From: Minisyncoccota bacterium
GTDB taxonomy: Bacteria; Patescibacteriota; Minisyncoccia; Phycocordibacterales; UBA1550
Length of the DNA stretch: 49,654 nt
Reading direction: 5' to 3'
Assembly (NCBI GenBank): GCA_028712595.1
Contig: JAQTPS010000001.1
Span: 29,132 to 78,785, forward strand
Position 1 is the stretch's first letter; every line of letters begins with the position of its first letter. Positions 1 to 49,654 of this stretch are shown piece by piece. The position numbers were made by a program, and so were the translations under genes. The notes below the pieces were generated by a model. The model searched no databases, was not told the origin of the DNA, and was given only the letters and a program-made list of their open reading frames with translations.

Positions 1-108
1 GAGGGCAACCGACAAAATAGCAATGATTGAAATAACAATCAAAAGTTCTAGGAGGGTGAAGCCGGCCTCTCGTTCCATCCTCAATTTCGTATTTGTAAAT
101 GAAGTCAT
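1..108 (-). CDS. Type IV pilin-like protein, 5' part only (runs off left edge)
   Basis: Only the first 36 codons lie in the window. The start at 108 is placed by identity with the complete pilin gene at 289-1050: this segment and 82 bp upstream are the same, base for base. It encodes a prepilin leader, the processing site (REAG/FTLLELL) and most of the hydrophobic N-terminal helix used for membrane insertion and pilus packing. It lies downstream of the complete pilin on the same strand, behind its own copy of the promoter. The C-terminal head, which would show whether the two pilins differ, is outside the window. Confidence 0.8.
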   Translation of the reverse strand, partial: MTSFTNTKLRMEREAGFTLLELLIVISIIAILSVAL

Positions 109-156
109 GTTTTCGTAAAAACTTAGCAAACAATTAATAACTAATAATGCTGGTAT

Positions 157-186
157 ATTATAGCATCTGGTGTTTATGAAGTGCAA
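157..186 (-). promoter_or_regulatory. Promoter of left-edge pilin
   Basis: On the minus strand TTGCAC, an 18-nt spacer and TATAAT, preceded by TGC (extended -10). It is identical to the promoter of the upstream pilin. The predicted leader is about 40 nt. Confidence 0.75.
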
Positions 187-229
187 GGATATCTGTGTGT
201 AAGTCTCTAAAAAGAGGATTACTAATAAA

Positions 230-263
230 AACAGCCCCTCCTTTTTGAAGTGGAGGGGCTGTT
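230..263 (-). terminator. Intrinsic terminator after the complete pilin
   Basis: A perfect 12-bp stem (AACAGCCCCTCC / GGAGGGGCTGTT) with a 10-nt loop. On the minus strand it is followed by TTTTTATTA. It lies about 25 bp past the pilin stop and separates it from the second pilin. Confidence 0.85.
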
Positions 264-288
264 TTCGAAATGAATTCTCAAAATTGAG

Positions 289-1050
289 CTAGAATGCTGC
301 TGCTGTTATTGGCAATAGGTTTAAGCTATTCCCAATTTCATACTTGTCGTCATTGTCTCCACCGTCTTTTGTCATCCTGTTGTCATCGACAGTGTATGCG
401 TTGCTTTCAAGAACTGCGTTAACCTCAAATACAAACCCTGGCTTTCCTGAGCCAACCGTTGAAGAAGTTGCGTTCTGGCATGCATAACGGTATACAAGAT
501 CTGTTTTTGCGGGAGTGGTTGCATTCACTGTGTTTGTGGGGTCAACTGGAAGATTTGAAATTGGGGACCCCGAAGTTAGATTTTTAAATACAATCTTAAT
601 CCAACCGTTTCCATCGATAGCTGCGGTACCAGCCGAGCACCATGCTGCTGCTCCACCGAAGGTAGTTGCCGCATCAGTTCCTGCCGCAGGAGCTGCGCCT
701 GTGCAAGCGACAGATGTGGTACTGTAGGCGATTTTTGCTGTGGAGTTTAAAGCCAATGTTCCTCCTCCAGGCGCAACTGTCAAACAGCTACCAGCGCCAC
801 CTGCTGCTGCAAAGTTGTCCAAACTTGGGGTGGATGTTGAAGTAAGCATCACACCGATGGCGGTTTTGAGAGTTTTTAGATCCGCAATGCGTCGCGCATC
901 ACGAGACTTTTTGAGAGCCTCTGCTGGGTTAAGCAAGAACACGAGGGCAACCGACAAAATAGCAATGATTGAAATAACAATCAAAAGTTCTAGGAGGGTG
1001 AAGCCGGCCTCTCGTTCCATCCTCAATTTCGTATTTGTAAATGAAGTCAT
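289..1050 (-). CDS. Type IV pilin-like protein
   Basis: A 253-residue prepilin. I start it at 1050 (MTSFTNTKLRMEREAG), not at 1203 as in the ORF track, because the extra 51 codons run through a clear promoter. A 16-residue basic leader ends in Gly, followed by mature FTLLELL with the conserved Glu at position 5 and a hydrophobic helix through about residue 43 (VISIIAILSVALVFLL). The helix continues as a charged segment (KKSRDARRIADLK), typical of pilin alpha-1. The rest is a Gly/Ala/Thr/Ser-rich globular head with four cysteines (SCL, ACT, WCS, ACQ) that could form disulfides. It would be cleaved by a prepilin peptidase, which is not in this window, and assembled by the type IV pilus machinery encoded nearby. 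It could be a minor pilin or pseudopilin instead of the main subunit. Confidence 0.87.
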   Translation of the reverse strand: MTSFTNTKLRMEREAGFTLLELLIVISIIAILSVALVFLLNPAEALKKSRDARRIADLKTLKTAIGVMLTSTSTPSLDNFAAAGGAGSCLTVAPGGGTLALNSTAKIAYSTTSVACTGAAPAAGTDAATTFGGAAAWCSAGTAAIDGNGWIKIVFKNLTSGSPISNLPVDPTNTVNATTPAKTDLVYRYACQNATSSTVGSGKPGFVFEVNAVLESNAYTVDDNRMTKDGGDNDDKYEIGNSLNLLPITAAAF

Positions 1051-1132
1051 GTTTTCGTAAAAACTTAGCAAACAATTAATAACTAATAATGCTGGTATAT
1101 TATAGCATCTGGTGTTTATGAAGTGCAAGGAT
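943..1132. repeat. Direct repeat copy 2 (pilin promoter plus leader)
   Basis: Second copy of the 190-bp block at 1-190. It covers the promoter, leader and first 36 codons of the complete pilin. The perfect identity over both non-coding and coding DNA indicates a recent duplication or ongoing gene conversion. Confidence 0.95.
1099..1128 (-). promoter_or_regulatory. Promoter of the complete pilin
   Basis: TTGCAC, 18-nt spacer, TATAAT with an upstream TGC on the minus strand. It predicts a leader of about 40 nt with no obvious Shine-Dalgarno sequence. It decides the pilin start at 1050. Confidence 0.78.
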
Positions 1133-1228
1133 GATTGTGTATAACTACCTGTGTATAACTTCTGAAGTATTGATGGGGTATTTTGTGGATGTCGCTCTGT
1201 CAATCTTAAATCGTTTTATCCTTGTCTT

Positions 1229-1615
1229 TTATGGTTGCGCCATTCCAATGTACGCTTTCATCTTTGCTATAACAGTTTGTATTGGAGAATCTACTTTTAC
1301 TAAGTATTCTCTTGCGCCGAGGGCAATGGCTCGGTCCTGGTCAACCTTTTGTCCGAGATTGGAGAGCATAATAACGGGAATCTTTGAGAGTTCGGGCTTT
1401 TTCTTTAATTGTTCCAACACCCAGAAGCCGTCTTTTTTTGGGAGCATAACATCCAAGACAACAAGGTCTGGGCGTTCTTCAATAATTTTTGCTAGAGCTT
1501 CTTCCCCATCTAGGGCAATTAAGACCAAAACACCGTCGTTGGCAAGCTTTATTTTGTAGATTTTGGAGATATGCTCATCGTCCTCTACAATCAATATTTT
1601 TTTCTGCTTTTCCAT
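1229..1615 (-). CDS. Single-domain response regulator (CheY-like)
   Basis: This 128-residue protein is one receiver domain with no output domain. The acidic pair (EDD, residues 11-13), the phosphoacceptor Asp in VVLDVMLP, the Ser in VIMLSNLG and the Lys in YLVKVD are all present. It is a close paralogue of the next gene upstream (DGFWVLEQLKK and SKIPVI are shared), so the pair arose by tandem duplication. It most likely receives phosphate from the kinase at 2124-4604 and acts by protein-protein contact, as CheY, Spo0F or PilG/PilH do. Its position between the kinase and the pilins suggests control of pilus function. That link is inference. Confidence 0.88.
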   Translation of the reverse strand: MEKQKKILIVEDDEHISKIYKIKLANDGVLVLIALDGEEALAKIIEERPDLVVLDVMLPKKDGFWVLEQLKKKPELSKIPVIMLSNLGQKVDQDRAIALGAREYLVKVDSPIQTVIAKMKAYIGMAQP

Positions 1616-1685
1616 AATATTTTTAAGAAAAATCCGTTCCTGGCCTCCCTTGCAAGCGAAGAGTGGGGATAAGGTGTTTTAAATC

Positions 1686-2081
1686 TTAACTCACATTTTT
1701 CTCGCCTTCTTTTACATAATAAAGTACCTTATCAACTAATGTATTTAAATCATAATCCACCTTTACCAGATACTCTTTTGCGCCAAGCGCAAAAGCTTTT
1801 TCTTTGTGAGCTTCTTGCCCCAAATTGGAAAGCACGATAACGGGAATTTTGGAAAAATCGGGGTTTCTCTTTAACTGTTCTAGCACCCAAAAGCCGTCTC
1901 TCTTAGGAAGCATCAAGTCTAGAATAATAACATCGGGCCTGTTAGCGGTTATTATCTCCAAAGCTTCACCACCGTCACGCGCAAATAACGTCAGAAAACC
2001 TAACTTCTGAAGCTTTATATTATATGCACGGGAGTGGTGCTCGTCGTCCTCCACAATTAGTATCTTTTTTTGTTCGACCAT
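1686..2081 (-). CDS. Single-domain response regulator (CheY-like)
   Basis: A 131-residue receiver-only protein. I start it at 2081 (MVEQKKILIVEDDEH) and not at 2120, because a TATAAT box lies 9 nt upstream of this ATG and the longer ORF overlaps the promoter. The acidic pair (EDD), phosphoacceptor (IILDLMLP), Ser switch residue (VIVLSNLG) and Lys (YLVKVD) are intact. It lies immediately downstream of the sensor kinase (42 bp) and upstream of its paralogue, so the three form a probable phosphorelay with one kinase and two diffusible receivers. There is no DNA-binding domain, so regulation is not directly transcriptional. Confidence 0.88.
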   Translation of the reverse strand: MVEQKKILIVEDDEHHSRAYNIKLQKLGFLTLFARDGGEALEIITANRPDVIILDLMLPKRDGFWVLEQLKRNPDFSKIPVIVLSNLGQEAHKEKAFALGAKEYLVKVDYDLNTLVDKVLYYVKEGEKNVS

Positions 2082-2090
2082 ATCAGCACA

Positions 2091-2120
2091 ATTATAGCAT
2101 AAAAAGCCTTTGTCAAACAA
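2091..2120 (-). promoter_or_regulatory. Promoter of the first response regulator
   Basis: TTGTTT, 18-nt spacer, TGC directly before TATAAT on the minus strand. The -10 ends 9 nt before the ATG at 2081. The promoter starts just past the kinase stop codon, so the regulators can be expressed separately from the kinase. Confidence 0.65.
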
Positions 2121-2123
2121 TCT

Positions 2124-4604
2124 TTAGGAGGACCCTTTCGTTTCCGTGTTGTTATCCATAGAAGTAGCTATTTTCGAAGTAGTGGGTATTGTGAAGAAAA
2201 AAGTAGTTCCTTTGCCTTCTGGACTTTCAAACCATATCTTTCCTCCCCATGCAGTAATGAGATCTTTCACCAGGGCGAGGCCAAGACCCGATCCATCTGG
2301 TGTTTTTGTAATTGCGTTATCTGCTCTGAAGAATTTTGAAAAGATGTGCGCTCGTTGGTTCTCGGGAATTCCAATACCGTTATCGCTGACTGAATAGAGA
2401 ACTTCGGGTTTTCCCTCGCTTCGTTTCCATGATGCTTCAATTATTCCGTTTTCGTTCGTATAGCGGATAGCGTTTGATAACAAATTCAATATAACCTGTC
2501 GTAGACCAATGGCGTCAAGCCACACAACAATTGGCTCCCCTTCCGGCGGAAGGGTTTTTAAAATTAATTTTCTCGCGCTGGCTTGCGGCGCAAGTTCTTT
2601 GGAAATTTGCTCTGTGAACAAATTAAGGTTTATGGCTTCTTTTTCAGATTTAATTTTCCCGCTCTCAATGCGAGATATACCAAGAAGAAGGTCTATGGTC
2701 TGGTAGAGCCGTTCCGCTCCATCGTGGATTTCATTCAAAAAATCGCGTTGAGTTAAGTTGAGTGCCTCTGTGTTGTCAGAAAGGAGCATCTCTGAATACC
2801 AGCGTATCGTGGTAAGTGGCGTACGAAGCTGATGGGAAGCAATTGAGATGAATCCGGACTTCGCTTCGTCAAGCTCGCGATCTTCCGACACATCGCGGAC
2901 TACAATCACCGCGCCAGATGGTCCCTTTCCCAGTGGCGCCATTGAAAATACTATTGGGAGCTTGAATTGGCGTTTTTCGGTTGTGATAGAGAGTTCATCT
3001 TCGAGGTGAGTAACTACTACGGACTTTGCCAGAAGTACTTCTTTGGTCGGCCATTCTTCGTCTAAGGTTTCCTGCATTTTTTTCCTCTTAAGCTTAACAA
3101 CTTCACGAAGATCTTTGCCAAGAAGTTCATTCGAAGAAAGACAGAGCATTTCTTCCGCTTTTGGATTTACAAGCACAATCTTGTACTCCGAATCAATAAT
3201 AATGAGTCCATCTCCAATGGATGCAATGATTGTCTCGAGGCGCGCGCTTTGAATCTGGAGTTGTTCCTTCGCCTTCCAAGAGTTTTCAAGGAGGTTCTGA
3301 GTTGCTCGACTTGTTTGCTCAAGGAATTTTTCTTGCTTTCTGTGCTCCTCTATATCAGCCTCAAGTTGAGTTTTCTTTTCAGAAAGTTCTTTACTAACCT
3401 GGCGAAGTGTTCGTTCTGTCCACATTGTATTGTCGAGCATGTTATTGAAAACTCGAGCAAGGTAACTAATCTCATCTTTGCCGACAGAGGATGTCCGTGC
3501 CTTTATGTCTCCTTCCGCTACCTTTTTTGCTGTTTCAATTATATTGGCGAGGCGATCCAAGGGGCTGCGAACTGCAAGGAAAATTATTAGCAGGGACTCA
3601 AGAAAAATTGTGATGATTATTATTATTGAAGTGCGCACCATATCGTCATAGATTGAGTATGCTTCTTTTGTTTCTATCTCGGTGAGAATCACGACTCCAT
3701 CGCCTGCGAGGCATACTGACGCTCCGGCGACAAGGGTGCCTTTATAGTCCGAGTATTCTCCATCCACATCCCTGTTGCTTCGGAAACATTCTCCGGTTGG
3801 CTTTGGTATTACTTTTTGATTTTCAAAGAAACCCTTTTTAACAAAACGAGTTGGTGTGATTATAAACCCGTCTTTGTTCATAAAATATATTTCCGATGTA
3901 TTGAACATGGAAATAAACCCTCCGTTGAAGGTGCCGTTACGGCCCTTCAATGTGCCACGAAAAATGTTGACGAGATCCGAGAGTGAATTAGAATTAACCA
4001 CAAAAACGACCGGGAGGGGCACTGGTTTACCTTTCGAATCCAGTATGTTTGAAAAGAGTCGCGCTGTGGTACGAAATATTGGGTCTGAATCTTGACCATT
4101 TTCAAAAATAAATGGGTCGGTAATTGCTTCCTGGAAATCACCTTTTAGGATTTTTGGGAAAGAATCTGTGTCGGAAAGAGTTTCGCCCTTTTTTTCATTA
4201 TCGCCAACCCTATCCGAACTGCTAGATGCTAGTATGACACCCTCTGGGTCAACGAGATCAATAGAAAGAATTGTATTATCATATTTTATTTTCTCTTGGT
4301 TCACATAAACCATGAACTCATCAATAAGCGCTTTATGACTTTTAAGTGAGAGTTTTGGGTCTACGATTTTGCTTGCGAGATCTCTTGTGTATTTGTCCGA
4401 AGTCCAGTCAGCAATTCGTGCATTAAGCTTCTGAATAAATTCAAGGTATGCTCTCTCATTTTTGTACGCTGTAATGCGTAAGTTTGTAATAAGCTGTTTT
4501 TCAAAACTTGCGTGCACATGGTACGTAAGATACACAACTATAAGTGTTGCAAGAAAAATAATGAGAGTACCAAAAAATAAAATAGCTTTTGTGCGAATTT
4601 TCAT
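2124..4604 (-). CDS. Membrane sensor histidine kinase (periplasmic sensor-HAMP-PAS-HisKA-HATPase)
   Basis: An 826-residue kinase. Transmembrane helices lie at about 8-28 and 326-345 and enclose a roughly 300-residue extracytoplasmic sensor (two-helix entry, then a mixed fold like dCACHE). HAMP follows at about 346-400, a coiled coil at 400-455 and a PAS domain at about 456-570. The dimerisation and phosphoacceptor domain has H591 in SHQLRTPLTTI. The ATPase shows an N box (NLLSNAIRYT), G1 (DNGIGIPENQ) and G2 (GSGLGLALVKDL). It has no receiver domain, which fits the two separate receivers downstream. The ligand is unknown. It is transcribed divergently from the pilM operon. VicK/PhoR-type organisation is the nearest general match. 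Confidence 0.93.
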   Translation of the reverse strand: MKIRTKAILFFGTLIIFLATLIVVYLTYHVHASFEKQLITNLRITAYKNERAYLEFIQKLNARIADWTSDKYTRDLASKIVDPKLSLKSHKALIDEFMVYVNQEKIKYDNTILSIDLVDPEGVILASSSSDRVGDNEKKGETLSDTDSFPKILKGDFQEAITDPFIFENGQDSDPIFRTTARLFSNILDSKGKPVPLPVVFVVNSNSLSDLVNIFRGTLKGRNGTFNGGFISMFNTSEIYFMNKDGFIITPTRFVKKGFFENQKVIPKPTGECFRSNRDVDGEYSDYKGTLVAGASVCLAGDGVVILTEIETKEAYSIYDDMVRTSIIIIITIFLESLLIIFLAVRSPLDRLANIIETAKKVAEGDIKARTSSVGKDEISYLARVFNNMLDNTMWTERTLRQVSKELSEKKTQLEADIEEHRKQEKFLEQTSRATQNLLENSWKAKEQLQIQSARLETIIASIGDGLIIIDSEYKIVLVNPKAEEMLCLSSNELLGKDLREVVKLKRKKMQETLDEEWPTKEVLLAKSVVVTHLEDELSITTEKRQFKLPIVFSMAPLGKGPSGAVIVVRDVSEDRELDEAKSGFISIASHQLRTPLTTIRWYSEMLLSDNTEALNLTQRDFLNEIHDGAERLYQTIDLLLGISRIESGKIKSEKEAINLNLFTEQISKELAPQASARKLILKTLPPEGEPIVVWLDAIGLRQVILNLLSNAIRYTNENGIIEASWKRSEGKPEVLYSVSDNGIGIPENQRAHIFSKFFRADNAITKTPDGSGLGLALVKDLITAWGGKIWFESPEGKGTTFFFTIPTTSKIATSMDNNTETKGSS

Positions 4605-4619
4605 GCAGGGTGTACAAAA

Positions 4620-4625
4620 AGTATA
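4620..4625 (-). promoter_or_regulatory. Possible -10 box of the kinase gene
   Basis: TATACT on the minus strand, 15 nt before the kinase ATG. I could not find a convincing -35 or TGn extension, so this is tentative. Confidence 0.35.
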
Positions 4626-4714
4626 TGTTTATATGCAATATCTTTAGTTATTCGGAAGTTAAGTTGCATTTTCTCAACTAAATTTATTTAAGTATAGCAT
4701 GCAAATAAAAAACT

Positions 4715-4728
4715 TGGTATACTATAAT
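4715..4728 (+). promoter_or_regulatory. Promoter of the pilM operon
   Basis: Two overlapping -10 boxes: TGGTATACT at 4715-4723 and TATAAT at 4723-4728. Transcription would begin near 4730-4735, giving a leader of about 55 nt before the pilM start at 4789. The longer ORF start (4699) lies upstream of this promoter and is therefore unlikely. Confidence 0.6.
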
Positions 4729-4788
4729 GACAGGAAACATTATGCAGTGTATTTTGAAATTCTTAACAGTTCCTGTTTCCCTCCCCAA

Positions 4789-6222
4789 ATGAATATTCTT
4801 AATCTCTTAACAAAAGAAAAGCGCGTTGCTGGAGTCGAGGTCAGCGACGCAGTTGTTCGCATAGCATTTTTACGAGAGCGCAAGAACAAACGTTTAAAAA
4901 AAACGGACATAGAGCTTGTCCTTGTTGAAGAACCCATCAACGACGATATCATCATGGAGGGTCAGGTTGCCGACCCAGGGCTTTTAAGCAAGAGTCTCAA
5001 GTCTATTTGGAATAAGGCCCACATTGAGGCCGATTATGCCATTGTGTCAATTCCAGGAGACACAACATACTCTCGTATTTTCTCGTTTCCTAAAAGCGTT
5101 GCGGGCCAACGACTCACTGAAGCTATGAAGCTTGCAGTTAGTTATCAACTTCCCATGAAGATAGAGTCTACCTATCTCGACTGGGAACAGATACCAAGCA
5201 CGCGCTCATCAAATCAAATCATATTATCCACAATCCCAAAAAAAATTGCTGAAAGTTATATCGACGCTCTCGATGTGGCTGGGATAAAAACGCTTGCCCT
5301 CGAAACACATCTCTCAAGCATCGCGCGAGCAATAAAATTAAAACCTGGACAGGCGACTATTTTTACAAAAAAAACTCCTGACACAACGACTGTATTTATC
5401 CTGAAGGATGGCATATTGAGATTCTCGCGCATGCTTCCAAACAGGGTTGTCTCGGAAAAGGAACTTGCAGAAGAAATTCGCCGTATTAAAACCGCTTTTG
5501 AGGCGGAGGGTGAAGAAAATGCGGTGGAGGAATCCCTTGAAAATATGCCTGTATGCGATGACTACGCAAATTATCCAGAGTTGATGAAACAAGAGGGGGA
5601 AAAATCAAGATGGTTTCCTGCTTTGGGGGCGGTCATTCGCGGTCAAATTGAAGAAGGTCAAGATAATATTATATCTCTCCTTCCTGTGGGTACAGAGGAA
5701 GCATACACCTACCAAAAAGCTGCAGCATTTATGGGTCTTGTGCGAAATTTGACTATTGGCGTATCAGTATTTTTTATGATTGCATTTCTTGGATTTCATC
5801 TTTTTGTGGTTTCTTTGGCAGAGAGCTCTGCAAAGGCCAGCGCAACTCTTTCCGAGACCTCCCCGCTCGGAGAATTGACAGAAAAAGAGAATCTGATAAC
5901 ACACACGAATGATTTAAGCGAAACAGCCCAAAACATACTCTCTACCACGCCGATGTGGAGTACTGTGTTAACAGAAGTTACAAATCGAACTGTTGACGGT
6001 ATAACTATTTCACGCTTTGTTGCGTCGTCAATTAATGGGAAAATTGACTTGACGGGCATAGCAAGAGACCGTTTGGCTATTAATCAATTCAAAAAATCAC
6101 TTCAAGAATCCGCAATGTTCACTGGTGTCGATCTTCCAATTACAAACTTGGAGCAAAAAGGAAATGTCCCGTTCACCGTTTCGTTCAGCTTAAGTGACCC
6201 AAGTACGATATACTATAAATAA
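4789..6222 (+). CDS. PilM-PilN fusion, type IV pilus inner-membrane platform protein
   Basis: A 477-residue protein. I start it at MNILNLLTKEKRVAGVEVSD (4789), after the promoter. Residues 1 to about 290 match PilM, the FtsA/actin-like cytoplasmic protein: VAGVEVSDAVVRIAFL, AIVSIPGDTTYSRIFSF and ALDVAGIKTLALE. Residues about 293-477 look like PilN: an INLLP-like start (NIISLLPVG), one transmembrane helix at about 321-342, a short coiled coil, and the periplasmic ferredoxin-like domain (IDLTGIARD, VPFTVSFSLSD). In model systems PilM binds the cytoplasmic tail of PilN; here they would be one chain. It is followed 1 bp later by a pilO-like gene, so the PilMNO order is kept. The PilN half is recognised by pattern, not by a search. 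Confidence 0.82.
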   Translation: MNILNLLTKEKRVAGVEVSDAVVRIAFLRERKNKRLKKTDIELVLVEEPINDDIIMEGQVADPGLLSKSLKSIWNKAHIEADYAIVSIPGDTTYSRIFSFPKSVAGQRLTEAMKLAVSYQLPMKIESTYLDWEQIPSTRSSNQIILSTIPKKIAESYIDALDVAGIKTLALETHLSSIARAIKLKPGQATIFTKKTPDTTTVFILKDGILRFSRMLPNRVVSEKELAEEIRRIKTAFEAEGEENAVEESLENMPVCDDYANYPELMKQEGEKSRWFPALGAVIRGQIEEGQDNIISLLPVGTEEAYTYQKAAAFMGLVRNLTIGVSVFFMIAFLGFHLFVVSLAESSAKASATLSETSPLGELTEKENLITHTNDLSETAQNILSTTPMWSTVLTEVTNRTVDGITISRFVASSINGKIDLTGIARDRLAINQFKKSLQESAMFTGVDLPITNLEQKGNVPFTVSFSLSDPSTIYYK

Positions 6223-6223
6223 T

Positions 6224-6784
6224 ATGTTTACCAATAAAAATCTTATTAAACTCGCTTTGCGCCACACCCTGGTAGCGTTTGGAGCTGTTATAGTTTCGGT
6301 CGCTACAATTTGGTTTCTTGTGGGGAAAATAGATTCAACAGCAAGTAGCATAATTAAAAATCGCCAAATAGCTAGCAACTTTGACCAGCAAACCGAGCTT
6401 CTTTCAAAATTAAAGCAGAATGCAGCGATAATAGGCAAAAACGATGTACTAATAGAGAACGCCTTTCTAAGTTCGGATAATATTTTGGATTTTATAAGCG
6501 GTCTAGATGGTATAGCGACAAAAAACAAAATTATTCAGACTTTTTCGTTTGACAGCCCAGCGCCTTCTCCTGTCAGTTCTTCTTTCCCTCTCTCTTCCAT
6601 TAGCTACACTACAAAAATGATAACAGACGTATCTACTTTTAAAAGTTATTTGTCGGACTTTGAGAAGCTTCCTTATTTCTCAAAGGTTGACAGCATCCTT
6701 ATGTCCTCGCAGGATAAAAATGGCTGGGAGCATAGCACGGCAATTTCTTTTGGCGCAACATTATTTACAAAGACAGTACAATAA
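6224..6784 (+). CDS. PilO-like pilus assembly protein
   Basis: A 186-residue bitopic membrane protein, started at MFTNKNL (6224), 1 bp after the pilM-pilN stop. It has a short cytoplasmic tail, a transmembrane helix at about residues 15-35 (TLVAFGAVIVSVATIWFLV), a coiled-coil segment, and a C-terminal alpha/beta domain (SYTTKMITDVSTFKSYLSDFEKLPYFSKVDSI would fit the PilO ferredoxin-like fold; shortened here as separate motifs: TFKSYLSDFEKLPYF). PilO pairs with PilN in the periplasm to form the alignment complex. The call rests on operon position and architecture; sequence similarity to PilO families is weak by eye. Confidence 0.62.
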   Translation: MFTNKNLIKLALRHTLVAFGAVIVSVATIWFLVGKIDSTASSIIKNRQIASNFDQQTELLSKLKQNAAIIGKNDVLIENAFLSSDNILDFISGLDGIATKNKIIQTFSFDSPAPSPVSSSFPLSSISYTTKMITDVSTFKSYLSDFEKLPYFSKVDSILMSSQDKNGWEHSTAISFGATLFTKTVQ

Positions 6785-6788
6785 TATT

Positions 6789-7139
6789 ATGGAAACTAAA
6801 GATAATAAAACTAAAGATAATAAATTTACCGCAACATTAAAAAAGATGAAGCCACGGGATTTTATTTATCCAGGAATATTTCTTTTGTTTTCCCTTGGTG
6901 TCTTGGTGACATTCTTCCTTACAACGCAGTTCATTTCAAAAACAATAAACAAAGTTTTTTATGTGGAAAATATCCAAGAGCCTGCTGGTCTTAATGTTCA
7001 AGCGTATAAACTAACCGCTAAAAAATTACATCTCAAAATAAACGAGCCTGGAAATACTGTTGTGAATACGGAGACCGTTTCTTCGCCTGCTGAAACAACA
7101 GCAACATCTACCGCTACTGATAAAACAGTGGTTAGGTAA
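6789..7139 (+). CDS. Small single-pass membrane protein in the pilM operon
   Basis: A 116-residue protein with a start at METKDNK (6789), 4 bp after the pilO-like stop. A Lys-rich cytoplasmic N-terminus (two KTKDNK-like copies) precedes a transmembrane helix at about residues 30-52 (GIFLLFSLGVLVTFFLTTQF). A short external stretch and a Thr/Ser/Ala-rich tail follow. By position it could stand in for PilP, but it lacks a lipobox and any recognisable PilP domain. It may be a specific accessory factor. I do not recognise the family. Confidence 0.6.
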   Translation: METKDNKTKDNKFTATLKKMKPRDFIYPGIFLLFSLGVLVTFFLTTQFISKTINKVFYVENIQEPAGLNVQAYKLTAKKLHLKINEPGNTVVNTETVSSPAETTATSTATDKTVVR

Positions 7140-7146
7140 AAAGAAT

Positions 7147-7947
7147 TTATCGTTTTGGATTTATTGCAAGACTCAAAATAAAAATAATGAGGGCTACAGC
7201 AACAATGGCTCCGCCCGAAGCTATGTCGAAATAGTAGGATGAAAATAGACCAACAATAACGGAAATAAGCGAAAATATAATTGAGATAAAAAGTGTAGTT
7301 CGAAATCCTTTTCCGTATTGCATTCCAGAAATGACCGGTATAACCATGAGCGCCCCTATAAGTAGAACTCCGACAATCCTTATTGACAAAGAAACTGCGA
7401 GCGCCGCCAGCACTACAATCACCAAATTGAGTCGACGAACTGGAACTCCGCTTGCCTGCGCCACTTCTTCGTCGAAAGACACAAGGAAAAGTTCCTTATA
7501 GAGAAAGAATATATTCAAAAAAACAATGAGAGCCAAGGAAAGAACGATCCAAACATCACTTGGGGAAACCGTAGAAATACTCCCAAAGAGATAACTAAAC
7601 AAGCTCGAATTGAACCCTTTAGCAATAGAGATAATAACGACTGCGACGGCAAGGGAGCCAGATAAAAAGAGAGCAAGCACTGATTCACCAAATATTCGCT
7701 TTGAACCTCGAAGGCTCTCCATACCAACTCCGGCACAAACAGAAAGAGCAATGGCGGAAAAAATTGGATTGAAGGAGAACAAAAGCCCCACAGCGACTCC
7801 AGCAAGCGAAACGTGCGCTAGTGTATCTGCCATAAGCGAGTATCTCCTAACTACGAGGAACATTCCTATCATTGGTGCAACTACGCCAATTGTGATACCG
7901 GCTTCAAACGCTCGCACCATAAAATCGTATTGAAAAATTTCAAACAT
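7147..7947 (-). CDS. ABC transporter permease, ZnuB/MntB type (metal ion)
   Basis: A 266-residue polytopic protein of the ABC-3 family, with about eight hydrophobic segments and the family motif region DTLAHVSLAGVAVG near residue 40. It imports zinc, manganese or iron together with the ATPase upstream. The two genes overlap by 8 bp, so they are translationally coupled. No substrate-binding lipoprotein (ZnuA) is in the window; it must be elsewhere or lost. The gene ends 7 bp from the convergent pilM operon, with no obvious terminator between them. Metal specificity cannot be read from the sequence. Confidence 0.9.
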   Translation of the reverse strand: MFEIFQYDFMVRAFEAGITIGVVAPMIGMFLVVRRYSLMADTLAHVSLAGVAVGLLFSFNPIFSAIALSVCAGVGMESLRGSKRIFGESVLALFLSGSLAVAVVIISIAKGFNSSLFSYLFGSISTVSPSDVWIVLSLALIVFLNIFFLYKELFLVSFDEEVAQASGVPVRRLNLVIVVLAALAVSLSIRIVGVLLIGALMVIPVISGMQYGKGFRTTLFISIIFSLISVIVGLFSSYYFDIASGGAIVAVALIIFILSLAINPKR

Positions 7948-8698
7948 GTTGATGTTTTATTTTAGCAACATTTTCACCATAAAGCTCTTTCAAGACACTT
8001 TCACTCAAAAGGTCTTCTGGGAAACCGTGGCATACGAGGTTGTGATTTAGGCAAAGCACTGTTTTCACTTCCTTTGAAATCACGCCAACATCGTGGGACA
8101 CAAAAATAATTGTGAGGTTGTGCTTTCGGTTGAGAGACGTGAGAAATTCATAAAAAGTTTTTTGAGCTCCGATATCAATACCAACTGTTGGCTCATCCAA
8201 AATGAGAATTTCGGGCTCGCTGGCAAGAGCGCGAGCAATGAAAACACGCTGACGCTCGCCACCAGACAATTTCCCAACCAATGTATTTCTGTGCTCCGTA
8301 ACTCCGGCTACCTCCATTGCTTTTAGGACGGCGTCGTTGTCCTTTCTAGAAAAGCTCTGGAAAAATCCCAGACGGGCAACACGACCGCTCCTAACCACCT
8401 CAAACACTGTCGCTGGAAATCCAAGCTCGGATTGTGTGGAATGTTGTGGTACGTAGCTAATACGATACCTCTCCTTAAAGTCGTGACTTTCTTTGCCAAA
8501 AAGTTGCACTGACCCCATTGTTGGATGAAGGAGCCCTAAAATGATGCGAATCAATGTTGTTTTTCCTCCACCATTTGGTCCTATAATGCCCAGGTACTCG
8601 CCTCTGCGTACGGTGAATGTGAGATTTTCGATAACATTAACTTTGTCGTATTTAAAACTAACGTTGTTTAGCTCAATGTAGGTTTCCGCCAATTGCAT
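7940..8698 (-). CDS. ABC transporter ATP-binding protein, ZnuC/MntA type
   Basis: A 252-residue ATPase subunit. It has Walker A (GPNGGGKTTL, about residues 40-49), the Q-loop region (SYVPQ), the signature LSGGERQRV, Walker B (ILILDEPTVGID) and the H-loop (FVSHD). It powers the permease encoded by the overlapping downstream gene, presumably for uptake of a divalent metal. An extended -10 lies 8 nt before the ATG, so the mRNA is predicted to be nearly leaderless. The C-terminal HQHV could be a metal-sensitive tail but may mean nothing. Confidence 0.92.
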   Translation of the reverse strand: MQLAETYIELNNVSFKYDKVNVIENLTFTVRRGEYLGIIGPNGGGKTTLIRIILGLLHPTMGSVQLFGKESHDFKERYRISYVPQHSTQSELGFPATVFEVVRSGRVARLGFFQSFSRKDNDAVLKAMEVAGVTEHRNTLVGKLSGGERQRVFIARALASEPEILILDEPTVGIDIGAQKTFYEFLTSLNRKHNLTIIFVSHDVGVISKEVKTVLCLNHNLVCHGFPEDLLSESVLKELYGENVAKIKHQHV

Positions 8699-8706
8699 AA
8701 TTTCCT

Positions 8707-8715
8707 ATTGTACCA
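8707..8715 (-). promoter_or_regulatory. Extended -10 promoter of znuC
   Basis: TGGTACAAT on the minus strand, ending 8 nt before the ATG at 8698. No clear -35. No metal-regulator operator (Fur/Zur-like palindrome) is evident. Confidence 0.6.
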
Positions 8716-8725
8716 CAAAAAATTT

Positions 8726-9298
8726 TTAGAGGGAATTTTCTATTACTTCTAGAAGTTCTTCGCGACCAACCTTTGTATGAGCCGAGTATGGAATGATCGG
8801 CAAGGCAAGCGCCGATTCAATTACCTTAAGATTGTGAGATTTCTCCGTTTGATTCAAGCGATCCATTTTATTCCCCATTATCACAAACGGAAGATTTTCT
8901 GCGCGAAGGATATCCACCATTTCTTTGTCATAGGGCATTGGCTTTACACTCGCGTCTACAATAAGCACCACCAATTTGGGTCTTACCTCCCTTCCACCTA
9001 AATACCAGAGAATAAGCTTGCGCAGTTTCTCAGCTCCTTTGACCGCCATTCTGGCAAATCCATATCCAGGCAAATCTACAAAATAACAATTGTGATTTAT
9101 TAAAAAGAAGTTTATTTCTTTAGTCTTGCCGGGAGTCCTACTTGATTTTACAAGATTTTTACGTAAAACAAGCGAGTTTATTACGCTTGATTTTCCGACG
9201 TTGGAACGCCCAACAAAAGCAATTTGTGGAATATTATCACTTAAGATCGGATCACTCCCTATTATACCTTTTACAAATTCCGCGCTTTTAATTTCCAT
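8726..9298 (-). CDS. engB: Ribosome biogenesis GTPase EngB (YsxC/YihA)
   Basis: A 190-residue TRAFAC GTPase that acts in large-subunit maturation. I use the ATG at 9298 (MEIKSAEFVK), which matches the usual family N-terminus; the ORF-track start at 9310 is a TTG. The G motifs are G1 GRSNVGKSS (30-38), G2 threonine in RTPGKTKEINF, G3 DLPGYGFA, G4 GNKMDRL and G5 SAHTKVG. Length is normal. It stands alone upstream of znuCB and ends 14 bp before the znuC promoter. Confidence 0.94.
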   Translation of the reverse strand: MEIKSAEFVKGIIGSDPILSDNIPQIAFVGRSNVGKSSVINSLVLRKNLVKSSRTPGKTKEINFFLINHNCYFVDLPGYGFARMAVKGAEKLRKLILWYLGGREVRPKLVVLIVDASVKPMPYDKEMVDILRAENLPFVIMGNKMDRLNQTEKSHNLKVIESALALPIIPYSAHTKVGREELLEVIENSL

Positions 9299-9432
9299 TT
9301 GTCTATTCAAGCATAAATTAACCGTGGGCGCTAGATGGTAGAAAAACAGTAAGTAGTTTGTAATTGGTAGTGAGTGGTAGGCCCATATTTTCTACAACCT
9401 GCCAACTCCTACTACAAACTAATCAGTATGCA

Positions 9433-9441
9433 TGCTATACT
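9433..9441 (+). promoter_or_regulatory. Extended -10 promoter of the DsbA-like gene
   Basis: TGCTATACT, giving a leader of about 28 nt. The rest of the 9299-9475 gap holds two short near-repeats of TAGTAAGTAG/TAGTGAGTGG type and nothing else I can assign. Confidence 0.5.
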
Positions 9442-9475
9442 ACGAGCGATTATCAAATAATTTTTATATAACATC

Positions 9476-10204
9476 ATGGATGGCGAAAAAGTGAATACAG
9501 AGGAAAAGAGCGGTCTTCCGCCAAAACAGAGCATGCTCACGGTGCCTGTTGCAATTATAATAGCGGGTCTTGCCATAGCTGGAGCAATTTATTTCAGTAA
9601 TTGGAAAAAGGACGGTGGAACTGTCACACCGACCGACACAATAATCACACTTGACCAAGTAACAAAGGACGACCACATCATTGGTAATCTTGACGCAAAA
9701 GTTACTCTTGTTGTGTATACAGACCTTGAGTGTCCTTGGTGCAAGGTGTTCCACGAAACAATCAACAAAATAATGACAAATTATGAAAAAGATACGCGAG
9801 TAGCTTTGGTCTATCGCAACTTCCCAATTACAGATCGCCACCCAAAAGCTCCTCACGAAGCAGAAGCTGCTGAATGTGCGGCAAAGCTTGGTGGAGAAAC
9901 AAAATTTTGGGACTTCATAAATAACGTCTTCAAAATCACACCATCGAACAATGGGCTTGACGAAGCAGAGCTTCCAAAAATCGCCAAAGATATCGGCCTT
10001 GACGTAGATTCATTCAATAAGTGTCTCGCAAGCGGAGAAATGAAAGCGCGCGTCGATAGAGACATAATTAGTGGCGAAAAAACTGGAGGATTCGGCACAC
10101 CAAATACTTTTGTTGTCGTAGATAAAAAAGTTGTAGGCGTGATAAAGGGCGCCCAATCGTACGAATACGTAAAAGCTGTTATTGACAATCTTCTCGCTAA
10201 GTAA
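9476..10204 (+). CDS. Membrane-anchored DsbA-like thiol oxidoreductase
   Basis: A 242-residue protein. One N-terminal transmembrane anchor lies at about residues 22-41 (TVPVAIIIAGLAIAGAIYF). A DsbA/thioredoxin-fold domain follows, with active site CPWC (86-89) and the cis-Pro loop GTPNTF near 207-212. Two further cysteines (AECAAK, NKCLAS) lie in the helical insertion, as in related Patescibacteria and actinobacterial proteins. It should form or isomerise disulfides outside the membrane. Possible clients here are the cysteine-containing pilin and the cysteine-rich MliC/DUF333 and 33249 proteins. No DsbB or VKOR partner is in the window. Confidence 0.9.
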   Translation: MDGEKVNTEEKSGLPPKQSMLTVPVAIIIAGLAIAGAIYFSNWKKDGGTVTPTDTIITLDQVTKDDHIIGNLDAKVTLVVYTDLECPWCKVFHETINKIMTNYEKDTRVALVYRNFPITDRHPKAPHEAEAAECAAKLGGETKFWDFINNVFKITPSNNGLDEAELPKIAKDIGLDVDSFNKCLASGEMKARVDRDIISGEKTGGFGTPNTFVVVDKKVVGVIKGAQSYEYVKAVIDNLLAK

Positions 10205-10288
10205 CCCAGCGCCTAGAAACAACAAACGCAAAGGACCGTCCTTTAAAATTTAAAAGGACGGTCTTTGCTGTTTCTAGGCGATGGGTTA
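10202..10288. terminator. Shared bidirectional terminator, dsbA-like / rpoD
   Basis: Two nested inverted repeats. The outer arms (AACCCAGCGCCTAGAAACA and its partner) match at 18 of 19 positions and include the stop codons of both convergent genes. The inner arm pair is AAAGGACCGTCCTTT / AAAGGACGGTCTTT with one bulge. The whole 87-bp gap is therefore one long hairpin. Confidence 0.85.
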
Positions 10289-11560
10289 GTAATTTCTTAA
10301 CTTCCCTACTTTGTTGTGACTACGAATCTTTTCGATGGCTTTTGCTTCAATTTGGCGAATACGCTCACGAGTAACGCCAAATTCTTTTCCTACTTCCTCA
10401 AGCGTGTGGACGATACCATCAACAAGCCCATGACGAAGCTCGAGTATTTTGCGCTCTTTTTCGGAGAGATCATTCAAAATTTCTTTGACTTGATCGGACA
10501 AGATACGTTGAGCTGAATCTTGCGCAGGAGATAAAATTTTATCATCTGGGATAAACTCACCTAAAGTGGATTTTTCATCATCGTCTCCGATTGGCTTCTC
10601 AAGAGATACAGTGTCCTGGTCAATATTTTTTATATTGTAGATTTTTTCAACCTCAAGACCCATTTCTGTCGCAACTTCGCCCGGAAGCGGTTCTCGCCCG
10701 AGGTCTTGGGACAAACGTCTTACGACTTGTTTGTACTTTGATATTGTTTCCACCATGTGCACTGGAATACGAATGGTCCTTGACTGGTCAGCAAGGGCGC
10801 GCGTTATTGCCTGACGAATCCACCATGTCGCATATGTCGAAAATTTGTACCCTTTGGTCCAATCAAATTTTTCAACCGCTTTGAAGAGACCGAGGTTCCC
10901 CTCCTGGATGAGGTCAAGGAGTGTAAGGTCGGCGCTACGGCCTACATATTTCTTGCCGATAGACACGACAAGACGAAGGTTGGCGCGCGCGAGAAGATTT
11001 TTTGCTTCTTCCTCGCCGGCTTCTATTCGCTTTGCTAGGTCTCGTTCTTCTTGAGCTGAAATGAGCGAATATTGCCCAATCTCTTTTAGATACATTTGGA
11101 TAGAGTCATATGAAGAATCAACTCCTTTATATGTATATTTTTTGTGAGCAAGAATCTCCTCGGGCTCGACCTCAAGAAGCCCTCCGCCTTCGAGAACATC
11201 AACACCCACCTCCGAAAGTTTCTCGTAAAGCTGGTCAAGAAACATTACGTCCTGATCGATTGCCGGAAATTCTTTTAAAATTTCATTGTATGTAATGAAT
11301 CCGCGACCACGTCCTTTTACAATAAGCCGATTGGCTTTTTCTTCCCAAAGTTCAGCGGTTTTTGCATTGCGAACGGATTCTCTGGGAATCTTTTTTGAGA
11401 TTATTGTTCGTTTTGAAGAGACTTTTTTAGAACTCTTTTTTGAGAGTTTGCCTTTTGCTTTTTTGGAAGATTTTTTTGCTCCGCGAGTAGCCTTGCCTTT
11501 TCTGGAGGAAGATTTTTTGCTTGTAGCTTTCTTTTTTTTGGTGGGGTTTTTTGTTGACAT
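10286..11560 (-). CDS. rpoD: Primary sigma factor RpoD
   Basis: A 424-residue housekeeping sigma70. Residues 1-60 are a Lys/Ser-rich tail like histone H1. A region 1.1-like domain spans about 65-130, region 1.2 starts near 148, and region 2 ([18 protein letters not shown], then [15 protein letters not shown] at 241-255) reads the -10 box. H268 and E271 in RIPVHMVE are the residues that contact TGn of extended -10 promoters. Region 3 lies at about 275-340 and region 4 at about 355-418, with the -35 helix [11 protein letters not shown]. Together with dnaG downstream of rpoB-rpoC it forms a compact transcription/replication block. It shares its terminator with the convergent gene. Confidence 0.97.
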
Positions 11561-11617
11561 ATGATAAATATATTAAACATTTATAAAGTCCTAGATGCGC
11601 TATTGCCTTGCTTTATC

Positions 11618-13342
11618 TTATGGACTTTTAAATGTGTGAAGTTCTTTTGAAATTGTCTGACATTCTATGAGAAGTTTTTGAGCGAGTTCTGTATCCCCTC
11701 TTGATTCGGCTTCTTTTAGTTTTTCCATCTTATCCGCAAAATTATCTCGTAAAACTTCTTCTGCGAGGTTATTCATTAGGGATTCAAGTTCCTCAAGGAA
11801 AAATTCGTTGCCTTCGAATCGAAGTTCAGCTTCAAAAATGAGTTCGTTTCGTTTTGTCTCTGTTTTTGTCGGCAATCCTCCGAGAATTTTTGAAAGTCGA
11901 GCCTGATATTTCTCGAAATCTTTGATTACTGAGTTTTTTGATTCTTTTTGCCACAAAAGCGCGCCTTGTATAGTGCGAAGGATGCGTTCGCGTCGAGATA
12001 GTGGTGGAGTGGTAGTTTCAATTTGCTTTTTTGTGTGATCTATCAAAACAGCCACATTCTTCTTTTTTACTTCTTCCCACACCGGTTCTTCTTTGATGTG
12101 GAGAAGCTTCGCGACTTGACCAACATAGTGACCTTGGTCAATGGCGCTTTTCTGTTCGGCAATGAAAGGTACTACGATCTCCGAAACTTTTTTCCTAAGC
12201 TCGTCTTTTTTAGGATAAAGTTCAGGCAAAAGTTCCAAATAAAAATCAATTACCGGTTTGCTCCCCATAACAGCAGTCCTCCATGCCTCCGGATTTTCTA
12301 GGGCCATGTCAGCAGGGTCTAAACCTTGCTTCAATTTTGCAATACGAACTGTCATATCCTCCGAAAGCGCAAGCGAAACAGCGCGGTGAGACGCAGCAAG
12401 TCCAGCGCTATCAGCGTCAAACGCAAGCACTAGATTTTTCGTGAAGCGTTTGATGAGATTTAAGTGTCCCGAGGTTAGCGCCGTGCCGGAAGATGCAACC
12501 GTATTTTGAACTCCTGCCTGATGAGAGAGGATGAGATCCATTTGACCCTCCACGAGCACAGCAAAATCCTCCTTACGTATCGCCCCTTTTGCTTCAGAAA
12601 AACCAAACAGAGCTCGCGATTTGTGAAAAACCTCCGTCTCTGGACTATTTACGTATTTTGAGTTTGCCGTAACACCTAGAGTTTTTCCCTTCTCTCCATC
12701 TTTGAGAATACGCCCAGAAAACGCGACTACTCTGCCGGAACTGTCTGTTATAGGGAACATCACACGTCCGCGGAAACGGTCATAAAAACCTTTTGGAGAA
12801 CGCACAATGAGACCAGCGGTTTCAGAAATCTTTTCTTGTATACCTTTCTTCAGAAGTAGATCAGAAAGCGAACGCCATTCGTCCGGCGCAAAACCCACTC
12901 GAAACTTTTTTACTGTATCCTCTGTTAGTCCTCTCTTTGTGAGATAGCTGACTGCTTCAGGGAATTTGGGCAGGACGGCTTGATAGAATTTTGTTGCAAG
13001 TTCGAGCGCCACATAAAGCGCTTCGCGTTCGTCTTTGGTTTCCTTTGAAATTATTCTTTCTCGTTTTAGTTCTACTCCTGCGCGGTCGGCTAAAATCTTT
13101 AGAGCACCGGAAAAATCAAGTCCTTCAATTTCTTCCACGAACGAAATCATATCTCCACCGCGATTACACCCAAAACAATGATATGTCTGTCGAGATGGAG
13201 ATACAATAAAGGACGGCGTTTTTTCGTTGTGAAATGGACAGCAGGCCTTGAAATTCACGCCTGCTTTTTGAAGCGTGAGGTATCCAGAAACGATATCCAC
13301 TATGTTCAACCGTGATTTTATTTCTTCAATTACTGAGGACAT
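11618..13342 (-). CDS. dnaG: DNA primase DnaG
   Basis: A 574-residue primase that makes RNA primers on the lagging strand. The N-terminal CHC2 zinc finger uses C35, H38, C56 and C59. The catalytic RNAP-like core carries the TOPRIM motifs VLVEGQMDLI and LAFDADSAG. A C-terminal helicase-interacting helical region occupies roughly 430-574. The length is normal. It starts 60 bp after the rpoC stop and is likely part of the rpoB-rpoC-dnaG transcript. The classical rpsU-dnaG-rpoD order is partly kept (dnaG then rpoD), without rpsU. Confidence 0.96.
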   Translation of the reverse strand: MSSVIEEIKSRLNIVDIVSGYLTLQKAGVNFKACCPFHNEKTPSFIVSPSRQTYHCFGCNRGGDMISFVEEIEGLDFSGALKILADRAGVELKRERIISKETKDEREALYVALELATKFYQAVLPKFPEAVSYLTKRGLTEDTVKKFRVGFAPDEWRSLSDLLLKKGIQEKISETAGLIVRSPKGFYDRFRGRVMFPITDSSGRVVAFSGRILKDGEKGKTLGVTANSKYVNSPETEVFHKSRALFGFSEAKGAIRKEDFAVLVEGQMDLILSHQAGVQNTVASSGTALTSGHLNLIKRFTKNLVLAFDADSAGLAASHRAVSLALSEDMTVRIAKLKQGLDPADMALENPEAWRTAVMGSKPVIDFYLELLPELYPKKDELRKKVSEIVVPFIAEQKSAIDQGHYVGQVAKLLHIKEEPVWEEVKKKNVAVLIDHTKKQIETTTPPLSRRERILRTIQGALLWQKESKNSVIKDFEKYQARLSKILGGLPTKTETKRNELIFEAELRFEGNEFFLEELESLMNNLAEEVLRDNFADKMEKLKEAESRGDTELAQKLLIECQTISKELHTFKSP

Positions 13343-13353
13343 AATTTAAGTTG

Positions 13354-13396
13354 AAACTTTAAGAACCTTGCTAACTTTAAGAACTTTACTAACTTT
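13354..13396. repeat. 18-bp tandem repeat between rpoC and dnaG
   Basis: Two copies of an 18-mer (AAGAACCTTGCTAACTTT and AAGAACTTTACTAACTTT) preceded by a partial copy AAACTTT. It fills most of the 59-bp gap. In one minus-strand frame it reads as VLKVSKVLKVS, but no gene uses that frame. Confidence 0.8.
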
Positions 13397-13401
13397 ATGA
13401 A

Positions 13402-16400
13402 CTAATTTTCCTCCTCTTCTTTTGTTCCGGGAAGTTCGTCCGCGCCCTTGCGTGAAGCAAACCCAGTACCTGCAGGAATAAGATGACCGATGACCACATT
13501 TTCTTTGAGACCGCGAAGAGTGTCTACTCCACCCTTGATAGCTGTATTGATGAGAATGCGAGTTGTGTTTTCGAACGATGCCGCCGACAACCAACTCTTT
13601 GTAGTTAGGGCAACTTCAGAAATACCCAAAACTACCGTTTCTGCTTTTGCTCCTTCTCCTCCAAGCTTTTCTACTTTTTCGTTCTCTGCTTCTAGGTCAC
13701 CTTGCTCAACAACATCGCCTACGTTGAATCTAGTATCACCAGATTCCTTGACCTTTCTTCGAGAGAACATCTGACGAATAATAACTTCGATGTGTTTTCG
13801 AGAAATTGTTACTCCTTGAAGTTCGTAAATCTTCAGACATTCAATAATGATGTAGTTTTCTGCAACACCTTTTCCGGCATATTGGAAAACTTCTGAAATA
13901 TCAGCCGAACCATCGGAGAGGAATGCTCCTTTTGCCACCGCATCCCCGACTTTTACAAGCGGAGTACGTACGCGAGAAGTTTCGTACGAAATTGCTTCGC
14001 CTTTCTTTTTTCCTTCTCCTTCATTTGGAAGAACGGTTATTTTTAGCTCTTTTTCATCGCGAATAACTTCTGTCACGACACCTCCTGTGTGACTGATGAT
14101 AGCCAAACTCTTCGGCTCGCGACGTTCAAAGATTTCTTCAACGCGAGGAAGACCCATTGTGATGTCTCCACCGGCAGATGCAACTCCTCCGGAGTGGAAA
14201 GTACGCATTGTGAGCTGTGTTCCCGGCTCACCGATTGCTTGAGCCGCAATAACTCCGACTGCTTCTCCCATTTTCACGATTTCGTTTCTTCCGATATCAA
14301 GACCGTAGCACTTGCGACAAATTCCATGTGAAGTTTTGCATGAGAGAGGTGAACGCACGAGCGCTTCTGTTATGCCTTTTTCCTCTGCTTCTTCGGCTTC
14401 GATTTTATTCATCAAATGGCCCTTCTTGAAGAGCACTGTTCCATCAGCTGTTACAAGATCTCGCGCAAGTGTGCGTCCGTAGAGATTGCGTGAAAGCGGA
14501 ATGTCAAAGCCAACGAGGTTTTCTTTGCTGACAATTTTTCCATCTTTGTCTCCACAATCTTCTTCTGTGATGATTGCATCTTGAGCCACATCAACGATAC
14601 GACGAGTGAGGTATCCAGCCGTTGCGGTTTTGAGGGCGATGTCGGCAAGACCCTTTCTAGAGCCGTGAGTCGAGACGAAATATTCCACAGGCGACAATCC
14701 TTCTTTGCTTGAAGGAACAATTGGGAAGTCGATTGTACGACCCGCTGTGTTGACTGTAAGACCATACATTCCTCCCATTGTGAGAATTTGCGCATAAGAA
14801 CCGCGGGCGCCCGACTTTACCATGTCTTCCACAGAACCATTTTTTTCGAGTGTGCCCGGCATTAACTTCATTATCTTGTCTTTTGCCTCTTCCCACACTT
14901 CAATAGTGCGACGATAGCGTTCGTCTTCGGAGAGAAGACCTTCATCAAATTCTCCGCGAACGAGTTCCGCCTCTCCGCGAGCTTTTTCTACAATTTCTTT
15001 TTTCTCTTCTGGTGTTTTGATTTCATCAATTGCCCAAGTGATTCCTGCCTTGGTGGCATATTTGAAACCGAAATCTTTTATCTTGTCGAGAATCTTTGGA
15101 GTTGCATCAATTCCGTATTTATTGATGAGTATGTCAATGAGACCTTCGAGCTCTTTTGTTCCCACTGCTTTGTTGACATAAGGATAATCTGAAGGAAGAA
15201 CACTGTTGAAGAGAAGTCGTCCTGCGGTAGTTTCAAATACCTTGCCCTCAAACTGCGCGTATTTCTCCGTATCGCTACCAAGTACTTTTATCTTTGCGCG
15301 GTAGCTAATTTCTCCAAAGTCATAAGCTGTAATAGCGCTGTTTGGCGTAGGGAATATTTTGCCTTCACCCAAAGCTCCGTCAACGATTTTTGTCATTGAG
15401 TAACATCCGAGAGGAATGTCGAGTTTCGGGTTAACTATTGGATTTCCGCTTCCCGGACCCAAAAGGTTTTTGTTTGCAGCCATGAGTTCGCTTGCTTCTC
15501 CTTGGGCAGCAATTGAAAGAGGAACATGAACTGCCATTTGGTCTCCGTCGAAGTCGGCGTTAAATGCCTTGCAAACCAATGGGTGAACGTGAACAGCGTT
15601 ACCTTCGACAAGTACAGGGTGGAACGCTTGAATACCAAGTCTGTGAAGAGTAGGGGCGCGGTTTAGGAGAACAAATTTCCCCTTAATAACTTCATCGAGG
15701 ATTGCCCATACTTCTGGAACGTGGTCGTCGATAAGTTTGTTGGCGCCACGAATATTGTATGCAAGTTCGCGACTAATAATCTTTGAAACAACAAACGGAC
15801 GGAAGAGTTCAAGGGCCATGTGTTTTGGAAGTCCACACTGGTCCAAACGAAGTTTCGGCCCGACGATAATAACGGAACGACCCGAGTAGTCAACGCGTTT
15901 ACCGAGGAGGTTCTGACGGAAAAGTCCTTGCTTCCCTTTCAAAGTATCGGCAAGGGATTTGAGTGTTCTCTTTTGCGCCTGATTCATCGCAACCGACTGA
16001 ACACGACGAATAGAGTTGTCGATAAGTGAATCGACAGCTTCCTGAAGAATGCGTTTTTCGTTGCGAAGAATTACATCAGGAGCTCCAATGTCCTTCAATT
16101 TCTTCAAACGGTTGTTGCGATTGATGACACGACGGTAAAGGTCGTTTAGGTCAGACGTTGCATGTCTTCCACCTTCAAGAGCAACCATTGGGCGAAGCGC
16201 TGGAGGAATAATTGGAATGGTTGTCATAAACATCCACTCTGGACGCACGCCGGAATTCAACATCGATTTTACGATGCCCAAACGCTTGTTCAATTTTGCG
16301 CGCTCCACAGACCCAGCTTTTTCAAGTTCAGCCTGCAACTTGTCGCGGAATTTGACGAGGTCGATCTTCTTAAAAATGTTGTAGATTGCCTCTGCTCCGA

Positions 16401-17043
16401 TTCCAGCTTCAAAAGCTGTGCCATATTTGAGCGCAAATTTGTGATAGCTCATTTCGTCCAAAACTCTGCCCTCCACAAGAGATTCAATTTCGTGCTTTGC
16501 GGTCAAGAGAAGTTCTTTCAACTTTTCTTTGCCTTTTTCGTCAGTAAGAGTTTTTGATTTATTTTTGTACTCGTTGTCGAGCTCCTTCATAAGCTTTTCA
16601 CGCTCGGCAATATTTACATTTGTGATTATGTAACCAGCAAAGTAAATAACTTTTTCGAGGTCTACAATAGGAAGGTTGAGAATAAGTCCCATACGAGACG
16701 GTATACTCCTTAGGAACCAGATGTGAGCAACTGGGCTTGCAAGTTCAATGTGGCCCATGCGTTCGCGACGCACGATAGAACGTGTTACTTCAACTCCGCA
16801 TTTCTCGCAGATGATGCCTTTGTAGCGAATGCGCTTGTACTTTCCGCAGTAACATTCAAAATCCCTCTCAGGACCAAAAATGCGTTCGTCAAAAAGACCT
16901 CCGCGCTCGCTTCTTTGGGTGCGATAGTTGATTGTCTCCGGCCTAGTGACTTCACCATATGACCACTCTTTTATGCGGTCAGGAGAAGCAAGCTTGAGAA
17001 GGATCGATTCAAAATTCTGTTGTTCGCGTAATGTTTTTATCAT
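13402..17043 (-). CDS. rpoC: RNA polymerase subunit beta'
   Basis: A 1213-residue catalytic subunit. The N-terminal zinc-binding domain has CYCGK and CEKCG. The invariant magnesium loop is NADFDGDQMAVH near residue 494. The bridge-helix/trigger-loop region (VGVIAAQAIGEPGTQLTMR, then FHSGG) is intact. The second zinc site is built from the CEEDCG-like region, CKTSHGICRKC and GLDIG. It is an ordinary, full-length bacterial protein, lying 11 bp after rpoB on the same transcript. Confidence 0.98.
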   Translation of the reverse strand: MIKTLREQQNFESILLKLASPDRIKEWSYGEVTRPETINYRTQRSERGGLFDERIFGPERDFECYCGKYKRIRYKGIICEKCGVEVTRSIVRRERMGHIELASPVAHIWFLRSIPSRMGLILNLPIVDLEKVIYFAGYIITNVNIAEREKLMKELDNEYKNKSKTLTDEKGKEKLKELLLTAKHEIESLVEGRVLDEMSYHKFALKYGTAFEAGIGAEAIYNIFKKIDLVKFRDKLQAELEKAGSVERAKLNKRLGIVKSMLNSGVRPEWMFMTTIPIIPPALRPMVALEGGRHATSDLNDLYRRVINRNNRLKKLKDIGAPDVILRNEKRILQEAVDSLIDNSIRRVQSVAMNQAQKRTLKSLADTLKGKQGLFRQNLLGKRVDYSGRSVIIVGPKLRLDQCGLPKHMALELFRPFVVSKIISRELAYNIRGANKLIDDHVPEVWAILDEVIKGKFVLLNRAPTLHRLGIQAFHPVLVEGNAVHVHPLVCKAFNADFDGDQMAVHVPLSIAAQGEASELMAANKNLLGPGSGNPIVNPKLDIPLGCYSMTKIVDGALGEGKIFPTPNSAITAYDFGEISYRAKIKVLGSDTEKYAQFEGKVFETTAGRLLFNSVLPSDYPYVNKAVGTKELEGLIDILINKYGIDATPKILDKIKDFGFKYATKAGITWAIDEIKTPEEKKEIVEKARGEAELVRGEFDEGLLSEDERYRRTIEVWEEAKDKIMKLMPGTLEKNGSVEDMVKSGARGSYAQILTMGGMYGLTVNTAGRTIDFPIVPSSKEGLSPVEYFVSTHGSRKGLADIALKTATAGYLTRRIVDVAQDAIITEEDCGDKDGKIVSKENLVGFDIPLSRNLYGRTLARDLVTADGTVLFKKGHLMNKIEAEEAEEKGITEALVRSPLSCKTSHGICRKCYGLDIGRNEIVKMGEAVGVIAAQAIGEPGTQLTMRTFHSGGVASAGGDITMGLPRVEEIFERREPKSLAIISHTGGVVTEVIRDEKELKITVLPNEGEGKKKGEAISYETSRVRTPLVKVGDAVAKGAFLSDGSADISEVFQYAGKGVAENYIIIECLKIYELQGVTISRKHIEVIIRQMFSRRKVKESGDTRFNVGDVVEQGDLEAENEKVEKLGGEGAKAETVVLGISEVALTTKSWLSAASFENTTRILINTAIKGGVDTLRGLKENVVIGHLIPAGTGFASRKGADELPGTKEEEEN

Positions 17044-17054
17044 GATAGTAATTT

Positions 17055-20000
17055 TTATTTAATCTCTCCTTTCTTAAGAAGCTGAATATCTAGCGAGAGT
17101 CCACGGAGATAATTCAAGAGCACGTTGAATGATTCTGGGATGTTGGTTTCGACCACATCGTTCCCTTTTACTAGGGCGTCAAATGCCGCTGAACGTCCTG
17201 TAATATCGTCCGACTTCACAGTAAGCATTTCTCGAAGCACGTTCGACGCGCCGTATCCTTCGAGCGCCCACACTTCCATTTCCCCAAAACGCTGTCCTCC
17301 TCCTTGCGCCTTTCCACCAAGCGGTTGCTGGGTGATGAGAGAGTAAGGACCTGTTGAACGCATATGAATTTTGTCTTCCACCATGTGGTTCAACTTCAAA
17401 ATGTACATATACCCTACTCCGATGTCCTGATCAAACGCTTCTCCGGTGCGACCATCAAAGAGTTTCATCTTGCCATCTGGACGATGTCCTGCTTTTACAA
17501 GTTCCTCTTTGATTTCGTCAACAGAAGCGCCCATAAATGGAGGCACGATTGCCTGATAGTTTAGGGTGTTTGCGGCGAGTCCCAAGTGGAGTTCCAAAAT
17601 TTGCCCCAAGTTCATACGAGAAGGAACGCCGAGTGGAGTCAAGATGACATCAACAGGAGTTCCGTCCGCCATGTAAGGCATATCTTCTTCTGGAAGAATG
17701 ACTGAAATAACACCTTTGTTTCCGTGACGACCTGCGAGCTTGTCTCCGACAGAGATGTTTCGAACTTGAGCTACCTCAATGTGAATTCGTTTGATGATTC
17801 CGGAATCGAGGTTGTCCCCTTTTTCGCGAGAAAATACTTTTACTCCGATTATGCGTCCACGCTTTCCGTGTTCCATTCGAAGCGAAGTGTCTTTTACGTC
17901 GCGAGCTTTTTCTCCGAAAATAGAGCGGAGAAGGCGTTCCTCTGGGGTGAGTTCCTGCTCTCCTTTTGGCGTAATTTTACCGACCAGAATATCTCCCGAG
18001 TGAACTTCGGCGCCGATTCGAACAATTCCGTCTTCGTCGAGGTCTTTCAATTTCAATTCTCCAACGTTTGGGATGTCGTGTGTCGTGACTTCAGGCCCAA
18101 GTTTGGTATCGCGAACGTTAACAACGAATTCGTCCATATGAATCGAGGTAAATTTGCTTTGTTTAACGAGACGCTCCGAAAGAATAATGGCGTCTTCGTA
18201 GTTTGAACCGTTCCACGACATAAATGCAACGAGCGCATTTTGTCCGAGAGCTAGCTGTCCTCCGTCTGACGAGGAAGTGTCAGCGAGCGTGTCTCCTTTC
18301 TTTACTTTGTCACCAACGTTGACGATAGGTCGCTGATGGAAAGTAGTAAAACCGTTGGTGCGAGAAAAGTTTACGAGCTTGTATTCGTGCTCTTTGCCTT
18401 TTTCATCTTTTACAGTAATTTTCTTTGCGTCTGACTCTGTAACTGTACCGCTGACATCCGCCACCAAGAGACGACCCGTGTCGTGAGCTATCAGTTCCTC
18501 AATTCCGGTTGCAACAAGAGGAGCTTCAGGAAGAACGCAAGGGATTGCTTGCTTCTGCATGTTTGAACCCATCAGCGCGCGAACAGTGTTGTCGTGCTCA
18601 AGAAATGGAATGGTTGATGTTGCTATTGAGTAAGCTTGGTTTGCGGCAATGTCCATAAAATGAACATCTTTTCTGGAAACTAAAGCTGGGTGGCCGGATT
18701 GACGCACCTCTACTTTTTCTTCAACAATCTGATCACCGTCCATTTTTATAGCGCGGTGAGCAATGTTATATTGCTCTTCCTCAAGAGCATCCATATAAAC
18801 AATTTCCTTTGTGACTTTCCCGTCCTTAACTTTTACATAAGGTGTTTCGATCATCCCGAAGTCGTTTATGCGAGCATAGCAAGACAAACGCAAAATAAGA
18901 CCGATGTTCGGACCTTCTGGGGTGTGAATAGGACAAAGACGACCATAGTGAGAATGATGAACGTCGCGGACTTCTACACCGGCGCGCTCTTTTGTGAGAC
19001 CTCCCGGACCAAGAGCCGAGAAAGTTCGCAAACTTTCAATTTCAGAAAGAATGTTGTACTGCGTCATGAACTGTGAAAGCTGGTTTGTAGCAAAAAACTC
19101 TTTAAGACGAGCTTGGAGCGGACGAGGGCTGATGAATTGAACCGGCATCGTTGCGTCGGTGTCGATGGTAGACATTCTGTCTTGAATGTTTCGCTTCATT
19201 TGAGTCAAACCTACGCGGATTTTTTGCTGGAGCATTTCACCAACTGAACGAATACGACGAGAACCTAAGTGATCAATGTCATCTGCTTCTGCGTTTGGAG
19301 TATTGTTGAGTTCTACGATGTGCGAAATAATAGATGCGACATCGCTCGCATCAATAGTACGGCGCGCGATTTCGTCTTTTTCTAGAGACTTGTTAAAACG
19401 CTTGTTGAATTTGAAACGACCAACTTCCGATAGGTCATATTTTTCTTTTGCAAAAATGGACTCCACGAAACCTTTCGCGTTTTCTGGAGTAGCTAGGTCA
19501 CCGTCACGGAGCTTTTTGTGAATCTCTATATATGAGTCGCTAGGAGTTTGTGCAGGGTCCTTCGAAAGAGTTACTTCCATCGCCTTTTTCCCCAATTCAT
19601 CACCAGAAAATAGCTTCAAAATACCCGCATTGTTCTGTACGCCAAGAGCGCGCAAAAGAACCGTTACCGGGAATTTGCGCTTTTTGTCTATTCTTACATA
19701 CACACCGCCGTCTGGGTCTGACTCGATTTCTACCCATGCGCCACGACCTGGGATGATTTTCGCGCCAAAATAGCGTCGTCCTTTGAGTTCGTCCACTGTG
19801 AATGATACACCGGAAGAACGTGAGATCTGTGGGACCACAACGCGTTCGACACCATTTACAATAAACGTGCCGTGAGAAGTCATCATAGGAAAATCTGCCA
19901 TAAAGATTTCCTGCTCCTTCTCGCTCTTGATTGTCTTATTAATAAGTTTTACGCGCGCCTTTAGAGGTGCTTCGTAGGAGAGCTTGTTTTCCTTTGCATA

Positions 20001-20213
20001 GTACTCATCGTACTTTGGCTTTGAGAGTTCAATACCTGTAAATTGCAGTTCAAACTTTTTCTCCGAGTAGTCAGTGATTGGGGAAAAATCTTTAAATGCT
20101 TGTTTGAGGCCTTCTTCGAGGAGCCACTCGTATGATTTCAAGTGTGTCTCGACGAGGTTTGGCATGGGCACGAGCGGTTTGCTATAACGCGAAAAATATT
20201 TCTTCTCTCTCAT
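17055..20213 (-). CDS. rpoB: RNA polymerase subunit beta
   Basis: A 1052-residue subunit, short relative to Proteobacteria but normal for lineages without the large lineage-specific inserts. The rifampicin pocket region carries TNQLSQFMTQYNILSEIE, where the usual DQNN-type segment is NQLSQFMTQYN. Other conserved blocks are GRLCPIHTPEGPNIGLI, the GRHGNKGV switch and the C-terminal clamp helices. No Shine-Dalgarno sequence precedes the ATG. Transcription begins about 200 nt upstream, with rpoC following after 11 bp. Confidence 0.98.
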   Translation of the reverse strand: MREKKYFSRYSKPLVPMPNLVETHLKSYEWLLEEGLKQAFKDFSPITDYSEKKFELQFTGIELSKPKYDEYYAKENKLSYEAPLKARVKLINKTIKSEKEQEIFMADFPMMTSHGTFIVNGVERVVVPQISRSSGVSFTVDELKGRRYFGAKIIPGRGAWVEIESDPDGGVYVRIDKKRKFPVTVLLRALGVQNNAGILKLFSGDELGKKAMEVTLSKDPAQTPSDSYIEIHKKLRDGDLATPENAKGFVESIFAKEKYDLSEVGRFKFNKRFNKSLEKDEIARRTIDASDVASIISHIVELNNTPNAEADDIDHLGSRRIRSVGEMLQQKIRVGLTQMKRNIQDRMSTIDTDATMPVQFISPRPLQARLKEFFATNQLSQFMTQYNILSEIESLRTFSALGPGGLTKERAGVEVRDVHHSHYGRLCPIHTPEGPNIGLILRLSCYARINDFGMIETPYVKVKDGKVTKEIVYMDALEEEQYNIAHRAIKMDGDQIVEEKVEVRQSGHPALVSRKDVHFMDIAANQAYSIATSTIPFLEHDNTVRALMGSNMQKQAIPCVLPEAPLVATGIEELIAHDTGRLLVADVSGTVTESDAKKITVKDEKGKEHEYKLVNFSRTNGFTTFHQRPIVNVGDKVKKGDTLADTSSSDGGQLALGQNALVAFMSWNGSNYEDAIILSERLVKQSKFTSIHMDEFVVNVRDTKLGPEVTTHDIPNVGELKLKDLDEDGIVRIGAEVHSGDILVGKITPKGEQELTPEERLLRSIFGEKARDVKDTSLRMEHGKRGRIIGVKVFSREKGDNLDSGIIKRIHIEVAQVRNISVGDKLAGRHGNKGVISVILPEEDMPYMADGTPVDVILTPLGVPSRMNLGQILELHLGLAANTLNYQAIVPPFMGASVDEIKEELVKAGHRPDGKMKLFDGRTGEAFDQDIGVGYMYILKLNHMVEDKIHMRSTGPYSLITQQPLGGKAQGGGQRFGEMEVWALEGYGASNVLREMLTVKSDDITGRSAAFDALVKGNDVVETNIPESFNVLLNYLRGLSLDIQLLKKGEIK

Positions 20214-20418
20214 AGGGGGAATATCGAGTTAAACTCTTAACGAAATATTCCAAACAACAAAAAACAAAAAGGCAAGGAAAGATTACCTTTCTGATGATTA
20301 AGGTTATTTGAAATACTTCAATTTATGCAAATAAGTAGTATCGCACAAATTAAATTCTTATAATAAATGTATTCTCTCTACGGCGTGCCAATAACTCAAT
20401 CAATTACCGTTGTAGTAC
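20214..20418 (-). promoter_or_regulatory. Long untranslated leader of rpoBC
   Basis: About 200 nt between the predicted start of transcription and the rpoB ATG, unlike the near-leaderless genes elsewhere. I see only a weak stem (GAAAG/CTTTC) before a T-rich run near 20250-20290. It might hold autoregulatory or antitermination signals; this is inference. Confidence 0.4.
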
Positions 20419-20447
20419 ACTATACCTCCTTCGCATACAGATGTCAA
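20419..20447 (-). promoter_or_regulatory. Promoter of rpoBC(-dnaG)
   Basis: TTGACA, exact 17-nt spacer, TATAGT on the minus strand, 30 bp past the trmD stop. This is the best consensus promoter in the window and fits the high demand for RNA polymerase. Confidence 0.85.
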
Positions 20448-20476
20448 ATGCTAATTTAACCCTTATTTTGAAAGGA

Positions 20477-21151
20477 TTAAATATCGCTTGCTTTTTTGCG
20501 TTTATTTGTTCTCCAATCTTCAATATTTTTGGCATGACCAGACAGAAGAACCTTCGGCACTTGATATCTTTTGCCTTTCCATTTGTAAATTTCTGGACGA
20601 GTGTAGACCTCCGGAGAAGCGAGGCGGTTTTCTTCCACCGATTCATTTTTGCCGAGTACGCCGTCAATCTGCCTTGCGCACGCATCTACAACGAGCATCG
20701 CTGGCACTTCCCCGCCGGTCAACACGAACGGACCCACAGAAATTTCTTCAGCTTTAAATATTTTTTTTACGCGAGCATCTATTCCCTCATATCGTCCGCA
20801 GATTAAAATGACGTCGGTGTATTTTTTTACCAAATTTTTTGCGTAAGGGTTTGTGAACTGCTTCCCCGACGGAGAAAACATTATTATTTTTGTTTTGGAA
20901 TTTTTTTTGCGAGCAATACTTTTTGAAATTTTATCAAGAGCGCGAAGTAGCGGCTGGGCCATCATCACCATACCGGGACCTCCACCATAAGGCCTGTCAT
21001 CCACTTTTTGGTGCTTGTCGGTCGCAAAATCACGAGGATTTACATAAGTAACAGAAATAAGCCCATTTTCTTGAGCGCGACCCAAAATCGACGCGTCTAT
21101 ATAAGTACGCACGACTTCTGGGAAAATGCTGATAATGTGGAAACGGGTCAT
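20477..21151 (-). CDS. trmD: tRNA (guanine-N1)-methyltransferase TrmD
   Basis: A 224-residue SPOUT methyltransferase that makes m1G37 in tRNAs and prevents frameshifting. I start at MTRFHIISIFPEVV (21151), the usual family N-terminus, not at 21187. The trefoil-knot SAM site is seen in ICGRYEGIDAR and VLTGGEVPAMLVVDA. The C-terminal helical domain (RLASPEVYTRPEIYKW) is present. It is in the rpsP-KH-trmD neighbourhood but separated from the KH gene by a 15-bp palindrome. rimM and rplS, usual partners in this operon, are absent here. Confidence 0.95.
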   Translation of the reverse strand: MTRFHIISIFPEVVRTYIDASILGRAQENGLISVTYVNPRDFATDKHQKVDDRPYGGGPGMVMMAQPLLRALDKISKSIARKKNSKTKIIMFSPSGKQFTNPYAKNLVKKYTDVILICGRYEGIDARVKKIFKAEEISVGPFVLTGGEVPAMLVVDACARQIDGVLGKNESVEENRLASPEVYTRPEIYKWKGKRYQVPKVLLSGHAKNIEDWRTNKRKKASDI

Positions 21152-21170
21152 AATCAATACACTACACGAA

Positions 21171-21203
21171 TTAAGGGGCGTTCGCAAAGCGAACGCCCCT
21201 TAA
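21171..21203. terminator. Perfect 15-bp inverted repeat between KH gene and trmD
   Basis: TTAAGGGGCGTTCGC, loop AAA, then the exact complement. The stem is very stable, but no long T run follows on either strand. It may be a terminator or RNA-processing hairpin within the rpsP operon. Confidence 0.55.
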
Positions 21204-21325
21204 TAAACACTAGCAAGTTTTCTCTGACATTGTAGATATCAATTAGCAACCAATTATTTTAGTCATATTTAAGAATGCTCCATAATTATTATAACTCATG
21301 CATATTTATATTATACCAAACAAAC

Positions 21326-21658
21326 TTAAATTCTCATACTATCAATCGCCTCGTCAATCGTCTTTGTTTTTGGAGTGCTTGTTGGGGCGCTTGGGGTCTT
21401 GTTGCCTTCCGGCTCGTTGATTTTCAAGTTTACACGAGCATTGTTCTTCATTCCAACTACGCGAAGAAGTGTGCGGATTGCCTTTGCTGTATTTCCTGTT
21501 CGCCCGATAATCTTGCCCATATCTCCGGGGTTCACATCCAAACTAATCAGAACTCCCATTTCATCAACCACTCGTGTTAGTTTTATATCGCTCGGATGGT
21601 CTACTAGAGCTTTCACCACATACTCAAGGAAAACTACATCTGGTTCCTGCTGTGTCAT
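21326..21658 (-). CDS. khpA: KH-domain RNA-binding protein (YlqC/KhpA family)
   Basis: A 110-residue protein, started at the ATG at 21658 (MTQQEPDVVFLEYVVKALV). The ORF track uses a GTG 48 bp earlier. The single KH domain has the GxxG loop in MGKIIGRTGNTAKAI. It binds RNA and in Gram-positive bacteria works with KhpB on ribosome assembly and cell envelope genes. The tail after about residue 85 is Pro/Thr/Lys-rich and probably disordered. It lies between rpsP and trmD, the conserved place for this family. Confidence 0.88.
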   Translation of the reverse strand: MTQQEPDVVFLEYVVKALVDHPSDIKLTRVVDEMGVLISLDVNPGDMGKIIGRTGNTAKAIRTLLRVVGMKNNARVNLKINEPEGNKTPSAPTSTPKTKTIDEAIDSMRI

Positions 21659-21734
21659 ATTGTATTTATTCTTAATATCTAAACCGATAATCTGTACTTC
21701 CTGCACTACTAATAGTCTACAACAAAAACAGAGT

Positions 21735-22109
21735 TTAGGCGACTACTTCTGGGGTTGCTTCTGGAGTTACTTGTTTCTTTGCTTCGGTACCCTCAGCACC
21801 TTCGGCTTTCTTTTCTGCTCCGGCTTCTTTGGCGATAGGTTTCTTTCTTCCGAGAACGTTAATCTTCTTTCCTCCCACAGCCTTCAAGTCAACGAGTAAA
21901 TTGTTCACAGTTCCAGAAGCTTTTGCTCCCATTGAAATCCAGTGCTTTGCGCGCTCGGTATTGATAACCGGCTTTCCTTTGCGTGGGTCATAGGAACCCA
22001 AAATTTCGAGGAAATTCCCCGTCTTTGTTTTCATTTTTGAGTCCGTGACGATAACGCGGAACGAAGGGTCGTTCTTGCGTCCAACACGCTGTAATCTGAT
22101 TACTAACAT
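21735..22109 (-). CDS. rpsP: 30S ribosomal protein S16
   Basis: A 124-residue S16. I start at MLVIRLQRVGRKNDPSF (22109), the standard N-terminus; the ORF-track start lies beyond the promoter. Core residues 1 to about 85 contain FLEILGSYDPRKGKP and ERAKHWISMGA. The remaining 40 residues are an Ala/Glu/Lys/Pro tail, longer than in most bacteria (about 80-90 residues in all). The extended -10 (TGATAGGAT) ends 7 nt before the ATG, so the mRNA is predicted to be leaderless. Confidence 0.96.
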   Translation of the reverse strand: MLVIRLQRVGRKNDPSFRVIVTDSKMKTKTGNFLEILGSYDPRKGKPVINTERAKHWISMGAKASGTVNNLLVDLKAVGGKKINVLGRKKPIAKEAGAEKKAEGAEGTEAKKQVTPEATPEVVA

Positions 22110-22116
22110 GAAGAGC

Positions 22117-22145
22117 ATCCTATCAGAAAGAGCAAAAATGGTCAA
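22117..22145 (-). promoter_or_regulatory. Leaderless promoter of rpsP
   Basis: TTGACC, 17-nt spacer, TAGGAT preceded by TGA on the minus strand. The -10 ends 7 nt before the ATG at 22109, which places the first transcribed base at or next to the A of the start codon. Confidence 0.75.
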
Positions 22146-22177
22146 GGAAGCCATTTTATGGTATCTTTACAAACATC

Positions 22178-24181
22178 ATGAATACTCAAAAAACGCCTCC
22201 ATCTTCATCGTTGGAGGGCATTATAACGACGACAGGAAAGGGTTTCGGTTTTGTTTCTCTAGGCGAAGATAGCCCACGCGAAGAAGACATCCGCATAGAA
22301 GCGGGGTTTTTGAATACTGCTCTTCCCAAAGACCGCGTTAAAATTCGCCTCAATCCTCGTGTTGCCGAGATGCAACAGACAGGCGAGGTTTTAGAAATCC
22401 TCGAGCGCGCCAAAATGACTTTCGTCGGAACTCTTGAAAAAGCTCCTGATGCATATTATTTAATTCCTCAAGACAACCGCGTCTATGTTGATATCAAAAT
22501 CCCAACAGAAAAAGTTCCAAAAGATGCTGACAAAAAGAAAGCCCTTGTGAAATTACTCCCGTGGGCCGACCCAAAGAAAAGCCCTGAAGGCGAAATTGTG
22601 GAAATCATCGGTATTGCCGGCGATAACGAAACAGAAATCCGCGCAATTGTCCTAGACAAAGGACTTCCGATGGAACTGCCAGAAGAAATAGAACAAGAAG
22701 CGCACCAAATAAAGAAAACCGCCTCTGCCCTTCTCTTAAAAGAAATTCCTTTGCGTCGAGATTTCCAAAATGTCACAACATTCACCATTGACCCAGCCGA
22801 TGCGAAGGACTTTGATGACGCGCTTTCTTTGCAGGAGCTTCCTGACGGCACAATCGAAATAGGCGTTCACATCGCGGATGTTTCCGCATACGTTCGCCCG
22901 CATATGGCAATCGACGAAGAAGCGCGAAGACGCGCAACTTCTATATATTTGGTTGACCGAGTCATTCCAATGTTCCCAGAAGTCCTTTCAAACGACCTTT
23001 GTTCTCTGAACGAGGCGGAAGACAAGCTTACTTTCTCGGCTGTCTTTACATTTCCAAAGGAAGCATTTACTGACCCCAAAAAAGAAGTCTACCCAGAAAC
23101 CGAGTGGTTTGGTCGCACAGTAATTCACTCCAACAAGCGTTTTACTTACGAAGGAGCCCAAGAAGTGCTAGATAAAAAGAAAGGCGATTTTTACCGTGAA
23201 CTAAATATTCTAAATACGCTCGCAAAGAAAATCGAAAAACAAAACCGTGATGCCGGTGCAATCGAAATGAAGAGCGATGAAGTGAAATTCGTCCTCGACG
23301 AAAACAAAAAGCCAATTGGCGTTTACCGAAAACCGCTTCAGGACACAAACAAGCTCATCGAAATGTTTATGCTTCTTGCAAACAAGAAAGTAGCAGAATT
23401 CGTTGGTAAAAAAATAGGCGACGGGACTGATGGAAAGGACGAGAGCGACGAAAAAGGACTTTTCGTATACCGCATTCACGATGAACCAAAGCCAGAGCGT
23501 CTCGAAATGCTTCAGAAGTTCTTGGCACGGCTCGGCTATAAACTTCCGGTGAAAGACGGTCGTGTGAAATCGCAGGATATAAACAAACTCCTTGATTCGC
23601 TCAAGGGCAAGCCCGAGGAATCAATGATAAATACCGCGACAATTCGCAGTATGGCAAAGGCAATCTACACCACGAACAATATCGGCCATTATGGTCTCGC
23701 TTTCGATTATTACACCCACTTCACCTCCCCTATCCGTCGTTATCCTGACGTTATGGTTCATCGCCTCCTCGCGCACTACCTCGCCGGAGAACAAGTTACA
23801 AAAGAAGAAATGGATGAATACAAACGACTTTCCGCTCACTCGTCAGAAATGGAGAAACTTGCCTCTGATGCCGAGCGCGCATCCATCAAGTTCAAGCAGG
23901 CAGAATATATGAGCGAACGAGTAGGACAAACTTTCGAGGGTACGGTCTCCGGCGTTGCAGAATGGGGAGTTTTTGTTGAAGAAGACGAGACAAAATGCGA
24001 AGGCTTAATTCGCATTGCAAATCTCGGAGATGATTTTTATATTTTTGAAAAAGAAAACTATCGCATCATAGGAAAAACTTCCCACAAAACTTTTACTCTG
24101 GGCGATAAAGTTAAAATCAAAGTGAAAGCCGTTGATATCGAGAGGAAAACTATTGATTACGAGCTAGTCGAGAAAAAATAA
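22178..24181 (+). CDS. rnr: Ribonuclease R (RNB family 3'-5' exoribonuclease)
   Basis: A 667-residue hydrolytic exoribonuclease. The order is cold-shock domains (GIITTTGKGFGFVSL near residue 15), then the RNB catalytic domain with the metal-binding aspartates in DPADAKDFDDAL at about 207-218, then a C-terminal S1 domain (EGTVSGVAEWGVFVE, about 585-600). HFTSPIRRYPDVMVHR is the family signature. It degrades structured RNA and helps rRNA quality control. It is divergent from rpsP (68 bp). dnaQ follows 22 bp after its stop but has its own promoter. Confidence 0.96.
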   Translation: MNTQKTPPSSSLEGIITTTGKGFGFVSLGEDSPREEDIRIEAGFLNTALPKDRVKIRLNPRVAEMQQTGEVLEILERAKMTFVGTLEKAPDAYYLIPQDNRVYVDIKIPTEKVPKDADKKKALVKLLPWADPKKSPEGEIVEIIGIAGDNETEIRAIVLDKGLPMELPEEIEQEAHQIKKTASALLLKEIPLRRDFQNVTTFTIDPADAKDFDDALSLQELPDGTIEIGVHIADVSAYVRPHMAIDEEARRRATSIYLVDRVIPMFPEVLSNDLCSLNEAEDKLTFSAVFTFPKEAFTDPKKEVYPETEWFGRTVIHSNKRFTYEGAQEVLDKKKGDFYRELNILNTLAKKIEKQNRDAGAIEMKSDEVKFVLDENKKPIGVYRKPLQDTNKLIEMFMLLANKKVAEFVGKKIGDGTDGKDESDEKGLFVYRIHDEPKPERLEMLQKFLARLGYKLPVKDGRVKSQDINKLLDSLKGKPEESMINTATIRSMAKAIYTTNNIGHYGLAFDYYTHFTSPIRRYPDVMVHRLLAHYLAGEQVTKEEMDEYKRLSAHSSEMEKLASDAERASIKFKQAEYMSERVGQTFEGTVSGVAEWGVFVEEDETKCEGLIRIANLGDDFYIFEKENYRIIGKTSHKTFTLGDKVKIKVKAVDIERKTIDYELVEKK

Positions 24182-24188
24182 ATATCTG

Positions 24189-24197
24189 TGGTACAAT
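24189..24197 (+). promoter_or_regulatory. Extended -10 promoter of dnaQ
   Basis: TGGTACAAT, ending 6 nt before the ATG at 24204. No -35 seen. Predicts a leaderless transcript. Confidence 0.65.
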
Positions 24198-24203
24198 TTC
24201 TCT

Positions 24204-24932
24204 ATGAAAGATTTCCTATTTTTTGACACCGAGACCACCGGCAACAAAGAAACTGACTTCCTGTGCCAGCTTGCTTACAAACACGGAGATGAGGAGTTTT
24301 CGGAACTTTACAAAACTTCTATTCCTATTCCACCCGAAGCTAGCGCCGTGCATCACATCACCAACAAAATGATTGCTGACAAGCCCTTGTTCAAAGACAG
24401 CAAGGATTACAAGACAATCAAATCTCTTTTCGAAGACACTTCGCTCATTCCAGTCGCCCACAATGCGAAGTTTGATATCAATATGTTAAAAAAGGAGGGC
24501 ATTGAATTCCCAAAGTTCATATGCACACTCCGTCTCGCGCGCTATCTCGACAAAGAAAACAAAATTCCAAGATATAACCTCCAATTCTTGCGTTACTACC
24601 TAAATATGGAGATAGAAGCCACAGCTCACGACGCAATGGGTGATGTGAAAGTTCTTGAAGCTCTTTTTGAACGTCTAAAAATTAAGATGGTGGAAGAATT
24701 TGGAGACGACGATAAAGCTTTGGAGCAAATGATCGCCATTTCCGCTCGCCCCTCTCTTCTCAATATGTTTGCTTTTGGAAAATACAACGGCAAAACAATA
24801 GCCGAAGTTGCAAAAACTGATCGTGGGTATCTAAAATGGCTTCTCGAACAAAAAATGCAAAACGAAGCAGATGAAGAGGACTGGATTTATACTCTGAAGT
24901 ATTATCTGGAAAACAAAAAATCCCTTTTTTAG
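24204..24932 (+). CDS. DnaQ-like 3'-5' exonuclease with C-terminal DUF3820-like domain
   Basis: A 242-residue protein. Residues 1 to about 165 are a DEDDh exonuclease: Exo I FFDTETTG, Exo II HNAKFDINML, and Exo III HDAMGDV with the catalytic His. This could be the proofreading epsilon subunit of DNA polymerase III or a repair/RNA exonuclease. The last 60 residues (FGKYNGKTIAEVAK, GYLKWLLEQ) look like the small DUF3820 domain often linked to nucleases. The DnaE in this window is a separate chain, so proofreading must come from a partner such as this one. The gene ends at a two-hairpin terminator shared with smc. Confidence 0.86.
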   Translation: MKDFLFFDTETTGNKETDFLCQLAYKHGDEEFSELYKTSIPIPPEASAVHHITNKMIADKPLFKDSKDYKTIKSLFEDTSLIPVAHNAKFDINMLKKEGIEFPKFICTLRLARYLDKENKIPRYNLQFLRYYLNMEIEATAHDAMGDVKVLEALFERLKIKMVEEFGDDDKALEQMIAISARPSLLNMFAFGKYNGKTIAEVAKTDRGYLKWLLEQKMQNEADEEDWIYTLKYYLENKKSLF

Positions 24933-24956
24933 ATTATTTTGCTAACTTAGCTCTGG

Positions 24957-25005
24957 GGGAGGACTGTCCTCCCACACAAGTAAATCAAGGACAGTCCTTG
25001 ATTTT
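24957..25005. terminator. Tandem bidirectional terminator, dnaQ / smc
   Basis: Two perfect hairpins in a row: GGGAGGAC-T-GTCCTCCC and AAATCAAGGAC-A-GTCCTTGATTT, the second followed by TTTT on the plus strand. They lie between the convergent dnaQ and smc stops. Confidence 0.8.
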
Positions 25006-25012
25006 AATAGCA

Positions 25013-27262
25013 CTACTTCGCAATCTGTGTTGCTTCTTCAAATTTGATAGATAGGAGTTTTGAGATTGCGTCAGCACTCATGGTGATTCCGTAAATGACG
25101 CCAGCTCGGCTCATAGTTTCGCGGTTGTGCGTTATGACAATAAGTTGAGAATATTTTGAGAGGTTCTGAACCATATCTCCATATTTTTTGGAGTTTGCTT
25201 CATCGAGCGCGGCATCAGTCTCATCAAGCACCAAAAATGGAGGAGGATTGACTTGAGACATTGCAAAAAGCAGAGCGATGGACGTGAGGGCACGTTCTCC
25301 TCCAGAAAGCATTTGAAGTCCGCGGATTTTCTTGTGTGGCAACGAAATAGCGACTTCAATCCCCTCCTCGGCTTCTTCTTCCTCCTCGGTAGGAATACCC
25401 TCTTCCAAATTTAGGTCAGTATCTGACCGCTTTTTCTTTTTCTCATAAAATACTTGGAGTGATGCGCTACCGCCACCAAACATCAAAGTGAAAAATTCAC
25501 TAAACTGTTTATTTATTTTCAAAATTCCCTCTTTAAACTGTCCGTCAAGAGTTTCATTCAACTCTTGCATAAGTTTTCGCAAGGACTCTGCGCTCGATTT
25601 CAAATCCTCAAGTTCTTTAGCCAAAAATTCATCGCGAGCTACAGTTTCCTCGTACTCTTTCACAACATCCGAGCCGGCATCTCCGCCCATGATATCTTCT
25701 AGGCGAATTTTTAGACGTTCGATTTTCTTTCGGCGTGCTTCCTGTTCGGAACGCGGTTCAGCGAGAGCAGAACCTTCGTCAAGCGCAAAGTTTGGATAAT
25801 CCTGTATGAGTCGCCCAATCAAAATTCCTCCCTCGCGAATTTCCTCTTTAAACGCGACTTCTTCTCGAGCAAAATATTCGTTTCTGTCGTGCACCATCGA
25901 AAGACGAAGTGTGAGTTCCTGCTTTTTTGAGCGAAGCTCGAAAGATATTCGTTCCGCGTCAGTAGTTTCTGCGCGTTTACTCTCAAGTACACGCTCAAGC
26001 TCCTTTGCTCGCGCGTCCAACTTGTTCATAGAGTTTTCTAATTCTCCTTGTGCTTTCGAAAGTGCAGAGTGCTCGTCTCGAAGTTTCTCAAGTTCACGTT
26101 TTGCATTGTCATTTCTTTCTGCAACTCCGGCATCTCCGCGGATACTAGACAGGAACTGCCCTACACGAGCCCTCACAGCGCTAATCACGCCTCTAATGTA
26201 AGAAAGGTCTTCACTTCTCTCTGCTTTACCAAGTTCCTCGTACAAATTTTCCGCAAGGTTTTTACTTTCCTCCACAGGAATCATCTTATTTTCCGATTCC
26301 ACTGGCGCGCTCAAACGACGCTCTTCATATTCAATCATTCCTTCGAGGCGACCTTGCTTTCTGCCGAGTTCAGTATGCTCCCTTCGCATATTTCCAAGCT
26401 CTCCGCGAACTCGCAAAAGCTCCGCGCTTTCTTTGCTATCTTGGTGGTTCACTCCACGCATACTTTCTGCGCGAGCAAGTCCTTCCTCTGCGGTTTTGAG
26501 CTCTGCTTCAAGCTCGTTTTTTTCTTTATGCAGTGTTGTTCGAGTGTAGCTTAAATATATTTCCTCGCGTTTTAAATATTCGTTGTAGAGACTTGCGAGC
26601 TCGTCCCGGAAACTTCTCGCTTGCTCGATTTTCTCCACCTGTTTTTTCAAAAATTTGATGTGCGGAGCAATCTCACGACGAAGAGATTCGCTTTGTCGGA
26701 CATTTTCTTCTGTCTTTATGAGTTTTCTCTCGCTCTCGGCAATTTTCCAGTGATAAATTTTTAGTCCGAGCGCATCTTCAATCATTTCTCGACGGTCTCG
26801 TGGCGATGAATTCAAAATTCTATCAGCTTCACCCTGGGAAATAATGTGGTGACCAGACGCGCCGATGTTTACTGAAGACAAAAGTTCAATAATATCCTTA
26901 AGTCGCACCGATGAATCATTCAAAAAGTATTCGCTGGACGCGTCGCGGTGAATTTCGCGAGCAATTGCAACTTCGTTGTAGTCAATTGGAAATGTGTGGT
27001 CTCTGTTATCAAAAGTAATTGTAACTTTTGCGCGGTTTTGACGCTCCACACTTTTTGACCCGTTCCAAATGAGGTCTTCTGTTCGTTTTCCACGCATTGA
27101 TTTGAGCGACTGCTCTCCAAGCACGAAACGAAGCGCCTCCGCCACGTTTGATTTGCCCGAGCCGTTTGGTCCTACAATTGCTGAAATAGGTGTATCAAAC
27201 TCAAAAATGCTCTTCCGAGCAAATGACTTGAAACCTGATATTTCCAAACTTTTTACGCGCAT
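25013..27262 (-). CDS. smc: Short SMC-family ATPase, apparently without a hinge
   Basis: A 749-residue chromosome-segregation SMC relative; typical bacterial SMC is about 1150-1190. The N-terminal head has Walker A GPNGSGKSN (31-39) and NIGASGHHIISQGEAD. The C-terminal head has signature LSGGERALTS (652) and Walker B FLVLDETDAALDE (676-688). Between them are two Glu/Arg/Lys-rich coiled-coil arms (about 170-318 and 385-570) joined by some 65 residues. I find no GxGxxG hinge motifs or room for the usual 150-residue hinge. An acidic insert (TEEEEEAEEG) precedes the signature. It comes after rnc but has its own extended -10 promoter behind a terminator. Confidence 0.88.
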   Translation of the reverse strand: MRVKSLEISGFKSFARKSIFEFDTPISAIVGPNGSGKSNVAEALRFVLGEQSLKSMRGKRTEDLIWNGSKSVERQNRAKVTITFDNRDHTFPIDYNEVAIAREIHRDASSEYFLNDSSVRLKDIIELLSSVNIGASGHHIISQGEADRILNSSPRDRREMIEDALGLKIYHWKIAESERKLIKTEENVRQSESLRREIAPHIKFLKKQVEKIEQARSFRDELASLYNEYLKREEIYLSYTRTTLHKEKNELEAELKTAEEGLARAESMRGVNHQDSKESAELLRVRGELGNMRREHTELGRKQGRLEGMIEYEERRLSAPVESENKMIPVEESKNLAENLYEELGKAERSEDLSYIRGVISAVRARVGQFLSSIRGDAGVAERNDNAKRELEKLRDEHSALSKAQGELENSMNKLDARAKELERVLESKRAETTDAERISFELRSKKQELTLRLSMVHDRNEYFAREEVAFKEEIREGGILIGRLIQDYPNFALDEGSALAEPRSEQEARRKKIERLKIRLEDIMGGDAGSDVVKEYEETVARDEFLAKELEDLKSSAESLRKLMQELNETLDGQFKEGILKINKQFSEFFTLMFGGGSASLQVFYEKKKKRSDTDLNLEEGIPTEEEEEAEEGIEVAISLPHKKIRGLQMLSGGERALTSIALLFAMSQVNPPPFLVLDETDAALDEANSKKYGDMVQNLSKYSQLIVITHNRETMSRAGVIYGITMSADAISKLLSIKFEEATQIAK

Positions 27263-27269
27263 TTACACT

Positions 27270-27278
27270 ATTCTACCA
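27270..27278 (-). promoter_or_regulatory. Extended -10 promoter of smc
   Basis: TGGTAGAAT on the minus strand, ending 7 nt before the ATG at 27262. It sits directly after the rnc terminator. Confidence 0.62.
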
Positions 27279-27291
27279 CTTATCTATCAAT

Positions 27292-27320
27292 AAAAAAACA
27301 CCAAGTACCATTTTTGGTGC
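27292..27320 (-). terminator. Intrinsic terminator after rnc
   Basis: CACCAA/TTGGTG stem followed by TTTTTTT on the minus strand, 14 bp past the rnc stop. It separates rnc from smc. Confidence 0.75.
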
Positions 27321-27333
27321 TCGGTATCTTTTG

Positions 27334-28041
27334 CTACTTTTTTCCTTTTCCCCATCCTTTTGCCTCTAGTGCTTTGGCGGCGGCATTTTGCTCGGCTTCT
27401 TGTTTTGATTTCCCTTCTCCTTTGCCAACAAGTTCCTCGTCGAGATAAACTCCAACCACAAATTGCTTATCATGGTCCGGCCCAACATCATAAAGTACAC
27501 GATATTGCGGAGTAATGCCGACATAGTCCTGCGCTTCTTCTTGGAAGAAACTTTTTGCATCGCGCCAAAGTTCTTTTTTCACAATTTCTTCTGTTTTGCC
27601 GAGAAGGTGTCGAACTAGAAAAGCATCCGCAACGTCATATCCTTGGTCAAGATAAATTGCTCCCACGAGCGCTTCAAATGCGTTTGCAAGAATGACTTCG
27701 CGCGCTTTAGTTCCTTTATCTTTCGCTTCACCTTTTGAAAGGAGTAGATAATCCTCCATCCCCATCTCTATCGCAAGTCCACCCAAAGTTACGGCATTGA
27801 CGAGCGCCGCGCGATAGCTTGTAAGGTCGCCCTCTGTCGCATCTTTATATTTTTTGTATAGAAAATTAGTAACCGAAAGTTCCACGACTGCATCACCGAG
27901 AAATTCAAGTCTTTCGTTGTGAGAAAGGTTTCGCTCTCTCGTCTCGTTGATGTATGACCGATGAGTAAACGCCTCCTTTAGCACGGATTTGTCCTTGAAA
28001 GTTACTCCTATCTTTTCTTCAAATTTTCCAAACTTTTCCAT
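27334..28041 (-). CDS. rnc: Ribonuclease III
   Basis: A 235-residue double-strand-specific endonuclease for rRNA and mRNA processing. The signature NERLEFLGDAVVEL (42-55) holds two acidic active-site residues. The second acidic cluster reads ANAFEALVGAIYLD; the position of the E. coli D114 is Asn here, while the catalytic Glu (E117 equivalent) is kept. A dsRNA-binding domain follows from about residue 160 (KSFFQEEAQDYVG, KQEAEQNAAAKALE). It starts 9 bp after nusB-Nudix and is in the same operon. The Asn substitution also occurs in other bacteria as far as I recall, so activity is likely kept. Confidence 0.95.
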   Translation of the reverse strand: MEKFGKFEEKIGVTFKDKSVLKEAFTHRSYINETRERNLSHNERLEFLGDAVVELSVTNFLYKKYKDATEGDLTSYRAALVNAVTLGGLAIEMGMEDYLLLSKGEAKDKGTKAREVILANAFEALVGAIYLDQGYDVADAFLVRHLLGKTEEIVKKELWRDAKSFFQEEAQDYVGITPQYRVLYDVGPDHDKQFVVGVYLDEELVGKGEGKSKQEAEQNAAAKALEAKGWGKGKK

Positions 28042-28050
28042 AATTGATTT

Positions 28051-28959
28051 TTATTTCCCTAGTAAAATATTTACTGCCTTCGTAATAATTGGCAACATAT
28101 CATCATACATATTTAAAGTGACAATGTCCGCAAGTTTAAACCATTTTGCATCGTCAAGCCCGCCACCAACTTTTTGAAGAGTAATTTCTTTGTATGGCGA
28201 TTCGGCAAGATAATATACAACCTGTTTTCTGGTCTTTCCTTTTTCTGGATGAGATGCAATGTACTCATTTTCGCCCAAGAGCTCTTTTGCGGCCACGGTC
28301 ATTCCAATTTCTTCGAGCACAATTCGCGCTATGGCCATCTTGTCTTCCTCCCCTTCCAAAAAATGCCCTTTGGAAAGCGTCCAGTGGCCAAAAATATCGT
28401 GTACGAGCCCCAAATATATGTCGTTTCCATCGCGAGCATACACTACCGCGCCTCCAAGCTTTTCAACTGGAAGCGGAGTATTATCCACCGCGCCAAATTT
28501 TACTTTTTTCTTGCTTGTCTCGTCTTTGCCGGGTTCACCAAGCTCCTTGTACACAGCGCCAAGAACTCCGTTTACAAATTTCCCGCTTGTTTCTCCGCCG
28601 AAAGTTTTTGCGAGCTCAATGGCTTCGTTGATGGCAACCTTTGCGGGCACTTCTCCGCGGTCTTCAAACAAAAGTTCATAAAGCCCGATGCGAAGAATGT
28701 TTCGGTCTACTAGCGCAATTTTTGCGATAGGCCAATCCGGAGCGGCTTTCTCAATAATGTTGTCGAGTTTTTCGCACTTCTCAACAATTCCGTGAAATAG
28801 TTTTCGAATAAATGAAATATCGCGAACTCCTGGAGCAAATTCGTTGGCGTTCCTAGAGAGGGATTCTTCAATCTGAAGATCGGTTAATTTCCCTTCGCGG
28901 AAATCCCATTCATAGAGGGTCTGCATTACGATACTTCTGGAAAGGTGTCGGTTGGCCAT
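28051..28959 (-). CDS. nusB: NusB antitermination factor fused to a Nudix domain
   Basis: A 302-residue fusion. Residues 1 to about 140 are NusB (MANRHLSRSIVMQTLYEWDF, then VPAKVAINEAIELAKTF and KFVNGVLGAVY), the RNA-binding factor for rRNA transcription antitermination with NusE/S10. A linker (about 141-165) leads to a Nudix hydrolase domain at about 166-300. The Nudix box GHFLEGEEDKMAIARIVLEEIG matches the consensus except that the Glu after the Arg is Ile (I213). In MutT that Glu is the catalytic base, so hydrolysis may be altered or lost. It lies between rpmF and rnc. Substrate unknown. There is no frameshift or internal start to suggest two genes. Confidence 0.9.
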   Translation of the reverse strand: MANRHLSRSIVMQTLYEWDFREGKLTDLQIEESLSRNANEFAPGVRDISFIRKLFHGIVEKCEKLDNIIEKAAPDWPIAKIALVDRNILRIGLYELLFEDRGEVPAKVAINEAIELAKTFGGETSGKFVNGVLGAVYKELGEPGKDETSKKKVKFGAVDNTPLPVEKLGGAVVYARDGNDIYLGLVHDIFGHWTLSKGHFLEGEEDKMAIARIVLEEIGMTVAAKELLGENEYIASHPEKGKTRKQVVYYLAESPYKEITLQKVGGGLDDAKWFKLADIVTLNMYDDMLPIITKAVNILLGK

Positions 28960-29028
28960 ATTTATGATATTTCAAAAATGTACTTAAGGTGAAGGTGACA
29001 AACAAAACCAAAACAAAACTACAAAATA

Positions 29029-29250
29029 TTATTTTGCGGTCTTTGCCGAAGCTCGCTTGTCTTTCTTCGCCATGCTTTTTGCTACTTTCAATATTGCTCT
29101 GCCACGATAAGTGCCACAATTTGTGCAAATCTGGTGACGCACGTGGAGAGTCGAGCATTTAACGCACTTAGAAAGACGGGCTCCATCGAGCGCGTGGTGA
29201 GAACGGCGATTCGCGGTATGTGCCCGCGTATGTCTCATTCGTACTACCAT
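29029..29250 (-). CDS. rpmF: 50S ribosomal protein L32
   Basis: A 73-residue zinc-ribbon ribosomal protein. The N-terminus (MRHTRAHTANRRSHHAL) is the basic L32 tail. Four cysteines form CVKC and CTNC. A Lys/Ala-rich C-terminal extension of about 20 residues follows. The start could be the ATG at 29250 or the one at 29238. The promoter favours 29250, because the -10 ends 9 nt upstream of it. nusB follows 69 bp after its stop. Confidence 0.93.
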   Translation of the reverse strand: MVVRMRHTRAHTANRRSHHALDGARLSKCVKCSTLHVRHQICTNCGTYRGRAILKVAKSMAKKDKRASAKTAK

Positions 29251-29259
29251 AGTTCTAGC

Positions 29260-29288
29260 ACTATACCAAAAGCGGTGTAAATAATCAA
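29260..29288 (-). promoter_or_regulatory. Promoter of rpmF-nusB-rnc
   Basis: TTGATT, 17-nt spacer, TGG then TATAGT on the minus strand. The -35 overlaps the rnhB stop codon. The -10 ends 9 nt before the rpmF ATG. Confidence 0.75.
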
Positions 29289-29911
29289 GCCCTGACGAGG
29301 TGCTTTAGAAAACTCTTCCTGTGGTGCGGGGTCAACCCGTGCTTTTTTATCATATTGTAATGCAAGTGTGTTCCGTACCCTTTGTGCTTCTCAAATCCAT
29401 ATTGGGGGAATTTTTTGCCGAGTTTTACCATAAGCGCATCACGAGTAACTTTCGCCACGATAGACGCAAGGGCGATTGAAAGTTCTTTTTCATCACCCTT
29501 GATGATAGTTTTCTGATTTTTGTATCGCTCGGGCGCGTAAAGTCCCCCGTCGAGAAGAACCAGCACCGAGTCCGGCGAATTTACTTTCATTTTCCCCCGA
29601 ACCCCTACGAGCGCTCTCTGAAGCGCCTTGCGTATTGCTTTTGAGAGACCAGCTCTGTCGATTTCAGAAGACGAAACAAAAGCAACCGCTGAAACGAGGA
29701 ATCCTTTCTCTTCCGCTCCTTTGATTTTTGCGAGCCACTCAACTCTTTTTTTGTGCGAGAGTTTTTTTGAATCTTTTACCACAGGGAAAAGTCGGGCAAC
29801 TTGTTTTTGGTGCTTTTTGTCTATTAGCACAGCCCCAACCGCAACCGGCCCAGCAAGCGGTCCGCGCCCAACTTCATCAATTCCAACAGTGTAGACAAAG
29901 CGTTTTTTCAC
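29285..29911 (-). CDS. rnhB: Ribonuclease HII
   Basis: A 208-residue enzyme that removes RNA from RNA-DNA hybrids and single ribonucleotides in DNA. Catalytic D12 and E13 lie in VGIDEVGRGPLAGPVAVGAVL. Further acidic residues lie in VLVLLDGGLY and SIVAKVTRDALM, and HKGYGTHLHYN is typical of the family. The start is a GTG at 29911, with an extended -10 ending 6 nt upstream. It is divergent from dnaE. Confidence 0.95.
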   Translation of the reverse strand: MKKRFVYTVGIDEVGRGPLAGPVAVGAVLIDKKHQKQVARLFPVVKDSKKLSHKKRVEWLAKIKGAEEKGFLVSAVAFVSSSEIDRAGLSKAIRKALQRALVGVRGKMKVNSPDSVLVLLDGGLYAPERYKNQKTIIKGDEKELSIALASIVAKVTRDALMVKLGKKFPQYGFEKHKGYGTHLHYNMIKKHGLTPHHRKSFLKHLVRA

Positions 29912-29917
29912 CTTTTT

Positions 29918-29926
29918 ATTGTATCA
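29918..29926 (-). promoter_or_regulatory. Extended -10 promoter of rnhB
   Basis: TGATACAAT on the minus strand, ending 6 nt before the GTG start. Predicts a leaderless mRNA beginning at GTG. Confidence 0.62.
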
Positions 29927-29968
29927 AATTATTAAATTATAGAAGAATTTTTGAGCCAGAGAATTATC

Positions 29969-29977
29969 TGCTATTAT
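29969..29977 (+). promoter_or_regulatory. Extended -10 promoter of dnaE
   Basis: TGCTATTAT, ending 6 nt before the ATG at 29984. A TTGAGC at 29951 is 15 nt upstream and may be a weak -35. GGAGG directly before the ATG is too close (1 nt) to serve as a normal ribosome-binding site. Confidence 0.62.
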
Positions 29978-29983
29978 GGAGGC

Positions 29984-32900
29984 ATGCATACGGAACCGAC
30001 TTTCATCCATCTCCACACACACTCTCACTATTCCCTTCTTGATGGATTGTCAAAGGTTGACGAAATGGTTCTTCTCGCAAAAAAATATGGAATGAATGCC
30101 ATTGGCCTCACCGACCACGGCAATATGTACGGCGCAATAGAGTTTTATAAAAAGTGTAAAGAAGCCGGCGTCAAACCAATCATCGGCTTGGAAGCATACG
30201 TCACAGCCGGTTCACTTCATGATAAACGCGCCGGCATAGACAACGAGCGTTTTCATCTCACCCTTCTCGCAAAAAACGAGCAGGGGTATAAAAATCTTGT
30301 GCGCCTAGTTACCATTTCCCAACTCGAGGGGTACTACTACAAACCTCGTCTTGATAAAAAAGTTCTGCGAGAATATAGCGAAGGCCTTATTTGCCTTTCG
30401 GGTTGTTTCGGTGGTGAATTTTCTGTGGCGCTTCGTCGTGGAGATATCGAAGGAGCGGAAAAAATTGCGCGCGAACATCAAGATATTTTTGGCAAAGATA
30501 ATTATTATCTGGAAATAATGCATCACCCCGGAGTAGAGGGTATAGAGGAGGTGCGACGAAATATTATTGCTTTAAGTAAAAAACTCGAGATTCCGCTAGT
30601 TGCCACACAGGACTCACATTATCTTCACAAAGAAGACCAGCGCGCCCACGAAACACTTCTTGCTGTTCAAACCGGCGTCGATCTTGGTAACGAGGATCGC
30701 TTTTCCATGGCATCTGATGATTATTCATTTATTGACACCGAAACCGCGCTCCAGTATTTCAAAGATGCGCCAGAAGCAGTGTGGAATACCCAAAAGATTG
30801 CAGATAAATGCAACATCGAACTGAGGCTCGGCACTTGGGTTTTCCCCAACTTCAAAATACCCGCAGATACAACATATAATGATGAACTTCGACGGCTTGT
30901 GTATGAAGGAATTTCTGTGCGTGAGCTTAACCCAAAAGATAAAGAACTTACTGATCGTATTGAATACGAACTTGGGGTTATTCGCAACAAAGGATACTCT
31001 CCTTACTTTCTCGTCGTGAGCGACCTTATACACTTTGCAAAAGAGCACGGAATTTTGACCTGCATCCGAGGGTCTGTCGCTGGTTCTATCACAACCTACC
31101 TTCTTGGAATTACGAATGTAAATCCCATCGAATACAAACTTCCATTTGAGCGTTTCCTAAACCCAGAGCGTCCGAGCGCGCCAGATATAGATATGGATTA
31201 TGCAGATACTCGTCGTGAAGAAGTTATAAATTACGCAAAAGAAAAATATGGCGCAGATCATGTGGCGCAGATTGGAACATTCGGTACGATGATGGCGCGT
31301 GGCGCGGTTCGCGATGTTGCGAGAGCATTGGGTCATCCATACGCTGTTGGAGACAAAATTTCCAAACTTATTCCAGAAGGCTCACAAGGTTTTCCAATGA
31401 CAATAGATGAAGCTCTTCGCATTGAGCCCGATCTAAATAAACTATACAAAGAAGACAGGATCGCCACAGAAATTATTGATCTCGCAAAACGCCTTGAAGG
31501 ATGCGTTAGGCACATTTCAGTGCATGCCGCGGGAGTTGTGATTGCTCCCCTTCCTCTATACGAGTTCACGCCAACCCAGCTTGACCCAAAAGGCGGAAAA
31601 ATTATTACTCAATATGATATGCACTCGGTTGAAGATGCCGGGCTATTAAAATTCGACTTTCTCGGAATCCGCAACCTTTCCATACTAAGCGATTCGGTGC
31701 GTCTCGTAAAAGAAAGATATGACAAAGAAATAGATCTCGAGAAAATTCCTCTGGATGACAAAAAGACTTTCTCAATGCTTGCCCTCGGAGAAACAATGGG
31801 ACTTTTTCAATTAAACGGAAGCGGAATGACAAGGTATCTCAAAGATCTCCAACCCTCGAGCATCCACGACATAAACGCGATGGTCGCCCTTTATCGACCG
31901 GGTCCGATGGAATCCATTCCGGAATACATCAAACGCAAGCATAAACCAAGTCTTGTGACATATATTGATCCGCGCATGGAAAGCATCCTCTCTACTTCGT
32001 ATGGTCTTATCACCTACCAAGACGACGTTATGATGATTGCGATTGAGCTTGCCGGATATTCATGGCTCGACGCGGACAAACTGCGCAAAGCTATGGGCAA
32101 AAAAATCCCTAGAGAAATGCAGGCGCAAAAAGAAAAACTCCTCAAAGGTTTCGTGCAGGGCGGTTTGACCCCGCAAAAAGCTACCGAGCTCTGGACCCTC
32201 ATCGAACCATTTGCCGCATACGGATTCAACAAAGCCCACGCCGCAAGCTACGGTCGTCTCGCCTACCAAACCGCTTATATGAAGGCAAATTATCCTTCCG
32301 AGTATATGACTGCGATACTCACCGCAGAATCGGGCGACATCGAAAAAATTGCAGAAATTATTACCGAATCAAAACGTATGGGTATTCCAATCTTGCCTCC
32401 TAATGTGAATGCAAGTTTTGGAGGGTTTACTATTGTCGATGCAAAGAAAGACGGAAAAGACCAACAGGAAATCCGTTTTGGGCTTTACACAATTAAAAAT
32501 CTCGGCACTGATATTTCAAACGCAATAATTGCCGAGCGCGAAGAGCACGGAAAATACAAATCCTTCGCGGATTTCCTCGAACGTATCCGCCACAAAAATT
32601 TAAATAAAAAATCTCTTGAGTCGCTCGTAAAATCAGGCGCGATGGATGACCTGGGCGAACGCGGATCAATGCTTGCAAACACCGAAGAGGCGCTTGCCTA
32701 CAACAGATCACAAGGCGAAGAAATGGCTGGACAGACTTCCCTTTTCGGAGCTATGGCAGACCAGGAAACTGTACCATCACTGCGCCTTAAACCAACAAAA
32801 CCGGCGGAAAAAAGAGATAAACTTGTTTGGGAAAAAGAACTTCTAGGATTGTTTGTGTCGGGACATCCGCTAGATGAGCATCGCGAAAAATTGACTGCGC

Positions 32901-33187
32901 TCGGCACAACAATAGAAGATATAAAAAAACTGCGTGAGGGAGCGACAGTTGTGGCTGGGGGTATCGTCGAAGATATCCGAGCAATACTTACAAAAAGAGG
33001 CGACAAAATGGCGTTTGTAAAACTCACCGACCAAACCGGTACTATCGAACTTGTGTTATTCCCAGAAGTATTTTTTACTCACAAAGAATTTTTTGAAGCT
33101 CCAGACCGTTGTATTAAAATCAAAGGCAAAATCTCCGAACGAAATGGCGACAAGAGCGTAATTGTGGAGAGGGTGAAAGAGCTTTAA
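29984..33187 (+). CDS. dnaE: DNA polymerase III alpha subunit DnaE
   Basis: A 1067-residue replicative polymerase. I start at MHTEPTFIHLHTHSHYS (29984), where the PHP domain normally begins. PHP metal-site motifs HLHTHSHYSLLDG and LTDHGNMYG are intact, so a PHP-linked activity is possible. The palm has the catalytic aspartates in PDIDMDYAD near residue 405. The fingers region (GLITYQDDVM, YGFNKAHAASYG) is present, followed by helix-hairpin-helix and a C-terminal OB domain (VVAGGIVEDI, KMAFVKLTDQTGTIE). It ends at a terminator. Confidence 0.97.
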   Translation: MHTEPTFIHLHTHSHYSLLDGLSKVDEMVLLAKKYGMNAIGLTDHGNMYGAIEFYKKCKEAGVKPIIGLEAYVTAGSLHDKRAGIDNERFHLTLLAKNEQGYKNLVRLVTISQLEGYYYKPRLDKKVLREYSEGLICLSGCFGGEFSVALRRGDIEGAEKIAREHQDIFGKDNYYLEIMHHPGVEGIEEVRRNIIALSKKLEIPLVATQDSHYLHKEDQRAHETLLAVQTGVDLGNEDRFSMASDDYSFIDTETALQYFKDAPEAVWNTQKIADKCNIELRLGTWVFPNFKIPADTTYNDELRRLVYEGISVRELNPKDKELTDRIEYELGVIRNKGYSPYFLVVSDLIHFAKEHGILTCIRGSVAGSITTYLLGITNVNPIEYKLPFERFLNPERPSAPDIDMDYADTRREEVINYAKEKYGADHVAQIGTFGTMMARGAVRDVARALGHPYAVGDKISKLIPEGSQGFPMTIDEALRIEPDLNKLYKEDRIATEIIDLAKRLEGCVRHISVHAAGVVIAPLPLYEFTPTQLDPKGGKIITQYDMHSVEDAGLLKFDFLGIRNLSILSDSVRLVKERYDKEIDLEKIPLDDKKTFSMLALGETMGLFQLNGSGMTRYLKDLQPSSIHDINAMVALYRPGPMESIPEYIKRKHKPSLVTYIDPRMESILSTSYGLITYQDDVMMIAIELAGYSWLDADKLRKAMGKKIPREMQAQKEKLLKGFVQGGLTPQKATELWTLIEPFAAYGFNKAHAASYGRLAYQTAYMKANYPSEYMTAILTAESGDIEKIAEIITESKRMGIPILPPNVNASFGGFTIVDAKKDGKDQQEIRFGLYTIKNLGTDISNAIIAEREEHGKYKSFADFLERIRHKNLNKKSLESLVKSGAMDDLGERGSMLANTEEALAYNRSQGEEMAGQTSLFGAMADQETVPSLRLKPTKPAEKRDKLVWEKELLGLFVSGHPLDEHREKLTALGTTIEDIKKLREGATVVAGGIVEDIRAILTKRGDKMAFVKLTDQTGTIELVLFPEVFFTHKEFFEAPDRCIKIKGKISERNGDKSVIVERVKEL

Positions 33188-33226
33188 AAAAAATCCGGCC
33201 TTCGGGAAGAAAGCCGGACTTTTTTA
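33188..33226. terminator. Bidirectional terminator after dnaE
   Basis: TCCGGC/GCCGGA stem with A runs upstream and TTTTTT downstream, directly after the dnaE stop. It can also serve the convergent small gene at 33249. Confidence 0.8.
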
Positions 33227-33248
33227 TAATCTCTAGAACTTAAAAATA

Positions 33249-33467
33249 CTACTTGCAGGGCTTGCCGGTTGTGCTGTCAAAATTATCACCGACGTCACAC
33301 CCCGGAATACACTTGAGTCCTGTTGTCGGACTATACTTGTCGCCAGGTTCACACCCGGGAGAGAGCTTTACCCATCCGGAAATAGTTAAAATCAGAGAAA
33401 TTCCTATAATCACGAGGATGGCCATACTGACGGGGATGAGTATCTTGTAGTATTTTTTGATTTTCAT
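33249..33467 (-). CDS. Small membrane protein with two Cys-bearing repeats
   Basis: A 72-residue protein, started at MKIKKYYKILIPVSM (33467). One transmembrane helix (about 9-31) is followed by two tandem units of about 19 residues: PGCEPGDKYSPTTGLKC and PGCDVGDNFDSTTGKPC. Each unit has two cysteines and a central TTG turn. The repeats should lie outside the membrane. I know similar CxxGDxYxxxTGxxC units from Patescibacteria surface proteins, but not their function. The cysteines could be disulfide-bonded by the DsbA-like enzyme. It shares a terminator with dnaE. Confidence 0.7.
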   Translation of the reverse strand: MKIKKYYKILIPVSMAILVIIGISLILTISGWVKLSPGCEPGDKYSPTTGLKCIPGCDVGDNFDSTTGKPCK

Positions 33468-33511
33468 ACCATATATTTCTATCATAAAACGAGGAAAAGA
33501 GCCATATCAAC

Positions 33512-33543
33512 AAAAAACGCCCCATTCAGATAGCGGGGCGTCT
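33512..33543 (-). terminator. Intrinsic terminator after the 33562 gene
   Basis: ACGCCCC/GGGGCGT stem followed by TTTTTTG on the minus strand, 20 bp past the stop at 33562. It supports that small ORF being a real gene. Confidence 0.8.
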
Positions 33544-33561
33544 TGAAACCAGTATTCTCGA

Positions 33562-33789
33562 CTACGGCTTTGTGCTTGATGGCGCGCGAATGAACATTTC
33601 TCCTCTGTCTGTGTGGGTGGTAACCTTTTTTCCATTTGTACCACTCCAGTCAACCGCGAAGATGCCGTCAAGTGCGAGAAATAAGATGATGAGGAACACG
33701 AAGACAATGTTCGTCAATAGACTCTCTTTTTTGCTTGCTGGTTCTACTTCAACCTGCTTAAACTTGTAAGCGTGATACATTGGTGGCAT
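33562..33789 (-). CDS. Hypothetical small membrane protein
   Basis: A 75-residue ORF. A soluble N-terminal part (YKFKQVEVEPASKKESLL) precedes a transmembrane helix (about 25-44, TNIVFVFLIILFLALDGIFA). A polar tail of about 30 residues follows. It may start at the first ATG (33789) or at the next one (33780). I do not recognise the family. The terminator directly downstream and a sensible membrane topology argue that it is real. The opposite-strand ORF at 33572-33769 is its shadow. Confidence 0.55.
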   Translation of the reverse strand: MPPMYHAYKFKQVEVEPASKKESLLTNIVFVFLIILFLALDGIFAVDWSGTNGKKVTTHTDRGEMFIRAPSSTKP

Positions 33790-33838
33790 AAAATTGGGTG
33801 AAGAAGATAAAGATTATTTCAGTGAATTTTTACGATTT

Positions 33839-33985
33839 TCACTTTTCGCCTTTCTTTTTCTTTTTAACACCGACTGTGTCGTCTACGCTTTTCTCGATTC
33901 CGCCTACAAGACGTCTTGCCAAGACCAATACCACTATCACGCCAGTAGACCAAAGAGCAATCTGAAAAAGTGTTTTCTTTTTCAT
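33839..33985 (-). CDS. Hypothetical 48-residue membrane peptide (not in ORF track)
   Basis: This ORF is too short for the supplied track. It reads MKKKTLFQIALWSTGV, a hydrophobic helix through about residue 26, the basic stretch ARRLVGGIEK and a Lys-rich end (VKKKKKGEK) before TGA. The layout is that of a single-pass peptide with both ends positively charged. It lies between two other small genes of the same strand. No homologue is known to me. It could be a chance ORF. Confidence 0.42.
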   Translation of the reverse strand: MKKKTLFQIALWSTGVIVVLVLARRLVGGIEKSVDDTVGVKKKKKGEK

Positions 33986-34017
33986 AATGGGAGGGGAAGA
34001 AAAGGAAATAAAAAAAA

Positions 34018-34311
34018 CTATTTATGTTTTTTATCGTGTTCGTGCGAACCGATATATTCTTCTAGAATCCTTCTAATTCTAGGAAGCTCTTGAGAACGAA
34101 TAGGCCCTGTTTTTCTGGAAAGCCAAACTAATCTATTGCGTCCAATTTTTTCGAGTTTGATAAACAACTCTTTCGAGGAGTATTCTTTGTTCTTATCGAG
34201 ATGCCTAAATAATTCTAGGTAAAAAAATAGGCCCTTAAAGAAATCTTTATTCTCATTTATCCTCTTTTTCCAATGAGAAAATGCTTTCTTTGGGGTTATA
34301 CTAGAAGACAT
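34018..34311 (-). CDS. Hypothetical 97-residue basic helical protein
   Basis: A Lys/Arg-rich, mainly helical soluble protein (KKAFSHWKKRINENKDFF, ELFIKLEKIGRNRLVWL), ending in a His/Lys-rich tail (GSHEHDKKHK). It has no signal peptide and no transmembrane helix. The basic charge and a possible winged-helix-like pattern (SSKELFIKLEKIGRNRL) would allow nucleic-acid binding. That is a guess. It has the same strand as its neighbours, and about 127 bp separate it from the upstream gene's terminator. Confidence 0.5.
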   Translation of the reverse strand: MSSSITPKKAFSHWKKRINENKDFFKGLFFYLELFRHLDKNKEYSSKELFIKLEKIGRNRLVWLSRKTGPIRSQELPRIRRILEEYIGSHEHDKKHK

Positions 34312-34430
34312 AAGAATTGAGGGAGAAGTGGGGAGATAAAACTATTTACAATGTGCGGGTTTCTACACATATCTCTATCACAAAAACCCCAAAAGTCAAT
34401 CGAGGCGTTGTCTCGGCGCTCGGCAAACAA

Positions 34431-34458
34431 AACCCCCATTATTTTCGATAACGGGGGT
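34431..34458 (-). terminator. Terminator built into the end of the 34439 gene
   Basis: ACCCCC ... GGGGGT stem followed by TTTTG on the minus strand. The 5' arm encodes the last Pro-Arg codons of the protein and the stop codon lies in the loop side, so the hairpin overlaps the coding end. Confidence 0.7.
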
Positions 34459-35218
34459 AGTAGTTGCCTTCTATGTGTACTTTTTCTCTACTTTTTCTAA
34501 AGGCATCATCACTATCTTGAGCAAGGATAATTTTTATTTTCTCAAGGGTGCCTTGAGTTGTTTCGTCGGGCGAGGAATTGAAGTATTTGGAAAGAATAAT
34601 TCGCTCCAACTCTATAAGAGCGGGTTTCCAATCTTGTTCTTCTTTGCTTTCTAGCTTCGAGCAAAGTCTGCAAATTTTGGTGTCTTCTGGGTTACTGGGA
34701 TGCTTCAAAGTCTTCATCTTCTCTCGAGCAAGCCCCATAAGTCGTCTTGCTTCTCCCTCTGGGAAGTGAGAACTCATGTCGGTTTTTCCAAATCCCTCAT
34801 TTGGCAATCTAACATGAGAACTGAAGTACCAGTAAACCCATACACCCACAAAGAGCGCAACCTGACTGAAAAAATGGGTGGAACTTTTTATCTTATCTTC
34901 CCACAACTTAACTACATAGTTAATTTTGGGTGAGAAGTATACGATGCGAATTCCTTTCCGCTTAAGATCATCGTTGAAAGCATACTGGTCGTATTTCTCG
35001 AAAAGATTTTCCAGGTCTTTTTTTCGAAATTCTTTAACTTTGTCCGAAAAGAATTTGCTTGTGTCTTTTTTGCAACGAATTTCGTATAGTTCGCGCAAGA
35101 CAGGAATTAGGTAGGGGTTTGGTATCTTAGAGCAAACCCCTTGGGCTTCATCAACAGAGTAGCACACTGACACTCGTTGAACCCATTCATTGAGAACATC
35201 TTGATCGATGTTTTCCAT
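34439..35218 (-). CDS. Hypothetical 259-residue membrane-associated protein
   Basis: An N-terminal soluble domain of about 115 residues is rich in Lys, Asp and Tyr. One likely transmembrane segment follows (about 117-135, FFSQVALFVGVWVYWYFSS). A C-terminal helical domain carries CRLC (a possible half metal site) and the pattern ALIELERIILSKYFNS. It has no signal peptide. I do not recognise the protein. It is the first gene of the small hypothetical cluster and is divergent from thrS. Its promoter was not clear. Confidence 0.6.
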   Translation of the reverse strand: MENIDQDVLNEWVQRVSVCYSVDEAQGVCSKIPNPYLIPVLRELYEIRCKKDTSKFFSDKVKEFRKKDLENLFEKYDQYAFNDDLKRKGIRIVYFSPKINYVVKLWEDKIKSSTHFFSQVALFVGVWVYWYFSSHVRLPNEGFGKTDMSSHFPEGEARRLMGLAREKMKTLKHPSNPEDTKICRLCSKLESKEEQDWKPALIELERIILSKYFNSSPDETTQGTLEKIKIILAQDSDDAFRKSREKVHIEGNYYPRYRK

Positions 35219-35350
35219 GATTACAGGGGGAAAAGGAAATAGAGATATAAGGTCTTATTAAAAAGAGCAGTTTTTATAAACCGACAAAACTTTATCACGA
35301 CGTACCAAAAAGTCAACCCAGCAAGCGTAAAAACCTAAAAAAGTAGAAAA

Positions 35351-35379
35351 TTGTCAAAATCCCCTGAAGGTGTCATACT
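35351..35379 (+). promoter_or_regulatory. Promoter of thrS
   Basis: TTGTCA, 17-nt spacer, TGT then CATACT. The -10 ends 9 nt before the ATG at 35389. No T-box leader is present, because there is no room for a 5' UTR. Confidence 0.68.
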
Positions 35380-35388
35380 GATTAAGCT

Positions 35389-37152
35389 ATGACAAAAACA
35401 AACGAAAATATCCATAATATCCGCCACTCACTCGCCCACTTACTAGCTATCGCTGTACTCGAAAAAGACCCCGGCGCAAAACTCGCCATCGGACCCGTTA
35501 TTGATAACGGGTTTTACTATGACTTTGAATTTTCGAAGGGATATGTTCCTTCTGCGGAGGATTTAAAAGGTTTTCAAAAAGCGATGAAAAAAATGACCAA
35601 CAAAGATACAAAATTTGTTGGCAGTGAAATTTCTGTTTCGGACGCAAAGAAAATGTTCAAGAGTCAACCGTACAAAATTGAGCTCATAGAAGAACTCGAA
35701 AAGAAGGGCGAAAAAATAACTATCTACAAAACTGGCGACTTCACAGATCTTTGTATGGGCGGTCACGTAGAGAGTACAAAAGAAATCGACCCTGACTGTT
35801 TTGTTATAACGCACACAGCCGGCGCGTATTGGCGTGGAGATGAGAAAAACACAATGTTAACACGCGTCTATGGACTTGCATTTGAAAATGGCGCAGAACT
35901 TGATGCATATCAAAAACAGCAAGAAGAAGCAAAGAAGCGCGACCACCGTAAAATCGGCAAGGAACTAGGACTTTTCGTCTTTTCCGACCTTGTAGGCCCA
36001 GGTCTTCCCCTCTGGACACCAAAGGGTACGATGATACGCGAACTTTTGAATGACTACGTTTGGGAACTCCGCAGGGCAAAAGGTTACCAGAAAGTAACAA
36101 TCCCCCACATCACAAAAAAAGAACTTTACGAAACTTCAGGCCACTGGAAAAAGTTTTCTGAAGAACTTTTCAAAATAAATACTCGCGAGGGACATCTCTT
36201 TGCGATGAAGCCGATGAACTGTCCTCACCACACGCAGATTTTCGATTCCGCGCAAAGAAGCTACCGTGATATGCCACAAAGATATTGCGAGACAACTATG
36301 GTTTACCGAGATGAACAGTCCGGCGAGCTTTCAGGACTTTCACGCGTGCTTTCAATTACCCAAGACGATGCGCACGTATTTTGTCGCGAGAACCAAATAG
36401 AGCAGGAGGTCTTCGCAATTTGGGATATTATCGATACTTTTTACAAAGCATTCGGCTTTGAACTCAAGATTCGTTTTTCTCGTCACGATCCGGCAAACTT
36501 TGCGGAAAAACATACCGGTACAAAAGAAGTATGGGACAAAGCCGAAGGAGCAATGCGCGCGCTCATCGAAAAACGCGGAATTACTGACTACATAGACGGC
36601 AAAGGCGAAGCCGCAATGTACGGACCAAAAATTGACTTCATCACAAAGGATTCTCTTGGAAGAACTTTGCAGGTGGCAACAATTCAGCTCGACTTCAATC
36701 AACCGGCAAGTTTCAAACTTTCCTGCATAAACGAAAAGAGTGAAAAGGAACAAGTTGTTATGATTCACTGCGCTATTATGGGTTCCATTGAACGCTTTAC
36801 TTCAACAATGATAGAACACACTGGCGGTAACTTCCCTCTTTGGCTTTCACCCGTGCAAGTAAAAATTCTACCAGTTACAGAAAAGCATATAGAGTATGCA
36901 GACAAAGTTAAAAAAGAATTGGAGAGCGTCGGAATGCGTATTGAAGTGGACGCAAGCAACGACAGTTTGGGTAAACGCATCCGCAACGCAAAAGTAGAAA
37001 AAACTCCTTACATTTTGGTTCTCGGCGATAAAGAATTAGACGCTACTGCCGTGACCGCAGAACGACGCGACGGCGGACACATTGATGCAATGCCGTTAAA
37101 AGAATTCGTCTCTAAAACCAAAAAAGAAGTCGATTCGAAAGAAATTTGGTAG
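35389..37152 (+). CDS. thrS: Threonyl-tRNA synthetase lacking the TGS domain
   Basis: A 587-residue class II synthetase. It starts directly at the editing domain (RHSLAHLLA, the HxxxH pair, with CMGGH completing the site at about 124). The usual N-terminal TGS domain of about 60 residues is absent. The catalytic core has motif 2-region and zinc ligands (MKPMNCPHHTQIF, later DAHVFC and HCAIMGS). The C-terminal anticodon-binding domain is at about 480-587 (VKILPVTEKHIEYA). The near-leaderless promoter immediately upstream rules out a missed N-terminus. It also charges the tRNA-Thr encoded at 43415. Confidence 0.95.
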   Translation: MTKTNENIHNIRHSLAHLLAIAVLEKDPGAKLAIGPVIDNGFYYDFEFSKGYVPSAEDLKGFQKAMKKMTNKDTKFVGSEISVSDAKKMFKSQPYKIELIEELEKKGEKITIYKTGDFTDLCMGGHVESTKEIDPDCFVITHTAGAYWRGDEKNTMLTRVYGLAFENGAELDAYQKQQEEAKKRDHRKIGKELGLFVFSDLVGPGLPLWTPKGTMIRELLNDYVWELRRAKGYQKVTIPHITKKELYETSGHWKKFSEELFKINTREGHLFAMKPMNCPHHTQIFDSAQRSYRDMPQRYCETTMVYRDEQSGELSGLSRVLSITQDDAHVFCRENQIEQEVFAIWDIIDTFYKAFGFELKIRFSRHDPANFAEKHTGTKEVWDKAEGAMRALIEKRGITDYIDGKGEAAMYGPKIDFITKDSLGRTLQVATIQLDFNQPASFKLSCINEKSEKEQVVMIHCAIMGSIERFTSTMIEHTGGNFPLWLSPVQVKILPVTEKHIEYADKVKKELESVGMRIEVDASNDSLGKRIRNAKVEKTPYILVLGDKELDATAVTAERRDGGHIDAMPLKEFVSKTKKEVDSKEIW

Positions 37153-37162
37153 AGTTCCAACT

Positions 37163-37190
37163 AAAAACACCGTCATATGACGGTGTTTTT
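37163..37190. terminator. Bidirectional terminator, thrS / gyrB
   Basis: A perfect 28-bp palindrome (AAAAACACCGTCAT and its complement), with T runs on both strands. It lies between the convergent thrS and gyrB. Confidence 0.88.
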
Positions 37191-37236
37191 AGTTTATTGT
37201 TCTCCAACTGTTGAATCCATACTTTCAATTATAACA

Positions 37237-39327
37237 CTACACATCAATATTCGCCATCTTTGCATTTGACTGAATGAAAAGCTTGCGTGGAAGAACTTCT
37301 TCGCCCATTAGAACGTTGATTGCGCGGTCTGCATCAACGGCATCCTCGATAGTCACCTGTTTCAAAATACGGCTGACTGGATTCATTGTAGTTTCCCAAA
37401 GTTCATCTGGGTTCATTTCTCCGAGACCTTTGTATCGCTGAAGGGAAATTTTTTGTTCACGCTTTTTGCCGGATTTTGCTTCGCCTTGCTCAGCACCTTC
37501 GGCTTCTGCCTCTACCTCGACAGGCTCGGCGCTTCCGGCTTCAACTTCTTCTACAGTCTCAAGCAAACTTATATCCTTGCCCAGATATGCGATTTTTTCT
37601 TCTTCGCTGTAAACATATTTAACTTCTTTCCCGCGTTTTATTTTGTATAGAGGTGGTTGCGCAATATAAATATACCCGCCTTCAATAACCGCTTTGAAAT
37701 AGCGGTAGAAAAGCGTGAGTATGAGTGTGCGAATGTGCGCTCCGTCGACATCGGCATCTGTTGCGATGATTATTTTATGGTAACGAAGCTTTGAAACATC
37801 AAACACGTCTCCAATACCGCAACCCATAGCAATCACGAGGGCGCGAATTTCTACCGAAGCGAGCATTTTGTCGAGACGCGCGCGTTCAACGTTCAAAATC
37901 TTTCCTTTGAGAGGAAGGATTGCTTGTGTTCGTCTGTCGCGACCTTGCTTGGACGAACCACCTGCGGACTCTCCCTCGACGATAAATATTTCTGACTCTT
38001 CTGCTTTTGAACTCTGGCAGTCAGCAAGTTTCCCCGGAAGCGTGAGCCCCTCGAGAGCGCCTTTTCGAAGAACACTTTCCTTTGCGGCTTTTGCGGCTTT
38101 ACGGGCGCGGAGAGCTAAGAGAACTTTGTTAACAATGGCTCGAGCATCTTCTGGGTTTTCTTCGAGGAACATCCCCAAGCCCTCTCCAAAGACCTTTTCG
38201 ACAGCTCCACGCGCCTCTATACTGCCGAGTTTGCCCTTTGTTTGCCCCTCAAACTGGATGTCTTGGAGTTTGACAGATATTGCCGAAGTAAGACCTTCCC
38301 TAACGTCATCGGCGGTAAAATTTTCATCGGACTCTTTTATAAAATTATTCTTGCGAGCATACTCGTTCATCTTGCGCGTGAGAGCAGTACGAAAACCGGT
38401 AACGTGAGTACCGCCGTCCATGTTGTATGTATTGTTTGCAAATGCGAGTTCGCGTGAAGCGATGTCGTCGATGTATTGCATTGCAACTTCCACCTGAACT
38501 CCGTCAACTTCTTTTTCTACGGAGAAAATATTTTTGTGAACAGGTTTTTGCTGTTGATTGTAAAAACGCACGAGTGACACAAGTCCTCCGTCAAAATAAA
38601 ATGACATCGAAGGAACTTCGAGGTTCAGGTCTTCCAAATATACCTCGTTGTCAAGCTTGAGAGCGCCTTTGTATTCACGAAGGTCTAGAACAACAACACG
38701 AAGCGACTTTGTGAGGTATGCTTGCTGGCGAAGATGACCAATAATCTGGTGCCAATTCCAACCCATTTCCTTGAAAATTTCTGGGTCCGGCTCAAAAGTA
38801 ACGACAGTGCCACAGAATTTGCTCTTGCCAACCTTTTTCACAAGAGCTTTTCTTCTACCCCTTTCATATTCCTGCATATAGACGTCACCTTCGTTGTGTA
38901 CTTCAACTTTTGTATAAACAGAAAGCGCGTTTACTACCGAAGCGCCAACTCCGTGAAGTCCTCCGGAAACTTTGTAGCTCTTTCCTTCAAATTTTCCTCC
39001 GGCATGGAGGGTCGTCATAATTGTTTCGAGCGCAGAAACTTTTGTTTTTGGGTGAATGCCGACTGGAATACCGCGACCGTTGTCAATGACGCGAACGCGG
39101 TTCCCGGGAAGCAGAGCAACTTCAATGCGGTCAGAAAAACCACCCATCGCTTCATCGCGTGAGTTATCAAAAATCTCCCAAATGAGGTGATGAAGGCCGT
39201 CGTTTCCGGTAGACCCAATGTACATTCCCGGGCGCTTTCGTACCGGTTCTAGCCCCTCAAGAACGACAATATCTTCAGCTCCGTAACTGACCTCTTTTTT
39301 CTTGTTTTTTTCGTCTTTTTTGACCAT
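37237..39327 (-). CDS. gyrB: DNA gyrase subunit B
   Basis: A 696-residue type IIA topoisomerase ATPase subunit. The GHKL ATP site is seen in IFDNSRDEA, VIDNGRGIPVG and GGLHGVGASVVNALS. The transducer follows. TOPRIM has EGESAGGSSKQGRDRRTQ near 450 and DADVDGAHIRTL near 530. An acidic insert of about 45 residues (EEVEAGSAEPVEVEAEAEG) lies before the conserved LQRYKGLGEMNPDQLW-type block. It could be ParE instead, but the C-terminal block and single copy in view favour GyrB. It has an extended -10 about 45 bp upstream. Confidence 0.93.
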   Translation of the reverse strand: MVKKDEKNKKKEVSYGAEDIVVLEGLEPVRKRPGMYIGSTGNDGLHHLIWEIFDNSRDEAMGGFSDRIEVALLPGNRVRVIDNGRGIPVGIHPKTKVSALETIMTTLHAGGKFEGKSYKVSGGLHGVGASVVNALSVYTKVEVHNEGDVYMQEYERGRRKALVKKVGKSKFCGTVVTFEPDPEIFKEMGWNWHQIIGHLRQQAYLTKSLRVVVLDLREYKGALKLDNEVYLEDLNLEVPSMSFYFDGGLVSLVRFYNQQQKPVHKNIFSVEKEVDGVQVEVAMQYIDDIASRELAFANNTYNMDGGTHVTGFRTALTRKMNEYARKNNFIKESDENFTADDVREGLTSAISVKLQDIQFEGQTKGKLGSIEARGAVEKVFGEGLGMFLEENPEDARAIVNKVLLALRARKAAKAAKESVLRKGALEGLTLPGKLADCQSSKAEESEIFIVEGESAGGSSKQGRDRRTQAILPLKGKILNVERARLDKMLASVEIRALVIAMGCGIGDVFDVSKLRYHKIIIATDADVDGAHIRTLILTLFYRYFKAVIEGGYIYIAQPPLYKIKRGKEVKYVYSEEEKIAYLGKDISLLETVEEVEAGSAEPVEVEAEAEGAEQGEAKSGKKREQKISLQRYKGLGEMNPDELWETTMNPVSRILKQVTIEDAVDADRAINVLMGEEVLPRKLFIQSNAKMANIDV

Positions 39328-39372
39328 AAAATTAAAGAAGTGCCCTGTAAAGGCATCTAAATCTATAGATCT

Positions 39373-39381
39373 ATTATATCA
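39373..39381 (-). promoter_or_regulatory. Extended -10 promoter of gyrB
   Basis: TGATATAAT on the minus strand, giving a leader of about 40 nt. It overlaps the T tail of the upstream mraY terminator. Confidence 0.65.
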
Positions 39382-39382
39382 C

Positions 39383-39409
39383 AAAAAGCTCTTCTGTAAA
39401 AGCTTTTTT
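39383..39409 (-). terminator. Intrinsic terminator of pheS-pheT-mraY
   Basis: AAAAAGCT/AGCTTTTT arms, with TTTTTG following on the minus strand, 15 bp past the mraY stop. Confidence 0.65.
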
Positions 39410-39423
39410 GGGGATTATTAGCC

Positions 39424-40494
39424 CTACCCTACGAGGTGAACAATGATGCCGGCCACAGCCAAAACTAGCGAGATAATCCAGTACCGCATAGTCACTTTAT
39501 ACGGAGGCCAGCCGATTGCCTGAAAGTGGTTGTGGAGAGGCGCAACTTTGAAAACTTTTTTTCCGTGACGAAGCTTTTTGGAAGCGATTTGTATTACACT
39601 CGAACCAGCGGTGGCAATGAGAGGAAAAGCTATTATCGGTAGTACACCAACCGACTTGGTCAAGAAAGCGACGAATACAAGTGTGATAGTAAGACCCATC
39701 GTCCCGGTCTCTGACAAGAAAAATCTTGCTGGTGGAATGTTGAACCAGAGGAATGCGAGAATTCCGCCGACAACCACCATGCAAAACGTCGCCATGTCTA
39801 TTTGATTTCCGAGAAATGCAATCAAGGCGTACGCGCCGAACATTATAGAAAATACTCCGCCCGCCAATCCGTCCACACCGTCTATTATTCCTCCGGAATA
39901 AATTCCAATTGCAAAAATTATGAAAAAAGGAATGAAATAAATTCCAAGATACATTTCACCAAGGAAAGGAATACCGACGGAAACAAGCCCGAGCTTTGCA
40001 AAAAGCCACCATCCGCCAACTAAAGCGACAAAACCAACAGCCCCAAGTCGCGTTTTGAGAGACAATCCTCCTCCGACATAGCCACCCTTGTTTGAAACAA
40101 CCAAATAGTCATCTACAAATCCGACAAGCGTGCCCATTATCAGCGCAATGAGAGGCAACCACGTTTGACCGCGACTCAAAAAGTTTAGTTTTCCACTAAT
40201 TCCCTCTGAAAAAATGAAACTCACTATCGCGAATATAATTGTAGTGAGTATTACGCTTGCAAAAACGACCAAACCACCCATGCGTGGGGTCTTTCGCTCT
40301 TCGTCGTTGTGAAGCGCTTTGGTGATAGTGGCTTCTCCCCCGCCCAACGCTTTTGATACTCCGCTTTTTTTCCAAAATTTATGTTTGTATAAAAAGTCCG
40401 TGATATGCGGAGTGACTAAAATACCAATAGTGAAGGCAAAAACCGCAGGCAAGAAAACTTTAATAACATCTATCATTGCTACTGTGTTGTTCAT
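39424..40494 (-). CDS. mraY: Phospho-N-acetylmuramoyl-pentapeptide-transferase MraY
   Basis: A 356-residue polytopic membrane enzyme (about ten helices) that makes lipid I for peptidoglycan. Signature motifs are KTPRMGG, the catalytic Asp pair in FVDDYLVV, the DGVDGLAGG loop and the HNHFQ histidines near the C-terminus. It therefore implies a peptidoglycan wall, and gives a target for the lysozyme inhibitor encoded at 47283. It is placed 6 bp after pheT, not in a mur/fts cluster. An internal ATG at 40476 is an alternative start. Confidence 0.95.
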   Translation of the reverse strand: MNNTVAMIDVIKVFLPAVFAFTIGILVTPHITDFLYKHKFWKKSGVSKALGGGEATITKALHNDEERKTPRMGGLVVFASVILTTIIFAIVSFIFSEGISGKLNFLSRGQTWLPLIALIMGTLVGFVDDYLVVSNKGGYVGGGLSLKTRLGAVGFVALVGGWWLFAKLGLVSVGIPFLGEMYLGIYFIPFFIIFAIGIYSGGIIDGVDGLAGGVFSIMFGAYALIAFLGNQIDMATFCMVVVGGILAFLWFNIPPARFFLSETGTMGLTITLVFVAFLTKSVGVLPIIAFPLIATAGSSVIQIASKKLRHGKKVFKVAPLHNHFQAIGWPPYKVTMRYWIISLVLAVAGIIVHLVG

Positions 40495-40500
40495 AATTTT

Positions 40501-42429
40501 TTAGCGTACTTCCCAACCCTTATTTTTTAATACTGCATTAATTCCATCCATAATACCATTTACGTCTTGATTTGTAAGGGTTTTGTCCATGGACTGAAAT
40601 ACCATTCGAAACGCGTAAGAAATCTTTCCGTCTTTTTTGAACACATCAAAGAGTTCTTTGCGAACAAGCAGGTTTTTTGATTTTTTGTCGATTCCTTTTT
40701 CTATCTCGCTCCACACCTCTAGCTCTCCAACTGAATCAGGAACAAAGAGCGCTATATCGCGAACGATAAAAGGATACTGCGATATTTGTTTGTACATATT
40801 TGGCGTTGCGCGTCCAAACCCAAGGTCATCATAAGAAGCGCCGTTTGGTACCTTATATGTTTCAAGAAGTTTGCTTAGGTCAATTTCGCAAACAGTGTTT
40901 TTGCCTGATTCCACATAAACAGATTTTATAGCGTCCACACCGAGCTCTGCAGAAAGAATCTCAACCGCTTTTTCAATAATATTTTTACTTTTTGTGCCTT
41001 TAACTTTCTTTATTTGAACCACACCGAGCGCCAAAGATAGTTTTTCTTTATCCCCTATAAAAATTCTCCCAATTTCAAAAACTTTGATGGTATCAAGGCC
41101 CAAGAGGTCGGCATTGTGAGCATTTTTTTCTAGACAGAGAACCATTCCGTCCTTTAGATTTGTACGCGCAAACGCCTTATCTTCCGCAACTGGGTGCGCG
41201 GTTTCAACTTCCCCTTTCGCGACCAAACTGTAGAGATAAACTTCAGAAAAACCCACATCAGCAAGAATATTTTTAATTTTTTCTGCAATATAGAAAGGTG
41301 GTAATGGCAAAATTTTCTCTTTTGATGGCGGAGGCAAAATGCCTTTTACGTGTTCATACCCATAAACACGGCCCACTTCCTCGACAATGTCCTCGGGAAT
41401 CTTAAGGTCAAGGCGCCTTGGCGGAATGGTCAGTTCCCAAAGTCCTTTCTTTTCAGAAGAACTTATTTCCATACGAGAAAGAATGTCTTTCATTTCTGTT
41501 TTTGGAATTTGTATGCCCAATCTCTCGGAAATATAATCCGGGTTTATGACAACAACTGTTTGTTTCGGCTTGTTGGGATATAAATCCAAAACTTCACCAA
41601 ACTTCACTTCAGAACATATTTCTTTAATAAGAGCGCTTATGTTGTTGAGGCCACCAAGGGCAAGTTCCTCTGTAATCTCGTTTTCAAATCTTTTTGATGC
41701 TTCATTTCGAATATCGTGCTTTGTGGAAGTGATACGAACGGCGGTTGGATTGAAGTTGCAAGAAGTGAGCAAAATATTTTTGGTCGAGGAGTTAATCTCG
41801 GCTCGTTTTCCACCCTTTACTCCGGCAATATCGAGAGGTCCTTTTTGGTCCGCAATAACACTATCATTCTCGTCTAGCGTTATCTCTCTGTCGTCTAAAA
41901 GCGTTATTTTTTCACCCTTTTTTGCGGGACGGATTACAATGTCGCCTTCTATTTTGTCGGCATCAAAAGCGTGGAGCGGTTGACCGAGGTCAAACATGCA
42001 AAAATTGGTTGCATCGACGATGTTGTTGATCGTGCGAGAACCAATAGCGGTTAGTAAATCTTTCATCCACACCGGGGCTTCCCCCACCTTGATATCCTCG
42101 ACAAATCTTCCAGTGAACCTTCGGCAAAACAAAGGATCTTTAATCGTAACCTTTGGCATTTTTTTAATAGAAGGAGCGACCGGAGAACTAAATCTGCTTT
42201 TTTTGAATGGAGTTTTTGTAAGCACGCTGACTTCTTCGGCAACACCGAGATGCGATAGCGCATAGTGAGCGCGATCAGGTAGAATTTTTACATCCAGCAC
42301 AGTATCTTTGCCAACCTTTTCCATTCCTTCTATTTCAGAAAACCGAAAAGTGAAAAGCTCCGAAAGTTTTTCCGGCGAAAGAATTGGTTTATCAAAATAA
42401 GTTTGGAGCCACTGGTGAGAGATTTTCAT
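40501..42429 (-). CDS. pheT: Phenylalanyl-tRNA synthetase beta subunit, lacking the OB (tRNA-bind) domain
   Basis: A 642-residue subunit; most bacterial PheT proteins have about 800. The N-terminus (MKISHQWLQTYF) passes within about 45 residues to ILPDRAHYALSHLGVA, skipping the EMAP-like OB domain of about 100 residues. The B3/B4 editing region (INNIVDATNFCMFDLGQPLHAFD), B5, the catalytic-like module and the C-terminal FDX-ACB domain (YPFIVRDIALFVP) are present. It starts 4 bp after pheS. The deletion is clean, with no stop or frameshift. Confidence 0.95.
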   Translation of the reverse strand: MKISHQWLQTYFDKPILSPEKLSELFTFRFSEIEGMEKVGKDTVLDVKILPDRAHYALSHLGVAEEVSVLTKTPFKKSRFSSPVAPSIKKMPKVTIKDPLFCRRFTGRFVEDIKVGEAPVWMKDLLTAIGSRTINNIVDATNFCMFDLGQPLHAFDADKIEGDIVIRPAKKGEKITLLDDREITLDENDSVIADQKGPLDIAGVKGGKRAEINSSTKNILLTSCNFNPTAVRITSTKHDIRNEASKRFENEITEELALGGLNNISALIKEICSEVKFGEVLDLYPNKPKQTVVVINPDYISERLGIQIPKTEMKDILSRMEISSSEKKGLWELTIPPRRLDLKIPEDIVEEVGRVYGYEHVKGILPPPSKEKILPLPPFYIAEKIKNILADVGFSEVYLYSLVAKGEVETAHPVAEDKAFARTNLKDGMVLCLEKNAHNADLLGLDTIKVFEIGRIFIGDKEKLSLALGVVQIKKVKGTKSKNIIEKAVEILSAELGVDAIKSVYVESGKNTVCEIDLSKLLETYKVPNGASYDDLGFGRATPNMYKQISQYPFIVRDIALFVPDSVGELEVWSEIEKGIDKKSKNLLVRKELFDVFKKDGKISYAFRMVFQSMDKTLTNQDVNGIMDGINAVLKNKGWEVR

Positions 42430-42433
42430 ATTT

Positions 42434-43168
42434 TTAAAATTGATTTACAAAACGAAGGTCACCGTCATAGAGTCGACGAATATCGTCTATCCCATGCTTC
42501 AGCATCACGATACGGTCAAGACCGAAAGCAAAGGCAAACCCCTGGAACTCATCCGGATTCACGTTTCCTGCTCGCAACACATTTGGGTGAACCAAGCCCG
42601 CGCCCACGACCTCAAGCCATCTATCTCCCCATTTCACATCAACCTCAACACTTGGCTCAGTGAACGGGAAAAAGCTTGGACGAAAACGGATTTCGCTTTT
42701 TTCACCAAATAATTTTTTGAAAATATATTCAAGAACTCCCTTTAGATGAGCGAGGGAAACTTTTTTATCAACATAGAGCGGTTCTACTTGATAGAACTGC
42801 GCCTCGTGACTCGCATCGGTAGCTTCATTTCTAAAAACCTTGCCGACGACTACTGTGCGCATCGGTGGCTTGTGTGTTTCCATATATCTAACCTGCCCAG
42901 CGGATGTCTGTGTGGCAAGCAGACGTCTACCGTATTTTTTACCTTCTTTTCTTAATGCTTCTTTTATCCAAAATGTATCCTGCATATCTCGAGCCGGATG
43001 ATCGGTCGGGAAATTTAATACATCGAAGTTGTAGTATTCATATTCGAGCTCTGGACCTACAACAACCTCAAAACCAAGTTCATAAAATAGCGAGTATATT
43101 TCACGGATTGTTTGAGTTACAGGATGAAGATGACCCTTTGTGTCCTTGCTGTCTAGTTTTTCTACCAT
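42434..43168 (-). CDS. pheS: Phenylalanyl-tRNA synthetase alpha subunit, lacking the N-terminal coiled coil
   Basis: A 244-residue class II catalytic subunit; the usual bacterial length is 330-350. I start at MVEKLDSKDTKGHLHP (43168), not at the GTG at 43183 used in the track, because the GTG lies inside the promoter. Core motifs include the motif 1 region (PTDHPARDMQDTFWI), motif 2 (VVVGKVFRNEATDASHEAQF) and motif 3 (GFAFAFGLDRIVML). The N-terminal coiled coil, which grips tRNA in the (alpha-beta)2 enzyme, is absent. The start is fixed by a good promoter 6 nt upstream. Confidence 0.95.
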   Translation of the reverse strand: MVEKLDSKDTKGHLHPVTQTIREIYSLFYELGFEVVVGPELEYEYYNFDVLNFPTDHPARDMQDTFWIKEALRKEGKKYGRRLLATQTSAGQVRYMETHKPPMRTVVVGKVFRNEATDASHEAQFYQVEPLYVDKKVSLAHLKGVLEYIFKKLFGEKSEIRFRPSFFPFTEPSVEVDVKWGDRWLEVVGAGLVHPNVLRAGNVNPDEFQGFAFAFGLDRIVMLKHGIDDIRRLYDGDLRFVNQF

Positions 43169-43174
43169 TTCCAC

Positions 43175-43203
43175 ATCATACACAAAAAGAGGGTGGGGTG
43201 CAA
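43175..43203 (-). promoter_or_regulatory. Leaderless promoter of pheS-pheT-mraY
   Basis: TTGCAC, exact 17-nt spacer, TATGAT on the minus strand. The -10 ends 6 nt before the ATG at 43168, so transcription begins at the start codon. There is no room for a T-box. Confidence 0.78.
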
Positions 43204-43220
43204 AAATGGCTGAATTTGCA

Positions 43221-43251
43221 AAAACCGGGAAGGACTGTCATTCCCGGTTTT
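43221..43251 (-). terminator. Intrinsic terminator downstream of tRNA-Thr
   Basis: AAAACCGGGAA/TTCCCGGTTTT arms with a 9-nt loop (GGACTGTCA) and TTTTTG on the minus strand. It lies upstream of the pheS promoter and 164 bp past the tRNA. Confidence 0.82.
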
Positions 43252-43261
43252 ATTCTCCCCG

Positions 43262-43438
43262 CAGATTCGGCTTCGACTCAACATCTCGCCGTCGCTCGTT
43301 GTTGGTCTAGCCACCGGCTCATGGAAATTTTCTTCTGAAAATTTCACATTCCGCCGTTCGAATCTGGACGCAGGGCGCACCAGCGCCCTGCTGAGGTGGC
43401 TCCTACGCTTCGCTTGGAGCCACTTCCCAGATTCGAAC
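43262..43438. repeat. Palindrome-rich element overlapping the tRNA-Thr 3' end
   Basis: The ends carry T-arm-like sequence in inverted orientation: CAGATTCG at 43262 and GTTCGAATCTGG at 43356-43367. The latter is the exact inverse of the tRNA T-arm at 43427-43438. Inside or between lie perfect hairpins: GAAATTTTC-TTCT-GAAAATTTC (43324-43345), GCAGGGCGC-type 9-bp stem with loop ACCA (43370-43391), and GTGGCTCC/GGAGCCAC (43396-43423), which pairs with the acceptor end of the tRNA. Function unknown. Confidence 0.65.
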
Positions 43439-43490
43439 TGGGGACCTTCGCTTTACAAAAGCGTTGCTCTACCAACTGAGCTAAAGTGGC
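43415..43490 (-). tRNA. tRNA-Thr (anticodon UGU), CCA encoded
   Basis: A 76-nt cloverleaf on the minus strand. The acceptor arm GCCACTT/AAGTGGC is perfect, and the D arm is GCTC/GAGC. The anticodon stem has one A-A mismatch at 27/43, and the loop TTTGTAA gives anticodon TGT. The T arm is CCCAG/CTGGG with loop TTCGAAT. The discriminator is U, followed by encoded CCA. Bases past the CCA can pair with the acceptor strand (see the palindromic element), which might slow 3' processing. It starts 9 bp after the end of the membrane-protein gene at 43499. Confidence 0.95.
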
Positions 43491-43498
43491 ACATTATT

Positions 43499-43933
43499 TT
43501 ACTTTTTTTCGAGAACTGTTTCCTCTTTTTCCACAACTTTCGTTGCCTCAACCAACGACTTCTTATACTCTGCCACATCTTTTAGGAAAAAGGAACTGCG
43601 TCCTTTTTCTCCAACTACTCCCTTACCTTTCACCATATCAAACCATTTGCGGTGACGGGCTTGGATTTTCTGCCCCGCAATGAGTGTTGTGCGTAGCATC
43701 CAATGCGCTACCGCATAGAACACTGCAAGAAAAAAGATTCGCGCCCGCAAAAGATACTTATCGCGAAAGATGTTCCAAAGCTCGTGCATCTTTTTGTATA
43801 ATTTGTTATGGAACTCTTTTTCAATTCCCTCAATGAGCGAGAGCTTAAGAGCGCGTAATTTCATAAGCTTCCACCCCACCATAACAGTAATGGTTGCAAG
43901 TGAAAGATAAAACAATGTAATTATAACGATCAT
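43499..43933 (-). CDS. Hypothetical membrane protein upstream of tRNA-Thr
   Basis: A 144-residue protein. An N-terminal transmembrane helix (about 2-22, VIITLFYLSLATITVMVGW) is followed by a basic amphipathic helical stretch. A second hydrophobic helix (about 66-80, ARIFFLAVFYAVAHWML) and a charged C-terminal half rich in Lys/Glu (SLVEATKVVEKEETVLEKK as a coiled coil) follow. No recognised domain. It lies 31 bp downstream of tsf and may be the last gene of the rpsB-tsf operon, running into the tRNA. Confidence 0.7.
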   Translation of the reverse strand: MIVIITLFYLSLATITVMVGWKLMKLRALKLSLIEGIEKEFHNKLYKKMHELWNIFRDKYLLRARIFFLAVFYAVAHWMLRTTLIAGQKIQARHRKWFDMVKGKGVVGEKGRSSFFLKDVAEYKKSLVEATKVVEKEETVLEKK

Positions 43934-43964
43934 AAGTTTTGACCCTACCTCAAGTAAATAGGAA

Positions 43965-44555
43965 TTATTTTGTCACCGCAAAACGCACAAATCGCGCAAC
44001 GGCAATTTTCTCACCAAACTTTTGCACCCCGCCGTCAATAAGTTGCTTGATGGTGATATCAGGATTCTTTACATACGCTTGGCTAAGCAAAGTGCGCTCG
44101 CCAAAGTATGTAGAGAGCTTCCCTTCCATCATTTTTGCCTTGATGTTTGCGGGCTTGCCAGATTTCTCAACTTCCTCTTTGAACATTTCCACAACTTTTT
44201 CTCGCGCTTCTGGAGTAATATCCGCCTCATCAATGTACTGTGGATTCGAAGCAGTGATGTGCATAGCGATTTCACGAGCCAGTGTCACAAATTCTTCATT
44301 TCTCGCAACGAAATCAGTCTCGCAAGAAAGCTCAACAAACGCTCCAACAGTCTTATTGCTGTGAACGTACGCTTGTACCACTCCAGCACCAAGTTGTCGG
44401 TCGCCCTTTTTAGCCGCAATACCGGCAGATTTCTTACGAAGCACCAAAAGAGCCTTATTTTTGTCTCCGCCGGCTTCCTCAAGAGCTCGCTTGCACTGCA
44501 TTATTGAGATTCCTGTTTCATCGCGCAATTCTTTTATTTGTGCTGTGGTGATCAT
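43965..44555 (-). CDS. tsf: Elongation factor Ts
   Basis: A 196-residue guanine-nucleotide exchange factor for EF-Tu. The N-terminal UBA-like domain (IKELRDETGISIMQCKRAL, about 6-40) and the core with CETDFVARNEEF (the TDF motif that inserts into EF-Tu) are present. The C-terminal part is compact, resembling the short EF-Ts of Thermus and many Gram-positives. It follows rpsB after 52 bp in the usual rpsB-tsf order. Confidence 0.96.
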   Translation of the reverse strand: MITTAQIKELRDETGISIMQCKRALEEAGGDKNKALLVLRKKSAGIAAKKGDRQLGAGVVQAYVHSNKTVGAFVELSCETDFVARNEEFVTLAREIAMHITASNPQYIDEADITPEAREKVVEMFKEEVEKSGKPANIKAKMMEGKLSTYFGERTLLSQAYVKNPDITIKQLIDGGVQKFGEKIAVARFVRFAVTK

Positions 44556-44607
44556 ATAAGTGATTTCAAAAAGGTTTTAAAAGAAACAAAAACGTCTGGT
44601 TCTAAGG

Positions 44608-45312
44608 TTAAACTGTTGTTCGGCCTTCTTTGTAAGCCTCTGCAATCTGGTCTACAAAGAAAGAAATGCTAGATATTGAACTATCGTTCCCCGGAATAGC
44701 GTAGTCAACTTCCTTCAAGTTGCAGTCCGAGTTTGCGAGAGCCACAACTGGAATTCCGAGGAACTGCGCCTCTTTTACTGTGATTATTTCTTTTCGTGGG
44801 TCAACAACAAACAGAGCCGCTGGGAGAGCTTTCATCGAAACAATGCCGGAGAAATTTCTCTCAAGACGGTCAATATCCCTATCAATCAATAGGCGTTCCT
44901 TTTTTGTGTACATAGCAAGTTCTCCGTTCTCGCGTTTTGCGCGGAGGTCTTCAAGAAGCGCCACGCGCTTTTTGATTTCCGGAAAATTTGTGAGGTTGCC
45001 TCCTACCCAACGCTCAACAGCGTAAGGCATATCAATGGAAGTTGCCCCTTTTTCCACGGCTTTTTTCGCTTCACTTTTTGTTCCAATAAAAAGAATCTGC
45101 TTGCCATCTTTAGCCAAAGATTTTACAAACTCTTTGGCTTTTCCCAGTTCAACGCTTGTTTTTTCTAGGTCAAGAATTTCAACACCATTTTTGGAACCAA
45201 AAATAAACGGTTTTACCGATGAGTGACGACGGGAACGCGAATAGCCGAAGTGCGCTCCGGCGGAAAACATGTCGGTGATTAGCGTTTGGCTGGGTGCTTG
45301 TTTTGTAACCAT
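44608..45312 (-). CDS. rpsB: 30S ribosomal protein S2
   Basis: A 234-residue S2. I start at MVTKQAPSQTLITDMF (45312); the longer track start (45351) adds sequence unlike the family. Conserved blocks are AGAHFGYSRSRRHSSVKPFIFG, WVGGNLTNF, KALPAALFVVDPRKE and VALANSDCN, with YAIPGNDSS near the C-terminus. It heads the rpsB-tsf pair. A GATAAT box lies 12 nt upstream of the chosen ATG. Confidence 0.95.
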   Translation of the reverse strand: MVTKQAPSQTLITDMFSAGAHFGYSRSRRHSSVKPFIFGSKNGVEILDLEKTSVELGKAKEFVKSLAKDGKQILFIGTKSEAKKAVEKGATSIDMPYAVERWVGGNLTNFPEIKKRVALLEDLRAKRENGELAMYTKKERLLIDRDIDRLERNFSGIVSMKALPAALFVVDPRKEIITVKEAQFLGIPVVALANSDCNLKEVDYAIPGNDSSISSISFFVDQIAEAYKEGRTTV

Positions 45313-45357
45313 ATAGTTCAAAAGATTATCAGAAGTAGTCCTAAAATGCAAGGAATT

Positions 45358-45385
45358 AAGGATTGTGAACGAATCCTTGATTTTT
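45358..45385 (-). terminator. Weak hairpin after prfA
   Basis: AAGGATT/AATCCTT arms with a 7-nt loop, just past the prfA stop. The minus-strand T tail is poor (TAATTCCTT), while the plus-strand tail (GATTTTTT) is better. Tentative. Confidence 0.4.
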
Positions 45386-46356
45386 TAAGCATCTTTAGAT
45401 TCTTCGTTCCCCATTGTTCCCGCCCTGCAGGCATCAATAATGGGCTCGATGTTCCCCAAGAAAATCTTTTCAATATTGCTCCACGACTGTTTGATACGGT
45501 GGTCGGTTACCCTGTCTTGCAAAATATTGTATGTGCGAATTTTTTCCGAGCGATCGCCTGTGCCAATTTGATTTTTTCGGTCAGCGGAAACTGCGCTTTC
45601 TTTCTTTGCGCGGTCAATATCCTCTAATTTTGCCATAAGCATCGACATTGCTTTCTCGCGATTCTTCAACTGACTCCTTTCGCTTGTGCAACGAACAGCG
45701 AGCCCTGTCGGTTTATGAATTATGCGAACCGCCGTTTCCACCTTGTTTACGTTTTGACCCCCTGCGCCACCAGAGCGAGAGAACTCCATTTCGAGGTCTG
45801 CGGGATTTATTTCAAAATGTTTCTCGGTAAATACGGGAAGCACAACAACCGACGCAGTCGAAGTGTGAATGCGCCCTGATTTTTCGGTTGCGGGAATACG
45901 CTGAACGCGGTGAACGCCAGTTTCCCACTGAAGCATCTCGTAGGCATCTTTGCTTTTTATTTCAAATGAGGCCTCTTTGTAACCACCCATTTCACTTTCG
46001 GAAGAATCCAGCTTTGTAAAACCCCAGTTTTTCTTTACTGCAAAACGCTCGTACATCACTGCAAGGTCTTCGGCAAAAATGGCCGCTTCTTCGCCACCAG
46101 CACCTGCGCGAACTTCCAAAATAACTTCTTTGGGAACTTCCTCTTCTTCTTTGTCGGCCTCGACTATTGCGGTCATCTGATTTTCCAGCTCCTTCATTTG
46201 GGTACGGAGCGTCGCGAGCTCTCCTTCTCCTAGCTCTGCCACGGCAGGGTCGCTTTGAATCATCGAAAGGATGCTTGCTTCCTCGCCCTGTAAACGTTCA
46301 TATTCTCCTGCGAGATATCTTGTTTTATGATTAGTTTTAAAAATTTCTAAGTCCAT
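45385..46356 (-). CDS. prfA: Peptide chain release factor 1
   Basis: A 323-residue class I release factor that reads UAA and UAG. The PxT codon-recognition motif is PAT in [16 protein letters not shown], which marks RF1 and not RF2. The catalytic GGQ lies in [17 protein letters not shown]. It is about 35 residues shorter than E. coli RF1, mostly in the N-terminal helical domain 1. It follows rpmE, as in many bacteria. RF2 is not in the window, but TGA is used as a stop by genes here (for example the ORF at 33839). Confidence 0.96.
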
Positions 46357-46378
46357 ATATTTTTTTCTATTTGTTGCA

Positions 46379-46418
46379 AAAAGAAAACCCGACGCCCAAA
46401 GGACGCGAGTTTTCTTTT
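46379..46418. terminator. Terminator between rpmE and prfA
   Basis: AAAAGAAAAC/GTTTTCTTTT outer arms with a GC-rich inner stem with mismatches, followed by TTTTTG on the minus strand. It probably attenuates or ends rpmE transcription before prfA. Confidence 0.68.
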
Positions 46419-46425
46419 ATAGTAG

Positions 46426-46635
46426 TTACTTCTTTCCTGCTGCCTGGCGCTTCTTAAAACGCTCCACACGTCCTGCCGTGTCGATAGTTTTTTCCTCTCC
46501 AGTAAAGAATGGGTGGCATGAGCTACAAATCTCAACATGGATTTCGGGCATAGTAGAACCAACAGTGAACTTTTCTCCACAGGAGCAAGTTACCTTTGTT
46601 TCGCCGTTGTATGCTGGGTGAATATCTTTCTTCAT
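46426..46635 (-). CDS. rpmE: 50S ribosomal protein L31
   Basis: A 69-residue L31 of the zinc-binding type. [17 protein letters not shown] is the standard start, and the four zinc ligands are C17, C19 and CSSC in the middle of the chain. [20 protein letters not shown] is the diagnostic C-terminal block. It has a good promoter ending 9 nt before the ATG. Confidence 0.96.
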
Positions 46636-46644
46636 ATAAACGAG

Positions 46645-46673
46645 ACTTTATCAGAACGGTGCCCTTTTTGCAA
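46645..46673 (-). promoter_or_regulatory. Promoter of rpmE(-prfA)
   Basis: TTGCAA, exact 17-nt spacer, TGA then TAAAGT on the minus strand. The -10 ends 9 nt before the ATG at 46635. Confidence 0.75.
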
Positions 46674-46726
46674 GGGGCACAAGGACGTTATACTACTAGG
46701 TAAATAAATGATTAAAAGGGCGTCTT

Positions 46727-47170
46727 TTAATGCATGTAGTAAAAAATGACTGCACTCATCAGCGCGCAAAGCCCAATCGCATACCCAGCGTTAATGATGA
46801 AAAGTTTCTGCGGGCGAGGACTCCAATGCGGTTCATTCGAACAAAGCATGAGTGAAAAGTGCGTAGTCACAGAAAAGGCAAGGGCCAATAGAATGCTTAT
46901 TTGCAAAGCTTCCATTAACGTACTAACTCCATACATTATTATAAAAGACGTAAGAGCAGTAGCCATGCCCATGTTCACAAGAAAGTTGTACACTACAATT
47001 CGTGGCATCTCTTTCTTGTTCGCCTCCATACTTTCCTTTGTTTTTCCAGTAACATCCATCCACGTTTTGCCGAAAAACATTTTAGAATACCACATTGACC
47101 CAAAGATGGATCCTGCTAGCGCTGCTCCTAAAATTGTCCACACACTTACTGCCGAAAAAAAATCAGACAT
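46727..47170 (-). CDS. DUF1761-family membrane protein
   Basis: A 147-residue protein with four predicted transmembrane helices. The N-terminal AGSIFGSMWYSKMFFGKTWM is the hallmark of DUF1761. The later helices (TALTSFIIMYGV, LLALAFSVTTHFSLML, INAGYAIGLCALMSAVIF) match the usual four-helix layout. The function of the family is unknown. It is a single gene with its own extended -10 promoter. Confidence 0.85.
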   Translation of the reverse strand: MSDFFSAVSVWTILGAALAGSIFGSMWYSKMFFGKTWMDVTGKTKESMEANKKEMPRIVVYNFLVNMGMATALTSFIIMYGVSTLMEALQISILLALAFSVTTHFSLMLCSNEPHWSPRPQKLFIINAGYAIGLCALMSAVIFYYMH

Positions 47171-47213
47171 GTAATATTATGACGTTAGAAAACGACTATT
47201 AATCTTCGTAAAT

Positions 47214-47222
47214 ATTATACCA
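47214..47222 (-). promoter_or_regulatory. Extended -10 promoter of the DUF1761 gene
   Basis: TGGTATAAT on the minus strand, leader of about 37 nt. Confidence 0.6.
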
Positions 47223-47282
47223 TCAAGACACTAGGAGCAAAAGATACAGTTGTGCACTGTGCTTTTATAGTTTGGCGCAAAA

Positions 47283-47951
47283 CTACTGAACAGGACACTT
47301 CCCGTTGTAGAAATCAGCAGTAGGGCACTTTGAGCCGTCTTTAAATGTGCAAACAGAGTCAGACACGGCGAACGTCTGTCCTCCGGACCATGCGCAATAT
47401 TTTTGATCAATTCCATCATATCCAGTTGTCTTAACTCCACCCAAAGGGCAGTCACCGCGATATAGCGCCCATTCCTCGCAAGCTCTATTGTCTGCAAAAT
47501 AACATAAACCGTATTCACCTCCGTCTCCCCTCTTTTCTATCGTCAAAGTTCCTCCTACTTTTGAGCAATTAACAGATGCTGGGTTCGCAATCTGTGCAGG
47601 TGTTTGGTCATTTTTTGTAATTCCACAATCTTTGAATGTAGTTTGGTCGCCTTCGTTTACAAAAGCCGTGTCTCCTTTATTCCAAAAAACAAACGACTCG
47701 TCAGAATTTGTATAGCGAGCCCCGGAAGCAGATACAGCTTGAGGAAGTAGCATGTTTCTTCCGTCGCTCAAAGTAAGTTCTACTTTTTCACTAAAGAAAA
47801 TAGCTTGAATTGTTTTATTTTCTGCGCAATAAAAAGTCACTTGGTTTATAACTCCTTCAGTTGGTTTTTTAACCGTTGAGTTTTTATATAAATAAAGAGC
47901 TCCAATAACGACCAATACCACAACAATCATCTCAAGAATTATTTTTTTCAT
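47283..47951 (-). CDS. MliC-like lysozyme inhibitor with two DUF333-like domains
   Basis: A 222-residue protein, started at MKKIILEMIVVVLVVIG (47951). A TACAAT box ends 6 nt before this ATG, and the longer ORF overlaps the ABC permease. An N-terminal transmembrane anchor (5-22) leads to an MliC/PliC domain at about 38-109 (TFYCAENKTI, LSDGRNMLLP, SASGARYTN). A DUF333 domain spans about 123-168 (NPASVNCSKVGGTL, GGEYGLCYF), and a second, diverged one about 184-219 (KYCAWSGGQT, YNGKCP). MliC proteins block c-type lysozyme in the envelope. Ten cysteines suggest disulfides outside the membrane. Function of DUF333 is unknown. Confidence 0.85.
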   Translation of the reverse strand: MKKIILEMIVVVLVVIGALYLYKNSTVKKPTEGVINQVTFYCAENKTIQAIFFSEKVELTLSDGRNMLLPQAVSASGARYTNSDESFVFWNKGDTAFVNEGDQTTFKDCGITKNDQTPAQIANPASVNCSKVGGTLTIEKRGDGGEYGLCYFADNRACEEWALYRGDCPLGGVKTTGYDGIDQKYCAWSGGQTFAVSDSVCTFKDGSKCPTADFYNGKCPVQ

Positions 47952-47957
47952 ATTTTG

Positions 47958-47963
47958 ATTGTA
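47958..47963 (-). promoter_or_regulatory. -10 box of the MliC gene
   Basis: TACAAT on the minus strand, ending 6 nt before the ATG at 47951. No clear -35 or TGn. Confidence 0.5.
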
Positions 47964-48004
47964 CACTAAACCAAAAAACAAAGCATCCAAATTCAACGCG
48001 TTTT

Positions 48005-48751
48005 CTAGATTTGCATTCTCTTGAAGAAATAACTTCCTAGCCACAAAAACAGTAGCGTAATTACTCCGAGAACAACAAAATCGGTTGCTAAACCATAATG
48101 CCCCATATTGATGAGTAGCGCACGCAACGCATCGATACCATACGAAAGTGGATCAAGTCTGGCTATGACTGCAAGGACTGTCGGTAATCCTTTAAGTGGA
48201 AAAATCGCGCCCGAAAGGAAAAATAGCGGCATAACCAAAAAGTTCATAATTAACTGAAATCCCTGCATATCACTAAGAAGAGAAGCAATCATTGTGCCAA
48301 GCGAAGTAAAAAGAAGTGCAATTAAAAACATTACCACTATTGCCGGAATAACAGCTATGAAGCTAACTGGACGAAAACCGAAAATCATTGAGATGAGCAT
48401 CACAGCAACACCCTGCATAGTAGCAACAGTCGCGCCACCTAGGGTTCTTCCGATCATAATGTTAAAACGAGACATCGGAGCAACTAGGGTTTCTTTCAAA
48501 AATCCGAACTGACGATCCCAAATTACTTCCATTCCCGAGAAAATAGCCGTGAAAATGATACTCATGCCGATTATGCCCGGCGCAAGAAAGTTGAGATAAT
48601 TGCCTTCTCCCGCTTCTTGAAACACAGAACCAAAACCGTACCCCAAAGAGAGCAAAAAAAGAAGAGGCTGAGCAAGGGAGCCCACAATACGCGACTTGGA
48701 GCGTAGATATTTTTTAATTTGTCTTAACCAAAGTATGTAAATCTTTTTCAT
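48005..48751 (-). CDS. ABC-2 type exporter permease (DrrB-like)
   Basis: A 248-residue membrane protein with six predicted helices and an N-terminal basic cytoplasmic segment (LRQIKKYLRSKSRIVGS). The family block FLSGAIFPLKGLPTVLAVIARLDPLSYGIDALR is recognisable (in parts: SGAIFPLKGLP, DPLSYGIDALR). With the ATPase upstream (10 bp) it forms an efflux system for a lipid, polyketide-like compound or polysaccharide. The substrate cannot be deduced. Confidence 0.9.
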   Translation of the reverse strand: MKKIYILWLRQIKKYLRSKSRIVGSLAQPLLFLLSLGYGFGSVFQEAGEGNYLNFLAPGIIGMSIIFTAIFSGMEVIWDRQFGFLKETLVAPMSRFNIMIGRTLGGATVATMQGVAVMLISMIFGFRPVSFIAVIPAIVVMFLIALLFTSLGTMIASLLSDMQGFQLIMNFLVMPLFFLSGAIFPLKGLPTVLAVIARLDPLSYGIDALRALLINMGHYGLATDFVVLGVITLLFLWLGSYFFKRMQI

Positions 48752-48761
48752 ATATTTGATG

Positions 48762-49544
48762 TTATCTTCGGAGCTTACGGTGCATTCTCATACGGTCGGT
48801 AGCGTTAGCTCCCTCTTCCCGAATCGTAGTACCAGTGAGCGCCAAGAAGGCCTCTTCTAGAGAGTTGGTGTTGGTTTTCTTTTTTAATTCTTCAGAAGTT
48901 CCGATTGCGACAATTTTACCGTGGTCAATAATGGCGATGCGCTCCGCGATACGATCTGCTTCTTCCATATAATGTGTAGTGAAAAATACAGTGGTGCCTT
49001 CGTTTTTATTAAGTTCTCTCAAATATGCCCACATATGGTTTCGCGTCTGTGGATCAAGGCCGAGTGTCGGTTCGTCAAGGAAAATAATTTTAGGATGATG
49101 CAAAAGTCCTCGCGCAATTTCAAGACGACGCTTCATCCCGCCTGAAAATTCTTTCACCAGACTATTTTTGCGATCCCATAGGTCAACGAACTTGAGTAGC
49201 TCTTCACTTCGCTGTTTTCTTATACTATTTGGCACGTCGTAGAGTATTCCGTGTATTTCCATATTTTCCCAGGCAGTCAAATCATCATCCAAGCTAGGAT
49301 CTTGAAAGACAATCCCAAAAGAGCGTCGTGTTTCGTCCGGATGATGAACGGGGTCATGCCCATTAAGCATAACTGCTCCGCTAGTCGGGTGAAGTAATGT
49401 TGTAAGTATTTTAATCGTTGTGGATTTACCGGCTCCGTTGGGACCAAGGAAGGCAAAAATCTCGCCTTCCTTTACATTAAAGGAAATATTATCGACCGCC
49501 GTAAGATCACCAAATTTTTTTGTAAGATTTTTAACTTCAATCAA
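48762..49544 (-). CDS. ABC exporter ATP-binding protein (DrrA-like)
   Basis: A 260-residue ATPase. It has Walker A GPNGAGKSTT (about 34-43), signature FSGGMKRRLEIARGLL, Walker B IIFLDEPTLGLD and the H-loop FFTTHYMEEADR. The C-terminal SLEEAFLALTG is typical of the DrrA/CcmA export group. The first codon is TTG (49544). An extended -10 ends 9 nt before it, so this gene too appears near-leaderless. Confidence 0.93.
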   Translation of the reverse strand: MIEVKNLTKKFGDLTAVDNISFNVKEGEIFAFLGPNGAGKSTTIKILTTLLHPTSGAVMLNGHDPVHHPDETRRSFGIVFQDPSLDDDLTAWENMEIHGILYDVPNSIRKQRSEELLKFVDLWDRKNSLVKEFSGGMKRRLEIARGLLHHPKIIFLDEPTLGLDPQTRNHMWAYLRELNKNEGTTVFFTTHYMEEADRIAERIAIIDHGKIVAIGTSEELKKKTNTNSLEEAFLALTGTTIREEGANATDRMRMHRKLRR

Positions 49545-49553
49545 AGTGTTTTT

Positions 49554-49562
49554 ACTTTAGCA
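49554..49562 (-). promoter_or_regulatory. Extended -10 promoter of the ABC exporter operon
   Basis: TGCTAAAGT on the minus strand, ending 9 nt before the TTG start codon at 49544. Confidence 0.58.
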
Positions 49563-49579
49563 TATTTTTTTGATGCTGA

Positions 49580-49654
49580 AACTTTTTTCGAAAAATTGCG
49601 GAGAGGGGGAGATTCGGTCACGGATATTTTTCTGCTGAAAAATTCCTCGACCCC
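49580..49654. repeat. Right-edge palindromic sequence resembling the 43262 element
   Basis: It contains TTTTTCGAAAAA, the string GGGGGAGATTCGG (like the complement of a tRNA T-arm), and ATTTTTC-TGCT-GAAAAAT. The order AGATTCGG ... CGG ... A/T-rich hairpin with a TnCT loop is the same as at 43262-43345. The window ends inside it. Confidence 0.45.

Follow-up and report, generated by a model that had tools for sequence, protein, structure and literature searches.

How do neighbouring pilin genes in a reduced patescibacterial genome come to share one promoter, leader and N-terminus, base for base? The question is raised by the window, the whole stretch of 49,654 nucleotides analysed here (C31:29132–78785), which comes from an uncultured member of the Patescibacteria (660 kb in 37 contigs); this genome is represented by one short-read assembly of one strain. 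Window positions 1–190 and 943–1132 agree at 190/190 positions, exactly as a preliminary description of the sequence had reported, and the match is lost from position 191 on. Besides this pair, the window contains no exact repeats of at least 25 nt. On the minus strand, the block comprises a sigma-70-like promoter, a leader and codons 1–36 of a prepilin, with the start codon 48 nt after the −10 box, a composition that had likewise been read correctly. The TTGCAC/TATAAT promoter is a manual reading of the sequence, and the B/C promoter is absent from the list of the automatic promoter scan. The two copies contain the following elements.

1–190, minus strand: 5′ block of pilin B (promoter, leader, codons 1–36), identical to 943–1132; the complete B ORF, head included, is found left of the scaffold gap
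943–1132, minus strand: 5′ block of pilin C, identical to 1–190
157–186, minus strand: putative promoter of B, TTGCAC (186–181), 18-nt spacer, TATAAT (162–157), by consensus resemblance alone
1099–1128, minus strand: putative promoter of C, TTGCAC (1128–1123), 18-nt spacer, TATAAT (1104–1099), read from the sequence
106–108, minus strand: start codon of pilin B, with the class III leader MTSFTNTKLRMEREAG/FTLLE (N_methyl PF07963, E=5.9e-7)

In 287 pairs of pilin coding sequences taken from different genomes, exact matches extend to 29 nt at most, with a median of 14 nt for the longest match per pair; the 190-bp identity is thus far above chance. The 5′ leader shows no folding (z = +1.2), and an Rfam scan of the window returned a single tRNA and no riboswitch or leader RNA.

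Further elements were located upstream of both blocks by sequence comparison.

194–202, minus strand: TTACACACA, the position-equivalent of the TTATCCACA box before pilin B in relatives
1136–1158, minus strand: two TTATACACA boxes upstream of C, at 1144–1136 and 1158–1150

The DnaA-box-like TTATCCACA lies 27–33 nt before a −10-like TANAAT and occurs upstream of pilin B in most relatives. The combination of TTATCCACA and TANAAT gives 55 matches in 16 genus genomes, mostly at a spacing of 28–31 nt, versus 1 for a reversed-pattern control; widening the spacing to 10–40 nt gives only 91 matches (control, 4). Judging by this pattern, TTATCCACA could mark a fixed-spacing regulatory box serving many promoters.

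Three complete pilin genes are present at the locus, transcribed in the order C → B → A, instead of the two tandem genes first described. They are embedded in genes for regulation and pilus assembly.

289–1050, minus strand: pilin C, 253 aa, with an A-type head and no difference from pilin A between −5 and +653
C31:28284–29012: pilin B, 242 codons, start codon and leader included, complete ORF left of the gap
C31:27317–28090: pilin A, 257 aa, complete ORF beyond B
227–266, minus strand: strong intrinsic terminator between C and B (fold −26.8 kcal/mol, z = −7.2)
1229–1615, minus strand: response regulator RR1 (PF00072, E=8.6e-21), same neighbour in relatives
1686–2120, minus strand: response regulator RR2 (PF00072, E=7.3e-22), supported by synteny
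2124–4604, minus strand: sensor histidine kinase with HAMP and PAS domains (domain search, synteny)
4699–6222, plus strand: PilM/PilN-type pilus assembly protein (PF11104, E=1.6e-10; PF05137, E=1.4e-5)

All three proteins match PF07963 N_methyl (E about 6e-7) and score above the cut-off of TIGR02532, and the pilins of the locus carry the class III leader (G/FxxxE) and N-terminal hydrophobic helix of type IV prepilins. In pilin C, a helix is predicted at 19–60, and a structure model (14 sequences) with a mean pLDDT of 41.5 is confident only in the N-terminal helix. Sequence matches to Geobacter pilins cover only the N-terminal part of the latter. Downstream of the array lie a membrane protein and a PilB-type ATPase (PilB/T2SSE, E=2e-126), linking the pilins to an assembly ATPase on one side and PilM_2/PilN on the other, as expected of type IV pilins. 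A second strong terminator follows pilin A (−25.2 kcal/mol, z = −7.7), and none was seen after pilin B in the fold scan. The leader of pilin A contains a tetranucleotide repeat, TTGC on the plus strand (6.5 copies, L007:3645–3670, equal to C31:28144–28169), between a −10-like TATAAT and the start codon; it is possible that this leader varies in length through the repeat.

The window starts at an assembly break: a 100-N scaffold gap (C31:29032–29131) immediately precedes its base 1. Left of the gap, the final bases (C31:28905–29031) exactly repeat window 1–127, 127 nt being the sole overlap length detected, and the ends of contigs C20 and C35 in this assembly likewise dovetail by exactly 127 nt. 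The comparison covered the stretches surrounding the locus and the ends of the contigs; in contig C9 (2853 bases), the 400 bases at either end consist of N throughout, presumably withheld sequence. A de Bruijn assembler characteristically leaves exact overlaps that all have one length, here with k = 127, the highest k in common SPAdes use. We therefore read the gap as an unresolved-repeat overlap, because an exact 127-nt overlap is what an assembler with k = 127 leaves.

1–127, no strand assigned: exact 127-nt overlap with the left side of the 100-N gap (C31:28905–29031), a probable assembler k-mer overlap

Since the left side ends with window 1–127, window 1–190 is the 5′ block of the next pilin, B. 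The assembly overlap has probably caused positions 1–127 to be written twice in the scaffold, and the real chromosome probably contains them once; there is probably no true gap, both sides overlapping and the 5′ block of B running straight into the head to the left. The second pilin head, which had been treated as lying out of reach beyond the window, is thus present on the same contig across the 100-N gap. The gap could hide further identical pilin units. Repeats placed exactly at window or contig edges need a check for k-mer overlap before they are called tandem copies.

Our comparison of the three genes reveals a mosaic. No base differs between B and C from −82 to +108, and beyond this tract they differ; when the sequence is followed to the left and the heads are aligned, as had been proposed, the proteins are 56% identical (search alignment). 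By comparison, the identical tract of A and C runs from −5 to +653 (658 nt) and gives way abruptly to divergence; this tract exceeds k, so that the assembler could have merged scattered inner single-base differences, whereas the 190-bp tract is safe from such merging because a collapsible bubble needs 127 identical bases per side. The first 217 codons of A and C show 0 differences, and 12 of the 29 codons compared after codon 217 differ (10 synonymous and 2 replacement), an abrupt change by Fisher's test (p = 2e-11, or 3e-5 counting one 127-nt flank only). Upstream of −5, the promoter region of pilin A is a diverged homologue of the B/C promoter region. Within this genome, exact coding matches reach 108 and 653 nt. 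Sharply bounded identical tracts between older paralogues of one genome, the pattern by which gene conversion is recognized, are therefore present here. The earlier picture of a conserved 5′ block with a variable head holds for B versus C and fails for A versus C, in which the head is shared over 217 codons.

The genus provides the background for this mosaic. Among the 15 other genomes searched, 7 carry a close-spaced B–A pair with diverged N-termini, and all of these pairs (7/7) follow response regulators and precede a membrane protein and PilB; an additional B–A pair is found in UBA6023 (L104). In the relatives, A begins a few tens of nucleotides past B with no promoter-like sequence between, whereas in this genome B and A lie further apart and a diverged version of the B/C promoter precedes A. 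The tree of heads separates a B-type group from a group holding the A-types; the branch with all A-types also includes G013_M and two outgroup pilins (support 98/92), and G008_B adjoins it. The N-terminal core reads SIAL in 8/8 A-types of relatives and SVAL in the readable B-types of the genus, and A and C of this genome both read SVAL. At the DNA level, A- and B-type N-cores are 0.63–0.84 identical in most genomes. The longest exact coding match within a relative is 11–19 nt, except in G011 (51 nt, A/B N-terminal cores), in which the sequences suggest that a smaller event like that of A, B and C probably occurred; these matches were counted on coding sequence only, the 131–227 nt obtained with upstream sequence included being an artefact of overlapping regions. 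In the relative G013, a third pilin lies between B and A (L117:5413–6111), with a B-like N-terminal core and an A-like tail; judged by its sequence, it is another expansion of the same array, of intermediate type. The relative G007 has a 31-N run (L112:5647–5677) in the N-terminal core of pilin B and other short N runs elsewhere in its assembly, and the run in pilin B may be a chance or a repeat-related break.

Taking the mosaic, the gene order and the assembly overlap as observed, we infer a recombination mechanism and its direction. With a probability of roughly 80%, an old B–A pair and an extra A-type copy, C, have been patched by homologous gene conversion between neighbouring copies. Gene conversion is favoured because parts of the same genes differ in age, unlike what whole-gene duplication or selection alone would produce. 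The early suggestion that the copies are kept alike by gene conversion fits well with B and C heads that are ancient paralogues and with diverged DNA upstream of the block, and it gains further weight from the independent A–C tract, which stops abruptly inside the gene. In the ancestral state of the genus, A would have closely followed B, after the response-regulator pair and before the membrane protein and PilB. This genome would have gained an additional A-type gene, C, upstream of B, and RecA-type homologous recombination between neighbouring copies would have overwritten parts of the genes; RecA is encoded in the genome. One tract would account for the 190 bp of promoter, leader and 36 codons that B and C have in common, and another for the identity of codons 1–217 in A and C, so that A-type heads would have come to lie behind a B-type promoter and N-terminus. 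A candidate path runs from a B–A–B–A duplication, through deletion between the first B and A in their N-terminal parts, to C–B–A. The promoter and N-terminus of A and C would derive from B-type, because both read SVAL and A has a B-like promoter; the direction of conversion from B to A/C is thus suggested by one diagnostic residue and by promoter homology. The shared block would be a by-product of conversion, possibly favoured because it keeps expression and the assembly interface in step. DNA taken up from a relative may have taken the place of internal conversion.

A conserved 5′ block could also act as a recombination anchor by which heads are exchanged into an expression site, the pilin switching that the preliminary description had envisaged. 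B and C do combine an identical 5′ block with different heads, past recombination between copies is evident and RecA is present, but we regard this use of the block as improbable. Each of the three complete genes has a start codon, a class III leader and a promoter-like sequence, and strong terminators follow C and A. Silent or partial pilin copies outside the array, which had been put forward as something to look for, were not found when the genome was searched with C and B DNA; inverted repeats of at least 25 nt are absent from the 10-kb region of the locus, and a G-quadruplex motif (G3+N1–7) is absent from 9.8 kb around the array. Pilin switching by this cell is therefore unsupported. It is just as doubtful that the array is an active pilus diversification system of an epibiotic patescibacterium, in which heads would be reshuffled among expressed copies via a promoter-plus-N-terminus anchor; if it were, reshuffling within the population might, for example, alter the host cells or phages that the pilus meets.

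Recent duplication of a whole gene without conversion, also offered earlier as an origin of the block, is somewhat less probable still. It would account for the presence of C, a gene additional to the pattern of the genus that matches A exactly across 653 nt of coding sequence. However, the tail and upstream regions of A and C have diverged while the middle has not, a sharp change in divergence inconsistent with simple duplication unless the C tail was imported from another lineage, and duplication does not fit B and C, whose heads are ancient paralogues. An assembly artefact, in which window 1–190 would be merely a spurious second copy of 943–1132, is very unlikely. The suspicion is natural for a window that begins at a scaffold gap with an exact 127-nt overlap, and for that stretch, written twice in the scaffold, it is justified; for the gene it is not, as B and C differ upstream of the block and in the head, that is, on both flanks. 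The entire B ORF stands on the left side with only partial protein identity to C, three distinct upstream regions and three distinct tails require three genes, and the existence of B as a gene is confirmed by the B–A pairs of relatives. Purifying selection on promoter, leader and N-terminus as the sole cause of the identical block is rejected and keeps next to no probability, since, functional elements though the promoter and N-terminal helix are, conservation between relatives does not extend to synonymous sites or leader, with N-cores diverged as described and matches mostly of 11–19 nt.

With gene conversion as the preferred explanation, we further infer expression and co-assembly of the products. 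All three pilins are probably expressed, to judge from their sequences, and the subunits, which have one N-terminal helix segment in common, would either replace one another or assemble together. One machine could polymerise A, B and C because their first 36 residues are identical. A search for literature on gene conversion or tandem pilins in Patescibacteria/Parcubacteria retrieved nothing relevant; the locus would provide a documented case of gene conversion among the pilin genes of a single reduced patescibacterial genome, and it suggests that a promoter and N-terminus can be transferred together, as one unit, to a different pilin head. Pili in Patescibacteria are candidates for host attachment.

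Comparison with known systems places the array among several precedents. In Neisseria pilE/pilS, silent and partial pilS copies act as donors (PMC4023411); homologous gene conversion among pilin copies would be common to both systems, whereas the copies here are complete with promoter-like sequence and start codon, and the G4 motif was not found in the region searched. In Moraxella bovis pilA, an invertible segment with inverted repeats flips the C-terminal end of the gene (PMC9585708). Both loci hold two pilin C-terminal versions that share a 5′ part, but here the genes are direct and tandem, each with its own promoter-like sequence. The type IV pili of Saccharibacteria (TM7x) serve host binding and motility according to the accessible part of the report (PMC12206443), which does not describe shared identical blocks for TM7x; TM7x belongs to a different class, and the two have in common patescibacterial pili with several pilin genes close to the pilus machinery. 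The Haloferax volcanii adhesion pilins PilA1–6, whose N-terminal hydrophobic domain is almost completely conserved and whose remainders differ (PMC4371748), form a comparable pilin family. Unlike in these archaeal pilins, identity here reaches synonymous sites, leader and promoter, and therefore points to recent recombination beyond protein constraint alone; that it exceeds protein constraint had been recognized at the outset, and the leader and synonymous sites indeed differ between relatives. Finally, Streptococcus sanguinis PilE1/PilE2 form a heteropolymeric type IV pilus from two major pilins with one machine (PMC10628169). The present array differs in its three genes, in its phylum and in a B head that is about half identical to that of C, and it resembles PilE1/PilE2 in joining an identical N-terminal helix segment to heads or tails that differ.
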